Source of the DNA: Psychromonas sp. B3M02
GTDB taxonomy: Bacteria; Pseudomonadota; Gammaproteobacteria; Enterobacterales; Psychromonadaceae
DNA: 59,598 nucleotides
Direction of reading: 5' to 3'
NCBI RefSeq assembly: GCF_003318165.1
Contig: NZ_QOCB01000126.1
Coordinates: 1 to 59,598, forward strand
Shown here: one piece after another, positions 1-59,598 of the stretch
Layout: each line of letters begins with the position of its first letter
How positions within the stretch are numbered: the first letter of the stretch is position 1
The notes under the pieces: generated by a model
Databases searched by the model: none
Seen by the model: only the letters and a program-made list of their open reading frames with translations
What the model was told of the DNA's origin: nothing
Translations under genes and position numbers: made by a program

Positions 1-6
1 TAATCA

Positions 7-30
7 AACCGGCTAACTGCTGGTTTTTTT
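7..30 (+). terminator. Rho-independent terminator of an upstream gene
   Basis: Short GC-containing inverted repeat (ACCGGC / GCTGGT, one G-U pair) followed directly by a run of seven T. It would end a plus-strand gene that lies outside the window. Confidence 0.6.
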
Positions 31-57
31 ATGCCTGAAATTTGAGTTTATACAAAT

Positions 58-222
58 TAATACCAATTGTATTAAATAACTGATCTAAATTTTGCGCCGG
101 AAAAATGGCTTAGTTTGAGGCGTAAGTTGATGTAAATGGTTGTTCCCTATGCGAAACTTACAACGAAAAATAAGTTGTTTTAACAAGTAAAATAGATCAG
201 TTACTTACTATGATTGGTATTA
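58..222. repeat. MITE-like palindromic repeat, copy 1
   Basis: A non-coding element of about 165 bp whose ends are inverted repeats: TAATACCAAT at 58-67 pairs with ATTGGTATTA at 213-222, and the similarity continues inward (AACTGATCTA against TAGATCAG). A second, diverged copy is at 59431-59596 and shares the internal blocks as well as the ends. No ORF is present. The flanking TA could be a target duplication. This is most likely a non-autonomous mobile repeat; the family is not one I can name. Confidence 0.75.
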
Positions 223-426
223 TCTTCAGCTTATTTAGTCATCAATCCTTCATCTTATACCTTTATTTTACTCACCATTATTGAATAACAGTAATAGGCC
301 TATGTGATGAAATTATTAATCTATTTATCAGGTCTTTATTTTTACTTTTTAACAATTCAGTGAACTTTCGTGAATTGAATGGCGTATATCTTTTCAATGT
401 AAAATATTCTTTATAAGGTCTCTCAG

Positions 427-1410
427 ATGGTGAAACAAGTCGCATTGCGTTTAGGTGAAAAGATCATGCCTAAAGCACCAAAAGTATTACTGAGTAATGG
501 TAATTATTGTGTGCCTCAACACTACCTCACTTATCATCATACACTAGCCAGTATAGAAGCATTAATCTGTGATATTGAATATGACCCAAGATATGTGGTG
601 TTTGCAGCGCAAGAAGCAAGTGGCTTATATATTCAAGTCGGTGTTATCGGACATGATAATTACCACAAAAAGTCATCTCTGAAAGCAAACCAAGAGAAGC
701 TATTATTTGGTAGGAAGTGGCGTGTTGAACCCGAACTCCCAACTTCTGAAGTCATTCAAAGTGTATTTTTGGCCATTAAAAAATCGCGTGAACATGAAGT
801 AAGAGAGCTATTTAAACTCACACTCAACGACAGCACAACTACACCATTTAACACACATATTGATTTGCCTTTAATGGCTGAGTTTTATAATAAAAAGGAT
901 GTAGTTAATGAACAGAAAAAAGTACTCAGCGCAGAACAAGAAATAAACGATACGTTAACTAAAATCACTTATGATCACAGCACCTTAAGTTTATCTGAGG
1001 TTCAACAACGACCTAATGGTTTGTGGCTAGTTGATATCAATGTCCATCAAAGTCAGCGAAGTACATTAACTGAAATGACCAATGCAACACTGTATTTAAT
1101 GGTTGAAGACCTTACCTTAAACACATTAAGCAGAGCGTTAATGCAAGAGTTTATTCGATTGAGCGATTTACAGGTAGATAAACACTTTAATTATCGTGGC
1201 TTTCATCGTTTTGACCCAAGTATCGATATTGCTGATATAGCTGACTTATCTCAACAAACTCGTAAACATGATCTCGCCGCTCACTTTGCGAATGAGTTTT
1301 CTAAAACTAACCAAAAAGTAGATTTAAAGCGCATCCCACCTGTACAAGCAGGGGCATTAGCACAGAAGCATAAACAGATTATCGAACAGTATCTACAACC
1401 TGCCGGATAA
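427..1410 (+). CDS. Conserved hypothetical protein, 327 aa
   Basis: I do not recognise a family. The protein is soluble, with no signal peptide and no transmembrane segment. It is rich in charged residues, with a mixed alpha/beta N-terminal half and a helical C-terminus. The start is supported by AAGG eight bases upstream of the ATG. The gene stands alone: a repeat lies upstream, and a strong hairpin shared with the convergent arsH lies downstream. Composition matches the neighbouring core genes, so nothing suggests recent transfer. Function unknown. Confidence 0.7.
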   Translation: MVKQVALRLGEKIMPKAPKVLLSNGNYCVPQHYLTYHHTLASIEALICDIEYDPRYVVFAAQEASGLYIQVGVIGHDNYHKKSSLKANQEKLLFGRKWRVEPELPTSEVIQSVFLAIKKSREHEVRELFKLTLNDSTTTPFNTHIDLPLMAEFYNKKDVVNEQKKVLSAEQEINDTLTKITYDHSTLSLSEVQQRPNGLWLVDINVHQSQRSTLTEMTNATLYLMVEDLTLNTLSRALMQEFIRLSDLQVDKHFNYRGFHRFDPSIDIADIADLSQQTRKHDLAAHFANEFSKTNQKVDLKRIPPVQAGALAQKHKQIIEQYLQPAG

Positions 1411-1431
1411 CACCCTCAACTTAACCTACTG

Positions 1432-1466
1432 GAATTGAACATCGTGCTAGACACGGTGTTCAATTC
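1432..1466. terminator. Convergent hairpin terminator
   Basis: Long near-perfect inverted repeat (GAATTGAACA at 1432 against TGTTCAATTC ending at 1466, with CGTG/CACG extending the stem) between two convergent genes. It lacks a long T-run, so it is probably a bidirectional hairpin terminator. Confidence 0.6.
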
Positions 1467-1471
1467 TGTAT

Positions 1472-2203
1472 TTATATACTTTTTTGATTAACCCGTTGAC
1501 TCAGTTGCTCTGCACTCTCAACACGCTCAGAATAACGATCTACCATATAGTCTTTATTATCACGTAATAATAGAGTGAATTTCACCAGCTCTTCCATTAC
1601 ATCCACAATACGGTTGTAATAGGATGAAGGTTTCATACGTCCATCTTCTTCAAACTCTAAAAATGCTTTTGCCACAGAAGACTGATTTGGAATAGTAAAC
1701 ATACGCATCCAACGACCTAAAATACGCATTTGATTAACCGCATTAAACGATTGAGAACCACCACACACTTGCATGATTGCTAAGGTTTTACCCTGTGTTG
1801 GTCGCACCGCTCCGATACTTAATGGCATCCAATCAATTTGACTCTTTAGAATACTCGTCATTGATCCATGACGCTCAGGCGAACACCAAACTTGCCCTTC
1901 AGACCAAATCATTAATTCACGTAACTCTTTGACTTTAGGGTGGGTTTCATCTTCCGTATCCGGCTGCGGTAAACCAGCTGGGTTAAAAATACGCGTTTCA
2001 GCGCCCATCGCTTCTAATAAACGCGCACTTTCTTCCACTGCTAAACGGCTATAAGAGCGATCTCGCAATGAGCCATACAGTAATAATATTCTTGGTTTAT
2101 GAACAGCTCTTGTTGTTGCAGAATTAACAACTAATTTATCGACACTTGGTATATCAAATGTGTTTTCTTGGATATTGGGTAAATTCGAGTCGCGATTGGA
2201 CAT
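1472..2203 (-). CDS. arsH: ArsH-type NADPH-dependent FMN reductase
   Basis: Flavodoxin-fold FMN oxidoreductase of the ArsH family. ArsH proteins oxidise trivalent organoarsenicals and reduce quinones or azo compounds using NADPH. The FMN phosphate loop is seen in [15 protein letters not shown] (about residues 40-54), followed by the family blocks [20 protein letters not shown] and [20 protein letters not shown]. The length of 243 aa is normal for ArsH. No arsR, arsB or arsC is adjacent, so the gene is an orphan here. It is divergent from the TonB-dependent receptor gene, and a dyad (ATGCAT, 8-nt spacer, ATGCAT at 2296-2315) lies in the shared promoter region. Confidence 0.9.
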
Positions 2204-2295
2204 TTTATTCTCCTAAGCAGGCTACAGACTAAAAAATAATTAACTAAACGATCAGACTTCGCGTAGCTCTCGCCAAAACATAACATAAATTGCAT

Positions 2296-2315
2296 ATGCA
2301 TTTATATATATGCAT
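2296..2315. promoter_or_regulatory. Dyad-symmetric candidate operator between arsH and the receptor gene
   Basis: ATGCAT - TTATATAT - ATGCAT, a perfect 6-bp inverted repeat in the 370-bp divergent intergenic region. It could bind a dimeric regulator. AT-rich dyads are frequent by chance, so this is a weak call. Confidence 0.3.
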
Positions 2316-2478
2316 GAGTGTGTTTTATTTTCTGCTACCTAAACAACATACCGTTAGCTACTTTTCTCGGCAATAAATAGGCTTCTATTCATCATCACCT
2401 TTTTCACTAACCTATAATGCGTTTGTTTTATAACCACAAAAACAAATGTAAAAAATGTAAATCACCCATCCTTTTATT

Positions 2479-2498
2479 AGTAATAGTTATCATTTAGT
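2479..2498. promoter_or_regulatory. Fur box upstream of the siderophore receptor
   Basis: The sequence around 2479-2498 reads AGTAATAGTTATCATTTAGT, a recognisable match to the Fur consensus (GATAATGATAATCATTATC) with some mismatches. It lies about 75 bp upstream of a TonB-dependent receptor start, where Fur control is expected. Confidence 0.65.
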
Positions 2499-2573
2499 TT
2501 AAAGTGCGCACCAGTATATTGGATATACCAAATGGATTAACAAAGTAATTATTTAAAAAGGAAACATTGGAGC

Positions 2574-4802
2574 ATGTCTAGCAAGTCTTTCACCACCTCA
2601 AAATCACTCTCTCATTTAGCAGTAGGCTCAGCCCTAATCACAGCGCTATCTCCAACCTCATTTGCCGCAGAAGTAGATGCAGAAGATGGAGTATCAAGCC
2701 TTGATACCATTACTGTAACAGCAGAGTCTGAGCAACAAGGTATTAATAATACCGTTGACTCTACAGCAACAAAAATGAACCTAACTTTAAAAGAAACTGG
2801 TCGTTCTGTTGTACAAGTATCGGAGAAAGAAATCAGTGATATGGCTGCTGAAGATACACGTGATGTTGCTGAATATGTTGCAAGTTTCCACACAGAAAGT
2901 TCGGCAGCGCGTCGAGTGATTGTGCGTGGTATTGAAACTAATATCGATAATTTTATGGTGAATGGTTTACGCTCATTACAAGGTGGGGAAACAGGTACAG
3001 GGTCACGTTTACCAAGCACTTATAACCTTGAATCAGCAACTTTCCTTACCGGTTCTGATGCTATCTTATATGGAACAGGTGTCGGTGGCGGTATGGTAAA
3101 TGTCACCACTAAAAAGCCTAAAAAAGAATCTGAAACAACCTTAGGCATTAAAAACCGCTCTTTTGTTTCTGATGACACGGGCTACTTTGAAAGAAACCAA
3201 ACATCAGTAAACATCGACTCTACCGGTGAATTAGCAAGTGATAAAGTATTGTACCGCATCAATGCAGAATTAACGCCGGATGCTGATGGTTACCAAGAAG
3301 GTCGTTCTTATGATGATCAACTAGTTGATGCATCATTAACTTTCTTGGTCGGTGAAGATACAAAAATCACACCGCGTGTAGAATATAAAAACCAAGAGAG
3401 AGTTGGCGGCAGTGCCTGGACAGATGGTGTATTCACCACTAACTTCGCTAACGGTACATTAGGTGATACCACTAGCAGCTACGGTAGTGTGATCAACCGT
3501 GGTAGTTACTACGGCAGCCCGCTTGATAAAGGCACCACAGAATCAACGACATTAGAACTTAGCGTTGAACATCAATTACAAAACTGGACGTTAAATGCAC
3601 GTGCAGCCGCGGTTCGTACTGAATCAGAATCTCAAGATTTATACATTAGTAATAGTAGTGCGCTAGGTAACAGCATTGGTGATACCACCTTCGAAAGAAA
3701 ATGGGTATACGCGAAAGGTGAAGATCAATATGCATTACTAGATATGAATGCCGAAGGCAAATTTGATACTGGAGAGCTTGAACATCATCTTATTGTCGGT
3801 GCGAACTTCCGTTATAAAGAAACTAAATTTATGCGTAACTTCCAAGATAACGCAGAAGCAGTTGGTCTATACACGATTGACCTTTATGATCCAGATAGCC
3901 AATTATACTCAGCAATGCCTGACTCTCTAAAAGACGGCGATTTTTCTACCGCGACTGATAAAGAGCTTAATTTATATCTAAAAGATCGTATTTCGCTTAA
4001 CGACTTTACCTTAGCACTAGGGGTTGGTTTCACTAAATACGTAGGTGAAGAAACAAGTTCAAGTGATGATGCTTATGACCAAGACCTAACTAACTTCATT
4101 TATGATCTAGGTGTTGTCTACCGACTTAACCCTGAAATCAACCTATTTGCTTCATACAGCCAAGCTTATGAGCCAGTGGATACATCAAACTTAATCCAAT
4201 ATGGCCAAGATGGTGTTGAGTATGAGTCAGAAGAAAGTGACAACTATGAAATTGGTGTGAAAGGCGATTTCTTTGATAAGAAACTAGATGCGAGTGTGAC
4301 GTTATTCTACATCAACACTAAAAATCCAACGAGTACTGAAACCATCGATGGAGAGCGTGTCTTAACACAAGAGTTAGGTGAAGCATTTAGATCGACAGGT
4401 GTAGAAGTTGATGCCATCTTCCACTTTAATGACCAAATCTCTAGCCGTGTCAGCTATGCTTACACAGATGCACACGATACCACTGGTGATGATGCTGGTA
4501 AACAAGCTAACTACACGCCATACCACGCATTCTCAGTATGGAATAGCTATGCGATGCAAAATGAGCCAATGCGTTTTGCTTTAGGGATGCGTGTAGAAGG
4601 TTCTCGTAACGATGATGACTACACCATTCCTGGTTATGCAGAGTTTGACTTTGGTGCTTACTACGAAATGGACAAATGGGATGTATCACTAGTGGTACGC
4701 AACCTATTTGACAAAAGTCGTGTTGTCACAACACCAAACTGGGTATCTGCAGAAGCCAACGACCCTCGTTCAATCACCTTGGACTTTAAATACCGTTTAT
4801 AA
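2574..4802 (+). CDS. TonB-dependent catecholate-type siderophore receptor (Fiu-like)
   Basis: Outer-membrane 22-strand barrel receptor for ferric siderophores, powered by TonB-ExbBD. Residues 1-31 form a signal peptide ending SFAAEV. A TonB-box-like stretch (DTITVTA) is at about 44-50. The plug domain spans about 55-180 (ETGRSVVQVSEKEI, VRGIETNIDNFMVNG). The barrel ends in the expected aromatic-rich strand, ...DFKYRL. At 742 aa it has the Fiu/CirA-class length. A Fur box lies upstream, and a PiuC/YbiX dioxygenase gene lies 66 bp downstream, the same pairing as E. coli fiu-ybiX and Pseudomonas piuA-piuC. The ligand is inferred from that context, not shown. Confidence 0.9.
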   Translation: MSSKSFTTSKSLSHLAVGSALITALSPTSFAAEVDAEDGVSSLDTITVTAESEQQGINNTVDSTATKMNLTLKETGRSVVQVSEKEISDMAAEDTRDVAEYVASFHTESSAARRVIVRGIETNIDNFMVNGLRSLQGGETGTGSRLPSTYNLESATFLTGSDAILYGTGVGGGMVNVTTKKPKKESETTLGIKNRSFVSDDTGYFERNQTSVNIDSTGELASDKVLYRINAELTPDADGYQEGRSYDDQLVDASLTFLVGEDTKITPRVEYKNQERVGGSAWTDGVFTTNFANGTLGDTTSSYGSVINRGSYYGSPLDKGTTESTTLELSVEHQLQNWTLNARAAAVRTESESQDLYISNSSALGNSIGDTTFERKWVYAKGEDQYALLDMNAEGKFDTGELEHHLIVGANFRYKETKFMRNFQDNAEAVGLYTIDLYDPDSQLYSAMPDSLKDGDFSTATDKELNLYLKDRISLNDFTLALGVGFTKYVGEETSSSDDAYDQDLTNFIYDLGVVYRLNPEINLFASYSQAYEPVDTSNLIQYGQDGVEYESEESDNYEIGVKGDFFDKKLDASVTLFYINTKNPTSTETIDGERVLTQELGEAFRSTGVEVDAIFHFNDQISSRVSYAYTDAHDTTGDDAGKQANYTPYHAFSVWNSYAMQNEPMRFALGMRVEGSRNDDDYTIPGYAEFDFGAYYEMDKWDVSLVVRNLFDKSRVVTTPNWVSAEANDPRSITLDFKYRL

Positions 4803-4812
4803 CGGTTAAAAT

Positions 4813-4840
4813 GAGTGGGTAGTAATACTACTGCCCACTC
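4813..4840 (+). promoter_or_regulatory. Intercistronic hairpin between receptor and piuC
   Basis: Inverted repeat GAGTGGG...CCCACTC with a further AGTA/TACT pairing and no T-run. It probably stabilises the receptor mRNA or partially terminates transcription, lowering expression of the downstream hydroxylase. Confidence 0.5.
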
Positions 4841-4868
4841 TCATTAATAAAAGGTAAGATAAAATCTC

Positions 4869-5540
4869 ATGATCACGATCCTAGACAACGTATTAGACAA
4901 AGAAACCTTAGTTAACATCCATAATACACTTACATTAGGCGAGTTTTATGCAGGTTCCGAAACAGCAGGTTGGGCAGCTAAATCAATGAAAACTAATCAG
5001 CAATGGCAAGCAACGCCTGAGCTAGAGTCAGAAGTCACTAACGCCCTAACCAGCCAATTAGTCACACATCCAGAATTTTCCACCAGCACCTATGCTAAAA
5101 AAATAGCGCCTTTTTTGATTAGCCAAAGCCAACATTCAGGTGGCTATGGGGATCATGTTGATGATGCGTTAATGGGTAGCGAAGCAATACTCAGATCCGA
5201 TTTATCCTGCACCCTATTCCTATCCAACCCAGATGATTATCAAGGCGGAGAATTAGTCTTTTCATTTGGTGCGCAGCAGCTCAGTTATAAACTACCGGCA
5301 GGTCACGCCATTATTTATCCTTCAACCTCATTACATCGAGTCAATCCAGTAACTGAAGGGGTAAGGCATGTAGGTATTACTTGGTTAGAGAGTTATATTC
5401 GTCATGCAGACCAACGTGAGGTACTACAAGATCTAGATAATGCCAGACGAGAAATCATGAAAGCACAAGGTAAAAGCAACGCCTTTGACAAAATCAGCAA
5501 ATCACACGCTAACCTATTACGCTTGTGGGCTGAAACCTAA
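4869..5540 (+). CDS. PKHD-type Fe(II)/2-oxoglutarate dioxygenase (PiuC/YbiX family)
   Basis: Member of the YbiX/PiuC family of non-haem iron, 2-oxoglutarate-dependent oxygenases that accompany catecholate siderophore receptors. The iron-binding HxD is in GGYGDHVDDALM (about residues 97-108). The distal His and the 2OG-binding Arg are in SLHRVNPVTEGVRHVGITW (about 159-177). The length of 223 aa is normal for the family. It is probably co-transcribed with the receptor and so indirectly Fur-controlled. The substrate is not known; modification of the siderophore or of intracellular iron release has been suggested for the family. Confidence 0.88.
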   Translation: MITILDNVLDKETLVNIHNTLTLGEFYAGSETAGWAAKSMKTNQQWQATPELESEVTNALTSQLVTHPEFSTSTYAKKIAPFLISQSQHSGGYGDHVDDALMGSEAILRSDLSCTLFLSNPDDYQGGELVFSFGAQQLSYKLPAGHAIIYPSTSLHRVNPVTEGVRHVGITWLESYIRHADQREVLQDLDNARREIMKAQGKSNAFDKISKSHANLLRLWAET

Positions 5541-6039
5541 TTTAGCTACAAAATCGAGGGAAGCTCACCCATTGAAATATTTTCATTGCATTTAACAAGT
5601 AAACTTGGCGATGTTCAATTTTTGTATCTCGCTTTCGCTCCAAAGTGCCTTACAAACCGCTCCTGTTAACATCTACAAAAAATAATCCAGTAAGAGAGAA
5701 AACAGAGTTATTTAGCTATTCGAGCCTGAAAATGATCCTAAATGAGAACAGTATATTTATCACCAAAATAATCATCTCTCTGTGATGAATTTTAGCTCGT
5801 GGTTTTAAGACGGGTATTGACTGCTTAGCTATTAGTTTTAAATGTTTAGTATTAGTTTAATGATAAAGTCGTTATTTGTCTAAGAAAAATGACTATTTAC
5901 CATAACAGTCATTAAACGCATAACTTGGAGGACACCCAATTAGTGGTGTTTTTGTGTCTAGTGGAAAATTTCTAGGGCACTTAGTGCCCCAAAGTGACTT
6001 AGGTTGATGGGCTTCTAGTCCTTTTAATTGACTTGTATA
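5541..6039. other. Gene-less stretch with short hairpins
   Basis: No plausible gene in either strand. It contains an imperfect inverted repeat GACAC...GTGTC (about 5930-5958) and a tight stem GGGCACT/AGTGCCC (5975-5989). It lies between piuC and the truncated Tn7-like end, so it may be debris of the older element or of another insertion, but no transposase fragment could be identified. Confidence 0.4.
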
Positions 6040-6174
6040 ATACTTCTCGTACCTTTAGATTTTACATCTTAATTTCAAGCCTAGGTTTATAAAACTTACC
6101 TTCTCCAATCCCATATTTGTTTTTAAGTACCTGTTGATAATCTTCTAAAGACGCTAGCTTTCGTCCACGTGACA
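6040..6174 (-). pseudogene. Truncated tnsA start of an older Tn7-like element
   Basis: Reading leftward from a GTG at 6174, about 40 residues match the N-terminus of the intact-start TnsA at 19145: SRGRKL-SL-DYQ--LKNKYGIG is shared. After YKP the match is interrupted by a stop and is lost near 6040. DNA identity to 19000-19145 is obvious. This is the 5' end of a second, related tnsA, truncated by deletion. Confidence 0.85.
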
Positions 6175-6227
6175 CAATTACTCTCTACTTTAAAATATAA
6201 GATAAGAATAAAAACGAACATTACTAC

Positions 6228-6252
6228 GGGCCAACTTTATTGTTACTGCACA
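6228..6252 (-). mobile_element. Right terminus of the older Tn7-like element
   Basis: Read on the minus strand from 6252 the DNA begins TGTGCAGTAACA and carries one CAATAAAGTTGGCCC box (6242-6228). It matches the right end at 19242, with two differences in the first 12 bases. It precedes the remnant tnsA start in the same geometry as in the complete element, and is separated from the new element by only 7 bp (GTATTAA). Confidence 0.8.
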
Positions 6253-6254
6253 GT

Positions 6255-6259
6255 ATTAA
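6255..6259. repeat. Target site duplication, left copy (ATTAA)
   Basis: ATTAA immediately outside the left terminus. An identical ATTAA lies immediately outside the right terminus at 19243-19247. A 5-bp duplication is the size produced by Tn7-type transposases. Confidence 0.85.
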
Positions 6260-6289
6260 TGTGAAGTGACAATAAAGTTGGCCCGTAAG
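6260..6289 (+). repeat. Transposon left terminal inverted repeat
   Basis: Begins TGTGAAGTGACA and includes one presumptive TnsB-binding box CAATAAAGTTGGCCC (6270-6284). It matches the right end at 29 of 30 positions. Only one box is seen because the tniQ stop codon lies 8 bp further in. Confidence 0.88.
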
Positions 6290-6296
6290 AAAGAGT

Positions 6297-7279
6297 TTAA
6301 TTGCATCTCATCGAGCAACGTTGGCAATCACTGCTTGCCAACATATAGGCTTCACCTGCTAAGTTTTTCTTATGAAATACACCATTATACATAATCACTT
6401 TTTTTGCTCGATTACTTAAAAAATCATCGAGAAGTTTGAAGCTATTATTAGCAAAATATTCTAATACTATTCTTTGGTATTTTGAGTTTTTTAATAGATA
6501 CCTAAGTAACGGGGTATTATCAATTTTATTTATTTCTTTATTGGAATAAATACTAATTTTCTGCAATAAAGAATTAGGAAAGTATTCAATAATACTGTCA
6601 AGCCATTCCAGAAAAGCATCTTTCAAGCATGGGGCTAAGTTAAGTATTGGCTCTACATTTAAGTATGAAGAGATACGTTCGCTTTTTTCATCATCTAATT
6701 CTACTTTTTCAAACTCATTAGGGTCTCTACCTGATAAAATTAGCATAATGTTCTTTATTGTTATTTTTCTTGCTTTGGAAGGGGCTTTAAACAAGGGAAT
6801 ATTATGCTGTTTACAAACATTTTTTACTTGCCACTCTCCCTTAAAAAAACCACACCATGCTTGAAGATTTGTTCTAAAATACAATCCTTGCAGTACCTTA
6901 TTTCTACCGAAATACCAGTAGGTAATCGTGCACCTTTGTACCTTGCTTTTGGGCGAATAAAAGCGTGTAACTCTTCAGTATATTGAACGGGTATACTAAA
7001 TATTGGCCCCCTGTCTAGAGCGATTCCAACATTCCTCATAAGGGCGATCAAATCTTCTTCTCTATACCTAGAAAAAATAACCTTGCTATTATCATCCTGA
7101 ACATCAAGAACTATGCTCCATTTTCCAGTAGAACTGATTAAGTTGGTAAAGTTACTAATCCCATGTACTAACTGAACTCTGAATATAAAACTATAAATAG
7201 ATTCACCTTCATGAAAATAAGGAACAACCATTTTTTTATTATACCTCTCGATAAACTTCTGAAACTGTATTAATGTCAA
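6297..7279 (-). pseudogene. tniQ: TniQ-family target-selection protein, split by a frameshift (possible programmed -1 shift)
   Basis: Two overlapping reading frames (7279-6824 and 6884-6297) together encode one protein of about 325 aa. The first half starts with the TniQ signature (VPYFHEGESIYSFIFRVQ) and has CKDCILEQIFKHGVVF. The second continues GEWQVKNVCKQHNIPLF, completing the TniQ zinc motif, and ends in a Cys-rich tail CQRCSMRC. The frames join at a run of seven T (plus strand A at 6843-6849). The zero frame reads GTT TTT TTA, so a T TTT TTA slippery heptamer would restore the protein by -1 frameshifting; otherwise it is a 1-nt deletion. TniQ proteins link target DNA to TnsC. The gene is isolated from tnsAB at the other end of the element. 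Confidence 0.8.
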
Positions 7280-7686
7280 ATACAGTCAGAATACTTTCCA
7301 TAAAAAATGTATAAATACTTATGAACACTGAACAGGCCGGATCATAACTCATCTAATACTTATTCAATTAAACTGCATACTGGTACTTTAGTAAATTGCT
7401 TCTTATGCTAGTCAATTACTAGCATTTTTTGTATTTGCTCAATTCATTTAGCAATCGACTTAACTTCTGAGCGATCTTTATCATTTAGCGGTATCGCCTG
7501 AATCATGGGCTCAAATAAAGAAAGTTATTCTTCTGTCCCCCCTCATATACAGTATACTTATCTTCAATATCAAGGCCTTTGACAAATTAACTTAACTGAT
7601 AAAATATTTATTCAGCCGTGTATGCACCAAGGTTCTATTGCACTATCACAAGTAGTGTCAAACGAAAGAGTCGTTTTCCCGAGTAT
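7280..7686. other. Intergenic stretch between tniQ and the CBASS genes
   Basis: About 400 bp without a convincing gene. On the minus strand a short frame near 7520-7440 (FEPMIQAIPLNDKDRSEV...) ends in a stop and could be the tail of a lost regulator-like gene; this is weak. No CRISPR repeats were seen although tniQ is adjacent. Confidence 0.35.
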
Positions 7687-8346
7687 CTATTGCTTTTGTA
7701 AAAATATAGTACCCGCAGTTTGCATATTTCTTTGCCAACCTCGGTTTGTCCAATACTTTCCAACAAGCTTAATGTCATTATCTTCAAACCTGACAAGTAA
7801 TCGAGCCGCCCCATCAAATTTTGCATCATCAGTTTCTTTGGGCTGATCGACAACTGATTCAAATATATAACTAAGATAAAAGACTCCATCACGAGGATCT
7901 TTTAAGATCTCACTCTGCATAACAGTACTTCTCTGGTATTTATCAACTGATACAAGGCGAATATCAAAACCAAAGAAAGTTGCTTTAATAACCATTTCCA
8001 CTTCTTTTTCGTATGGATTACCTTGCTCATCTTTATAAGTAGAAATGGTTTTACCTGTCCAAGAGCCATTTAAATCAGGGCATACCTTTTCATTCAATAG
8101 CACTCCAATGACTGGCATTTTCCAAAGCCATCGCCAAACGTAAACACCTAACAACCAAGTAATGCCCACAAAACAAATTAAGACAGGAATTAATAGGCTC
8201 GATATAACGCTAAAGCCATCTTCAGAAAAAAAGATTGTTACACCCGTCCAACCTTTTGTAGCCCAAATTAGCCCAGTGGTTACAATCGAGCATAATAACA
8301 ATACTAATATTTTTGCTAATCCAAACTTTGGTAGAACTTTCCACAT
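7687..8346 (-). CDS. cap15: Cap15-like CBASS effector (two TM helices plus beta-barrel)
   Basis: The N-terminus has two hydrophobic helices (about residues 11-30 and 47-72). It is followed by a beta-rich domain starting at PDLNGSWTGKT (91-101) and continuing with alternating strands to the end. This layout and the LNGSW entry motif are those of Cap15 (SMODS-associating 2TM beta-barrel) effectors, which oligomerise in the inner membrane on cyclic-nucleotide binding and disrupt it, killing infected cells. It starts 4 bp after the CD-NTase stop, giving a minimal CD-NTase/effector pair. No frame damage. Assignment rests on architecture and context. Confidence 0.85.
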   Translation of the reverse strand: MWKVLPKFGLAKILVLLLCSIVTTGLIWATKGWTGVTIFFSEDGFSVISSLLIPVLICFVGITWLLGVYVWRWLWKMPVIGVLLNEKVCPDLNGSWTGKTISTYKDEQGNPYEKEVEMVIKATFFGFDIRLVSVDKYQRSTVMQSEILKDPRDGVFYLSYIFESVVDQPKETDDAKFDGAARLLVRFEDNDIKLVGKYWTNRGWQRNMQTAGTIFLQKQ

Positions 8347-8350
8347 ATTT

Positions 8351-9622
8351 TTATCTCACTGGTCCATATCGTTTTTTAGGCGGATTGCGAAGTGGTCTTT
8401 GTTGCCGAAGAACATTAACTACTACAGTAGACACCCCTACAATTAAGCCCCCATTTAAAATCGTGCACTCCATGTAGTGCTTACCACGATACTCGCAGTT
8501 TTCGGTTACTGAATCAGAGATATCAAACCTTTGATTGTGTCCCAAATCATTTTTGTTATCTACTCTGAAGCTAAGTTTATCTCCTCGATAAACTGATACA
8601 TTACTAAGAACTTGCTCAGGCACTCCGCTTGATGTTTTAACACTGATTTGAGGTGGTGTTGTTATTGCTGGTAAGTTCTCACTACCAGCTTGTACTTTAA
8701 GCGAATTGAGAGGGGGTAATACATGTTCAAATTCAATTGACCACAGTTGGTGAGAAACGACAATTGACTCAGAGAGCGCAACTGCTTTCAAAACGCTTTG
8801 AAGCCGTGAGCAAGCACTTTTCAGTTCATCTAGTTCTTCGCCTTTAGCACTTATTAAATCATCACCATTAATAGGACTTAGGATTCTCCCACCAGTTACT
8901 ATGTAATTTGTTAGGCTATTTGATAGTTCCCATATAGCATCTTCTTCTGAAGCGTAACCAACATAGTTTCTAGCTATAAAAGTTGATATTGCAATAGACG
9001 GAAGTTTTATATTCTTAAGGCTAACCCAAGTTTTTATAGCTTTAATTACCCTACGTAATCGGGCCTTTTCAGTATCAGAAAAATGCTTTATCTGATTATC
9101 AAACCATGATTGTAATGCTTTAGGGTCGCTATCTATCCAACCATTATTTTCGGTAGCTAAGCGGCACTTTCCTATTTTCTCATCTATGTAATAAAGAGGA
9201 AGATCAATATGAAAATTATCAGGGAAACATATTCGTTCACAATTGAGTTTAGAGTCTTCGAGTTTAGCAGTGCTATGAGATTCGCAATAAGCCTGCAAAG
9301 CTTTATTCAGCAACCTTTTTGCATCAGAGGCATTAACACCTTGACCTTCAGCATCGGCAAAAATATAAAGCCCTACATCAACATCGAACTCATCACTACT
9401 ACGAACAGGGCGTATTACCGTATGGTTTTTGAATGATCCCTGAATCCAATAAGCGACCTTTACGCCTAGGTAACCTGTTAGTTGGCATTTCAAAAACTGT
9501 AACAGCTTATTTTTCTCTTGTCTCACAGCATCTACTTGCTCTGTTAGCAATGTATTTCTTGTTGCTAACGTCTCTTTATCACTGTCATTTGAATAGAACC
9601 CTTCACTAAAATCCGTTTTCAT
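8351..9622 (-). CDS. CBASS CD-NTase (cyclic oligonucleotide synthase) with C-terminal sensor-like domain
   Basis: Nucleotidyltransferase fold with GSF at 62-64, the metal-binding pair Asp80/Asp82 in SDEFDVDVGLYI, and the third acidic residue Asp140 in NFHIDLPLYY. An all-helical middle (about 190-300) follows, then a beta-rich C-terminal domain (about 320-410) resembling the adenylyl/guanylyl-cyclase-and-SMODS-associated sensor domain (AGS-C). After phage sensing, such enzymes make a cyclic di- or trinucleotide that activates the neighbouring effector. No Cap2/Cap3 genes are nearby, so this is a short, type I-like CBASS. The clade and product cannot be assigned by eye. GGGGAT precedes the ATG. 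Confidence 0.9.
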   Translation of the reverse strand: MKTDFSEGFYSNDSDKETLATRNTLLTEQVDAVRQEKNKLLQFLKCQLTGYLGVKVAYWIQGSFKNHTVIRPVRSSDEFDVDVGLYIFADAEGQGVNASDAKRLLNKALQAYCESHSTAKLEDSKLNCERICFPDNFHIDLPLYYIDEKIGKCRLATENNGWIDSDPKALQSWFDNQIKHFSDTEKARLRRVIKAIKTWVSLKNIKLPSIAISTFIARNYVGYASEEDAIWELSNSLTNYIVTGGRILSPINGDDLISAKGEELDELKSACSRLQSVLKAVALSESIVVSHQLWSIEFEHVLPPLNSLKVQAGSENLPAITTPPQISVKTSSGVPEQVLSNVSVYRGDKLSFRVDNKNDLGHNQRFDISDSVTENCEYRGKHYMECTILNGGLIVGVSTVVVNVLRQQRPLRNPPKKRYGPVR

Positions 9623-9664
9623 TTAAATCCCCATAAAATCACTTACACATTGTATTTGCTGTTT

Positions 9665-10939
9665 TTATCTCAACTCAATTTTTTGCGTGGTTGAGTTATA
9701 TCGATAATTAACAATCTGCCCGTTTACAATAAGCTCAATAGCCGTATTTATCTGTTCAATTGGCACACTGAACCATTCTCTCGGCTTGCACATGTTGCCT
9801 TGTAAATCAGCTATCTCAACCTCGATACAAACATCTTTAAATACGGTATGAATAAGGTTCTCAAACTTTTGTGTGTTCATGTTGTAGCATTCATATTCAG
9901 CAACAACATTTACGGGGGCCATTAAGTAAGTTGGTTCGTTTGCAGCATTCGCGATACGCTTGGCAACAGGTGTAGTTGCGTAGCCAATCTTGTATAAGTT
10001 AGAAATTGAATTAATTCGAGGATCTTCACTTTGGCTTGATAATATATAAATAAAACCTGCGGACTCATCATCTTCACCAACATTTTTAATATCAGAGAAG
10101 TGTTCGCCTTTTGGTGAAACCATTTTGCCATCAGCATATAGTGACTTAGCAATAGAGCGATAAAGCATGTTCGACTCTGTCCCATTTTCAAAAATACACC
10201 GAGTTCTCCCATCCTTTCTGAAACGCTTTCCATCCACAGTTTTTGCTTCACTGGTGATATCTATATGTTCGAGGTACATCAGCACTCCACTTAACACATA
10301 ATATTCACCAGCTTGAAGCTTTTCACCTTTATCATCAAACTCAATAATCTTACGTTGGCCACTATTTAGCTCTTGCTGAACCACAGGGAAAAGGTCTTTA
10401 TATTTATCAAAATCCTTACACGCCTTACGCCTTGCCACGAAATCGCTTTCAGCACGCTTATCTGTTTTCACATGTTTTATATTAAAAATGCTATCGTCAG
10501 ACTCACCTAGTAAGCCAAAATCATCATCAGCGAATATGTCTTCAACTGAATTAATTTCTTTTACCACTGGCTTTGGTTCAGCTTTCGGTTTTGCTTTATA
10601 TTCTGCCGCAGGCTCTGCCACTTCATGCGTTAGTGGTAACAAGTTAAATTCATCAAAGTCAACTAGCGCATGGCACTGGGTATCATTACCTCTAATAGAA
10701 TCTAACCGTTTAAATAACATTAGCTCACTAATGTTTGCCATATTGTTTTCGGGCAAACGACCATTCGCTTTATAGAAGTCATTTATCTCCTGAAACTTAG
10801 CGACTAAGTGTTCATCAGCCGTTGGCGCTTTAGATTTAACTTTAACCGCTGTAAGCCCTAATTCGTCATCGTCATTAATGAAGCTTAACCAGTCGTTCAT
10901 CTCCATCGACTTGAATTTTTGCCATTCTTCATTTTTCAT
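9665..10939 (-). CDS. GIY-YIG (T5orf172-like) nuclease, third gene of the restriction-like operon
   Basis: The C-terminal third carries a GIY-YIG nuclease of the T5orf172 type: FIYIL at about 296-300 and LYKIGYA at about 315-321, followed by a conserved Arg and Glu region (AKRIANAAN, QKFENLIH). The N-terminal 290 residues are charged and have no recognised domain; an Ala/Lys/Pro linker is at about 108-126. I place the start at the ATG that overlaps the helicase stop as TAATG (10939), giving 424 aa; an upstream in-frame ATG at 10987 would overlap the helicase by 49 bp. It probably supplies the cleavage activity for the adjacent methyltransferase and helicase. Confidence 0.8.
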   Translation of the reverse strand: MKNEEWQKFKSMEMNDWLSFINDDDELGLTAVKVKSKAPTADEHLVAKFQEINDFYKANGRLPENNMANISELMLFKRLDSIRGNDTQCHALVDFDEFNLLPLTHEVAEPAAEYKAKPKAEPKPVVKEINSVEDIFADDDFGLLGESDDSIFNIKHVKTDKRAESDFVARRKACKDFDKYKDLFPVVQQELNSGQRKIIEFDDKGEKLQAGEYYVLSGVLMYLEHIDITSEAKTVDGKRFRKDGRTRCIFENGTESNMLYRSIAKSLYADGKMVSPKGEHFSDIKNVGEDDESAGFIYILSSQSEDPRINSISNLYKIGYATTPVAKRIANAANEPTYLMAPVNVVAEYECYNMNTQKFENLIHTVFKDVCIEVEIADLQGNMCKPREWFSVPIEQINTAIELIVNGQIVNYRYNSTTQKIELR

Positions 10940-12867
10940 TACGCTTGCATCCTTTTGCGCTTTTCTTGTTTGATGTAAATTAAGCACTCAGCCAAACGCT
11001 TTTCGGTAAAGTCTGACGCGTTTAAGTCAGGTTCTCGGCCATTTTCATGAACAAACTGTTTAACTTTAGGCCATAACAATTTAGCTTCATCAAAATCCAT
11101 TTGAATACGGGTGGTTTGAATCGACTCTTGAATAAGCTTTAGTACGTCCGTTGTTACTGATTTTGATAGTATCTCAAAGGCTTTTTGGAACGGATTAATT
11201 TGATCGATTAGATCAATACTCAATTCATCAATGTTGATAAATTTATCAGCTAAGCGAACAAACTTTTTCCCACCTTGTTCACTTACTTCCGCTGTACTTA
11301 CCGCTGAATCAACAACTACTTGCTGACGAACTTCTTCAACTTCATCTTCAGTTAAATCAGGATATTTACGTTGAATTATTTTAGGGATAAGTATTTTATT
11401 AACGACTTCTGGGTCAACTTTACCTGCTGAAGCAGCAATTACTTTATCATCTTGCAAAATAGCCGCTTTTAAATCAGCTAAGTCAGATTCAATAATGTCT
11501 TTAGTACGCTTTGTGCTTGGCTCTTTAAAGCCACCAATCTTCATTGTACCCGGTGGTGCTGGTTCAAAATCATCATCTTTTTTGGCTTTAAACTTAAAGT
11601 TTGGTGCCAATACTTGCTCCATAAGTAATGAACAAGTGATCGCTTTAAGCATGTTATTCACGGCAATCGTTACTTGGTCATTTTCAGCATCAGGCTGGGC
11701 TATTAAATTAGTGAATTGCGCATGTATTTTGTTTGAACTATCACGAGTACAGCGACCAATAATTTGAATTATTTCAGTTAACGAGCTTCTATAGCCCACG
11801 GTCAATGCATGTTCACAGTACTCCCAGTCAAAACCTTCTTTAGCCATACCTAATGCGATGATCACATCCATATCATCTACATTTTTTATATTACGTAGAT
11901 AATTTTGAATAATGTCGCGATCATTTTCTTCAACTAAGTCGGCTACTTTAATTACTGTACCGTCAGGGCGAGTAACAGGAATAACCCCAGTATCTGGGTC
12001 ACGTTTACCGGCTTCACCTAATACTTCTAAAATGGCATCTACTTCATCGTACTTTTCTTTGGTTGATTCACCTGAATTAACGTTAGGAATATGAATAATG
12101 GTTTTCTTGCCGTAGTTTTCTTCTGAATTGAGTACTTCATGAATAACGTCGGTGTATCTACCTTGATAAAAGTGATAACCAATACCGAGTGATTTAAGGT
12201 AGTTATAACCATTAAGTTGTTCGTAATAGTTAAATGATACTTTATCGAATTGTGCTTCAAGCTCAGGTGTTAATACAGGAACACTATCACCACGGAAGTA
12301 TGAACCTGTCATAGCAACAATATGTGCATTGCTATTTTCCATAATAGAGCGTAGAACATCACCCAATACGTTTTCACCATCAGCAGAAACGTGGTGAAAT
12401 TCATCAATAGCAATTAGGCAATCATTAAAATCTGTGTCTTCGATTTCTTGGAAAGCAAAACGCAGCGTAGCATGAGTACAAATAAGCACTTTATCATCAC
12501 CTGCCATAAAACGCTTAAACGCTTTGGTTTTGCTGGTTTCACCACCGGGCGTACAGAGGTTATTGTTGTTATCAACTTCCCAATCACAAAAAAAACCATA
12601 TTTGCTTAATTCAGTCGTATCAAACGATCCACCAATAGATCGTTCAGGTACTGCAACAATAGCCTTTCTAACGCCTTGATTATGCAGTTTGTCTAACGCT
12701 AAAAACATTAATGCACGAGACTTACCTGATGCAGGAGGCGCTTTTAATAGTAAGTATTGGCTGTTTCTGCCTTCAAATGCACGAGACTGCATGGCTCGCA
12801 TACCCATATCATTAGTATTTGAGCTAGCACCACTTTGGGCATATTTGAATTCCATTAAATTACGCAT
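10939..12867 (-). CDS. Superfamily 2 DEAD/DEAH-type helicase, restriction-like operon
   Basis: Helicase motifs in order: Walker A PPASGKS (44-50), motif II DEFH (155-158), motif III TGS (187-189), motif V MAKEGFDW (341-348) and motif VI QIIGRCTRD (368-376). A C-terminal helical extension of about 250 aa follows. It overlaps the methyltransferase stop by 8 bp (ATGCGTAA) and joins the nuclease gene through TAATG, so the three genes are translationally coupled. It is likely an ATP-driven translocase as in restriction enzymes; its biochemical role here is inferred. Confidence 0.88.
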   Translation of the reverse strand: MRNLMEFKYAQSGASSNTNDMGMRAMQSRAFEGRNSQYLLLKAPPASGKSRALMFLALDKLHNQGVRKAIVAVPERSIGGSFDTTELSKYGFFCDWEVDNNNNLCTPGGETSKTKAFKRFMAGDDKVLICTHATLRFAFQEIEDTDFNDCLIAIDEFHHVSADGENVLGDVLRSIMENSNAHIVAMTGSYFRGDSVPVLTPELEAQFDKVSFNYYEQLNGYNYLKSLGIGYHFYQGRYTDVIHEVLNSEENYGKKTIIHIPNVNSGESTKEKYDEVDAILEVLGEAGKRDPDTGVIPVTRPDGTVIKVADLVEENDRDIIQNYLRNIKNVDDMDVIIALGMAKEGFDWEYCEHALTVGYRSSLTEIIQIIGRCTRDSSNKIHAQFTNLIAQPDAENDQVTIAVNNMLKAITCSLLMEQVLAPNFKFKAKKDDDFEPAPPGTMKIGGFKEPSTKRTKDIIESDLADLKAAILQDDKVIAASAGKVDPEVVNKILIPKIIQRKYPDLTEDEVEEVRQQVVVDSAVSTAEVSEQGGKKFVRLADKFINIDELSIDLIDQINPFQKAFEILSKSVTTDVLKLIQESIQTTRIQMDFDEAKLLWPKVKQFVHENGREPDLNASDFTEKRLAECLIYIKQEKRKRMQA

Positions 12868-15598
12868 TTTGACCTCCTGTCATCTTGTTATATAAGTTAA
12901 ATAGTAGATTTAGTTTTTCTTCTTCAGTATCTAGTAGCTCTGCTGTATAAAGTTGTTCAACTGTTTTGTCTAATATCTCATGCGCTTTCTTTAATGAGAT
13001 AGGCATAGAGTCCGAATATAATCTAGAGATACTCATATCGCTATAAGCCTCTCTTTCAAGTAAAACATTAAGTGCCGCTGAGCGAACTTGATTTTTTTGT
13101 TCCTCTGTAACCTCTGGAACAGGGAAAGTGTTGTAACATATTTTAGAAGAGTACCTAATCCCATTTCCGAATTTCCCTGATACAGCCGTAGTCCAAATCA
13201 AATGAATCTTTGAAGAGAGTAAACCCATAAAAAATAAGTCTTCAGAAGAAATTACGTTCAATAAATCACTAGCTAAATCTTCTTTCTTTAATAGTCCAAC
13301 TGGTAAGTAATCTTTTACTGATGAAGAGACTTTTGGAATGATCAAAAAGTTGGTACTAGGGAAATTTTCGACATGAAAATTTCTTGGTGTGCCAGCAAGC
13401 TTTATAGTTGGTTTACTGGTGCTTTTAAGTCTAAACGCCTTAACTTTTTCAATAACTCTAGCTACTTGGGGAAGGTTTGATATTTCTTCATCACTGATTT
13501 TTTGCAGACTAAGGCACCACCTGTATACACCTGAATTAAATTCTTGTGCTCCAAACCATTTTTTAAAAAACGGCTTCGCTTTTGGTTCAATTTCAAGAAA
13601 GCTATTCTTCTCATTTTCAGTAAATAAAAATCCCCCCCCATCTACAGGTTTATTGCCGATCCCCATTTTGGGTAGTGACGACAAAGGAGTACTTCTAGGT
13701 TTTACAGCAGTTATATTTGTACTGGTTAAATACGGGTTTATATAAGCAACAGAATTCCAATAATTATCTACTAATATTTTTTTATTCGAACTTTTATCTT
13801 TAGAGCCTAAACCAACAATTACACAATATACACCAGCTTGATTTTTCGCATTATTTGTCCATTTAAAGGCAGGGATAGCAAGAATTATATTTACATTTTT
13901 TCTTAATATACCATCCCACATAAAACTTACCTGCTCTCCCTGACAAATTGAACTAGTGGATACAAAAGCAAATTTTTGAGTGCCCGAAATATAATTAGCT
14001 CCTTTTAAAAACCAACCAGCAATATAATCTAGGCTACCAATATTGAAACTGTTTTCATTGAAAAACGTGTGTTTCATATCCTCTTTTTGCTCTGGAGATT
14101 GTTTTCTCGCACCTATGTAAGGTGGATTACCAATTATATGAATTTCTTCTCCATTATTTGGGCAAACTGAAAACCAATTTAACCTTAAAGCATTGCCTGC
14201 CACAATTTGACCACTGCTTTGTAGAGGTAATGTTGGTTCACACTCCCCAAACTCAGCTTTAAACTCAACATTCATTTGATGCTCAGCTAACCAAAGAGAA
14301 AGTATGGCAACTTCATGAGCAAAATCATCTAGCTCAATGCCATAGAATTGAGAAAGTTTGATACGTGAAAAAGATGAATCTAAACCAACATCACCAAATA
14401 GGTCGTCTTGGTTATCATTTTGATCTAGTTCTTGTAATCGCTTGATGATTTCCATTTCAAGCTTACGGAGTTCTTTAAAAGCAATAATTAAAAAGTTGCC
14501 TGAGCCACAAGCAGGATCAAATATTATAATTTCAGCAATGCGATCATGTAACTTGCGTAAACGGCTTGGTTTTAACTTAGCATCAATATTGTCTTCAATA
14601 TTTTCAAATTCAGCATAAAGCTCATCTAAAAATAGCGGCTCAATTACCTTCATGATGTTGGTCACTGAAGTATAGTGCATGCCCATACCGCCACGCTGGT
14701 CAGGGTGAACCACCGCTTGGATCATCGAACCAAAAATATCAGGATTAATATCCGACCAATCTAGTTCACTGCCACACTCAATCAGCATTTTGCGTGATTT
14801 AGTTGAAAACCTTGGCGAGGCTATGGTGTTTGCAAATAAGCCACCATTTACATATTCAAAGTTTGCTAGATAGTCAGGTAAATCACCACGGTTATCTTTG
14901 CTTGTATTCAACACTTCAAATAAACGATTTAAGTAACCATCAACATCAGAGCCATCAACTTTAGTATGTGATTCAAGTTCAGCACTGAATTGGTTCTGTT
15001 TGAATATACCCGTATCTTCCGCAAAAAAGCAGAAGAGTAAACGGGTTAAAAATACGTTTAAGTTATGAAGTGCGTTAGTGTCGTCTTTGTTTTCTTCACT
15101 AAAATTATCAGCTTTGATCAAGTCGAACAACTTAGCCATTTTTTCTGCCGCTTTAACATCAGCAGGGTTTTCACCTTTGTAAACCGCTTTTTCCATTCCA
15201 GCCCAAGGCAAGAAGAAGTCAAAATGCTTACCTAGCTCGGTAAATTCAATATCTAAGGTATCGTGGGTACGGGTATCTAGGGCAACTAACTGATTAAAGT
15301 CAGTAGCGATAACAAAACGAATTTTATCACGAGCAACTGACGGCTCTTTTTTCATGTTATCAATATCCAATAACACACAATCATTTTGGCTTTGCTTAAA
15401 GTATATATGGCGCTTAGCTCTAACTTCGCCTTCAACTTTAGCTAAGTTACGTTCACCTGATTTAATACGACCTATGGTTGTTTTACGGTGACCATATGCC
15501 ACCATTAGCTGGTATATAAACTCGTTCTGGTCAACTTTGCTAGAAACTAAGTCGGATACTAAATTTTTAACAGCTTCTTCCATTTGGGAAATATTCAT
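12860..15598 (-). CDS. MmeI/YeeA-like adenine-specific DNA methyltransferase
   Basis: A 912-aa class I SAM-dependent N6-adenine methyltransferase. The SAM-binding motif FDPACGSGNF is at 360-369 and the catalytic NPPY at 491-494. The preceding GMHYTSVTNIMKVIEPLF block (306-323) and the downstream target-recognition-like region (about 600-830) are characteristic of MmeI/YeeA proteins. I do not see a PD-(D/E)xK nuclease motif in the N-terminal 200 residues, unlike single-chain MmeI, so cleavage is presumably done by the GIY-YIG gene downstream. First gene of the five-gene minus-strand cargo run; likely gives host DNA self-marking. Confidence 0.88.
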   Translation of the reverse strand: MNISQMEEAVKNLVSDLVSSKVDQNEFIYQLMVAYGHRKTTIGRIKSGERNLAKVEGEVRAKRHIYFKQSQNDCVLLDIDNMKKEPSVARDKIRFVIATDFNQLVALDTRTHDTLDIEFTELGKHFDFFLPWAGMEKAVYKGENPADVKAAEKMAKLFDLIKADNFSEENKDDTNALHNLNVFLTRLLFCFFAEDTGIFKQNQFSAELESHTKVDGSDVDGYLNRLFEVLNTSKDNRGDLPDYLANFEYVNGGLFANTIASPRFSTKSRKMLIECGSELDWSDINPDIFGSMIQAVVHPDQRGGMGMHYTSVTNIMKVIEPLFLDELYAEFENIEDNIDAKLKPSRLRKLHDRIAEIIIFDPACGSGNFLIIAFKELRKLEMEIIKRLQELDQNDNQDDLFGDVGLDSSFSRIKLSQFYGIELDDFAHEVAILSLWLAEHQMNVEFKAEFGECEPTLPLQSSGQIVAGNALRLNWFSVCPNNGEEIHIIGNPPYIGARKQSPEQKEDMKHTFFNENSFNIGSLDYIAGWFLKGANYISGTQKFAFVSTSSICQGEQVSFMWDGILRKNVNIILAIPAFKWTNNAKNQAGVYCVIVGLGSKDKSSNKKILVDNYWNSVAYINPYLTSTNITAVKPRSTPLSSLPKMGIGNKPVDGGGFLFTENEKNSFLEIEPKAKPFFKKWFGAQEFNSGVYRWCLSLQKISDEEISNLPQVARVIEKVKAFRLKSTSKPTIKLAGTPRNFHVENFPSTNFLIIPKVSSSVKDYLPVGLLKKEDLASDLLNVISSEDLFFMGLLSSKIHLIWTTAVSGKFGNGIRYSSKICYNTFPVPEVTEEQKNQVRSAALNVLLEREAYSDMSISRLYSDSMPISLKKAHEILDKTVEQLYTAELLDTEEEKLNLLFNLYNKMTGGQNA

Positions 15599-15830
15599 TT
15601 ATTCATCCATCATTCTTATTTTTTTACTAACAAGCGCAAGTGCACATTCTTTGGAAACCCTACAAAGGACTAGCTTAATTTAAGGTTAATTAAGTAACAT
15701 AGTATCAAAATATCATAAGATGGATGTTTGTTTCGTATCACTAATGCAATAAAAACAATGCATTATTAGCAGCAGTTTAAATGATCTGTAATTACCGTCA
15801 TGGTGAGTGGTAATTTATCCTTATATTTAA
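15599..15830 (-). promoter_or_regulatory. Promoter region of the defence operon
   Basis: About 230 bp without a gene, between the tnsD remnant and the methyltransferase start. It is AT-rich and must contain the main minus-strand promoter of the cargo. I see no repeat or clear operator. Confidence 0.4.
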
Positions 15831-16434
15831 TCAACCATGTCCCCCTAAAGCTTTATCAAGCTCAGTTCGTGATATTGGATATAACTGACGATCTAGTAAC
15901 TTGGTCGTGACATTTACAAGCTCAATATCACGTTCATGCCAATCGACACTATTTTTATAAACCACTGCAGTTGGCTTTGGTAAATTCTTTTCAAGCCATT
16001 TAGGATCATGCAGATACAGCCAAAAAATGCATCACTACACTCTATTTTTATGTGCTTGCGTAAAGCTTCAGAAAAAGTCATTCTAAAACGCATTATTTTT
16101 GTTTTATAACGACGACACATGGACTCCTCTTTACAACGCTGTCGTCTCTGAACTAGGCCTAATGTGGTTGATATCACCATCTCTACACTCCCAGCCGATA
16201 CATTATATTTTTTAGCAATAGCATAACGATGAAAGCCTTTATGGGCCATTTTTGCAATTTTTGCCTTCAACTCCTCAGTCAATACTCTTGGTTTCAGATT
16301 AACTGGTATTTTTTTTCTTAAAGCGAGATGTTTTATATAACAGCGGCTTTTGCCCGTTAATCGACTTACCTCTATCATTGAATTCCCTTGTCGTAATAGC
16401 TCACAGCAATGCTTTTCTATGGTATTTTTATCCT
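15831..16434 (-). pseudogene. tnsD: C-terminal fragment of tnsD, fused in frame to tnsB and frameshifted
   Basis: From about residue 316 of the tnsB-containing frame the protein changes into TnsD-type sequence: a helix-turn-helix stretch (EVSRLTGKSRCYIKHLA), a second one (GFHRYAIAKKYNVSAGSV), then RRYKTK. The TnsD tail continues in another frame: HDPKWLEKNLPKP, VDWHERDIELV, ending TELDKALGGHG with a stop at 15831. The switch is at plus-strand A6 (16022-16027), where one added base restores AFFWLYLHDPKW. The N-terminal part of TnsD and all of tnsC are missing. The fusion boundary is approximate. Confidence 0.72.
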
Positions 16435-18332
16435 CTTTTATTAATTCCAAAGATTCTACTTTGTTATTATTAATAGTAGATTCGAGCCAATCTTTTATTA
16501 AGTCTGACTCACACATCGCCTTATCACTAAACATACGGCTTCGGGGTAATAGGTTGCAACGAACAAAGCCTTTATCTTTATCTAGTCTAACGTATATATA
16601 GTTCGATGTGTTCTCATCTATTCTTGCTTCTAAACGCCACTGCCCAGCTGTTCTTGCTATCGAACATAATTCTCGCTCTTCGACCTCTGCACAGGAATAA
16701 TAAAGTCCATTAAATTGTATTCCACTTCGAGTTACACTTACCTCAGCAGGTGGAAGCAGCCGAGCTATTACATCATTTGAAGTAGCTGATTGCAGTTCAT
16801 GTCTATGCTTAGCTATATGAATTTTCCAATAATTTAATGGGGTTGGCGACAAATCATTTTCAACCATCAAAGGACTAGAAAATGCTAAGTCATCAAAAAG
16901 CGTACGATTATGTTCTCGCACAGCTTTTATTATTTCTATAGAGACCTCCCTTAAAGTATAGATTGCATCTTTTCTCGGATCTCTGCTTCCACGAACGACA
17001 TTCCCACCTTTTGTAGTGCCTAACAATTCATGGAGTACTTTATCATTTAAAATATCAAACCGTTTTTCTACAACCCCTTTGCAATCAGGTCTATAAGGAG
17101 GGGTAAAAGATAACTTAGTCATTGGTATAAGAGCTTTTTTAGGTTGTATTCCAATCATTTCACCATTATCGCATACAAGCTCTTTAGGGATATGAGCACA
17201 TGGCCATTCTGAATCATCAATATCTATACCAAATTCTTTACAGTAATTTGCCTTTGGCAGAAAGCAATTAACTAAAGCCTGTCTGGCTGCACGCCAAGAA
17301 GCATAATACAAAGATACATGCATACCGACGATCATTCGACTTGCTCTATCCACTACAATATAAATTGTTGGCCTCCCCAAGACGTGCTGAGAGCCTAAAG
17401 CAGATACAATGTGGACATCAGCTACAGTCGCATCAATTTCGTAATGGGTCCCTGGTAAAAAGCTATCTTGTGCGACGCTACCTGACGCTACCTAATAAGG
17501 CTCTTTGATTCCTAAGATGATAATTCTCTGTCGTCCTTCGTTTAATAACCTCCTCTTGAGTAAAGATCTTTTTACTCCAATATCTAAATTGTTTCATTGT
17601 TGGCACCAATGGAGGTCTGTTACACGCACCTGCAAACCGAATCTCTTCTGAGTAACTGTCTGCTAGCATTTTTTTATATGTATTTGCCAGTGATAAAACA
17701 GATTCTCTCAGGTAGTACTTTTTGATAGCTGTTTTAAATATGTTTTTGTCAATATCTGAAACAATAAATTTAGTAGCTCTTTTTATTGCTAAAGTTCGAA
17801 TCTTCTTTGGAGCTCCCAACGGCTTATTGGTAGGGGTCCGTTCTTTTCCTATAGCTCCACTTTGTAAAAATGCCGGCATAAGTGCCATTTCATCCTGACC
17901 ATAGCGCCAATATAGTGTTAATAGCCTAGCTAATGACTTACGATCAACTCCAACTTTCCTGGCATATTCAGAAAGTTGTAAAACTCGCTTCTTTGTAGCG
18001 AAATCGAAAAGAAAAGATCTGTCAACAACAAGGTCTTTAACTAAATTATAGTTTTTGTCTCGTCGTTTAATATATTGCTCAGGAATATCTTCCTCAACAA
18101 GGAGTAGATAGTTCGGCATTTCAAAACTAGCTTTAATTGCACTCTTATTTTCTATTTGCTCGATAAAAAGTGTAAGGGAAACAGCTACTGGTCGAACTGT
18201 CCTTGCTGGATTGTGGAGTGGAAATAGAATAACAGACTCTACGCCATGAATAATATCTAGAACTCTATACAAACCATCATCTAATACATCAAAGTCTTTA
18301 AATTCCCATATGCTGTTTTTAGAAATTTCCAC
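16435..18332 (-). pseudogene. tnsB: tnsB DDE transposase, disrupted by a 10-bp tandem duplication
   Basis: Tn7-type TnsB. The N-terminal DNA-binding part (from GTG at 18332, AAGGAG nine bases upstream; an in-frame ATG lies at 18359) includes the typical PTMKQFRYWSKK. The rve catalytic core follows: EIDATVADVHIVS (first Asp), VCDNGEM (second Asp), KGVVEKRFD (Glu), then the Mu-type C-terminal barrel to LLPRSRMF. The frame is broken at GACGCTACCT repeated at 17474-17493; removing one copy restores GSVAQDSFLPGTHYEIDAT. The C-terminus runs into a tnsD fragment. All three catalytic acids remain, so the gene died by the duplication and the deletion. Confidence 0.88.
17474..17493. repeat. 10-bp tandem duplication that breaks tnsB
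   Basis: GACGCTACCT occurs twice back to back. The duplication shifts the frame directly upstream of the first catalytic Asp of TnsB. Deleting one unit gives an uninterrupted TnsB-like reading frame across 17500-17340. Confidence 0.92.
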
Positions 18333-19145
18333 TTGCAATATCTCCTTGAGCCTCAGCAATACGTTTCACATCTAATATCCCTGATTCAGGTATATTGAAT
18401 GATAGATCTACATCGATGTACTTATCTGCGATTAAATAACGAATTATTAATAACGCATCACTATTAGAAACAATATTCTGTGAGATTAATCTATTACAAA
18501 GCTCTTCAACCGAATTCATACCTAATTTCATAGAAGAAAGTACATAGTCTATTTGGTAATGGGAGAAAACAGGTTCACTCTTACGGAAAGGACTGGTTGC
18601 CCAATCTATATTTTTACTTTGTGCTCTTGTTAATTCGTTACCTGTGAAATAACTAAACTTTACACCGAGTAGCTCCCAACAAACCCTTTCTATATCAATT
18701 TTTCCAACACACGTAATTTCTCAGATTCACTTTCTGGCTTTACTGAGACTGCATGAAATGAATTACCTAAAGGGCTTGTGATAGTTAACAACTGATCTGT
18801 TGTAATAATAATTGGCTCTTTAGTTTTTGGGTGAGCTGGGTGCTTAATGCCTAATGCGCTGGCAACCTTTTGAGTATAATTAAGAGGGAAAATAGGAAAC
18901 TGCTCTCTGATATCAACAACATTATCCATAAATTCTGCTAAATAGAAAAACTCACTTTCTATAGAGGACATCATGTGATGTCCTCGCTGAGACTTCCTGC
19001 CTTGGATAATCGATCTAGTGCCGTTAGATTTTACATCTTGAACTCTCAGCCAAGGTTTATAATCACTACCTTGACCAATCCCATATTTATTTTTGAGTGC
19101 TCGCTGATAATCTTGTAAAGACTCTAACTTTCGCCCACGTGACAT
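18319..19145 (-). pseudogene. tnsA: tnsA endonuclease gene with a frameshift
   Basis: TnsA makes the 5'-strand cuts at Tn7 ends. The start MSRGRKL and residues to about 148 are open, with the catalytic-type residues visible: Glu in SSIESEFFYLAEF, Asp in ITTDQLLTI, and Lys in FHAVSVKPE. The frame then stops at 18690. Adding one base in the T5 run at 18699-18703 restores EKIDIERVCWELLGVKF and leads into the open C-terminal part (KLGMNSVEELCNRLI...) ending at 18319. The C-terminus overlaps the GTG start of tnsB. No -1 slippery heptamer fits, so I treat it as a loss-of-function mutation. Confidence 0.85.
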
Positions 19146-19197
19146 AATTATTCTCTACCTTACAACCTAAGATAAGAGTAGTAACAAACACCACTGT

Positions 19198-19242
19198 GGG
19201 CCAACTTTATTGCTTACGGGCCAACTTTATTGTCACTACACA
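19198..19242 (-). repeat. Transposon right end with two TnsB-type boxes
   Basis: Read on the minus strand it begins TGTGTAGTGA, followed by two CAATAAAGTTGGCCC boxes (19232-19218 and 19212-19198) with a 20-bp period. Overlapping or close-packed boxes at the right end are typical of Tn7-family elements. Confidence 0.88.
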
Positions 19243-19247
19243 ATTAA
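19243..19247. repeat. Target site duplication, right copy (ATTAA)
   Basis: Identical to 6255-6259. It includes the TAA stop codon of baiN (19246-19244 on the minus strand), so the insertion leaves baiN intact. Confidence 0.85.
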
Positions 19248-20464
19248 ACTGCTTGCCCTGCGGCCCAACCACAGCTCCAACACCATGCGAAATTAAACCC
19301 GCCTAGCCAACCGGTGACATCCATGGCTTCGCCGACAAAGTACAACCCTTTTACAGATTTACATTCCATGGTTTTAGATGAAATAACGTCGGTATCAACA
19401 CCGCCTAAGGTCACTTCGGCTGTGCGGTAACCTTCTGTGCCATTAATTAAGGGTTGCCATTGATGGAACAGTGCCACTACTTGTGCCAACTCTTTTTCAG
19501 TAAACTGCTTTAATGGGCGGCTTCCAATCTCTGCAATAGCTAATAAGCACTCTACGACACGCTTTGGTAAATGCTGCGATAACACGGTTTTTAACGCTAA
19601 TTCAGGTCTATCTTGCTGAGTTTGAGTCAATAATAAACTAAGATCTTCACTGGGTAAGAGATCGATTGAGATAGTATCGCCCGCTTGCCAATAGTTAGAT
19701 ATTTGTAAAATCACAGGGCCACTTAAGCCGCGGTGAGTAAACAATAACGCTTCACTAAAACTCATTGGACGATCTTTTTTCGTCGCATTTTTTTTAATTG
19801 CCGTGGCCGTTGCAGGTAAACTAATACCTGATAATTCAGTTAGTTTCTCTTTTTGTGTCGGTTGTAAAGTGAAAGGCACTAAGCCAGCACGGGTTGGTTT
19901 CACAGGTAAGTTATATTTTTCAGCCAGTTGATAAGCAAAAGGTGTCGCGCCCAATTTAGGCAGTGACAGCCCACCTGTTGCAACCACTAATGATTGGCAT
20001 TCAACATCACCTTGCGAAGTTTGCACTCTAAAATGGTCATCGCCTAGTTGTTGATGTGCGATTACTTCACATTGCGTTTTGATAGTCACACCTGCTGCCT
20101 GTGCTTCATCAAGGAGCATTTTTACTATCTGTTTGGCGCTATCATCACAAAACAATTGTCCATGGTCACGCTCATGCCAGGCAATATTATGTTTATCCAC
20201 CAACGCGATAAAGTCCCATTGTGTATAACGGCTCAGTGCTGATTTTACAAAATGTGGATTACTACATAGGAAGTTGCTTGGTTCTACGTATAAGTTAGTA
20301 AAGTTACAACGCCCACCGCCACTCATAATGATCTTTTGACCAATACGTTTAGCATGCTCGATAACCAGTACTTTTCGTCCACGTTTACCAGCCTCAATGG
20401 CACACATTAAACCAGATGCACCAGCACCAATTACCACTACGTCAAAACCCATCACATCAATCAC
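19244..20464 (-). CDS. YhiN/BaiN-family FAD-dependent oxidoreductase
   Basis: HI0933/YhiN-like flavoprotein. The N-terminal dinucleotide-binding fold is VVVIGAGASGLMCAIEAGKRG. The family signature IGQKIIMSGGGRCNFTN follows, and the C-terminal FAD site is VKGLYFVGEAMDVTGWLGG. At 406 aa it is full length. The start may be 20464 or the second Met at 20452 (MGFDVVVIGAG); no strong ribosome site distinguishes them. The reaction is uncertain for most members. Its 3' end is the attachment point of the Tn7-like element, and the stop codon lies within the target duplication. Confidence 0.88.
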   Translation of the reverse strand: MIDVMGFDVVVIGAGASGLMCAIEAGKRGRKVLVIEHAKRIGQKIIMSGGGRCNFTNLYVEPSNFLCSNPHFVKSALSRYTQWDFIALVDKHNIAWHERDHGQLFCDDSAKQIVKMLLDEAQAAGVTIKTQCEVIAHQQLGDDHFRVQTSQGDVECQSLVVATGGLSLPKLGATPFAYQLAEKYNLPVKPTRAGLVPFTLQPTQKEKLTELSGISLPATATAIKKNATKKDRPMSFSEALLFTHRGLSGPVILQISNYWQAGDTISIDLLPSEDLSLLLTQTQQDRPELALKTVLSQHLPKRVVECLLAIAEIGSRPLKQFTEKELAQVVALFHQWQPLINGTEGYRTAEVTLGGVDTDVISSKTMECKSVKGLYFVGEAMDVTGWLGGFNFAWCWSCGWAAGQAV

Positions 20465-20564
20465 CTAACACTTGTTCATTATCGTCTAAAATTTATCGCA
20501 CAAGGATACACTATTTGCCATTTTATGGTGTTAATATTAGTGCTCTTTTATGCTAAGGAATGCT

Positions 20565-21161
20565 ATGACTGATGTGTATTTAATTCGCCACGGCGAAACC
20601 TTATTTAATCAACAAGGATGCTTTCAAGGCCACTCAGATAGTCCACTCACCGAAAAGGGACAACAACAGGCTTTACAATTAGCCGAATACTTCAAAGTAA
20701 TACCGTTACAACAACTCTATTGCAGCGATTTAGGCCGAGCTCAAGCCTCTGCACTGCCATTAGCTTCAGCTCAACAACTTACTATAAAGACCAGCGAGCA
20801 ATTACGAGAAATCAGTTATGACTATTTAGATGGGCAACCTAAATTACAGTTAACCGCACAAGACAAACAGAAGCTACAACGCTTATTCTCTGGCGAGTTA
20901 GGGTATCGTATTGGTGAAGGTGAAACCTTGCAAGAGGTACAGGAACGTATTGTTAATAAGTTAAATGAGATTGCGTTGCGTCATCCTGGTGAGTCTATCG
21001 CTGTGGTGACCCATGGGTTATCCATTGTGATGCTATTAAAGCATATTTTGCATATTCCAGTGGATGCACCTCGTCATTTTAATATTCACAATGCGTGTGT
21101 CTGTCACCTTACTTGTCAGGCAGAGCGATGGATGTTGCAAAGTATTCAGCGTAATGATTAA
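20565..21161 (+). CDS. Histidine phosphatase family protein (phosphoglycerate-mutase-like)
   Basis: The catalytic RHG motif is in VYLIRHGETLFNQQG at the N-terminus, with the second conserved His in AVVTHGLSIVML. GHSDSPLTEKGQQQA is typical of the branch containing GpmB, CobC and related phosphatases. I chose the ATG at 20565 because AAGGA lies five bases upstream; an in-frame ATG at 20550 lacks this. The substrate is not evident. About 198 aa, single-gene unit divergent from baiN. Confidence 0.85.
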   Translation: MTDVYLIRHGETLFNQQGCFQGHSDSPLTEKGQQQALQLAEYFKVIPLQQLYCSDLGRAQASALPLASAQQLTIKTSEQLREISYDYLDGQPKLQLTAQDKQKLQRLFSGELGYRIGEGETLQEVQERIVNKLNEIALRHPGESIAVVTHGLSIVMLLKHILHIPVDAPRHFNIHNACVCHLTCQAERWMLQSIQRND

Positions 21162-21179
21162 AAATTTAAGGCACAAAAA

Positions 21180-21199
21180 AGGCCACTAAAAAGTGGCCT
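21180..21199 (-). terminator. Terminator of fkpA
   Basis: Perfect stem AGGCCACT/AGTGGCCT. On the minus strand the hairpin is followed by six T. It can serve both convergent genes. Confidence 0.8.
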
Positions 21200-21225
21200 C
21201 AGTAACTAATAGTGCTTTAACAGCA

Positions 21226-22002
21226 TTATTTAGTTGTTTTTTCTTCTGCTGCGTCAGCTTTTTTCTCGATATCTAATAATTCAACTTCGAAAACCAGGGT
21301 TGCGTTAGCAGGGATAGAACCAGCACCTTGCTCTCCGTATGCTAGGTCAGCAGGAATAACAAACTTGTATTTCTCGCCAACACTCATTAGTTGAACACCT
21401 TCAGTCCAACCAGGAATAACACGGTTTAGTGGGAATTTAGCTGGTTCGCCACGTGCAACAGAGCTATCGAATTCTGTACCGTCAATTAATGTACCAACAT
21501 AATGTACAGTTACAGTGTCTTCAGCAGCAGGTTTTGGACCTTCAGCTTCAGTAATCACTGAGTATTGTAGGCCTGAATCAGTGACTGTTACGCCTTCAGC
21601 TTTTGCATTCTCTTCTAAAAATGCTTTTGACTCTGCTGTCGCTTTTTCTTTTAATTCTAGTTGTTTTTTCTCAGCGGCAGCTTTAACTTCTGTATCGTAT
21701 ACTTTTAATGTTTCGATCATCTCTTCATCAGTTAATTTAGAGTTTCCACGTAATGTATCAGTGATACCTTGTAGGATAACTTCTTTATCTAATGTCATGC
21801 CGAATTCAGCTTGTTTTTCTAATGTAGTCGAAACGTAACGAGAAAATGAAGCACCAATTGCGTAGGCTGCTTTTTCGTTAGCATCTTTAAAATTCACAGC
21901 AGTTGCTTCTTGAGCCGGGGCTGCTGATTTTTGTTCTTGGTTACAACCAACGGTCAATGCAACTGTAGCTGCTAGTAAAGAAACTTTAAAAATGTTTTTC
22001 AT
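21226..22002 (-). CDS. fkpA: FKBP-type peptidyl-prolyl isomerase, FkpA-like lipoprotein
   Basis: Envelope folding factor. I place the start at 22002 because GGAG lies just upstream and it gives a clean signal peptide; the upstream ATG at 22047 would add 15 non-signal residues. The signal ends LTVGC, a lipobox, so the protein is probably lipid-anchored, unlike soluble E. coli FkpA. An N-terminal helical dimerisation domain (NEKAAYAIGASFSRYV) precedes the FKBP domain (about 150-245: VTVHYVGTLIDGTEFDSS, FPLNRVIPGWTEGVQLM, YGEQGAGSIPANATLVF). An acidic/Lys tail follows. Near slyX, as in many gammaproteobacteria. Confidence 0.92.
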   Translation of the reverse strand: MKNIFKVSLLAATVALTVGCNQEQKSAAPAQEATAVNFKDANEKAAYAIGASFSRYVSTTLEKQAEFGMTLDKEVILQGITDTLRGNSKLTDEEMIETLKVYDTEVKAAAEKKQLELKEKATAESKAFLEENAKAEGVTVTDSGLQYSVITEAEGPKPAAEDTVTVHYVGTLIDGTEFDSSVARGEPAKFPLNRVIPGWTEGVQLMSVGEKYKFVIPADLAYGEQGAGSIPANATLVFEVELLDIEKKADAAEEKTTK

Positions 22003-22127
22003 TGTTACTCCAAATATTAAATTAAAACAGATAGCTTTTGATTTCACTTCAAAAATTGCAAAGCAGTATCTAAAACAGTTAACTTATACTAACCTTATAG
22101 CTGTTTACCAACAAAGACAATTTAATC

Positions 22128-23114
22128 ATGCAATTAGCTAATACTTTTAAATCCCTTTTACTCGTAAGCACCCTATTGTTAACTGCTTGTGAGCAATATC
22201 CACAACCTTCGCAGCAATTTGAGCATGCTGCAGAGGGAGCTTTCAGTGCGGACATCTCCGACAATGGAGATTATTCGCTTATATCATCCATCCACCATGG
22301 TATCAGTTTATGGGACAACCGAAACAATAAACTATTGTTCAACTGGTATCACCATCAAAATCAAGACAATGACGTTTTTATTGTTCGTTTATCAGCAAAT
22401 AATAGTGTTGCCTTAACAGCGAGTCGCCATGAGTTTGCCCTATGGGATACAAAAACTGGAAAATCACTGGGATTTTACCAAGTGTCCGACTCTCCTATTC
22501 GAGATATTCAACTATCTGAAAACGGCAATATGATAGCTTATGGACAGGTTAACGGTAAGTTAGTTCACATTAATTTACAGACGGGCCGCCGCTTAGAGGC
22601 ACCATTGCACCGAGAAAAAGTGAACAGTATCGATATGTCTAGTAATGGACGTTATGTATTATCCGGTGGCAACGATCACCAGGCCTTTTTATGGGATACT
22701 GAGACAGCACAAGTGGTACAACGCTTTGAATTTGATCAGCGCGTTAGTTTAGTAAGATTAGAGAAAAATGGTCGCTTTGCATTTATTGCCGATACTCAAA
22801 AAGCGTCTCAAATCTGGAACTTACAAACAGGTAAGTTACAAAGCACATTGATATATAAAGCCCGTCAGTCGATATTCTCTTCGGTACGTTTTATCAAAGG
22901 TGGGCAATACTTATTAACCGGCAATGCGACTCAGTCAGTTAATTTATGGGATACAGAGACCGGACTTAAACAACAAGAGTGGACAGTGACTGCAAGAAAA
23001 GAGACACGTCCTAAAACAGCTGTAGTATACTCAGCCTCATTATGGAACGATTCAGCGATTGTCACTGAAAGCTCCGCAGGTTTATTAGAAATTTGGCCAT
23101 TAGCACCTTTATAA
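22128..23114 (+). CDS. WD40-repeat lipoprotein
   Basis: Signal peptide with lipobox (LLLVSTLLLTAC, Cys at about residue 21). It is followed by at least four WD40-like blades, each ending in LWD or equivalents (GISLWDN, FALWDTKTGK, AFLWDTETAQ, VNLWDTETGL). A beta-propeller scaffold anchored in the envelope is likely; no enzymatic motif is seen. It sits between fkpA (divergent) and slyX, and ends 8 bp before the SlyX start, so the two are probably co-transcribed. Specific role unknown. Confidence 0.82.
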   Translation: MQLANTFKSLLLVSTLLLTACEQYPQPSQQFEHAAEGAFSADISDNGDYSLISSIHHGISLWDNRNNKLLFNWYHHQNQDNDVFIVRLSANNSVALTASRHEFALWDTKTGKSLGFYQVSDSPIRDIQLSENGNMIAYGQVNGKLVHINLQTGRRLEAPLHREKVNSIDMSSNGRYVLSGGNDHQAFLWDTETAQVVQRFEFDQRVSLVRLEKNGRFAFIADTQKASQIWNLQTGKLQSTLIYKARQSIFSSVRFIKGGQYLLTGNATQSVNLWDTETGLKQQEWTVTARKETRPKTAVVYSASLWNDSAIVTESSAGLLEIWPLAPL

Positions 23115-23122
23115 GAGACATC

Positions 23123-23347
23123 ATGACTAACAAACAGACAGAATTAGAAGAACGTATAGAACAATTGGAAATGAAGGTTGCTTTTCAAGAGGATAATATC
23201 GACACGCTTAATCAAGAGATATTTGAGCAGCAACGTCGCACTCAACAGTTAACAGAACAAGTGGCTTTATTAGCAGTGAAGTTAAAAGAGAGTCAGCCGA
23301 ATCAGTTAGCGTCAGAAAAAGAAGAGATGCGTCCACCGCATTACTAA
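23123..23347 (+). CDS. slyX: SlyX family protein
   Basis: Short all-helical coiled-coil protein of 74 aa. Heptad-like hydrophobic spacing runs through LEERIEQLEMKVAFQEDNIDTL and it ends with the family tail RPPHY. The start is the ATG at 23123 (MTNKQTELEER), immediately after the WD40 gene; the longer in-frame ORF from 23093 overlaps that gene. The molecular function of SlyX is not established. Confidence 0.88.
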   Translation: MTNKQTELEERIEQLEMKVAFQEDNIDTLNQEIFEQQRRTQQLTEQVALLAVKLKESQPNQLASEKEEMRPPHY

Positions 23348-23373
23348 ATAATAAGCTCAACCGCCGTTATAAC

Positions 23374-23403
23374 TCACTGACTTTAAAATTAAAAAGTCAG
23401 TGA
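23374..23403. terminator. Bidirectional terminator between slyX and the NRDE gene
   Basis: Perfect 11-bp stem TCACTGACTTT/AAAGTCAGTGA with an A-rich loop. It overlaps the last codons of the convergent NRDE gene. Confidence 0.65.
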
Positions 23404-24129
23404 AATTTTCTCTTCTGTTTGCTCTGCAAAGTAATCCACATACCCCAGCTGCACTTTCTCACCTAATTGGCTATTTTGATTGACTGCAATATGGGTAAAA
23501 CTCACCGTTTTGGCATCATCACGGAACATTTTTACTGAACACTTGCCCGATTCACCTTGATGCTGATGATATTGAATATAATCATCAGTATTGGCTGTTT
23601 GTACATTAATGGCATTAACAAAGTGCTGTTTACGATAGGCAGATACGGTTTCAAAATCCACACCGGAAGAGGTAACAGGCAACGACTCAATTGCGCTTAA
23701 TAAAGAGTGAGTTAGTTGTTTACCATCCCATACATATTGTCGGGCACCGTGTTTACTTGCCGTTAATAACGACAGTTGGCTGTCAAAAACACATAGTTGA
23801 AAGGCTTGGAAACAGCTTAAGTCCATGCTTAATAACTGTTGATGGATCTGATCAACACGCGCTAATAAACGCGGAATAATCACCCCACGACTGGTAAAGT
23901 TTTTAAGGCTGGGGTTAATTTGAGCTTGATAATAGTTGAGTAAAGCTAAACTCACACCACTTTGATGTGTTGCGATCCAAGTACCACCACCAGTAGGGTC
24001 TATCGGATAAACAGCGTTAAGTTGCTTATCTAGCATAGGTATAATGGCTTGAGGTCGAGCACGTTGCTCATCTCTATTAAAAAATAGCTGGTAACCCTGC
24101 TCAGTCAATTGATAAGTTAATGTACACAT
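23389..24129 (-). CDS. NRDE (TANGO2-like) family protein
   Basis: The N-terminus MCTLTYQLTEQGYQLFFNRDEQ has the Cys2 and the NRDE motif that defines the family (DUF833/TANGO2). GGTWIATHQSGVSLALLNY follows as expected. Cys2 suggests an N-terminal-nucleophile-like fold, but no reaction is established in bacteria; haem or lipid trafficking roles have been proposed for eukaryotic TANGO2. It starts 4 bp after the DinB-family stop, so the two form an operon. Confidence 0.85.
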   Translation of the reverse strand: MCTLTYQLTEQGYQLFFNRDEQRARPQAIIPMLDKQLNAVYPIDPTGGGTWIATHQSGVSLALLNYYQAQINPSLKNFTSRGVIIPRLLARVDQIHQQLLSMDLSCFQAFQLCVFDSQLSLLTASKHGARQYVWDGKQLTHSLLSAIESLPVTSSGVDFETVSAYRKQHFVNAINVQTANTDDYIQYHQHQGESGKCSVKMFRDDAKTVSFTHIAVNQNSQLGEKVQLGYVDYFAEQTEEKISLTF

Positions 24130-24132
24130 AAC

Positions 24133-24633
24133 TTACCCTGCTCGTAGGAAGGTCGCTGTGGCTGGTGCAATTCCTAAATCTCGTTCAATATCCACTTCTT
24201 GTACTTGTGCGATATGTTTAATAGTTGCTAAGTGGTGAACCGTATGACTACCAACAAAAATAACTTCTCTCGCTAATGTGGTATCAACCATGGCAACTTG
24301 TTTATCAACAACAGAGATTTCAGTGGATAACTTAACACTCGTTGCAAGCTGTTCGGGTGTTAGGCTTTGTAAAAATACGCCAATCTCTTTAATGGCTGCT
24401 TGTGCTGCTTTAGGACAACTTTCAACAACCCCACCACGACTGCGTTTATCGTAATCAATTAAACCTTCTGAAAAACCATTAATAACAGATTGGTAATGAT
24501 CTAAAATATGGCGCATATGTGCACCTGCAGAACTCATAAACATTGGCGAAATGATTTCTGTATATTGTGCTTCTGTCACCGCTGCTAAATAGGTATTAGC
24601 TTGTTGTAATATAACCAGTTGGCTTTCTATCAT
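24133..24633 (-). CDS. DinB-family putative metal-dependent hydrolase
   Basis: Four-helix-bundle DinB/YfiT fold. The three metal-binding His positions are visible in MRHILDHYQS (residues about 41-48), GSHTVHHLATI (about 129-139). At 166 aa it is the usual length. Members act on thiol cofactors or have unknown substrates. Upstream partner of the NRDE gene in a two-gene operon. Confidence 0.82.
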   Translation of the reverse strand: MIESQLVILQQANTYLAAVTEAQYTEIISPMFMSSAGAHMRHILDHYQSVINGFSEGLIDYDKRSRGGVVESCPKAAQAAIKEIGVFLQSLTPEQLATSVKLSTEISVVDKQVAMVDTTLAREVIFVGSHTVHHLATIKHIAQVQEVDIERDLGIAPATATFLRAG

Positions 24634-24753
24634 TGGCCAAACATTCCTTCAAAATTTAAATTATATAGAATTAGAGTAAAGCGAGTGCATGATAGTTCAA
24701 TTGTAGCATAAGCATGTTTATTGGGTTATCACAAAGTCATAACATTAAAGCGT

Positions 24754-25437
24754 TTACTCCTCCTGTTGCTTATCAAACAGATTGAGTTGATCCACTTGCT
24801 CGTGACTATCCCAGCCTACCACTTCAAGCTCACTATTATCCGAACCGCTAATGAGTGGAGTACTCAGTTGCGAATACAATCCATTTGTTTGATACAAATG
24901 ACTGTTATAAATAACAAAATCACCCACTTGATACGTTTTATTAGGGTCAAAATACAGTATTTCATTTAACGTAGTACTCGGTGCTACGATATTAGAGAAC
25001 CCCTTTTTCACTTGTTGCTCAAACTGCTCTGAGAGTATGGACGCCATATTGATTTGCTGTGAATAAACAACGCCTTCAACTTCTCCTAAACTATTAGACC
25101 AAGATACATGCAAATTAATTTCTTTAAATTGATTATTCGCATTAAAATCATCTGCAACAGACTTAATTTCCCATTCAATAGAGAAAACGCTACTAGCTAA
25201 TGTGATATCAGTTTCAACCTGTTGATGTAGTGCTAACAGGTCATCGACGTCATTTATCTTCAACAAACCTTCTAGCTTAGTGCTTGCCAATGAAATTGCC
25301 TGTGCGTGGGCTATATTTTTATTTTGTTGTTGTGCAATTTTTATTTGTAAGCCACTCATATTTAACGCCGTTAAGCTAATTACAATCAGTGACACTAAAA
25401 TTTCTACAAAGGTAAAGCCTTGATTTTCCTTGTTCAT
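24754..25437 (-). CDS. Type IV minor pilin (PilV-like) with CBM5/12-like C-terminal region
   Basis: Class III signal: the leader MNKENQG is cut before FTFVEILVSLIVISLTALN, the pilin N-methyl-Phe helix with Glu5. The start at 25437 overlaps the upstream stop as TAATG and has GGAGAG upstream. Residues about 163-185 (YFDPNKTYQVGDFVIYNSHL) resemble the core of carbohydrate-binding modules of families 5/12, which bind chitin or cellulose. Length 227 aa. It could place a sugar-binding tip on the pilus. The pilin assignment is firm; the CBM assignment is by pattern only. Confidence 0.78.
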   Translation of the reverse strand: MNKENQGFTFVEILVSLIVISLTALNMSGLQIKIAQQQNKNIAHAQAISLASTKLEGLLKINDVDDLLALHQQVETDITLASSVFSIEWEIKSVADDFNANNQFKEINLHVSWSNSLGEVEGVVYSQQINMASILSEQFEQQVKKGFSNIVAPSTTLNEILYFDPNKTYQVGDFVIYNSHLYQTNGLYSQLSTPLISGSDNSELEVVGWDSHEQVDQLNLFDKQQEE

Positions 25438-26795
25438 TAGAAGTCTCTCCATGTTCCAGCTACTAATTGATAATGACTTGCTGACGGGATCACCGCTAAT
25501 TGTTGATATAAACGCTTTAAGACTTGTTTATCGTAACGAACAGATAAATGAGGTGATGTAACGTCATCACTGTCTACTAAGTTACTGGTATAGGAACAAT
25601 CATATTCACTCAGTAAGCTGCCATTGACCTTGATACCAGATAGGTTAATAGATTGCTGCTCACTGACTTGTTGAATACCCTCTTGATATTGAAAGGAACC
25701 ACTGTTGTCCAATACCGCTTCACTCTTAGGCAAAAGGTATAACATGCCAATCACTGCACTTTGTGTATCTTGAGGGGTAACAAATGTCCCCCCTTCCATA
25801 AACACCATTTTAGGTTGCTCTGTGCTACCAATGGTAAAGTGCCGATCTCCCGATAATGTGCTAGAAGCCACGTCTAACGGGTTAATATGACAATCGCCCT
25901 CAATATAAATAACGGAGATACTCTCTTCTACCTGAGCTAATTGATGTGAGCAATCCATTGCACTGCCGTAACGCATATCAATATAAGCAACTTGTTCAGA
26001 TTTAATAAAATGTGCCTTTGCATCTGCCCAGGTCACGACAAAAGTTTTTTCGAATAAAGAGCGACTATCAGTTAAGTCAGTAATCGGCGTGACTTGATCA
26101 AAAATAGGATTATTAAAGGTTGCTGTGCTTCCCCACTGCCCTTTATTAATACTTTGTATTCGCGATGCACCTTGCGCATCTGTCAACTCGCCGTAAATGG
26201 CTTCCTGCTCGAGGCTTTTATGATCAGGACATAACGCCAGCGTTTGTTCGCTTAGACTGAGATCATGTTGGCTGATGACAATATTGTCGGCAATATTATC
26301 CGAAGAAAGACAGTCGATTAACGACACACCTTCACAACCGTCATTAATCGTATCTCCCGCATTAATATTTAAACGACCATTACTCTGCAGGGGTGCTGTT
26401 GGAATATCAAAATCCAGCTCATAATAGACTTCTAGAGAGATCAGCCTTAAGGCGGATTTATCGCTAGAGTAACCCGTAGATGAGATAGCTAATTGATTCG
26501 CCGTCAAACTAGTAACGCTAACTTGGTAAGCAGTATTAGCCTGCTCAGCAGTTGCGAAAGTGAAAGGTAGTTGTTTTAACATCTCATGGGCATGAACTGC
26601 AGAGCTTAATTTATTCAGTACTAAGTTAATCCCAGACTCAGCGTTGATAAAGGCCTCACTATTAGCATAGTAATTACTCAGCACTTTATTATCCATTAAT
26701 TGCAGATAAGCCATATTAGTGGTGTAAGCGATACTTGCGATGCTCAATATTATTACAATAGCGAGTACCGCAAAGCCGCGGTGTTTGTTATCCAT
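25437..26795 (-). CDS. PilX-like minor pilin/pilus assembly protein
   Basis: Begins MDNKHRGFAVLAIVIILSI, a short basic leader followed by one hydrophobic helix with no Glu5, as in PilX/GspK-type proteins. NAESGINLVLNKL (about 51-63) is typical of the PilX N-terminal domain. The remainder (about 400 aa) is extracellular and beta-rich, with several Cys (GDTINDGCEGVSLIDCLS, DCSHQ, EGDCHI) that could form disulfides. First gene of a two-gene unit coupled to the PilV-like gene. pilW, pilY1, pilE and fimT are not in the window. Confidence 0.75.
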   Translation of the reverse strand: MDNKHRGFAVLAIVIILSIASIAYTTNMAYLQLMDNKVLSNYYANSEAFINAESGINLVLNKLSSAVHAHEMLKQLPFTFATAEQANTAYQVSVTSLTANQLAISSTGYSSDKSALRLISLEVYYELDFDIPTAPLQSNGRLNINAGDTINDGCEGVSLIDCLSSDNIADNIVISQHDLSLSEQTLALCPDHKSLEQEAIYGELTDAQGASRIQSINKGQWGSTATFNNPIFDQVTPITDLTDSRSLFEKTFVVTWADAKAHFIKSEQVAYIDMRYGSAMDCSHQLAQVEESISVIYIEGDCHINPLDVASSTLSGDRHFTIGSTEQPKMVFMEGGTFVTPQDTQSAVIGMLYLLPKSEAVLDNSGSFQYQEGIQQVSEQQSINLSGIKVNGSLLSEYDCSYTSNLVDSDDVTSPHLSVRYDKQVLKRLYQQLAVIPSASHYQLVAGTWRDF

Positions 26796-27121
26796 AACAT
26801 CTCTCCAGTGTTTTCAACCACACTAAAGAGATTCACGCTTCCCTCGTTCTTTACGCATTATCTTCTGCATGGTAACTAATAAGCGTAGCCATAAAAACGC
26901 AATATACGAACAGTAAAGTAAAAAATAATTGATATTAGGTTTACTTTTTTATTGATGCTGATCTCAAAACGACAGCTAACTCAATGACAATTAACATTTA
27001 TTTAACAACATTGTCCTATCTCACAATAACGGTTTTATCTGTCATTTAGAATCAGGTGATAAATGTTTAAACAAGCACTAACCTTTTAAGTAATGAATAT
27101 TACGACATAACGGAGCGAGCA
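26796..27121 (+). promoter_or_regulatory. acs promoter region
   Basis: A 326-bp AT-rich gap between divergent genes. It must hold the acs promoter; I could not pick out a confident CRP or other operator by eye. Confidence 0.35.
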
Positions 27122-29071
27122 ATGAGCGAAAATAATATTTACCCAGTTTCATCTGAAGTAGCCAAGAAAAGCTTATTAACAAATGATCAGTACCTAGCTG
27201 ATTATGCTGAATCGATTGAAAACCCAGAAAAATTTTGGCATGAAAAAGGGAAAATTTTAGACTGGATCACCCCATATACAAAAGTAAAAAACACTTCATA
27301 CGCCCCTGGTCAAGTTGATATTAAATGGTTTGAAGACGGTGAATTAAATGTTTCAGTTAACTGTATCGACCGTCATTTAGCAACGCGAGCAGATCAAGTT
27401 GCATTAATTTGGGAAGGCGATACACCCGATCAAGACGCTAACATCACTTTTCAAACGCTTTACACACAAGTCTGTCAATTTGCTAATGCATTAAAGTCAT
27501 TAGGTGTTAAAAAAGGCGATGTTATTTGTTTATATATGCCAATGACACCGGAAGCGGCAGTGGCTATGTTAGCCTGTACGCGTATTGGTGCAGTCCATTC
27601 AATCGTCTTTGGTGGTTTTTCTCCTGATGCGATTGCCGGACGTATTATCGACAGTAATGCCAAATTAGTGATCACTGCTGATGAAGGACGTCGTGGTGGT
27701 AGAACCGTGCCATTAAAAGGCAACGTTGATGAAGCGTTAACCCGAGATGGTACAGACTGTGTCGAACATGTCATTGTGTTAAAAAATACCGGTGCAGATA
27801 TTAATTGGCAAGCAGGTCGAGACATTGACTGGACAGAGATCACCGCAGATCAAGCTGGTGACTGCGAACCAGAAGTGATGAACGCTGAAGACCCGTTATT
27901 TATTCTGTATACCTCAGGCTCTACCGGTACACCAAAAGGTGTACTGCATACCACGGGTGGTTATCTAGTATATGCAGCAATGACCTTTAAGTATGTGTTT
28001 GATTATCAAGAGGGTGATATCTATTGGTGTACCGCAGATGTAGGTTGGATAACAGGACACAGTTATTTAGTGTATGGACCACTTGCCAATGGCGCAACAA
28101 CACTGTTATTCGAAGGTGTGCCTAACTACCCAACCACAGCGCGTATGAGTGAAGTCGTCGACAAACATAATGTCACACTACTTTATACCGCACCTACCGC
28201 GATTCGTGCGTTAATGGCAAAAGGTGATGATGCGATTATTGGTACAACACGTAGTTCATTACGTATTCTCGGTTCAGTTGGTGAGCCTATTAACCCTGAA
28301 GCATGGCAATGGTATTACGACAAAATTGGTGATAAGCGTTGCCCTATTGTCGATACTTGGTGGCAAACTGAAACAGGGGGTATCTTAATTACCCCATTAC
28401 CAGGTGCAACCGACCTTAAACCCGGCTCAGCAACGCGCCCTTTCTTTGGCGTTAAACCAGCTCTTGTAGATAACGAAGGTAATATTCTAGAGGGTGCAGT
28501 AGAAGGTAACCTAGTGATGTTAGACAGCTGGCCAGGGCAAATGCGTACCTTGTACGGTAACCATGAACGTTTTGAACAAACGTACTTTTCAACCTTCGAT
28601 AATATGTATTTTACCGGTGATGGTGCACGTCGAGATGAAGATGGTTATTATTGGATCACAGGCCGTGTAGATGATGTATTAAATGTTTCAGGACATCGCA
28701 TGGGAACAGCTGAAATAGAAAGTGCATTAGTATCGCACCCGAAAATTGCTGAAGCTGCCGTAGTGGGTGTTCCTCATGAAATCAAAGGCCAAGGTATTTA
28801 TGCTTACGTAACCCTAAACTCAGGTGAATACTCTTCGCCAGAGTTATATGCAGAAGTGAAACAATGGGTGCGTAAAGAGATTGGCGCTATTGCCACACCA
28901 GATATTTTACATTGGGCAGAAGGACTACCTAAAACGCGTTCTGGTAAAATTATGCGTCGAATCTTACGTAAAATCGCCACTGGAGAGAGTGATCAACTAG
29001 GTGATACATCAACACTAGCGGATCCAAGTGTGGTCGATCAATTGATTAAAGAAAATCAAGAGATCCAATAA
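27122..29071 (+). CDS. acs: Acetyl-CoA synthetase (AMP-forming)
   Basis: Converts acetate, ATP and CoA to acetyl-CoA via acetyl-AMP. At 649 aa it has the classic length. The ATP-binding P-loop-like motif is [19 protein letters not shown] (about 262-280). [10 protein letters not shown] and [17 protein letters not shown] (hinge) are present, and the C-terminal catalytic Lys lies in [10 protein letters not shown], the site that is acetylated for control in this family. A good terminator follows. No actP or acetate permease is adjacent. Confidence 0.97.
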
Positions 29072-29116
29072 GCATTACGCTTACTGATAGCCAAGCATAA
29101 TCTTTACCGCTAAACT

Positions 29117-29150
29117 CCTCGATAGCCTACCCGTTATCGAGGTGTTTTTT
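29117..29150 (+). terminator. acs terminator
   Basis: Stem CCTCGATA/TATCGAGG (29117-29142) followed by TGTTTTTT. Confidence 0.85.
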
Positions 29151-29175
29151 ATTGGGGTAAACAAAGGAGCAAGCA

Positions 29176-29619
29176 GTGAACGTATTAGTATTAAATGGAC
29201 CAAATCTAAATTTATTAGGAACACGTGAGCCAGAGGTTTACGGTAGCCAAACGCTGAATGATATTATTAATGCACTACATGAAGAGGCAAAACCATTAAA
29301 TATTACGCTATCGCATTTACAGAGTAATCGTGAATACGAGCTCATCGAAAAAATCCATGACAGTGCTGGTAAAATAGACTTTATTATCATTAATCCTGCC
29401 GCCTTTACTCATACTAGCGTAGCCATAAGAGATGCTTTATTAGGGGTAGCAATTCCTTTTGTAGAAGTACATTTATCTAATATCCATAAACGTGAAAAGT
29501 TTAGACATCACTCTTATTTTTCAGATATCGCATCTGCAGTGATTTGTGGAATGGGCGCACAAGGTTATTCATTTGCTTTGCAAAGTGCAGCTCAATTTTC
29601 CCTCACTCAAAAGCAATAA
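29176..29619 (+). CDS. aroQ: Type II 3-dehydroquinate dehydratase
   Basis: Shikimate pathway enzyme converting 3-dehydroquinate to 3-dehydroshikimate. Contains [17 protein letters not shown] with the catalytic Tyr, the flexible-loop Arg in [12 protein letters not shown], and [16 protein letters not shown] and [17 protein letters not shown] for substrate binding. At 147 aa it is normal and should form the dodecamer of this class. AAGGAG precedes the start. In many gammaproteobacteria it is followed by accB-accC; here a sensor kinase gene comes next. Confidence 0.95.
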
Positions 29620-29636
29620 AGCACCTTAAATCAAAA

Positions 29637-29660
29637 AACTACCCGCTCGGGTAGTTACTT
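29637..29660 (+). terminator. aroQ terminator
   Basis: Stem AACTACCCG/CGGGTAGTT with upstream A6 and a short downstream T stretch (ACTTTC). Confidence 0.7.
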
Positions 29661-29783
29661 TCTGAATGAGGTTGAGGCATTGTATAGTTGTCTTAAGGAA
29701 TTGAGGCATAGTAGTACACCCACTTTGATGCCGTTTAAATGGATTTTTGATACACTTCGTAATAAAAAGACATATTACAGGCG

Positions 29784-29810
29784 AGCCTAACTTTGTTAGG
29801 CTTTTTTTTT
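29784..29810 (+). terminator. Orphan strong terminator
   Basis: Stem AGCCTAA/TTAGGCT followed by ten T. It lies about 165 bp after the aroQ stop, beyond aroQ's own terminator and before the kinase gene, with no ORF in between. It could end a small RNA from 29660-29784. Confidence 0.75.
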
Positions 29811-29933
29811 GCCTTACGTTTATACTATATTTGTTGCGTTAACTCCCTTTACTACAGATTAACGATCCAATAATTGGCAATCTGAGCTAACCTCAGTATA
29901 CGAACAAGTTTATTTCAGCAAATAGAGAGCGTG

Positions 29934-31601
29934 ATGCACCAAGAAAACCCTAATCAAGATCAAACAAGATGGCAATCATTGCGTCACTTTAATATTGTTA
30001 TACTACTTTCGTTTATTTTCTTTTTCCTAGTTGGTTCAGGGCAAAGCTACAGTGCTTTTGGTACTACCCCTACCTTTATCACCCCCTTTTATATCCCTGT
30101 TACTATTTTACTGTTTACTGTATTAACCCTGTTCAGCTTAGTGAATAAAAAAGATGCTTGGACACATTTTTTGCTGCCCATCACTTGCTTCTCAATTACT
30201 CTTTTTGTCTCCATTAACAGTCACTTCCAAGAGCAAACGTATCAAAACAACTTTCTATACTTAGTATTATTACTGCCTATTTTCTACTCATATTTATTTG
30301 CATACAGTAAACCACAGCTATTATTCAATAATATTTTTATCGTACTTTGTTATGTTTTCTCGTCTATTCTTGGTGAAACTAGCACCTCGGTTTTCCTATT
30401 TAACAGTACCTTCTTAATTAGCTTATGCTACCTCACTATTTTTACGCCACACCGTAGTAACACTAGTGAGCAGGTGATTACGGAAGTAAAGCAAGAAAAG
30501 GCAAGCTTACTTAGCCAGAAAAGTGCACGTTATTTAAAGCGTATTGTCCACGATATTAGACAACCTTTGAGTAGTTTATCACTATATGGGCACCTACTAG
30601 AGAGCAAACTCGCAGGCACCGCACAAGAGAAACTAGCAAAAAACATTAAATTAGCATCTGAAGAATTAGATAGATGGATGGCTAGTTTATTAGATATCGC
30701 AAGGCTTGATAGTGAAACCATCACCCCAAAGATAAACGAGTTTAGTTTAGCTTCTGCACTTTTGCCGTCGATAAAAAAATACCAACTGCAAGCCTCAACA
30801 CAGGGCATTAAACTAACCAGTCGACTAACAGAGCTCAATGTAAAAAGTGATAAAAGATTATTGGTTGAAATAGTAGAAGTATTACTCAGCAATGCACTAA
30901 TACATGGTAAACAGGGCTCAAATGCTAAAGTGTTAATCAGTGTCCGACATTATAAAAATAAAGCACTGTTGCAAGTGTGGAATCAAGGCTCAGAAATTGA
31001 ACCATCCATTGTTGAGTGTTTATTTGATGAAGTAAAATTGGCAGAAAACCTCTTACACAATAAAACTAAAGGGGTGGGGTTAGGCTTGGCTGTAGCGCAA
31101 CGTAAAGCCCTATTGTGTGGCACTAAAATTAATGCCATTACTTATCGAAATGGTAGTCGTTTTGGTCTGCTGTTAGAAACGGCAGAGCATATACCAAAAG
31201 CAATTAATATCGGCACGCCAAGTAACCAGTCGATACGCTATAGAATCTTATTGATTGATGATGATCTAGGCATTTTAAATGCTTTAAGCATGTTATTAGA
31301 AAGCTGGAACTATATCGTTGATTGTGAAGAGACTGCAGAAGCGGGACTGCAAAAATTTTATGCTAATACATATGATCTAATTATTACTGACTATCGACTT
31401 CCAGACCATAAAACTGGGTTAGATATAATCAGAGAAGTTAAAAAGACCCATAATACTCCGTCTATTTTATTAACCGGTGAAGCCGACCCAGGAAAATTAA
31501 AAGAGGTGCAAAGTACAGGGGATTTAATTAATTATAAGGTACTTAATAAGCCAGTGAAACCAGCCTCTTTGAGGTTCTTATTAAGACAGTTATTAAAATA
31601 A
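29934..31601 (+). CDS. Hybrid sensor histidine kinase with C-terminal receiver domain
   Basis: The N-terminus has about six hydrophobic segments (residues 20-172) with no large periplasmic sensor. The HisKA phosphoacceptor motif IVHDIRQPLSSLSL (His about 206) and an HATPase_c domain with N-box (ALIHGK region) and GVGLGLAVAQRK (about 375) follow. The receiver domain (about 430-550) has LLIDDDLGIL and the phospho-Asp in LIITDYRLPDHKTG. I prefer the ATG at 29934; a GTG at 29931 is in frame. It is convergent with a LuxR-type regulator and likely partners it. Confidence 0.88.
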   Translation: MHQENPNQDQTRWQSLRHFNIVILLSFIFFFLVGSGQSYSAFGTTPTFITPFYIPVTILLFTVLTLFSLVNKKDAWTHFLLPITCFSITLFVSINSHFQEQTYQNNFLYLVLLLPIFYSYLFAYSKPQLLFNNIFIVLCYVFSSILGETSTSVFLFNSTFLISLCYLTIFTPHRSNTSEQVITEVKQEKASLLSQKSARYLKRIVHDIRQPLSSLSLYGHLLESKLAGTAQEKLAKNIKLASEELDRWMASLLDIARLDSETITPKINEFSLASALLPSIKKYQLQASTQGIKLTSRLTELNVKSDKRLLVEIVEVLLSNALIHGKQGSNAKVLISVRHYKNKALLQVWNQGSEIEPSIVECLFDEVKLAENLLHNKTKGVGLGLAVAQRKALLCGTKINAITYRNGSRFGLLLETAEHIPKAINIGTPSNQSIRYRILLIDDDLGILNALSMLLESWNYIVDCEETAEAGLQKFYANTYDLIITDYRLPDHKTGLDIIREVKKTHNTPSILLTGEADPGKLKEVQSTGDLINYKVLNKPVKPASLRFLLRQLLK

Positions 31602-31669
31602 TCTGAGTAAATTTCATGTGATGCGCTGCTTATGTCGTTATTGAGCAGCCATATTGATAGGCTTGAGCA

Positions 31670-32302
31670 TTAAATTAAACCAAGTTTTAATGCTTTATCA
31701 ACGGCTTGAATACGACTAGAAGAACCAGAAACGTCTAAAGCAGTGTATAGCCCCTTTTGATGAAACTTAACCGTATCCTGAGAGATACATAGGATATCCG
31801 CTATTTCTCTGTTCTTTTTGCCTTCGTGAAGCAATTTTAAAATCTGAATTTGTCTATCAGAAAGATGATAAATCTCTTTATTGCGCTCGGCTAACTGCTC
31901 CATTTCAGCGATTTCACTTGCCACTTCATCGGGCACAAAAATATCACCAGCGAAAATACTCTGTAATGCACTCAGCATCGCCTCTGGAGAATAAGATTTA
32001 GGAATAAAACCTGCTGCGCCTTTTTGTAAGGCATGATAAACATCTTGATACTCTTCACATGCGGATAACACAACGACTGGTGATATCACCTCTTGTGCGG
32101 CTAACGCTTCTATCAATGTTAGCCCACTCATATCGGGCATGTACAGATCCATTAGAATCAGATCTGGTTGGATTCTTTTTATTTCCGGCAGCGCTTGAAT
32201 TGGGCTGTCGAAGGTCATCACCGTATTATTCTCATTTTCTAAGGTCAATTTTAGACCGTATAAAAACAATTGGTGATCATCAATAATCACTATTTTATTC
32301 AT
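31670..32302 (-). CDS. NarL/LuxR-family response regulator
   Basis: The receiver domain begins MNKIVIIDDHQLFLYGLK, with phospho-Asp in DLILMDLYMPDMSG (about residue 53) and a conserved Lys in GFIPKSYSPEAM. The C-terminal LuxR-type helix-turn-helix is LSDRQIQILKLLHEGKKNREIADIL. The start at 32302 is favoured by GGAAAGG upstream; the longer frame to 32368 has no receiver homology. Convergent with the hybrid kinase. The targets are unknown; the nearby acs is a candidate because LuxR-type regulators control acs in Vibrio (CrbR) and Pseudomonas (ErdR). Confidence 0.88.
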   Translation of the reverse strand: MNKIVIIDDHQLFLYGLKLTLENENNTVMTFDSPIQALPEIKRIQPDLILMDLYMPDMSGLTLIEALAAQEVISPVVVLSACEEYQDVYHALQKGAAGFIPKSYSPEAMLSALQSIFAGDIFVPDEVASEIAEMEQLAERNKEIYHLSDRQIQILKLLHEGKKNREIADILCISQDTVKFHQKGLYTALDVSGSSSRIQAVDKALKLGLI

Positions 32303-32698
32303 TGAAATACCTTTCCTATGTGAATCTCTCATTTCCAATGAAATCACTCGCCCTCGCTCAGGAATCAATTAGTATACTGGCTTTAAACACATTAAAGATT
32401 AAAAAGAGGTCAACAAAATACCATTTTCTATAAATTCGAGCTATAAAACACTATAAATTTCAATATCTAAAGACATTATTATACCTAAAACAACCCTAGA
32501 CAAAGATACCTTAGAATAGGTAAATATGAAATTTTTTTGCCTTTAGCCAACTGAATTAAAAGATCTTTTTGATAAATAGCATTCTCTGTTGCGGGATTAT
32601 TGTAAAGTATTCTAATCCGCTGTCAGTGCTATATTAATCCTCTAATTCCCTGTATTCTTGCCCCCTAACTATCTACCGTCATAAATAAAGAGAAAAAC
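32303..32698 (+). promoter_or_regulatory. prmA-dusB-fis upstream region
   Basis: A 396-bp AT-rich gap between divergent genes. It presumably holds the strongly regulated promoter of the prmA-dusB-fis unit. No dyad or riboswitch was recognised. Confidence 0.35.
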
Positions 32699-33583
32699 AT
32701 GCCTTGGATTCAGCTTAAATTAAATGCAAGCAACAAAAATGCAGAAGCAATTGGTGAACTACTAATGGATAATGGAGCGCTGTCAGCAACTTTTACAGAC
32801 TCTCAAGACACACCTATTTTTGAACCAATGCCTGGTGAAACTCGCTTATGGGGTGATACCGATGTAACAGGCTTATATGATGCTGAAACAGATATGTTAC
32901 CTGTTGTTGCTTTATTAAAAGCCAGTGACTTATTAGATGATGATTTTGCATTTAAAATTGAGCAATTAGAAGATAAAGATTGGGTACGCGAGTGGATGGA
33001 CAACTTCCACCCGATGCAATTTGGCCAACGTTTATGGATTTGTCCAAGTTGGAAACCAGTACCAGACGAAAACGCCGTAAACGTAATGCTAGACCCAGGC
33101 CTTGCTTTTGGTACTGGGACGCACCCAACCACTGCTTTATGTTTAGCTTGGTTAGATGCACAAGACCTACAGGGCAAAGTAGTGATCGATTTTGGTTGTG
33201 GATCAGGTATTTTAGCGATTGCCGCATTAAAACTAGGTGCTAAGAGAGTGATTGGTATTGATATCGACCCACAAGCGATTACCGCAAGTCGTGATAATGC
33301 ACAACGTAACCAAGTATCAGACCAACTAGAGCTGTACTTACCAGAAGACGCACCACAGGGCATCACTGCTGATGTTGTAGTAGCAAATATTCTTGCAGGT
33401 CCACTGCGTGAGCTTTCAAGCAGCATCGAATGCTTAGTGAAGCCACAGGGTAAATTAGCGTTATCGGGCATTCTAGAGCAACAAGCTGAAGAATTACTGT
33501 CAGTTTATGGCCAATGGTTCACCATGGATGATGCAAAAATCAAAGAAGAATGGGCTCGTTTATCGGGTATAAAACACGCTTAA
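32699..33583 (+). CDS. prmA: Ribosomal protein L11 methyltransferase
   Basis: SAM-dependent methylation of L11 at several amino groups. The N-terminal substrate-recognition domain (about 1-60: MPWIQLKL) is followed by a linker with [19 protein letters not shown], then the Rossmann methyltransferase: [35 protein letters not shown] and [10 protein letters not shown]. 294 aa is normal. First gene before dusB-fis. AccC, its usual upstream neighbour, is not here. Confidence 0.96.
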
Positions 33584-33709
33584 ATTACTGAGAACAAAGT
33601 GTTGCTCAATTTGCAAGCAAAATAATTTCAAAATGGTTAATAATTAACCTTTATTCTGGAAGAAAAAATGCGTAGACTACGCCGCCTTAACTTAGAGAAC
33701 GCTTAGAAT

Positions 33710-34672
33710 ATGCGCATTGGAAAGTATCAATTAGACAATAATCTTATTTTAGCCCCGATGGCTGGCGTCACTGATCGCCCTTTCAGAGAGCTTTGCCGAA
33801 AGCAAGGTGCTGGATTAGCCGTATCGGAAATGTTGTCATCCAACCCTCGTGTTTGGAATAGCACTAAATCTAAGTTACGAATGGACTACCATGATGAATC
33901 AGGTATCCGCTCTGTACAAATCGCTGGCTCTGAACCGCTAGCGATGGCTAACGCTGCACAGTTAACTGTTCAGCAAGGTGCTCAGATCGTTGATATTAAT
34001 ATGGGTTGCCCAGCTAAAAAAGTGAATAAGAAAAAAGCAGGTTCCGCTTTGTTGCCACACCCTGAATTAGTGAAAGCTATTTTAGAAAGTGTTGTTGATG
34101 CCGTGGATGTACCTGTAACTTTGAAGATTCGCACCGGTTGGGATCCAGAAAATAGAAATGGATTAGAGATTGCACAGATCGCTGAACAAGCAGGTATCCA
34201 AGCACTATCAGTGCATGGTCGTACACGCCAATGCCTTTTTAAAGGTGAAGCTGAATACGACACTATAAAAACGATTAAAGAAAGTATAACAATCCCTGTG
34301 ATTGCAAATGGTGACATTACTTCTGTAGAAAAGGCCAAATACGTGCTGGACCATACCGGAGCTGATGCCATTATGATTGGACGAGGCGCACAAGGTGCAC
34401 CTTGGATATTCAATGAAATTAACCACTATTTAAACACTGGGCAGCATGCTCAACGTTTAGCGCAAATGGACGTTACAGAAATACTTATAAATCATGTACA
34501 AGCTTTACATGCTTTTTATGGTGATGTAATGGGGCCTCGAATCGCTAGGAAGCACGTCGGGTGGTATTTAAAAGAGCAAGACAGGTTAGGTTATTTTAAG
34601 CGAAAATTTAATGCAATAGACAACGCCACCGAGCAGCTAACTGCATTAGAAACTTATTTAAATCAATTGTAA
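33710..34672 (+). CDS. dusB: tRNA-dihydrouridine synthase B
   Basis: FMN-dependent TIM-barrel enzyme that reduces uridine to dihydrouridine in tRNA. LAPMAGVTDRPFRELCRKQG is the N-terminal FMN site. DINMGCPAKKVNKKKAGSAL holds the catalytic Cys and Lys. VHGRTRQCLFKG and IMIGRGAQGAPWIF are phosphate-binding and family-specific. 320 aa, full length. Lies 18 bp before fis, the conserved dusB-fis operon. Confidence 0.96.
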   Translation: MRIGKYQLDNNLILAPMAGVTDRPFRELCRKQGAGLAVSEMLSSNPRVWNSTKSKLRMDYHDESGIRSVQIAGSEPLAMANAAQLTVQQGAQIVDINMGCPAKKVNKKKAGSALLPHPELVKAILESVVDAVDVPVTLKIRTGWDPENRNGLEIAQIAEQAGIQALSVHGRTRQCLFKGEAEYDTIKTIKESITIPVIANGDITSVEKAKYVLDHTGADAIMIGRGAQGAPWIFNEINHYLNTGQHAQRLAQMDVTEILINHVQALHAFYGDVMGPRIARKHVGWYLKEQDRLGYFKRKFNAIDNATEQLTALETYLNQL

Positions 34673-34690
34673 TTAAAAGAGTTAACACCC

Positions 34691-34990
34691 ATGTTTGAAC
34701 AAAATATTTCTCAAGAAGCACTGACTACAACAACTAATATTCCTGCTACAGGGCAAATAACTCAACGTCCATTGCGTGACTCAGTACGTCAAGCTGTTTC
34801 AGGTTACGTGGCAAAATTGAACGGTCAAGATACTACTGAATTATATGAATTAGTATTGGCAGAAGTTGAAGCGCCAATGTTAGATATCATCATGCAATAC
34901 ACTCGTGGTAACCAAACACGTGCAGCAACTATGCTAGGTATTAACCGCGGTACTTTACGCAAAAAGCTTAAAAAATACGGCATGGGCTAA
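34691..34990 (+). CDS. fis: DNA-binding protein Fis
   Basis: Nucleoid protein and global regulator, 99 aa. Four-helix Fis fold with the C-terminal helix-turn-helix [20 protein letters not shown], nearly identical to E. coli Fis, ending KKYGMG. The gene is downstream of dusB as in enterobacteria and vibrios. A strong terminator follows. Confidence 0.97.
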
Positions 34991-35010
34991 GCCTCACTTA
35001 TTTTAATCCT

Positions 35011-35039
35011 AAAAAGCGACTTTCATAGTCGCTTTTTTT
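35011..35039 (+). terminator. fis terminator
   Basis: Stem AAAAAGCGACT/AGTCGCTTTTT with a T-rich tail. Confidence 0.9.
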
Positions 35040-35183
35040 ATACCTGCCTTTCCATCCGCTCATCTCTTCTATAGATAAAAACTCTAACGCAATTTAGATA
35101 TTCATTAAAACCATCAAATATGTAAAGACAGAATGCTCATTTGCCTATAATCTTAAGTTATTTAAAGTTTCAATAGGACAACT

Positions 35184-35762
35184 ATGTTATCGCTTTCCAT
35201 TAATGACCGCCTGACTAACCTACAAGCTTGGCAACAAAGTGTATTTTGTATGGCTTTAGCAGAGCAAAATATCACTCACTTCATCATGTTTAGCCAAGCC
35301 ATTGAAAGTGAAAATGCCACGATAGCAGAAAATATTTTGCAGTTATTTTGGGAAAAAATGACTGTAAAAGGTGCAAAAATCAACTTCACTATTCAAGAAG
35401 AAAATTTTAATGCGATCATCCCTGAAAGCAGTGATTACGATTTTTATGGTGTTTACCCGGCGGTTGATTACTGTGTTATTGCGCAATGTATCTTCAACTC
35501 TTTTACCACTAAATCTAAAGAAGAAGCATTAAATGCAAGTCAAACCAGTTTTGCGACTATTGCTAGCTTTATTGAATTACAAACAGATCAAGAGATTGAT
35601 GAAGCAGAGTTGCTACAAGAGCCGTTATTTATTGAGCAACTAACACTGCAAGAAACCTTACTGGACATGTTAGAAAATGAGCGCAGCCCTGAACTTATTA
35701 AATCAATAAGAGTCCATATCAAAGCGTTGGAAAGTACTAGCATTGGTATCTCAACGCTGTAG
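35184..35762 (+). CDS. yjaG: YjaG family protein (DUF416)
   Basis: 192 aa, all-helical DUF416 protein. It is recognised by the N-terminal NLQAWQQSVFCMALAEQNI block and by its place 170 bp upstream of an HU gene, as in E. coli yjaG-hupA. No catalytic motif. Function unknown. AGGACA precedes the ATG. Confidence 0.85.
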   Translation: MLSLSINDRLTNLQAWQQSVFCMALAEQNITHFIMFSQAIESENATIAENILQLFWEKMTVKGAKINFTIQEENFNAIIPESSDYDFYGVYPAVDYCVIAQCIFNSFTTKSKEEALNASQTSFATIASFIELQTDQEIDEAELLQEPLFIEQLTLQETLLDMLENERSPELIKSIRVHIKALESTSIGISTL

Positions 35763-35931
35763 AATCGCGCTAAATCATTATAATTTTGTGATTTTTAACA
35801 CATTAAGGTAAATAAATTGCTAGTTTCTTGGTTTTTAAAGTGATTATGCTTTACTTGCAAGGAATGAATGCAATACATTAAATAAGTGTTTAAATTCTTA
35901 CGCATATTTTTATACTAACGGAAGTCAAATA

Positions 35932-36207
35932 ATGAACAAAACTCAACTTGTAGCAGACATCGCAGAAAAAGCAGACCTAACTAAAGTACAAGCTAAAGCA
36001 GCTTTAGAACAAATTTTAGCTAGTGTAACTGACAGTCTAAAAGATGGCGAACCAGTTCAACTAATCGGCTTTGGTACATTCAAAGTAAATCACCGTGCAG
36101 CACGTACAGGTCGTAACCCACAAACTGGTGCAGACATTGAAATTAAAGCAGCTAACGTTCCTGCTTTTGTTGCTGGTAAGGCGCTTAAAGAATCTGTAAA
36201 CAAATAA
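35932..36207 (+). CDS. hupA: DNA-binding protein HU, alpha type
   Basis: 91-aa HU-family nucleoid protein: [20 protein letters not shown] at the N-terminus, then the DNA-bending beta-arm segment [20 protein letters not shown] with the intercalating Pro. Called alpha rather than beta because of the upstream yjaG and the nearby purHD genes, as in E. coli. GGAAGT lies upstream of the ATG. Strong terminator downstream. Confidence 0.95.
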
Positions 36208-36259
36208 TCATTATTTGTGTCAAACATACAATGACTCATTGTTTATGTTGAATTATACT

Positions 36260-36285
36260 AAACCCTCTTCTTAGAGGGTTTTTTT
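36260..36285 (+). terminator. hupA terminator
   Basis: Stem AAACCCTCT/AGAGGGTTT followed by five more T. Confidence 0.88.
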
Positions 36286-36433
36286 GTATATACCCCCGTC
36301 GCTTTTTCCTCTCCCATTTATTTGTTTCAAAAATGTTAAATAATGTCAATATTCATGTTAATTTTCCTGAAAATGTGATCTAATAGGCGTTTCTATTTAC
36401 CCACACAATTTATTACTCACTAAGGAGTCCGGC

Positions 36434-37204
36434 ATGCGCCAAAAGGTAGAATTTACTAATGGAAGTAACATGCTTAGCGGTGTTTTAGAAACACCAACAT
36501 CTGACATTAAATTTTACGCGCTATTTGCTCACTGTTTTACCTGTAGCAAAGACGTTGCTGCAGCATCTCGAATTAGCAAGGCATTAACAGCAAAAGGGAT
36601 TGCTGTTTTCCGTTTTGACTTTACCGGGTTAGGTAGCAGTGCTGGGGATTTCTCAAACACTAACTTTTCTTCTAATGTACGTGATCTCGTTGCGGCAGCG
36701 GATTTCTTACGTAAAGAGTACAATGCGCCTAAATTACTTATCGGTCATAGCTTAGGTGGAGCGGCTGTATTAGGCGTTGCCAATAAACTACCAGAAACCG
36801 TAGCGGTAGTAACTATCGGTGCACCATCGGACGCTGCGCACGTTGCACATAACTTTTCTGACCATATTGATGAAATCAATACCAAAGGGGCTGCAAAAGT
36901 AAATTTAGCTGGACGTGACTTCACTATACAAAAACAGTTTTTAGATGATATTAACAGTTACGGTAATAGCCATATCAGCAAACTAAAACGTGCTTTATTA
37001 GTGATGCACTCGCCTATTGATAATACAGTGAGCATCAAAGAAGCGGAAAAAATCTACCAAGCAGCATTGCACCCTAAAAGCTTTGTGAGCTTAGATAAAG
37101 CCGATCACTTGTTAACCAGAAAAGAAGATGCCGAATATGCTGCAGATGTGATTGCTGCCTGGGCAAATAGATACGTACTTTCACCGATTCGTATTGCTTC
37201 TTAA
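36434..37204 (+). CDS. Alpha/beta hydrolase
   Basis: Serine hydrolase fold of 256 aa. The nucleophile elbow is [13 protein letters not shown] (Ser about 109). The acid is probably the Asp in [10 protein letters not shown], and the catalytic His is in [18 protein letters not shown] (oxyanion region) is typical of the hydrolase half of alpha/beta-hydrolase/OsmC fusion proteins; the OsmC half is absent here. Substrate unknown. Monocistronic, with the bidirectional terminator shared with purD. Confidence 0.88.
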
Positions 37205-37238
37205 TCGTTTCTTAATCAGTTTATACGATTCATAAAAA

Positions 37239-37268
37239 AGCCCCGTTATCTGGTTAGATAACGGGGCT
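37239..37268. terminator. Bidirectional terminator between the hydrolase and purD
   Basis: Perfect stem AGCCCCGTTATCT/AGATAACGGGGCT with A-run before and T-run after, so it works in both directions. Confidence 0.92.
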
Positions 37269-37292
37269 TTTAATATCAGCGTTATTAAATGA

Positions 37293-38579
37293 TTACTTCT
37301 CATTCTCACGTGCAATGGCACGGTAAGCGATATCATTACGATGGAACATACCATCCCAATTAATCTGTTTAGTTAGCTCATAAGCCTTCTGTTGCGCTTC
37401 TGTCACCGTATTACCTAGTGCTGTAGCACATAGTACACGACCACCACTTGTTACCACTTGCCCGTCTTTTTCTGCAGTACCTGCATGGAACACTTTCAAG
37501 CCTTCCGTTGCTGCTGGAATACCAGAGATAACATGACCTTTAGTGTAATCAGCCGGATAACCGCCTGCTGCCAATACCACACCAATAGCTGCACGTGTAT
37601 CAAACTCAGCAACCATACCATCTAGTTCACCGTTCACACCGGCTAAACATAGCGTTACGATATCCGACTTCATACGTAGCATAATAGGTTGTGTTTCTGG
37701 GTCTCCAAAACGACAGTTGTATTCAATCACTTTAGGTGTTCCATCTGCCATGATCATCAGACCCGCATAAAGGAAACCAGTGTAAGTATTACCTTCTAAT
37801 GCCATGCCTTTTACCGTCGGACAGATAACTAAATCCATAATACGATCATGCATCTCTTGGGTTACCACAGGAGCAGGAGAGTAAGCGCCCATCCCACCTG
37901 TGTTTGGACCTGTATCACCGTCACCAACACGTTTGTGATCTTGGCTGGTTGCCATTGGTACAATGTTTTCACCGTCTACCATAACAATAAACGACGCTTC
38001 TTCACCATCAAGAAACTCTTCGATCACCACACGGTGTCCAGCTTCACCAAAGGCATTACCCGCTAACATATCTTGAATCGCATCTTCAGCTTCTTGTAAC
38101 GTCATCGCTACAATTACGCCTTTACCAGCAGCAAGACCATCGGCTTTAATAACAATAGGTGCGCCCTTTTCACGAACATAAGCCAAAGCAGGCTCAATTT
38201 CAGTAAAGTTTTCGTACCAAGCCGTTGGAATATCATGACGCGCTAAAAAGTCTTTAGTGAAGGCTTTAGAGCCTTCTAACTGTGCTGCGCCTTTAGTAGG
38301 GCCGAAACACGCTAATTTTGCTTCACGGAAAGCATCGACCACACCAATGACTAAAGGTGCTTCAGGGCCAACAATAGTTAGCTCTACATTATTTTCTTGA
38401 GCAAAAGCCACCAATGCATCGATATCTTCTACGCCAATATCAACGTTAGAAACTTTATCTTCCAGTGCGCTACCTGCATTACCAGGAGCAACAAACACAT
38501 TTTTAACTTCAGGGTTTTGTGCCGCTTTCCATGCTAATGCATGCTCACGACCGCCATTACCAATAATCAGTACATTCAT
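37293..38579 (-). CDS. purD: Phosphoribosylamine-glycine ligase
   Basis: GAR synthetase, second step of purine synthesis. 428 aa. N-domain starts [21 protein letters not shown]-grasp region [18 protein letters not shown] and [40 protein letters not shown] binds substrate and [12 protein letters not shown] holds metal ligands. It lies downstream of purH on the same strand, separated by 310 bp that contains a palindromic repeat. Confidence 0.97.
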
Positions 38580-38783
38580 TCGTTTTCCTCACGTAAGACA
38601 GTCCGTCGCTATTTAATGCTATTTCAGCGTCAAAAGTACTCATTTAGCGCGCTAAACTCCGTGCTTTTTCCTGAACTAACACTAAATTGCTTAGTTCTGA
38701 CTTACTGCAATTATTCAAAAGACTAAAAGTTAATTATGTTTTAAAAGATTTTAAAACATAAGAACAGTTAACTCATTAATTTG

Positions 38784-38886
38784 TTATATCAACATCTGTT
38801 AGTTCGAAGTCAAGGAAAAGGCGCGGAGCTTGCAACTGCAAGTGAGCACCTTTGACGCAGAGACGAACCTACAAACTAAGATATAA
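38784..38886. repeat. Palindromic extragenic element between purH and purD
   Basis: About 103 bp bounded by TTATATC (38784-38790) and GATATAA (38880-38886). Imperfect similarity of the two halves continues inward (TTAGTTCG against CGAACCT...AA). The centre has the palindrome CTTGCAACTGCAAG (38829-38842). It would form a long cruciform or an RNA hairpin within a purHD transcript. It is GC-richer than its surroundings and looks like a dispersed repeat unit, unrelated to the window-end repeat. Confidence 0.6.
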
Positions 38887-38889
38887 AGA

Positions 38890-40482
38890 TTAATGGCGGA
38901 AGTGACGCATTCCTGTGAATACCATTGCCATGTTGTGCTCATCAGCAGCCGCGATCACTTCGTCATCACGCATAGAACCACCAGGTTGAATTACACAGCT
39001 AATACCCGCTTCAGCAGCGGCATCAATACCGTCACGGAATGGGAAGAATGCATCAGAGGCCATTACAGAACCTTCTACAACTAAATTTTCATCTGCTGCT
39101 TTAATACCTGCAATTTTAGCACTGTAAACACGGCTCATTTGACCTGCGCCTACACCTACTGTTGTACTGTTTTTAACGTATACAATAGCGTTTGATTTAA
39201 CAAATTTAGCTACTTTCCAGCTAAACAGTAAATCACTCATTTCTGATTCTGTTGGTTGACGTTTAGATACCACTTTCAGGTCGTCTATACCTACCATGCC
39301 TTGGTCGCGATCTTGTACTAATAAACCACCGTTAACACGTTTGATGTCAAACTCAGTCGTTTGCGTAGCCCATTCACCACACTCTAATAAACGTAGATTC
39401 TTTTTCGTCGCAACGATTTCTGCAGCTTCTTTGCTAACAGAAGGTGCGATAATCACCTCAACAAATTGACGAGAAGTAATTGCTTCAGCTGTTACTGCAT
39501 CTAGCTCGCGGTTAAACGCGATAATGCCACCAAATGCTGATGTAGGGTCTGTTTTGTAAGCACCTTCATAAGCATCAAGAATAGTGCCTGCAACAGCAAC
39601 ACCACATGGGTTTGCATGTTTAACGATCACACAAGCTGGCTCAGAGAATTCTTTAACACATTCTAACGCAGCATCAGTATCTGCAATGTTGTTGTAAGAT
39701 AATGCTTTACCTTGTAACTGTGTCGCCGTTGAAACAGAGGCTTCTTGAATGTTATTTTCAACATAGAAAGCTGCTGCTTGATGAGAGTTTTCACCGTAGC
39801 GCATATCTTGTTTTTTCTGGAATTGAGCGTTGAACGTACGTGGGAATTTAGATTCCTCATCGCCTTCATTATTCTCGCCGTAAGTTGGAACCATAGTACC
39901 GAAGTAGTTAGCAATCATACCGTCGTATTGCGCAGTGTGCTCATAAGCAGCAATCGCTAAATCAAAACGTGTTTTGTAAACTAAGCTTCCATCATTTTCA
40001 TTCATTTCAGATAGAATGCGACCGTAGTCAGAAGCGTTTACAACAATAGCAACATCTTTATGATTTTTTGCAGCAGCACGTACCATAGTTGGTCCGCCGA
40101 TATCGATGTTTTCGATTGCGTCTTCTAACTTACAGTCTGGGTTTGCTACTGTTGCTGCGAATGGGTATAAGTTAACTACTACCATATCAATCGCTTGAAT
40201 GTCATTGCTTGCCATAATATCTTCATCGATACCGCGACGAGCAAGAATGCCACCGTGAATTTTAGGATGTAAAGTTTTAACACGTCCGTCCATCATTTCT
40301 GGAAAACCAGTGTAATCAGAAACTTCTGTCACTTTAATGTTATTTTCTGCAAGTAATTTACAGGTACCGCCCGTTGATAAAATATCAACCCCTTTGTCGG
40401 CTAATTCACGTGCAAATTCTACAATACCAGTTTTATCAGAAACACTGATCAGTGCTCGTTTAATCGTTCGGCTATTTTCCAT
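38890..40482 (-). CDS. purH: Bifunctional AICAR formyltransferase/IMP cyclohydrolase
   Basis: Last two steps of IMP synthesis. 530 aa. The N-terminal IMP cyclohydrolase (MGS-like) domain spans about 1-200: [43 protein letters not shown]. The C-terminal formyltransferase has [30 protein letters not shown] with the catalytic Lys-His pair, and ends with [15 protein letters not shown]...MRHFRH. Upstream gene of the pur pair. Confidence 0.97.
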
Positions 40483-40503
40483 TATCTTTCACATTCCTCG
40501 GTT

Positions 40504-40526
40504 AATGTTTTCATCGGTGAAACATT
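40504..40526. promoter_or_regulatory. Dyad upstream of purH
   Basis: AATGTTTTCATCGGTGAAACATT is nearly a perfect inverted repeat, 22 bp upstream of the purH start. It does not fit the PurR consensus well; it could be an operator or a 5' leader hairpin. Confidence 0.35.
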
Positions 40527-40654
40527 CAATTGATTGGTTTTTCCAAAAAGTTGAACTTGCGCGCATTCTACCCGAATCGGAAGCATTTTATTCACTTTGT
40601 TAAATAAAAAAGCAAAAAAATATCGGAATTGTCCCGAGTAACCATAAAAGTAGA

Positions 40655-41152
40655 TTAGGATCCAATCGTATAGAGGTAGCTAGCGATACCTCGACAGGTT
40701 ACTTCTTTAGTTTTTTGAAAGTTTAATGCACTCATTAATTGCATATTTAGATGGTTTTTTTGCGATATGACGGTTTGTAAGCCAGGTAATTGATACAAGG
40801 AGATTAATTGTTCAACCAACAAAGTTAAAGTAGGCAGTAGATCTTGATGTTCATGAAAGTCAGGTAATAAACGCAGAATAAAAGAGGGTTCAATTTGTTG
40901 ATCAACAAAGCAGTCCTGTAAACCAGTGCAACCAATCACAAGCCCACTTTTAACACATTGTATTGCATACATTTTATGCTTTTTATTATTAAGTAATGTA
41001 TCAAAACAATCACTGGCTTGCTGTTCAGATAACACGCCAGTGATACTGTATTTCATACACAATGGATGCTGTACCAATTGTACAAAGTCTTGTTTGTCTT
41101 CGGCGGTAAAAGGACGAACGCTGAGTTGCTGATGTTCAATAAACAAAGACAT
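40655..41152 (-). CDS. GNAT-family acetyltransferase (RimJ/RimL-like)
   Basis: 165 aa. The N-terminus LSVRPFTAEDKQDFVQLV and the core strand LVIGCTGLQDCF follow the RimJ/RimL-type GNAT layout. The acetyl-CoA loop is less clear than usual (the segment around LLPDFHEHQDLLPTLTLLVEQL). Substrate unknown. Monocistronic, upstream of hemE on the same strand in the opposite operon sense. Confidence 0.7.
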   Translation of the reverse strand: MSLFIEHQQLSVRPFTAEDKQDFVQLVQHPLCMKYSITGVLSEQQASDCFDTLLNNKKHKMYAIQCVKSGLVIGCTGLQDCFVDQQIEPSFILRLLPDFHEHQDLLPTLTLLVEQLISLYQLPGLQTVISQKNHLNMQLMSALNFQKTKEVTCRGIASYLYTIGS

Positions 41153-41250
41153 ATTAACCTCATCGATAACAAATGAGACTTCATCATATCGTTCAAAAAA
41201 TAAACAGCTAACGCTAGTGGGTTAAAAATGAGAGATCAATACAAAATAAA

Positions 41251-41272
41251 AAACATGCCGAAGCATGTTTTA
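41251..41272 (-). terminator. hemE terminator
   Basis: Stem AAAACATGC/GCATGTTTT with a minus-strand T-run, 28 bp after the hemE stop. Confidence 0.75.
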
Positions 41273-41299
41273 TAAGGTCAATCTACACAGCGTTTATGC

Positions 41300-42364
41300 T
41301 TACTGATGGTAAGGTGCGCTTAACTCATGTACCGCATCAACAAACACTTTGGCATTTTCTGGCGGTACATCTAAATGAATACCGTGGCCTAAATTAAACA
41401 CATGTCCAGTCCCTTTACCGTAACCTTCCAAGATGGTTGCCACCTCTTCACGAATACGCTCAGGTGATGCATATAACATGGATGGATCCATATTACCTTG
41501 AAGCGCAACACGTGAGCCGACACGTGCTCTTGCTTCTTTAATATCGATAGTCCAATCTAAACCTATACCATCACAGCCTGTATCAGCGATCTTCTCGATC
41601 CATTGACCACCATTCTTAGTAAATAGAGTAACAGGCACTTTCTGTCCTTCATGGTTACGGATTAAACCATCAACAATTTTATGCATATATTGTAATGAGA
41701 AATCTTGGTAATCACGTGGCGATAAAATACCACCCCAAGTATCAAACACCATCACCGACTGTGCGCCCGCTTTAATTTGTGCATTAAGGTAGCTGACCAC
41801 TGAATCTGCTAACTTATCCAATAAAGTATGTAATATTTGTGGCTCAGCAAAAGCCATCTTTTTAATTTTAGTGAAGAATTTTGAACCGCTGCCTTCAATC
41901 ATATAAGTCGCTAATGTCCAAGGGCTACCTGAGAAACCAATTAATGGCACTTCACCTTTTAAGTCGCGACGAATGGTACGAACTGCATTCATTACATATT
42001 GAAGCTCACCTTCAGGATCCGGCATGATTAAGTTATCAACATCTTTTTTACAGCGAATAGGACGCTCAAATTTAGGACCTTCTCCTTCCGAGAAATATAA
42101 ACCTAAGCCCATAGCATCTGGGATAGTTAAAATATCGGAAAACAAAATAGCGGCATCAAGGTCAAAACGACGGAGCGGTTGTAACGTTACTTCACAGGCG
42201 AGATCAGCACTACGACATAGCGACATAAAGTCACCAGCTTGCGCACGAGTCGCTTTATATTCAGGTAGATAGCGTCCAGCTTGACGCATCATCCAGACAG
42301 GCGTTTTATCTACTTGTTTCTTTAATAAAGCACGAAGATAGCGATCGTTTTTTAAATCTGTCAT
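41300..42364 (-). CDS. hemE: Uroporphyrinogen decarboxylase
   Basis: Haem pathway: decarboxylates uroporphyrinogen III to coproporphyrinogen III. 354 aa. The N-terminal signature [20 protein letters not shown] contains the substrate-binding Arg residues. The catalytic Asp is in [14 protein letters not shown], and [16 protein letters not shown] is present. C-terminal [15 protein letters not shown]. Follows nudC on the same strand, as in E. coli. Confidence 0.97.
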
Positions 42365-42493
42365 TAGTAACCTTTTCTATTTTAGCTATTGATAGCTTTT
42401 ACACAGCAATTATTAATTGTTGATAGAATATACCTTTTTAAATTTCAAAAATGAATTTGGTATTACCTATCACTTCGATACCTAAGCTCTAGC

Positions 42494-43300
42494 TTAACGA
42501 CATCGCTTTATTGTTTTCTCAATTAATTTTCGCGCAATTGTGCCATGCTTTGGAACGATTGGTAAGTTATCAATATCATACCAATTGGCTTCTACTAACT
42601 CATGTGGGTCAACCACTATCTCACCAGAAGCATAATCAGCGATAAAGCCCATCATTAATGAATGAGGAAATGGCCAAGGTTGACTGCTTACATATTGAAT
42701 GTTTTTCACCTTTAACCCAACTTCTTCAAAGACCTCTCGCTCTACACAAGCTTCTAGGCTTTCCCCTGCTTCAGTAAACCCAGCCAAAGTGGTATAAACA
42801 GGGTAATTATCTTTATGGTGACGACTATGTAATGCTAATAATATTTTTTTCTTATGACGAATAGCAACAATGATACAAGGCGATACTCTAGGGTAAGCAC
42901 GATGTTGACAGTGATAACACTTCATTGCAATTTCCCAATCAATGGGATTCATTTTTTGCCCACATTGCCCACAAAATTGATGGGTTTTATAAAACAGGCT
43001 AATTTGGAAGGCGCGCCCTGCCATATCAAAAAACAGATCCTCAACACGGCCTAATAAAGAACGTAGACCGACATATTCTCCGATCCCAACATCAAGGGGT
43101 TCTGGTAAATCGACAAGATAACAAGGCTGTTCTTTATACTGACCTAATAATCGTTTATTTTCAGTTATACCATCGGGAAAAGGTAATTCACTGACGCACC
43201 CAAAAGGGATGAAATCACCTTTATCTAGGGCAACTAACTTACCTTGCGATAAGATAAACCACCATGCGCTCTCATCTTCTTTTGTATTCACTTCTGCCAT
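42494..43300 (-). CDS. nudC: NAD(+) diphosphatase / NAD-capped RNA hydrolase
   Basis: Nudix enzyme that cleaves NADH and removes NAD caps from RNA. Zinc site CGQCGQKM...MKCYHCQ. Nudix box GFTEAGESLEACVEREVFEE followed by VGL, and the NudC-specific SQPWPFPHSLM (SQPWPFPxS motif) at about 220. I chose the ATG at 43300 (MAEVNTKEDE) with AAGAG upstream; the longer frame to 43351 starts with an unlikely Cys-rich stretch. About 268 aa. Lies between rsd (divergent) and hemE. Confidence 0.93.
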   Translation of the reverse strand: MAEVNTKEDESAWWFILSQGKLVALDKGDFIPFGCVSELPFPDGITENKRLLGQYKEQPCYLVDLPEPLDVGIGEYVGLRSLLGRVEDLFFDMAGRAFQISLFYKTHQFCGQCGQKMNPIDWEIAMKCYHCQHRAYPRVSPCIIVAIRHKKKILLALHSRHHKDNYPVYTTLAGFTEAGESLEACVEREVFEEVGLKVKNIQYVSSQPWPFPHSLMMGFIADYASGEIVVDPHELVEANWYDIDNLPIVPKHGTIARKLIEKTIKRCR

Positions 43301-43582
43301 AAATCTACTCTTGTTCAAATCCATCAACATAATGCAACATAGCATAGTCATTAAACAAGTCTGCGCAATACCAATTTGTTAGCAAAAAACATCAAATAAA
43401 TGTAGCCATCACTCTCATTATAGGCAATCATAGAAGCACCTATAAATAAATATTTTTTGCCCTTTTACATTGGGCAGAAGTTCACAGTAATTAGTCAGTG
43501 GGTTGTGTAAACTGAATGGCGATTAATATTCAGTTGTTTATTAACCTAAGTCATTGATGACGATTCGCTTACAGGAGGTTTT

Positions 43583-44056
43583 ATGCTTAACAAACTAAAA
43601 CAAGCAAAAGAAGAATGGGGTGGCACACTGTCTATCTTAGATAACTGGTTGGATGAACGACAGATACTGGTTATTTTATATTGTAAACTAGCAGGCTTAC
43701 CTCCTTACCAACAAGAGAAACGCTGCTTACCAGAACAAGCGGTTATTACTGAGTTTTGCCAAGTATTATTAGACTATGCTTCCACTGGTCATTTTGAAAT
43801 TTATGAGCAAATCATTGAAAAATCCAAGTTGGATGGTGAAGAGAATCTAAAAATAGCGCAAGAGCTTTACGCTAAAATAAACAGTACAACAGATACTGCG
43901 CTCAACTTTAATGATACCTATGCAGAAAATGCATCGGATCAGACTTTATTGAACTTTGATCATGACCTTTCAGAATTAGGGCAAGTGATGGAAAGTCGGT
44001 TTGAACGTGAAGATAAGCTATTAGAGGTTGTACACTTACACCACACCTTTGCATGA
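43583..44056 (+). CDS. rsd: Regulator of sigma D (Rsd/AlgQ family)
   Basis: 157-aa helical anti-sigma-70 factor. The N-terminal WGGTLSILDNWLDERQILVI and the LCxLAG-like segment (YCKLAGLPPYQ) are family hallmarks. AGGAGG gives a strong ribosome site. Divergent from nudC-hemE, the same cluster as in E. coli. It sequesters the housekeeping sigma factor in stationary phase in known members. Confidence 0.93.
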   Translation: MLNKLKQAKEEWGGTLSILDNWLDERQILVILYCKLAGLPPYQQEKRCLPEQAVITEFCQVLLDYASTGHFEIYEQIIEKSKLDGEENLKIAQELYAKINSTTDTALNFNDTYAENASDQTLLNFDHDLSELGQVMESRFEREDKLLEVVHLHHTFA

Positions 44057-44152
44057 TAGTACTGTTCAAGATTATCTATTCTATTAAGTATCAATTAAGC
44101 TAAAAGCCTCGTTTTAGCTTGATTGATTATCAACTTAACTGTCTTATATTTT

Positions 44153-44494
44153 TTATAAATAAGGTACTTGAGAATCCAAACTGTTTTTAACTAACAGAAA
44201 ATATTCTTTAATAAACTCTATTTGCTCCTGAGTTGCTCTATGCTCCCAACACTTCCCTAGTATTTGCTCGATATCTTCAACTAGCTTATCTCCTTCTGCC
44301 ACCACCATTAAACGGGTTTCATTGCTTAATTGCGATTGTTGCTGGCAAAAAGTCATCAGCAATTGTGAAGCTTGGTCTAAGACAATATCTGCAATTACCT
44401 CACCACTGGCAGGTTTAGCGCTATCTTCAAATATACTTAAATTATCAGCAAAATAACCGATGCATGCATCATAGGCATCACTTTTTAATAACAT
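44153..44494 (-). CDS. DUF3802-like hypothetical protein
   Basis: 113-aa, all-helical acidic protein. I associate it with DUF3802, a family of vibrio and shewanella proteins of this length, by the N-terminal SDAYDACIGYFADNLSIFE pattern, but only tentatively. No motif and no signal peptide. Convergent with rsd. Function unknown. Confidence 0.6.
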   Translation of the reverse strand: MLLKSDAYDACIGYFADNLSIFEDSAKPASGEVIADIVLDQASQLLMTFCQQQSQLSNETRLMVVAEGDKLVEDIEQILGKCWEHRATQEQIEFIKEYFLLVKNSLDSQVPYL

Positions 44495-44519
44495 AACTTC
44501 TGTTCTCTAGTTGATACTT

Positions 44520-44556
44520 ATCATGCTTAATAAGGCATTCACCTATTAAGCATGAT
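44520..44556. terminator. Hairpin after mepM
   Basis: Long stem ATCATGCTTAATA/TATTAAGCATGAT between the mepM stop and the DUF3802-like start. No T-run, so it may be an attenuator or processing hairpin. Confidence 0.5.
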
Positions 44557-44566
44557 ATAAATTTAA

Positions 44567-45895
44567 TTACAGCTCACCCATTTCACGTAACGATAAATCA
44601 CGACGTTTATTAAAGGCTTTACGCTCTTTTTCAGGTACCTTTTGTGATAGCGGTAAATTCACCTTCATTGCATCAACAGGCTTATTGTAAACATGGAACT
44701 CATAATGTAGATGTGCCCCCGTTGAACGGCCAGTATTACCAGATTTAGCAATCAGCTTACCCATCTCTACACGCTGCCCTTTACGCACTAATATTTTACT
44801 TAGGTGTAAGAAACGTGTGGTGTATTTACGGCCATGTTTAATCACGATGTAGTTACCAGCTGCAGGGTGGTAACCAGCTCGAACTACAACACCATCACCC
44901 GTTGCATAAACATTAGTCCCAACAGGGACTGCAAAGTCAGTTCCGTTATGTGGGCTAATACGCTTAGTAATTGGGTGTAATCGACGCGGGTTGAAGCGAG
45001 AACTAATTCTTGGGTGCCCATTAACTGGGTAACGACGGTAAGCTTTAGTTAAACCTTTTCCATCTTTATCGTAATAACGACCGTCTTCATTTAAGAAGGC
45101 GGTGTAGTTACGCGACTTTGTTTTAATGATGACCGCCAACACCTCACTATCAAAACTATAAGCGCCTTCAATATATTGTTTAGCGACTAACACATGAAAG
45201 GTATCACCCGCACGTAATTGACGGTTGAAATCAAATTGATCCTGTAACGCACCGGAAATTTGCTGAATTTGGCTAGCCGATAATCCACTTTTTTTTGCAC
45301 TAACGTAAAAGCTGCCAGTCACACTGCCCTGGTAGAAGCTATTACGCCATTCGCCCTTTTTTATATCTAACTTTGATGCATAAGCACCATCCTTTAATAC
45401 AAAACTCAAAGTATTTGCGCGATCAATAATAACCTTTAACGCTAATAACTGATTATCAGGGCTAATTAATAGTTGTACTTCTTGGCCTGGTAATAAATTC
45501 GCTAAACGAAGATATTCCGTATCGGCTTCTAGCAACTCTTGCAACACAGCCGCAGATATCCCCTCATCGGAAAAAATCTCACTCAGTGTGTCACCTGCTG
45601 AAATGGTTTTTTGAACTTCTCGGTTACCAGAGAACTCAGGAAATAACTTATCAGCAGCAGGAGTCACCGTATCAAGAGGCTCTGCAAGGGCAAGGTCCGC
45701 TTTAGTAGTTTCACTGGTTGGCAAGACTAACTCACGCTTAATTTTTTTATTTTTATCCCCATGAGCGGGAATTAAACTGATGATAAGTAAGAAAAGAAAT
45801 AGCGAAATAACTATCCAAAAATGCAGACGAGGCAAGTTATTAATGAAGAAAAGCGCTTTTTTAAACATGATTTTACATTGAAGCAATAAAGGCAT
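44567..45895 (-). CDS. mepM: Murein DD-endopeptidase MepM-like (M23 metallopeptidase)
   Basis: Cell-wall hydrolase that cuts peptide cross-links during growth. An N-terminal membrane anchor (about residues 24-43, after NNLPRLH, a MepM hallmark) precedes an OapA/LysM-like domain (ISAGDTLSEIFSDEGIS). The C-terminal M23 domain has the zinc ligands in RISPHNGTDFAVPVG and GAHLHYEFHV. 442 aa from the first ATG; an alternative ATG at 45868 starts MFKKALFF. Located upstream of and divergent from metK. Confidence 0.92.
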   Translation of the reverse strand: MPLLLQCKIMFKKALFFINNLPRLHFWIVISLFLFLLIISLIPAHGDKNKKIKRELVLPTSETTKADLALAEPLDTVTPAADKLFPEFSGNREVQKTISAGDTLSEIFSDEGISAAVLQELLEADTEYLRLANLLPGQEVQLLISPDNQLLALKVIIDRANTLSFVLKDGAYASKLDIKKGEWRNSFYQGSVTGSFYVSAKKSGLSASQIQQISGALQDQFDFNRQLRAGDTFHVLVAKQYIEGAYSFDSEVLAVIIKTKSRNYTAFLNEDGRYYDKDGKGLTKAYRRYPVNGHPRISSRFNPRRLHPITKRISPHNGTDFAVPVGTNVYATGDGVVVRAGYHPAAGNYIVIKHGRKYTTRFLHLSKILVRKGQRVEMGKLIAKSGNTGRSTGAHLHYEFHVYNKPVDAMKVNLPLSQKVPEKERKAFNKRRDLSLREMGEL

Positions 45896-46085
45896 AAACG
45901 ATCTCGATTAGACAGGGAAAAAACATAACCGCAAAATTTAAATGGTTGCGAGTATAACCCATAGAAAAGCTATGTTTAAGACAAATAAACAGCAATTTTA
46001 TTGTCCTACGACTATTAAAGTAAGAAAACAGTTCTCAGTAAATTAAAAATAATAGGGTGTTATCCGTCACAAAAAAATGTATTAT

Positions 46086-46101
46086 AGACGTCTAGATGTA
46101 A
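46086..46101. promoter_or_regulatory. MetJ box upstream of metK
   Basis: Tandem MetJ-type octamers: AGACGTCT (perfect consensus) followed by AGATGTAA, 45-60 bp before the metK start. This predicts repression by MetJ with SAM. Confidence 0.85.
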
Positions 46102-46146
46102 AAACATCCAAATTATTTTAATTTAAATAGCCGAATAGGAGTTCAC

Positions 46147-47295
46147 ATGTCACGTGACTTATTTACTTCAGAATCAGTTTCTGAAGGTCATCCAGATAAA
46201 ATCGCCGATCAAATTTCTGATGCGGTACTTGATGCCATTTTAGAACAAGATACTAAAGCACGTGTTGCTTGTGAAACCTATGTAAAAACAGGCATGGTTA
46301 TGGTTGGTGGTGAAATCACTACTGATGCATGGGTAGACATCGAAGAGATCACACGTAAAACAGTACGTGACATTGGTTACACTAGCTCAGAAATGGGTTT
46401 TGATGCTGACTCTTGTGCAGTACTAAACGTAGTAGGTAAACAATCTCCAGACATCAACCAAGGTGTTGACCGTTCTGATCCACGTGAACAAGGTGCCGGT
46501 GACCAAGGTTTAATGTTTGGTTATGCAACTAACGAAACTGAAGTTTACATGCCTGCTCCAGTAACTTACGCACACCGCCTTGTTAAAAAACAAGCTGAAG
46601 TACGTAAAAGCGGTCAATTAGACTGGTTACGTCCAGATGCAAAAAGCCAAGTCACTTTTGCTTATGACCAAGGTAAGATTGTAGGTATCGATGCTGTTGT
46701 TTTATCAACACAACACCGTGAAGATATTAAACAATCTGACTTAGTTGAAGCAGTAATGGAAGAGATCATCAAGCCAGTGTTACCTGCAGAACTATTATCT
46801 GAACGTACTAAATTCCATATCAACCCAACTGGCCGTTTTGTTATCGGTGGTCCAGTAGGTGATTGTGGTTTAACTGGCCGTAAAATCATTGTTGATACAT
46901 ACGGTGGTACAGCACGTCACGGTGGTGGTGCATTCTCTGGTAAAGATCCATCAAAAGTTGACCGTAGTGCAGCATACGCAGCACGTTATGTAGCAAAAAA
47001 CATTGTTGCTGCCGGTCTAGCTGACCGTTGTGAAATCCAAGTATCTTATGCAATCGGTGTTGCTGAACCAACATCAATCAGCGTTGAAACATTCGGTACT
47101 GAAAAAGTAGCAAAAGGTTTAATCGTTAGCCTAGTAAGCGAACACTTTGACCTACGCCCTTACGGTTTAATCGAGATGTTAGACCTAATTAAACCTATCT
47201 ACCAAGAGACGGCTGCTTATGGTCACTTTGGTCGCGAGCAATTCCCTTGGGAATCTCTAGATAAAGTAGAAGCATTAAAAGCAGCGGCATTTTAA
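46147..47295 (+). CDS. metK: S-adenosylmethionine synthetase
   Basis: Makes SAM from methionine and ATP. 382 aa. [20 protein letters not shown] at the N-terminus carries the ATP-site His and metal Asp. [12 protein letters not shown] is the flexible-loop signature. The P-loop-like [20 protein letters not shown] is present. AGGAGT precedes the ATG. MetJ box upstream; a SprT-like gene follows after 24 bp. Confidence 0.98.
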
Positions 47296-47319
47296 TCTCA
47301 GTTTAAATACTCTAGACTA

Positions 47320-47814
47320 ATGCTTACGTTTGAAGATAAAAAAGCACTCGCAGCAAAAGGTGAAGACTGTTTCATCCTAGCCGAGTGCTTTTTTGATCGC
47401 CACTTCCCTCGACCTACCTATTACTTTAATCAACGGGGACGAAGTGCAGGTACGGCTCATCTACAAAAGAACATCATAAAGTTTAATCCAATACTCTATT
47501 CACAAAATAAACAGATATTCATTGAACAAGTGGTTGCCCATGAAATAGCGCACCTACTCACTTATCAAATGTTTGGCAAAGTAAGGCCTCATGGTAAAGA
47601 GTGGCAAGCGATTATGACACAGGTATTTAAAGTACCAGCTTCGACAACTCATCAATTAGATGTCTCCGATGTGCAGGGTAAGTTATTTACCTATCGTTGT
47701 GATTGTTCTGAGCATCAACTGACTATTCGTCGGCATAATAAAATTAAAAAAGGCACCACCTATTTATGTCGACAATGTAAATCAGCATTAATGTTCGTAG
47801 AAGCGAATAGTTAA
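47320..47814 (+). CDS. sprT: SprT family zinc metalloprotease-like protein
   Basis: 164 aa. Zinc protease motif HEIAHLLTYQMFG (HExxH), followed by a third His in VRPHGKEW. A C-terminal zinc ribbon is formed by YRCDCSEHQ and YLCRQCKSA. SprT-domain proteins are related to SPRTN, which degrades DNA-protein crosslinks, but the bacterial role is not settled. Close behind metK and probably co-transcribed. Confidence 0.88.
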   Translation: MLTFEDKKALAAKGEDCFILAECFFDRHFPRPTYYFNQRGRSAGTAHLQKNIIKFNPILYSQNKQIFIEQVVAHEIAHLLTYQMFGKVRPHGKEWQAIMTQVFKVPASTTHQLDVSDVQGKLFTYRCDCSEHQLTIRRHNKIKKGTTYLCRQCKSALMFVEANS

Positions 47815-47851
47815 AGCAGTGTATAAAATATAAGATAGTGTTCAATGTGGG

Positions 47852-48010
47852 ATTAATATTGCAGACTACTCCAACCCCCCGCCTTTATAGGCTGCAATAT
47901 TAATTTTACCAATTCACCGATGGGTGGCTTATCCCATGGTGTAGATAAACTTTCATGGAAAAGCTTATCTATCTTACTAAGCCTTGTATTGTGCGATACA
48001 CGACTTATTT
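47852..48010. other. Cluster of inverted repeats, possible structured RNA
   Basis: Four dyads in 160 bp: a perfect 13-bp pair ATTAATATTGCAG/CTGCAATATTAAT (47852-47904), CACCGATGGG/CCCATGGTG (about 47917-47943), AGATAA-CTTT/AAAG-TTATCT (about 47945-47973) and GTATTGTGCGATAC (about 47986-47999). No ORF of note. Could be a non-coding RNA or a decayed repeat element. Confidence 0.4.
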
Positions 48011-48215
48011 ACAACCTATACCAATATTGTGCGTTATCAGCATAAGTCAACGTTATAGAAAGCATAAAGAATAGGACGATTCTTATACTCTCCACAGAAA
48101 CAACGGGTTTACCACCTATTAATGACTTACTCCATTTTATGTTTCATTTTCTGGACGGGAAAACTAGTTCATAAATTCAATCAAATTAATAGCCGCTATC
48201 TCTGCCAACAACTAA

Positions 48216-48245
48216 ATGATAATAGATATCATTATTATCTGTCAA
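48216..48245 (-). promoter_or_regulatory. Orphan Fur-type promoter pointing left
   Basis: On the minus strand a perfect -35 TTGACA (48245-48240) and a -10-like TATCAT (48221-48216) are separated by 18 bp. The spacer and -10 are a strong Fur box (TGATAATAGATATCATTATT region, 48217-48239). No protein gene follows in that direction within 400 bp. Candidate iron-repressed RNA promoter. Confidence 0.6.
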
Positions 48246-48450
48246 CAAGTAAAATCAATAATTTTTAAAATAAAATAAAAAGGCCTATAGCCTAGGGTGA
48301 GAGCGAGTTATTAACCATTCTTAGTGTAGGTATTAAAGAGATTTAATTAGCAAAATAGATAATCAGTATCTTATTGTTTTGTTTGGTTTTTATTCAGAAA
48401 GCTTTATTAGAGGTGTTTGAATTGAGTTAATAAATTAACATTAAGCATAA

Positions 48451-48476
48451 AAAATCCGATACAAAGATCGGATTTT
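48451..48476 (-). terminator. Terminator of the SpoU methyltransferase gene
   Basis: Stem AAAATCCGAT/ATCGGATTTT, T-run on both strands. Confidence 0.85.
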
Positions 48477-48504
48477 AGAAAAGTAAAAATTGTTAACTAG
48501 CTCA

Positions 48505-49248
48505 CTATCTTTTGAAGTTATCCAAAATAATACCTGTTGCCATCGCTACATTCAGAGATTCTGCCAGCCCAAAATTAGGAATAGTAATTTTATCGGTAAT
48601 TAATTTACCCACCGCATCTGAAATACCATGCGATTCGCTTCCCATAACAATTAATGCACTACTCGGTAATTTACATTTGTGAATATTTTCGCCTTCTAAA
48701 AAAGCACCAAAAATAGGTTTGTCTTGCGAACTTAAATATTCAGTAAGATCCGCGTGACTCACTTGCACACGAGCAAAAGAGCCCATGGTGGCAGCAATCA
48801 CCTTTGGATTGTAAAGGTCAGCGCAGTCTGGGCTGCATACAACATGTTTAATGCCATACCAATCAGCAACACGAATGATTGTGCCTAAATTACCTGGATC
48901 TCCTACTTGGTCTAATACCAGTACTAACCCTGCTTGTTGCTGTTCAGGTGCGCTAAACACTTTGCATTTAACAACAGCAATTACACTGTTATTGGTTTTT
49001 AAGGTACCCGCCTTTTGTAACTCTTCTTCACTACTTTCAATCGTTTTTGCAATTAAATGATGTTCAGAGAGCTGCTTAGCTTGTTTGTTAATGTACTCGG
49101 TTGTTGCAAATAAATTAACGATTTCAAAATCCGATTGAAATAGTTCACCCACATTTTTTTCACCTTGAACAAGAAATAAGCCTAATTTTTTACGCTGTTT
49201 TTTAAGCTCTAAAGAGTGAATAAGTTTTAACTGATTTTTAGAAATCAT
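48505..49248 (-). CDS. SpoU/TrmH-family RNA 2'-O-methyltransferase
   Basis: Trefoil-knot methyltransferase. SpoU motif 1 is VLVLDQVGDPGNLGTIIR. Motif 2 is ALIVMGSESHGIS, and motif 3 IPNFGLAESLNVAMATGI. The N-terminal substrate-binding domain (KLIHSLELKKQRKKLGLFLVQG) is that of the RlmB/TsnR-like branch acting on rRNA; the exact target base is not evident. Start at 49248 chosen because GGAAAA lies upstream and it avoids overlap with rimI. 247 aa. Last gene of holD-rimI-spoU. Confidence 0.9.
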   Translation of the reverse strand: MISKNQLKLIHSLELKKQRKKLGLFLVQGEKNVGELFQSDFEIVNLFATTEYINKQAKQLSEHHLIAKTIESSEEELQKAGTLKTNNSVIAVVKCKVFSAPEQQQAGLVLVLDQVGDPGNLGTIIRVADWYGIKHVVCSPDCADLYNPKVIAATMGSFARVQVSHADLTEYLSSQDKPIFGAFLEGENIHKCKLPSSALIVMGSESHGISDAVGKLITDKITIPNFGLAESLNVAMATGIILDNFKR

Positions 49249-49259
49249 GATTTTTCCAA

Positions 49260-49724
49260 TTATAAATAACAACACATAATAATCGCATCTTCTCGACCAT
49301 TATCTGTAGGATAATAAGCAGGACGAATATCAACGTCTACAAACCCTAATCTTTGATAGAGCTTAATAGCAGCTTGATTAGAGGCTCTCACTTCTAGCCA
49401 AATTTCTTGCTGTGCAAGATCTGTCGCAAAGCCTTGCAAATAAGTTAACAAATATTGACCTAACCCTTTGCCTTGCTGTTCAGGAGCAATGGCAATATTC
49501 AATAACGTCACTTCACCTGCCACATAACTAGCGATAAAGTAACCTACTATTTGACCATTTAAGAGTAAAATATGGTTAATATAACGCTTTCCAAAGTTGC
49601 TCATAAACAATTTTTCAGACCAAGGGTGGCTGTGCGCAGCTGATTCAATCGTTAATACATTAGGTAAATCATTAATCGCCATACTGATAATAGACAGTTT
49701 TTCTTGATTATTGTTGGTAGGCAC
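49260..49724 (-). CDS. rimI: Ribosomal protein S18 alanine N-acetyltransferase
   Basis: GNAT enzyme acetylating the N-terminal Ala of S18. AHSHPWSEKLFMSNFGKRYI is the RimI signature, EQQGKGLGQYLLTYL the acetyl-CoA loop, and the end has EVRASNQAAIKLYQRLGF and YYPTDNGREDAIIM. I favour a GTG start at 49724 with GGAAG six bases upstream, which aligns with the E. coli N-terminus and overlaps holD by 17 bp; ATGs at 49754 and 49829 are alternatives. Confidence 0.9.
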   Translation of the reverse strand: MPTNNNQEKLSIISMAINDLPNVLTIESAAHSHPWSEKLFMSNFGKRYINHILLLNGQIVGYFIASYVAGEVTLLNIAIAPEQQGKGLGQYLLTYLQGFATDLAQQEIWLEVRASNQAAIKLYQRLGFVDVDIRPAYYPTDNGREDAIIMCCYL

Positions 49725-50103
49725 AGAACTGCTTCCAAAGTGTTTGTTTTGCATGATGCTGCTCAGCAAGAATTGCCAAGGCAGGTGAATGTAATAGCTG
49801 ATGAGCAGGAGCGACCTCAAGTTGACCAATGGTCGACCATATCAAAGTAGGTAACTCTCCATGCTGATTTTCAAATTGCGCTAAAGAGCAGTAAGTCACT
49901 TTATCTTTACCAATTTCAAAGGCATTGAGAATAGCTTGCATCAATGGATGCTGCTTATCTTCTTTGGTACACACCACCAATAATTCGCATTGCGATAGAT
50001 TTAACTGTTTATGGACTTCTTCAGCTTTAAATAACGCAGGTTTTCTTACTTGCCAATGAGTAATTCCCATCTCCTGTAAAAAAACTGCTTGTTGGTGTTT
50101 CAT
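49708..50103 (-). CDS. holD: DNA polymerase III psi subunit
   Basis: 131-aa psi subunit of the clamp loader, which bridges chi and the DnaX complex. The N-terminal QEMGITHWQVRKPALF and a central Rossmann-like strand (CELLVVC) fit the family, and the holD-rimI overlap is the conserved gammaproteobacterial arrangement. Low overall conservation is normal for HolD. Confidence 0.85.
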   Translation of the reverse strand: MKHQQAVFLQEMGITHWQVRKPALFKAEEVHKQLNLSQCELLVVCTKEDKQHPLMQAILNAFEIGKDKVTYCSLAQFENQHGELPTLIWSTIGQLEVAPAHQLLHSPALAILAEQHHAKQTLWKQFCAYQQ

Positions 50104-50564
50104 AATCAGCCTGACATCAAAAATAGAAGCGCTAATATAACATTGATTAATAATGGATCGAAGTATTAGGCAAAAACTAACCCTGTTATATGATCAAAAA
50201 ATAAAGGCATCGTTATTCCTACTGACACTTCTATTAGATTTATGACTATGGCATCAAAAAACTAGCTGTAATAGTCAACATTGTACATCAACAAGTTGAC
50301 CATTTAATCAGCTTTGTGCTAATTATAGTCGCCTTTGCGTTCATTAACTTAAGCAAAGTTGCACCAGCTTTTAATCTATATCAAGGCTGATAATGATTAA
50401 GATTGCTTAAATAAGTTACTTTTGGTTACTTAATATTCAATAAAAATGCTGTTATTTTGAAGTATACGACACAAATTGTATTTAACAATTGTGGACATAG
50501 GTCACATAAATTAATGTGATCCATTAAGTATTTATGACAGTAAGTCGCCCGAAGGAAGCAAGAG
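50104..50564 (+). promoter_or_regulatory. Regulatory region of the peptide transporter operon
   Basis: About 460 bp without a clear gene. Two dyads stand out: GTCAAC (50274-50279) paired with GTTGAC (50295-50300) around TTGTACA, and TCACAT-AAATTA-ATGTGA (50502-50519). A CRP-like half-site pair TGTGG...TCACA (50490-50506) overlaps the second, with 7-bp instead of 6-bp spacing. These are candidate operators, not confirmed sites. Confidence 0.45.
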
Positions 50565-50645
50565 ATGCGAGTTATGTCACAAAAAAATCAATTTACTCAA
50601 TCGTTTTTAAAGCCTAAATCCTTAAAAACTATAAGGGATTATTAA
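50565..50645 (+). CDS. Possible 26-aa leader peptide before the ABC transporter operon
   Basis: MRVMSQKNQFTQSFLKPKSL followed by KTIRDY and a TAA that directly abuts the ATG of the next gene. GGAAG lies eight bases before the ATG. The stop-start contact suggests translational coupling. The ribosome site of the transporter gene (AAGGG) lies inside the peptide's last codons. It could be a regulatory leader or a chance frame. Confidence 0.4.
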   Translation: MRVMSQKNQFTQSFLKPKSLKTIRDY

Positions 50646-52352
50646 ATGTCATTATTAGAAGTTAGCAACCTACGTATTGAGTACCCATCTCGATTTGGCG
50701 TACATGCAGCCGTAAAGTCACTGTCATTCTCAATTAACCGCGGAGAGATAGTCGGTGTGGTAGGTGAGTCTGGCGCAGGTAAATCTACCGTAGGGAATGC
50801 GATTATCGATTTGCTTAGTCCTCCTGGAGTGATCGCAGCCGGTGATGTGTTTTTAGATGGTCAAAAAATTTCAGGTTTAACATTGGATGAGATGCGTAAA
50901 GTACGAGGTAATAAAATCGGCTTTATCTTCCAAGATCCAATGACCTCATTAAATCCACTATTTACTGTTGAGCAACAACTTTTAGAAACCATTCATGCCA
51001 ACCTTGATGTTTCACAAAGTGACGCATTAGCACGAGCGGTTAATCTCATGCAGCAAGTCGGCATTCCCGAGCCAGAAGTACGTATTAAACAATACCCTCA
51101 TCAATTCTCTGGCGGCATGCGTCAACGTGTGGTTATTGCTATTGCCCTTGCAGGTGAACCTGATTTAATCATTGCCGATGAGCCAACCACTGCCTTAGAT
51201 GTATCGATTCAGGATCAGATATTAACCTTGATTCGTAATTTATGTGTCGAGAAGAATGTCGGTTGTATGCTAGTGACACACGATATGGGTGTGGTTTCAA
51301 ACGTCACTGACAAAGTAGCAGTTATGTATCGCGGTGACCTTGTTGAGTTTGGTGAAACGAGTAAAGTACTTAGCAATCCAGACCACGAATACACTCGCAG
51401 TCTTATTTCAGCAGTACCACGCTCAGATAGAAAGCTAGATAGATTCCCGCTAGTAAGTTACATCGAAGAAGCACATGAGCTACAAACCTTAGACATCAAA
51501 AATCATTGGTTAGGACAAAGTGAGCAACAGCGCGACTATCAAGGCCCACTATTAAATGTTGAAAACGTTAGTTTACGCTTTGTCACTAAAGATTCATTTT
51601 TTGAAAGTAAACGTGAATATGTGCAAGCCAACAAAAACGTTAGCTTTAGCATAAATGAAGGTGAAACTTTTGGTTTAGTAGGTGAATCAGGATCAGGTAA
51701 GTCAACGATTGCTCGTGTTATTACCGGTTTATATCCGCCTAATGAAGGTAAAATTACCTTTGAAGGCATTGACTTAACAGCGATAAAATCAGAACGTGAG
51801 CGACGCCCTTTTCGCCGACAAATGCAGATGGTATTCCAAAATCCATATACCTCTATGAACCCACGTATGAAGATTTATGACATTATTGCCGAGCCAATTC
51901 GCTTTCATAAACTAGCTTCCTCTGAATCACAAATTCAACAAATTGTATTCGATCTTCTAGACCATGTTGGTTTGGGCAAAATGGCTGGTGTTAAATACCC
52001 GCATGAGTTTTCTGGCGGTCAACGCCAACGTATCTCTATTGCTCGCGCACTAGCAACTCGACCTCGCTTATTAATTTGCGATGAACCAACATCAGCATTG
52101 GACGTATCAGTTCAAGCACAAATTCTAAATCTGTTAAAAGATTTACAGGATGAGCTAAATTTAACCATGTTATTTATTAGCCATGATTTACCAGTAATAC
52201 GCCAAGTTTGCGACCGTATTGGGGTAATGCAACAAGGGCAATTATTAGAAGTGAACGAGAGTGAACAATTATTTACTCACCCTCAACATGCTTACAGCAA
52301 GCATTTAATTTCTTTAATGCCTGAATTTAAAGGGTTACGGAACAGTCTCTAA
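50646..52352 (+). CDS. Peptide ABC transporter, two ATPase domains in one chain
   Basis: 568 aa with two complete ATPase cassettes, equivalent to DppD and DppF fused. First cassette: Walker A GESGAGKSTVGN (about 37-48), signature FSGGMRQRVV, Walker B LIIADEPTTALD. Second: GESGSGKSTIAR, FSGGQRQRISIARAL, LLICDEPTSALDVS. This GsiA/YejF-type layout powers import of peptides or glutathione-like solutes. First gene of the operon with the binding protein and two permeases. Confidence 0.93.
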   Translation: MSLLEVSNLRIEYPSRFGVHAAVKSLSFSINRGEIVGVVGESGAGKSTVGNAIIDLLSPPGVIAAGDVFLDGQKISGLTLDEMRKVRGNKIGFIFQDPMTSLNPLFTVEQQLLETIHANLDVSQSDALARAVNLMQQVGIPEPEVRIKQYPHQFSGGMRQRVVIAIALAGEPDLIIADEPTTALDVSIQDQILTLIRNLCVEKNVGCMLVTHDMGVVSNVTDKVAVMYRGDLVEFGETSKVLSNPDHEYTRSLISAVPRSDRKLDRFPLVSYIEEAHELQTLDIKNHWLGQSEQQRDYQGPLLNVENVSLRFVTKDSFFESKREYVQANKNVSFSINEGETFGLVGESGSGKSTIARVITGLYPPNEGKITFEGIDLTAIKSERERRPFRRQMQMVFQNPYTSMNPRMKIYDIIAEPIRFHKLASSESQIQQIVFDLLDHVGLGKMAGVKYPHEFSGGQRQRISIARALATRPRLLICDEPTSALDVSVQAQILNLLKDLQDELNLTMLFISHDLPVIRQVCDRIGVMQQGQLLEVNESEQLFTHPQHAYSKHLISLMPEFKGLRNSL

Positions 52353-52412
52353 TGCCGTTTCACGATTAGAACATAAACGTTACATAAGTATTTTTCATAC
52401 AAGGAGTTTTAA

Positions 52413-53963
52413 ATGAAGTTTCTAAAAACAAAATTAGCCGTTGCTTTACTTGCTACCGGTTTAAGCTTTGCAGCATCAGCCGCAGATATCACTGTCGCTT
52501 ACGACTCAGACCCAGTTACATTGGATCCACATGAGCAACTGTCTGGTGGTGTGTTACAGATGTCGCACATGCTGTTTGATCCACTTGTGCGCTTCACTAA
52601 AAGCTATGATTTTGAGCCTCGTTTAGCAGAAAAATGGGAACGAGTTGATAATACAACTTTCCGTTTCACACTACGTCAAGGTGTGAAGTTTCATTCAGGC
52701 AATACCATGACTGCCGATGACGTGGTGTGGACCTTCAATCGTTTAAAAGAATCACAAGATTTTAAAGCTGTATTCTCTCCTTACGAGAAACTGGTTAAAG
52801 TTGATGATTACACAGTTGAACTAGTCTCTTATGAACCTTACCCATTAGTTTTACAAACAGCGACTTACCTATTCCCAATGGACAGCAAGTTCTACTCGGG
52901 TGACATGGATGGTAAAGACAAATCTGAAATCGTTAAACACGGTAACTCGTTTGCTTCTACGCACGTATCAGGTACAGGTCCATTTACGATTGAGTCACGT
53001 GAACAAGGCGTGAAAATTGTCTTTGACCGTTTTGATGACTACTGGGATAAACAATCTCCAGGTAACGTAGATAAATTAACATTAGTGCCAATCAAAGAGA
53101 ATGCAACGCGTGTTGCTGCATTACTTTCTGGTGATGTTGATATGATCTACCCAGTTGCACCTAATGATCAAAAACGTGTTATTGACACTAAAAACATTGA
53201 TTTAACGACAGTTGCTGGTACGCGTATCATTACCCTTCAAATGAACCAAAACTCTAACGAAGCATTAAAAGATGTACGTGTTCGTCAAGCAATTGTGTAT
53301 GCGATCAACAATGAAGCAATTGTTAAAAAAATCATGAAAGGTTTTGCCACAACAGCTGGCCAACAAGGTCCTGAAGGTTATGCCGGTTACGACGCAGACT
53401 TAGTACCACGTTACGACTTGAAAAAAGCCAAAGCATTAATGAAAGAAGCTGGCTATGAAGATGGCTTTAAACTTTCAATGATGGCGCCAAACAACCGTTA
53501 CGTAAACGATGCTCAAATCGCGCAAGCTGCTGCTTCTATGCTCGCTAAAATTGGTATCACTGTTGACCTAAAAACCATGCCTAAAGCACAATACTGGCCT
53601 GAATTTGATAAGTGTTCAGCAGATATGATGATGATCGGTTGGCATTCAGATACCGAAGATTCAGCTAACTTCTCTGAGTTCTTAACTATGACGCGTGATG
53701 CAGAAACGGGTAAAGGCGCTTACAACTGTGGCCATTACTCAAATCCAAAAGTTGATCAGCTAGTGAACCAATCTAACGCTGAAACAGACCCAGCTAAACG
53801 TGCTGAGATGTTAAAAGAAGTTGAAGATATCTTGTATAACGAAGCTGCATTCGTGCCGCTACATTGGCAGAACTTAGCTTGGGGTGCAAAATCTAACTTA
53901 AACCTTTCACCTGTTGTGAATGCAATGAACTTCCCATACCTTGGGGATCTTGTTGTTAAATAA
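52413..53963 (+). CDS. Peptide ABC transporter periplasmic binding protein (SBP family 5)
   Basis: 516 aa. Signal peptide MKFLKTKLAVALLATGLSFA ending ASA. The family-5 signature lies around YEPRLAEKW-like (FEPRLAEKWERVDNTTFRF) and LRQGVKFHSGNTMTADDVVW. Binds the solute for the DppBC-like permeases downstream. ACAAGGAG precedes the ATG. An intercistronic hairpin follows, as is common after binding-protein genes that need higher expression. Substrate (dipeptide, other peptide, or similar) is not determined. Confidence 0.93.
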   Translation: MKFLKTKLAVALLATGLSFAASAADITVAYDSDPVTLDPHEQLSGGVLQMSHMLFDPLVRFTKSYDFEPRLAEKWERVDNTTFRFTLRQGVKFHSGNTMTADDVVWTFNRLKESQDFKAVFSPYEKLVKVDDYTVELVSYEPYPLVLQTATYLFPMDSKFYSGDMDGKDKSEIVKHGNSFASTHVSGTGPFTIESREQGVKIVFDRFDDYWDKQSPGNVDKLTLVPIKENATRVAALLSGDVDMIYPVAPNDQKRVIDTKNIDLTTVAGTRIITLQMNQNSNEALKDVRVRQAIVYAINNEAIVKKIMKGFATTAGQQGPEGYAGYDADLVPRYDLKKAKALMKEAGYEDGFKLSMMAPNNRYVNDAQIAQAAASMLAKIGITVDLKTMPKAQYWPEFDKCSADMMMIGWHSDTEDSANFSEFLTMTRDAETGKGAYNCGHYSNPKVDQLVNQSNAETDPAKRAEMLKEVEDILYNEAAFVPLHWQNLAWGAKSNLNLSPVVNAMNFPYLGDLVVK

Positions 53964-53984
53964 ACAACTTTTATCATCATAATA

Positions 53985-54009
53985 AAACGACCCAGCCCTT
54001 GGGTCGTTA
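53985..54009 (+). promoter_or_regulatory. Intercistronic hairpin after the binding-protein gene
   Basis: Perfect stem AACGACCCA/TGGGTCGTT with a 5-nt loop and only a short TTAT tail. It likely protects the upstream mRNA or lowers read-through to the permeases. Confidence 0.7.
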
Positions 54010-54032
54010 TTAACTTTATAGGAAACAACTCC

Positions 54033-55010
54033 ATGTTTACCTTTTTGGTCCAGCGAATTTTTCAGGCATTAATCGTAATGTTTGTGATCAGCCTAGTCGC
54101 ATTTGCAATCCAAGATAACTTAGGCGATCCACTTCGAGAAATGGTAGGCCAATCCGTATCTGAAGCAGAACGACAAGTGTTACGTGATGACTTGGGATTA
54201 AACGACCCTTACATCACTAAGTACTCTCGTTTTATTAGCAATGCAGTACAAGGCGATTTAGGCGACTCTTATTTCTTTAAGCGCCCTGCTGTTGAAGTCA
54301 TATTAGATAAATTAGAAGCCACACTAGAGTTAGTGTTCGGCGCTTCTATTATTATTGTATTAGTCTCAATTCCACTCGGCGTTTATTCCGCCATCAACCC
54401 CAAAAGCCTATGGACTAAGGCGATCATGGCATTTAGTAGCATTGGTATCTCTATTCCAGTGTTTTTAACCGCGATTATTTTAATGTATGTGTTTGCCATT
54501 GAGCTGCAATGGTTACCCTCCTATGGTCGAGGTGAAACGCTTAATGTATTAGGCTGGGAAACCGGTTATTTAACCAAAGATGGGTTATTGCATCTCGTAT
54601 TACCTTGTATCTCACTTGCCTCTATTATGTTGCCTTTGTTTATTCGTTTAGTTCGCTCTGAAATGCTTGAAGCATTGAGTTCTGAATATGTGAAATTTGC
54701 GACGGCTAAGGGTCTAGCGATGAACAAAATCTATTACCAACATGCGCTTAAAAATACCATGTTACCGGTGTTAACTGTAGGTGGTGTACAAATTGGTACT
54801 ATGGTCGCTTACACCATATTAACGGAAACAGTTTTTCAATGGCCGGGCACAGGTTTCCTATTTTTAGAAGCAATTAACCGTGTTGATACGCCACTAATTA
54901 CCGCTTACGTTATCTTTGTTGGGCTTATTTTTGTGGTGACCAATACTATTGTTGATCTGTTATACGGTGTAGTGAACCCAACCGTTAACATTACAGGGAA
55001 AGGCGCATAA
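54033..55010 (+). CDS. Peptide ABC transporter permease (DppB-like)
   Basis: 325 aa with six membrane segments. The N-terminus FLVQRIFQALIVMFVISLVA is typical of DppB/OppB. The cytoplasmic EAA loop is EYVKFATAKGLAMNKIYYQH, which contacts the ATPase. First permease of the pair; its stop is 1 bp before the start of the second. Confidence 0.94.
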   Translation: MFTFLVQRIFQALIVMFVISLVAFAIQDNLGDPLREMVGQSVSEAERQVLRDDLGLNDPYITKYSRFISNAVQGDLGDSYFFKRPAVEVILDKLEATLELVFGASIIIVLVSIPLGVYSAINPKSLWTKAIMAFSSIGISIPVFLTAIILMYVFAIELQWLPSYGRGETLNVLGWETGYLTKDGLLHLVLPCISLASIMLPLFIRLVRSEMLEALSSEYVKFATAKGLAMNKIYYQHALKNTMLPVLTVGGVQIGTMVAYTILTETVFQWPGTGFLFLEAINRVDTPLITAYVIFVGLIFVVTNTIVDLLYGVVNPTVNITGKGA

Positions 55011-55011
55011 T

Positions 55012-55959
55012 ATGTCTAACATCATTGAAGAGATCCAAGCTCCATCTCGTTTACAACGTTTTAAAGATTCCGATTTTATCTACCACTTTAAACGCGATAA
55101 AGTAGCGATGTTTAGCTTTGCAGTATTTTTAGCTTTTTTTATTGCCGCGTTATTTGCGCCAATTATTTCTCCCACTAACCCTTATGATTTAACTTCTATC
55201 GATTTAATGGACTCTGAGTTACCACCTTCATGGTTAGAAGAGGGTGAAGCACGTTTTTTATTAGGGACTGATGACCAAGGTCGAGATATTCTATCCACCA
55301 TTCTCTATGGTTCGCGATTATCATTAACAATTGGCTTCCTAGCGGTGGCTGTACAGTTAGTGTTTGGTATCGTGATTGGTTTGTCAGCGGGTTATTTTGG
55401 TGGGCGTGTCGATAGCTTATTGATGCGAGTTGCGGATATACAGCTATCTTTTTCTACCATGATGGTGGCAATCATTATCACCGCAATTTTTAAAGCTAGT
55501 TTTGGTGCTGAATTCTTTGCGGAATACGCCGTGGTTATGTTGGTAGTGATTATCGGTGTCGCAGAATGGCCGCAATATGCACGTACTATTCGCGCCTCTG
55601 TATTAGCTGAGAAAAAGAAAGAATATGTAGAAGCAGCACAGGTAATGGGCTTTAAGTCGATGCGCATTATGTTCCGTCACATTCTGCCAAACTGTCTATC
55701 ACCTATCTTAGTGATTTCAACAGTACAAGTGGCCAATGCGATTATGTCTGAAGCGGCGTTATCTTTCTTAGGATTAGGTTTACCGGTTGATCAACCTTCA
55801 TTAGGAGCCCTGATCAGCATTGGTTTTAAATACATCTTCTCTGGTGCGTGGTGGATCACTATCTTCCCAGGCATTGTATTAATCAGCTTAGTGCTAGTCA
55901 TCAACTTACTAGGGGACTGGCTACGTGATGTGTTTAATCCGAAAGTTTACAAAGGCTAA
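55012..55959 (+). CDS. Peptide ABC transporter permease (DppC-like)
   Basis: 315 aa. The N-terminal cytoplasmic segment and DKVAMFSFAVFLAFF helix are those of OppC/DppC. FLLGTDDQGRDILSTILYGS is the family signature, and the EAA loop is EYVEAAQVMGFKSMRIMFRH. Last gene of the transporter operon. Strong terminator follows. Confidence 0.94.
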   Translation: MSNIIEEIQAPSRLQRFKDSDFIYHFKRDKVAMFSFAVFLAFFIAALFAPIISPTNPYDLTSIDLMDSELPPSWLEEGEARFLLGTDDQGRDILSTILYGSRLSLTIGFLAVAVQLVFGIVIGLSAGYFGGRVDSLLMRVADIQLSFSTMMVAIIITAIFKASFGAEFFAEYAVVMLVVIIGVAEWPQYARTIRASVLAEKKKEYVEAAQVMGFKSMRIMFRHILPNCLSPILVISTVQVANAIMSEAALSFLGLGLPVDQPSLGALISIGFKYIFSGAWWITIFPGIVLISLVLVINLLGDWLRDVFNPKVYKG

Positions 55960-55990
55960 TCGCGTTAGATATTAGTACAAAAAACACTTA

Positions 55991-56029
55991 AATAGCCCAA
56001 TAGATTTACACTCTATTGGGCTATTTTTT
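55991..56029. terminator. Bidirectional terminator of the transporter operon
   Basis: Stem AATAGCCCAATAGA/TCTATTGGGCTATT followed by T-run; the T-run merges with the stop of the convergent gene. Confidence 0.9.
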
Positions 56030-56325
56030 TATGCTTCTACCATCCATTTAATCTGTTTATTTTGATCTTCAATTTTAATATTTACGTCGCCTAGTTTTTT
56101 AACAATCAACTTTTTCAATAAAGTACCTTGACCAGACTCAATCAGTTCATCAATATGTTTTTGGGTAGCGAAAGCACAGGTCACCACTAAAGACTTTGGG
56201 AAGCTATCGAACTTAACCGTATGCGTTACCCATTGATATCCATTGATATCTTCCAATGCAAACTCACAGACTTCAGTTAAAGTTTTACGTAATTGGTTCT
56301 CTATTTTTTTATCACTTTTCTTCAT
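56029..56325 (-). CDS. Small conserved hypothetical protein, 98 aa
   Basis: I do not recognise a family. Basic N-terminus MKKSDKKIENQLRKTLTEVC, mixed alpha/beta core (YQWVTHTVKFDSFPKSLVVTC), soluble, no signal peptide. Looks like a complete small cytoplasmic protein. Monocistronic, convergent with the transporter operon. Confidence 0.6.
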   Translation of the reverse strand: MKKSDKKIENQLRKTLTEVCEFALEDINGYQWVTHTVKFDSFPKSLVVTCAFATQKHIDELIESGQGTLLKKLIVKKLGDVNIKIEDQNKQIKWMVEA

Positions 56326-56448
56326 TTGAAACTCTTACTTGTTGGCAGTTAAAGGCAAATCGCTATTAGTTAGAAGATTTATTTATTATCGCTTTTAACG
56401 GCTGTTGTGAATAATAGGCTTTTTCATTCTCACTGATAGGAGATACAA

Positions 56449-56607
56449 GTGAAAGCACCCATTATGATTAGTTTGGTCATGTTATCCTTGATCATAGCAG
56501 TATTAACTCATGGCATCATTGCCGCTGCTTTTTCATTATTAGCTTTTGCCCTGCTATTTTATTTTGTGGCGACGCAACAACCTACTGCTAAGCCACCACA
56601 AGAATAA
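56449..56607 (+). CDS. 52-aa membrane peptide
   Basis: Starts at GTG (56449) with AGGAG six bases upstream. Sequence begins MKAPIMISLVMLSLIIAVLT and consists of one long or two short hydrophobic helices, followed by a polar Gln/Pro tail (TQQPTAKPPQE). Ends 7 bp before the convergent stop of the sodium channel gene. Function unknown; the good ribosome site and hydrophobic bias support translation. Confidence 0.6.
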   Translation: MKAPIMISLVMLSLIIAVLTHGIIAAAFSLLAFALLFYFVATQQPTAKPPQE

Positions 56608-56614
56608 TCACAAG

Positions 56615-57448
56615 CTAGGTTTTCTGTTTCAATAACGCTTTAATCTCTGCCAGTTCCTGCTGTAAATCAGCTATAGTTGGTTGATTCGCTTTATCACTTT
56701 CTAAGTCTGCTTCTAACTGTCTTTCTTGCTCTAACACATTCACCACAATACCAATTACCATGTTTAAAAAAGCAAAAGCAGTAAAGAAGATAAAGGTTAA
56801 ATAAAAGCTCCATGATAACGGGTAGACAGCCATGGTTTCATACATCACATCCGTCCAGTCCTCAAAGGTCATCACCCGGAATAAAGTTAACAAGCTCACC
56901 GCAATATCACCCCATAAGGTTGGGTTAATAGTGGCAAAGAAAGTAGTACCGATAGCCGCATAAATATAGAAGATAATAAACATCAGCAACATCACATAAC
57001 CTAACTGCGGTAATGCTTTAATTAATGAGTTAATCAGGATACGTAACTCAGGAATGATAGACACCATACGTAATACACGGAAGATACGTACCAAGCGCCC
57101 TAAGACTGCTAATTCACTGTCTTCAATAGGGATTAAACTGACCAGTACGATAAAGGTATCAAAGACGTTCCAGGCATTAAAAAAGAAGCGTTTTTTATTC
57201 GGCTCACCAATAAAACGAATAATGATTTCAGCTAAAAAGATAACGGTAATCGCTACATCTAATACCGATAAAACTTGCAAGGTAGTTGCAGAGACTTGAT
57301 AGCTATTTGCGCCAATCATCAATGCAGAAAAGATGATGATAGCAATCACAAACAACTCAAAAACTTTGTTGTTACGGATTTCATAAAAGCGGCGTTCTAA
57401 ACCACTTAATTCGGATTTACTAGGATGGTTTTGATCGGTATTTGTCAT
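56615..57448 (-). CDS. Bacterial voltage-gated sodium channel (NaChBac family)
   Basis: 277 aa, single six-helix domain. S4 has Arg residues every third position in GRLVRIFRVLRMVSIIPELR. The pore has RVMTFEDWTDVMYE: selectivity filter TFEDW, close to the TLESW of NaChBac with Asp following the Glu. S6 FLNMVIGIVVNVLEQERQ, then a C-terminal coiled coil (IADLQQELAEIKALLK) that tetramerises the channel. Extra acid next to the Glu might affect calcium versus sodium selectivity; this is inference. Confidence 0.9.
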   Translation of the reverse strand: MTNTDQNHPSKSELSGLERRFYEIRNNKVFELFVIAIIIFSALMIGANSYQVSATTLQVLSVLDVAITVIFLAEIIIRFIGEPNKKRFFFNAWNVFDTFIVLVSLIPIEDSELAVLGRLVRIFRVLRMVSIIPELRILINSLIKALPQLGYVMLLMFIIFYIYAAIGTTFFATINPTLWGDIAVSLLTLFRVMTFEDWTDVMYETMAVYPLSWSFYLTFIFFTAFAFLNMVIGIVVNVLEQERQLEADLESDKANQPTIADLQQELAEIKALLKQKT

Positions 57449-57454
57449 GAGTTA

Positions 57455-57477
57455 AGCCCTAAAAAATAATTAGGGCT
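57455..57477. promoter_or_regulatory. Hairpin between the channel and YeiH-type genes
   Basis: Stem AGCCCTAA/TTAGGGCT with an A/T loop, just upstream of the channel start on the minus strand; could limit read-through from the yeiH-type gene. Confidence 0.4.
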
Positions 57478-57512
57478 AGCATAAAAGGAATCAGATAAAG
57501 AGTCTAGGCATA

Positions 57513-58463
57513 TTATGCCATGATAAATTGAATATACGCTAACACAACAGATGCCACCGCCACCCATAATAAAACACCTAATAACATAGGTTTATAACCT
57601 GCATTTTTAATAGTGCTCACCGTGATACCACAACCAATTAAGAATAAACAAACCACCAATAAACGTTTACTGATAAAAAACACCTCTTGGTATGCCCCAT
57701 GAAATTGCGGTAAAAAGTGCGCAATGGCGATAGCAATACAGTAATACACAATAAACATAGGCACTGACACCTTCTTGCTATCACCTTTAAAGATAAAAGC
57801 ACTGATAAAAGCAACAGGTACTATCCATAAAGCACGTGCTAACTTCACCGTTGTAGCTATTTCTAAGGCTTCATCACCATAGGCAGAAGCCGCGCCCACT
57901 ACAGATGATGTATCATGTATTGCAATAGCACTCCACAAGCCAAAGTTGTATTGGCTCATTCCTAAAGCATGACCCACCAGTGGAAATACAAATAACGCAA
58001 TACTATTTAAAATGAACACAGTCGCTAATGCGTGAGAGGTTTGCTCGCTATTTGCTTGAATAGCAGGCGCAACAGCAGCAATCGCGCTACCACCACAAAT
58101 TGCCGTGCCTGAAGAGACTAAATGTCCTGTTTTGGCATCCATCTTAAAGGCTTTTGTTAACAGGGTACCAATCAACAGGGTACTGAAAATAGAGCCTACA
58201 ATTAAACCGATATTACCAGAGCTCGCTTGTACTGCTTGGTCAACATTAATACCAAAACCTAAGCCAACAATTGAGATAGCTAATAGTTTTTTAGTCAGTT
58301 GAGCTATATTGATTTGCGTAGGTACTAAACCTAGTGTCGCTAGGGTGAAACCCAATACTAAAGCGATCGGAGAGGAGATAATAGGAGACAGGCATAATGC
58401 CCCAACAACAGCAAAGAGAATAATATGTTTATTACATTGTATTTTGCTAATATCACTAATCAT
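57513..58463 (-). CDS. YeiH family putative sulfate/anion exporter
   Basis: 316 aa, about ten hydrophobic segments covering nearly the whole chain. VSSGTAICGGSAIAAVAPAI and AIAIHDTSSVVGAASAYG are hallmark blocks of the YeiH/UPF0324 family. Transport of sulfate or sulfite has been proposed for members; the substrate is not evident here. AGGAGG lies just before the start. Confidence 0.88.
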   Translation of the reverse strand: MISDISKIQCNKHIILFAVVGALCLSPIISSPIALVLGFTLATLGLVPTQINIAQLTKKLLAISIVGLGFGINVDQAVQASSGNIGLIVGSIFSTLLIGTLLTKAFKMDAKTGHLVSSGTAICGGSAIAAVAPAIQANSEQTSHALATVFILNSIALFVFPLVGHALGMSQYNFGLWSAIAIHDTSSVVGAASAYGDEALEIATTVKLARALWIVPVAFISAFIFKGDSKKVSVPMFIVYYCIAIAIAHFLPQFHGAYQEVFFISKRLLVVCLFLIGCGITVSTIKNAGYKPMLLGVLLWVAVASVVLAYIQFIMA

Positions 58464-58593
58464 TATTACCTCCTAATGTGAATGGCAGATAATATAAAAA
58501 CACCATGATTAAGTATATTCGAAAGAATTTAATCAAAGGTTAATAAAAATTGAACGAAGACAATAACCTATCGGTATAAGGATTAACTTGAAT

Positions 58594-59034
58594 ATGATTT
58601 CTAAATGGGCACCTCGATTCATACAGATGGCAGAATTAGTCGCATCTTGGAGTAAAGATCCTTCCACACAAGTTGGCGCAGTGATCACCGAACGAAATCG
58701 CATCGTGTCATTAGGCTTTAATGGTTACCCTCAAGGTATTTCTGATAGTGCAGGAACAGACCAACGTGAAATTAAATTGCTTAAAACCTTACACGCTGAA
58801 GAAAATGCAATTCTCTATGCTAAACGCGACTTAAATGGCTGTGAAATCTGGGTGACTCATTTTCCCTGCCCTAATTGTGCCGCTAAAATAATCCAAACAG
58901 GTATTAAGGCCGTACATTGCCCAGCACAAAGTGAAGACTTTTTATCGCGCTGGGGTGATAAAATTAAACTCAGCGAAGATATGTTTAATCAATCAGGTGT
59001 TGCCGTCGATTGGTTACCCTTAGATGAGATATAA
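58594..59034 (+). CDS. Deoxycytidylate deaminase family protein
   Basis: Zinc-dependent cytidine/dCMP deaminase fold, 146-148 aa. Zinc ligands and catalytic Glu: HAEENAIL (HxE) and PCPNCAAKI (PCxxC). STQVGAVITERNRIVSLGFN and GYPQG are substrate-contact blocks of the dCMP/CMP deaminase family. Start: ATG 58594, or TTG 58588 which has AAGGA at ideal distance. Its role in supplying dUMP for thymidylate is likely but not proven from sequence. Confidence 0.9.
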   Translation: MISKWAPRFIQMAELVASWSKDPSTQVGAVITERNRIVSLGFNGYPQGISDSAGTDQREIKLLKTLHAEENAILYAKRDLNGCEIWVTHFPCPNCAAKIIQTGIKAVHCPAQSEDFLSRWGDKIKLSEDMFNQSGVAVDWLPLDEI

Positions 59035-59052
59035 ATGTAGTGTTTGATCTTT

Positions 59053-59077
59053 ATGATGCTCTTAAAAAGAGCATCAT
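59053..59077 (+). terminator. Hairpin terminator after the deaminase gene
   Basis: Perfect stem ATGATGCTCTT/AAGAGCATCAT; weak T-run. The remaining region to 59430 shows no gene or other repeat. Confidence 0.6.
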
Positions 59078-59430
59078 GTTAGTCATATCAATCAACAAGT
59101 CATAACCAAAAATTATCGCTTCTTATGAAAGGGATAAATTTACAGCATGATTTGTTTAAATAAAATGCAAATATTACTAGTATTATATATTTAGATCACT
59201 TATGATGACGTTCGATCTGAAATTAAAGCGTTATTAATGTCACCATAAAGTCCAAGATATCCTCTGCTACATCGTTCTCGTTGTCCTTAGTATTTCCCTC
59301 AGCTTGATAAAAACCATTCAATAATCCCAAATTCAGTGCATGCAATTTTGCAATTAACTTTTCGTTTGTACGCTAATAAATTAAGTACAGTAACGATTTT
59401 TATCCCAACTGCTTTTAAAGTAGTGGGGAT

Positions 59431-59596
59431 TAATGCCAATTATATTAAATAAGTGATCTAAATTTTACGCAGGAAAAATGACTAAGTTCAAGGCGTAATT
59501 TGAATTAAATAGCTGTTCTATTTTTGAAAATTACAACGAAGAAATAAGTCATTTTAACAAGCAAAAAAGATCTGTTAATTAGTTTGATTGGTATAA
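59431..59596. repeat. MITE-like palindromic repeat, copy 2
   Basis: Diverged copy of the element at 58-222: TAATGCCAATTATATTAAAT at the start and GATTGGTAT near the end (59586-59594), with the internal blocks GATCTAAATTTT, GGAAAAATG, GGCGTAA, ACAACGAA and TTTTAACAAG in the same order. Same orientation as copy 1, length about 165 bp. The last bases run to the edge of the window. Confidence 0.75.
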
Positions 59597-59598
59597 CA

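Follow-up and report, generated by a model that had tools for sequence, protein, structure and literature searches.

We are highly confident that positions 6260-19242 (minus strand, 12,983 bp) of the window, the whole stretch of 59,598 nucleotides from Psychromonas sp. B3M02 analysed here, form a yhiN-targeting Tn7-like transposon (Tn6230-type group), presumably guided by TnsD, stacked on the end of an older element, apparently no longer mobile by itself and with its cargo genes still open. The element was delimited by its ends, its target-site duplication and its gene content, and its tnsA-side (right) end lies towards yhiN. It is a fresh example of an already known kind of element: the 3′ end of yhiN is given as the attachment site of Tn6230-type transposons in Table 1 of PMC11406308 and in PMC10121019.

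Element ends and target site

The initial annotation had described a 30-bp terminal match with one mismatch, TGTG starts and identical ATTAA flanks, and all of these could be read directly in the sequence. The left terminal inverted repeat (6260-6289, plus strand) and the reverse complement of the right one (19213-19242, minus strand) are identical at 29 of 30 positions. In 200 mononucleotide shuffles of both end regions, the best pairing still had 9 mismatches in 30 positions. Both termini start with TGTG, and the ATTAA target-site duplication is found at 6255-6259 and 19243-19247. The right copy includes the yhiN stop codon (19244-19246), in agreement with the annotated insertion at the stop of baiN, the other name of this gene.

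The left end contains one end repeat, a probable TnsB site (6270-6284), compared to two in the open relative L082 (from genome G288). The right end contains two (19218-19232 and 19198-19212) against three in L082; they are 20 bp apart, the same spacing as in relatives, whose third right-end repeat is not visible here. Allowing up to three mismatches, we found four end-repeat copies in the whole window, all exact and all accounted for, a count that by itself is not above chance, since it was reached in 15 of 100 shuffles. The features that define Tn7-like ends, namely TGT...ACA termini, several end repeats and a 5-bp duplication, are all present, the left end having one repeat only.

The attachment gene baiN/yhiN (HI0933-like; 19244-20464, minus strand) is intact. 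The element is inserted 58 bp past the conserved GG(F/Y)NF codons at the 3′ end of yhiN, and at all seven loci measured the insertion point lies 57-62 bp past these same codons (an eighth locus, in G029, could not be placed, and G072 and G240 were left out). This position at a fixed spacing from the yhiN 3′ end is that of Tn6230-type elements. In addition, the distance between TnsA and yhiN was 129-146 bp in all eight other genomes with strong TnsA matches. Weaker TnsA matches occurred in 27 genomes, 22 of which could be checked, and in none of these was the match within 10 kb of yhiN on the same contig.

A relative lacking the element had been predicted to show a single ATTAA at the baiN stop. 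Of 22 same-genus relatives, four (L007, L013, L019 and L020) did carry ATTAA at the yhiN stop, but the left flank of the window was next to yhiN in none of the 22, so that no clean empty site was obtained, and no relative showing 6259 joined to 19248 was found. In G018, of which yhiN is 96% identical, homology to the window ends at 5540 and restarts at 19245. This break fits an insertion between piuC and yhiN, but G018 has a spacer of its own (614 bp).

Transposition genes and their decay

Remnants of tnsA and tnsB had been proposed at the right end in Tn7 order, and Pfam and phmmer matches bore this out. The TnsA endonuclease gene (18319-19145, minus strand) is split into two frames. The frame at 18690-19145 matched the TnsA N-domain of Pfam (33 bits, cut-off 26.5), and the frame at 18319-18531 reached 20.9 for the TnsA C-domain, below the cut-off of 23.4. 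The tnsB gene (16435-18359, minus strand) is likewise in two frames, with a frameshift near 17482, and its C-terminal end is missing. The ORF 15914-17380 matched Mu-transpos_C (24.4 bits, cut-off 21.7) and, in phmmer, the DDE transposase TnsB of Tn7 (7pik; E=1.3e-34). The N-terminal piece of TnsB (17478-18359) gave no hit in Pfam even at E=1, but is 60% identical with the N-terminus of an open TnsB of 712 aa in G231. Of the profile matches anticipated at 18319-19145 and 16435-18332, those to the TnsA N-domain and Mu-transpos_C were thus obtained, but the TnsA C-domain stayed below its cut-off and the TnsB N-terminal piece went unmatched in Pfam.

No match to the TnsC ATPase, which Tn7-like transposons otherwise encode, was found in the window. 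Since tnsC sits between the matching pieces in relatives, it was lost here by a deletion that also removed more than half of tnsD, in all a stretch of ~2.6 kb in relatives. At the deletion junction (16415-16440, minus strand; limits approximate), tnsB is fused in frame to the tnsD C-terminus, and the TnsB and TnsD protein matches overlap by ~90 bp. The TnsD/TniQ selector is present as a remnant only (15790-16438, minus strand), which covers TnsD residues ~293-511 in three frames. A second, divergent gene near the left end (6297-7279, minus strand; two frames, 6824-7279 and 6297-6884) was called tniQ-like on weak evidence, its Pfam score being below the cut-off. The description of the transposon as complete holds for its ends, but not for its genes: tnsC and more than half of tnsD are missing, and frameshifts interrupt tnsA, tnsB and the second tniQ-like gene. 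Some of the frameshifts could be errors of this draft assembly; the deletion could not be.

With 30 bp of intact sequence at each terminus, the element might still be mobilised if an intact relative in the same cell supplied TnsABCD. We consider this unlikely, because its end repeats (one left and two right) are fewer than those of L082, and because, beyond the older remnant described below, no further TnsA or TnsB match of the same kind turned up in the window's own genome.

An older end beside the left flank

The sequence just outside the left ATTAA (6033-6252, minus strand) is the right end of an older, related element, with an end repeat at 6228-6242 and the start of tnsA in two frames (6068-6175 and 6033-6068). 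A left end of this older element was not found, as all four end-repeat copies in the window belong elsewhere or to this right end. The terminus of the older right end is 60 bp away from the yhiN codons (summed from the measurements), and the window element is 2 bp nearer to yhiN. The same repeat, the same tnsA start and the adjoining position would also be expected if recombination or failed transposition had copied the window element's own right end to 6033-6252. However, the two right ends share only 80% DNA identity, and the distance of 60 bp falls in the 57-62 bp range, as for a separate insertion, which makes an own copy very improbable. We therefore regard 6033-6252 as the trace of an earlier insertion. 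The pre-insertion site predicted by joining 6259 to 19248 is accordingly the state before the insertion of 6260-19242, but, with the older right end in place, it was an already occupied site and not an unused attachment site.

Cargo genes

All cargo genes are open, unlike the transposition genes, and they are probably phage-defence genes. A DncV-like CD-NTase (8351-9622, minus strand) and a Cap15-like effector (7687-8346, minus strand) together form a predicted CBASS; both scored above their Pfam cut-offs, and PADLOC reported a cyclase and a 2TM effector. The Cap15-like protein had no match among solved structures.

The other three genes, all on the minus strand, encode an MmeI-like (DnmA-like) DNA methyltransferase (12860-15598), a DEAD/ResIII helicase (10939-12867) and a T5orf172/GIY-YIG-type protein (9665-10987), the latter two YeeB-like and YeeC-like by position and domains. 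They resemble dnmA-yeeB-yeeC of Bacillus subtilis and Vibrio crassostreae as described in PMC9973331 in gene kinds and order, a likeness of domains and order and not of directly compared sequences. MmeI_N of Pfam matched the methyltransferase, and its phmmer alignment with MmeI began only at residue 89. The N-terminal nuclease motif of type IIG/IIL restriction enzymes (MmeI), sought as the pattern D-x8-13-ExK, does not occur within the first 130 residues in this protein or in 12 of 15 homologues; in the others it was near 108 (two) or at 66 (L104). We had considered the cassette as an undescribed defence system, but PMC9973331 already describes such a cassette as dnmA-yeeB-yeeC and notes the missing nuclease motif as well. 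The same paper states that the B. subtilis cluster gave no phage protection and that deletions in V. crassostreae raised the sensitivity to some phages.

Relation to known elements

In a TnsB tree, the window element grouped with G231 and G288 (support 97/98) inside a nine-row clade (100/100) whose members besides the window are six elements from yhiN sites and two from plasmids. Its TnsB thus falls in the Tn6230-type clade, a label that derives from site and TnsB group, as the tree and the comparison with Tn6230 were made without the reference Tn6230 record. The long branches of H12 and G006 may join falsely. Values of dS could be obtained for 8 of 10 comparisons. The element shares with Tn6230-type elements the yhiN 3′ end and the right-end repeats, whose layout is the same in relatives and in L143, an E. 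coli plasmid element. L143, termed Tn6230-type from its site and group and not from comparison with the reference record, also has a second TniQ-like gene and carries tnsA-B-C-tniQ. It differs in that the TnsB proteins are only 46-49% identical, that tnsC and more than half of tnsD are deleted from the window element, and that its cargo separates tnsD from the second tniQ-like gene, two genes that adjoin in L143.

L082 is closer, with a TnsB 80% identical, TGTG ends, a 5-bp duplication (CGCTT on both sides) and a second TniQ-like gene near its left end, but its tnsABCD genes are open and its cargo is Gabija (GajA and GajB). With Tn7 the element shares TnsA, TnsB and TnsD remnants, insertion past the 3′ end of a conserved gene and a 5-bp duplication; the target gene is yhiN instead of glmS, no TnsE was encountered in searches not aimed at it, and the TnsB match is distant (E=1.3e-34).

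Type I-F3 elements also have a tniQ-like gene close to the left end, as here. A CRISPR-guided (CAST) element stripped of its Cas genes can nevertheless be practically dismissed: neither Cas effector genes nor a CRISPR array were found in the element (10 ORFs scanned, without the piece 6824-7279, gave no Cascade or Cas12k match, and Cas3 matched just the helicase, weakly; no direct repeat of at least 20 bp occurs within 200 bp anywhere in it), and the fixed spacing from yhiN suffices as an explanation.

H12, a plasmid match annotated as a Tn7 TnsB, was used only as outgroup in the tree, because its neighbours suggest a Tn5053-type element.

Discussion

We propose that TnsD would read the conserved 3′ codons of yhiN and guide TnsABC, which would insert the element 58 bp past them and duplicate ATTAA, 2 bp nearer to yhiN than the older element. 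Self-mobility would then have been lost as tnsA, tnsB and the second tniQ-like gene acquired frameshifts and the ~2.6 kb deletion fused tnsB to the tnsD C-terminus. The CBASS and the dnmA-yeeB-yeeC-like cassette stayed open. As the recognised codons remain inside yhiN, each new element would land at the same spacing. It is an even call whether the yhiN end acts in this way as a reusable landing place, where newcomers nearest to yhiN push the older element outward, a single-repeat remnant no longer blocks insertion, and a layered defence island grows through successive landings and decay, with two layers here.

Table 1 of PMC11406308 lists the molecular details of yhiN targeting as unknown. The measured loci, from genomes of this order and from E. 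coli, yield a concrete, testable rule, insertion 57-62 bp past the conserved yhiN codons. The two stacked ends show that this site has received two insertions, a point relevant to the lapse of Tn7-like target immunity, and the element shows decay of transposition genes alongside open cargo genes. None of these points alters the kind of element.

Two further observations concern TniQ and yhiN. Another contig of the window's own genome carries two TniQ genes of unassigned kind. Furthermore, a second set of yhiN-adjacent ends exists in the genus: TGTATTCG directly follows the stop codon in 5 of the 22 relatives, with different repeats.

A decayed Tn7-like element and its family

The window, which is the entire contig C45 of the host genome, contains a Tn7-like element of 12,983 bp (6260-19242). 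Both termini start with TGTG, and the element is flanked on either side by ATTAA. The terminal inverted match has one mismatch over the outermost 30 bases, compared to nine in the best 30-base match obtained from 200 shuffles of both end regions; past 30 bases it weakens (7 mismatches over 40 bases and 15 over 50). From the right end, tnsA (18690-19145 and 18319-18531) is followed by tnsB (17478-18359, then to ~16435), both on the minus strand and each broken into two frames. In the second frame of TnsB, the stretches with the presumed catalytic residues are still readable. The open reading frame at 15914-17380 is a fusion, in which residues 1 to ~319 match TnsB and the remainder matches the TnsD C-terminus. 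In G231, G288, G137 and G188, four of the compared genomes, these two pieces are separated by ~2.6 kb containing tnsC and the N-terminal portion of tnsD. The tnsD remnant of the window is spread over three frames. Thus, the initial annotation had spotted the transposon correctly, but its gene content is not complete as had been claimed.

In a TnsB tree of 23 rows, the window groups with G231 and G288 (support 97/98), and a nine-row clade (100/100) comprises the window, the six relatives from yhiN sites that entered the tree and two plasmid elements. At the right end of L143, an E. coli plasmid element that carries tnsA, tnsB, tnsC, tniQ and a 308-aa TniQ-like gene, the repeats are placed as in the relatives. 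Tn6230 is described as sitting between yhiN and yhiM (PMC10121019), and the entry for its site in PMC11406308 gives yhiN with details unknown. An account of Vibrio cidicii likewise places a Tn7-like element adjoining yhiN (PMC12671221). The window element is a new, decayed member of an already known kind of transposon.

Insertion at a fixed distance from yhiN

Among 295 genomes of the order, the TnsA piece of the window was matched in 36, its own genome included. In all eight strongest (G231, G288, G072, G250, G188, G137, G029 and G240), TnsA lies 129-146 bp from yhiN; the tnsA genes of G072 and G240 contain stops. In the 22 checked of the 27 weaker genomes, TnsA is found on another contig than yhiN or at least 10 kb off, the nearest being that of G006 (10.5 kb); the other five had no usable yhiN position (absent or not printed). 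The insertion lies 57, 58, 58, 59, 60, 61 and 62 bp past the conserved codons GG(F/Y)NF in G231, the window, G188 (terminus placed by hand), G137, G288, G250 and the E. coli locus L153, respectively; G029 was not placeable.

A probe made of yhiN plus the right end was covered to at least 80% at one place in 645 of 5426 E. coli genomes, pieces up to ~700 bp apart having been joined for this count. In 55 of the 60 listed records the match is single and abutting; the other five have 72 to 569 extra bases, so the spacing rule has exceptions. One of the five is K-12 J53, for which movement of a plasmid-borne element between yhiN and yhiM is reported (PMC8417528). In the E. coli loci L154 and L155, the right ends lie 72 and 290 bp beyond the yhiN stop and not at the stop; these two are exceptions to the fixed spacing.

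An older right end beneath the younger element

In G018, sequence homologous to the window extends up to window position 5540 (piuC stop) and is picked up again at 19245 (yhiN stop), which places the insertions between piuC and yhiN. G018 has its own 614-bp piuC-yhiN spacer, unrelated to the window. ATTAA was present at the yhiN stop in 4 of 22 same-genus relatives, and the left flank of the window was found beside yhiN in none of the 22.

The pre-insertion site, described as empty in the initial annotation, already held an older right end. Outward from the left ATTAA, two bases (GT) are followed by the terminus of a second right end, which runs inward over 6252-6033 and includes a single identical copy of the 15-bp repeat and the beginning of a tnsA gene. 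Its DNA is 80% identical to the younger right end. The summed distances put the older terminus 60 bp from the GG(F/Y)NF codons of yhiN before the younger insertion. As this falls within the range of 57-62 bp, both ends fit one spacing rule, the younger being the closer to yhiN. Tn7 is described as inhibiting a second insertion nearby (PMC11406308). One end repeat is visible in the older right end and two in the younger; we can only guess that fewer repeats in the older end lifted target immunity. Between piuC and the older end (5541-6032), parts of the sequence have matches at many positions in several genomes of the genus, behaving as a dispersed repeat would.

A second tniQ-like gene

Near the left end of the element lies a divergent TniQ-like gene (6297-7279) in two frames. 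Its N-terminal piece scores 17.3 bits against Pfam TniQ, below the cut-off of 27, and nothing in Pfam matches the second piece. The assignment as TniQ-like is made because the N-terminal piece matches genes of G288 (E=2.7e-11), G188 (1.8e-8), the E. coli plasmid element (1.3e-4) and G231 (2.9e-4), and because a profile comparison of its gene group with TnsD proteins gave a probability of 69% (E=4.3e-5). No Pfam domain was matched by the G288 and G188 counterparts at an E-value of 0.01 or lower. Two tniQ/tnsD genes per element are known, 1,048 loci with tandem genes being counted in PMC10293859. Elsewhere in the window's own genome (contig C22, 8155-10928), two more TniQ matches above the cut-off lie on opposite strands; this pair may be another Tn7-like element or a piece of one.

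Cargo genes

The element carries a CBASS pair, encoding a DncV-like CD-NTase and Cap15; CBASS is reported as cargo of Tn7-like elements (PMC8649781). A second cassette (9665-15598) encodes an MmeI-like methyltransferase, which aligns to MmeI over residues 89-908 and is called type IIG by a PADLOC model, a helicase and a T5orf172/GIY-YIG protein. The helicase was found at 24 loci, with matches to the GIY-YIG protein at 24/24 and to the methyltransferase at 20/24; at two of the four misses (L094 and L111), the contig starts within 600 bases of the helicase. For the helicase and GIY-YIG genes, dN/dS was 0.016-0.050 in the five of six comparisons that were computable, one of which has a dS near 3. 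In Photobacterium SKA34, the helicase and GIY-YIG protein share 97% identity with those of the window, whereas the methyltransferase shows 38% identity over residues 469-912 (the C-terminal half). Judged from this sequence contrast, the methyltransferase, as specificity gene, appears to have been exchanged.

This cassette is of an already known type, dnmA-yeeB-yeeC, described in B. subtilis with a DnmA lacking the nuclease motif and with a gene order conserved between species (PMC9973331). The same source reports no phage protection by the B. subtilis cassette, and cites a V. crassostreae study in which deletions led to higher sensitivity to some phages.

Other apparent occupants of the yhiN site

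In 5 of 22 relatives (L004, L005, L010, L014 and L022), TGTATTCG followed by ACGAAGA repeats is located directly past the yhiN stop. Since this end sequence differs, other elements appear to use the site. In L146 (G019), a stretch adjoining yhiN (~13285-19065) is bounded by repeats of this kind and carries a viperin (pVip) and an ankyrin-model gene; PADLOC found no transposase in the three ORFs scanned. In L087 (G006), at 14438-19454, the Hachiman genes HamA and HamB adjoin yhiN, and a tnsABC-tniQ set lies ~10 kb further in. On a contig other than that of yhiN, L058 (G009, contig C13) contains a 234-bp element (11390-11623) that carries the end repeats of this transposon family at each end and is flanked by CACAC on either side, which looks like a miniature non-autonomous relative of this family.
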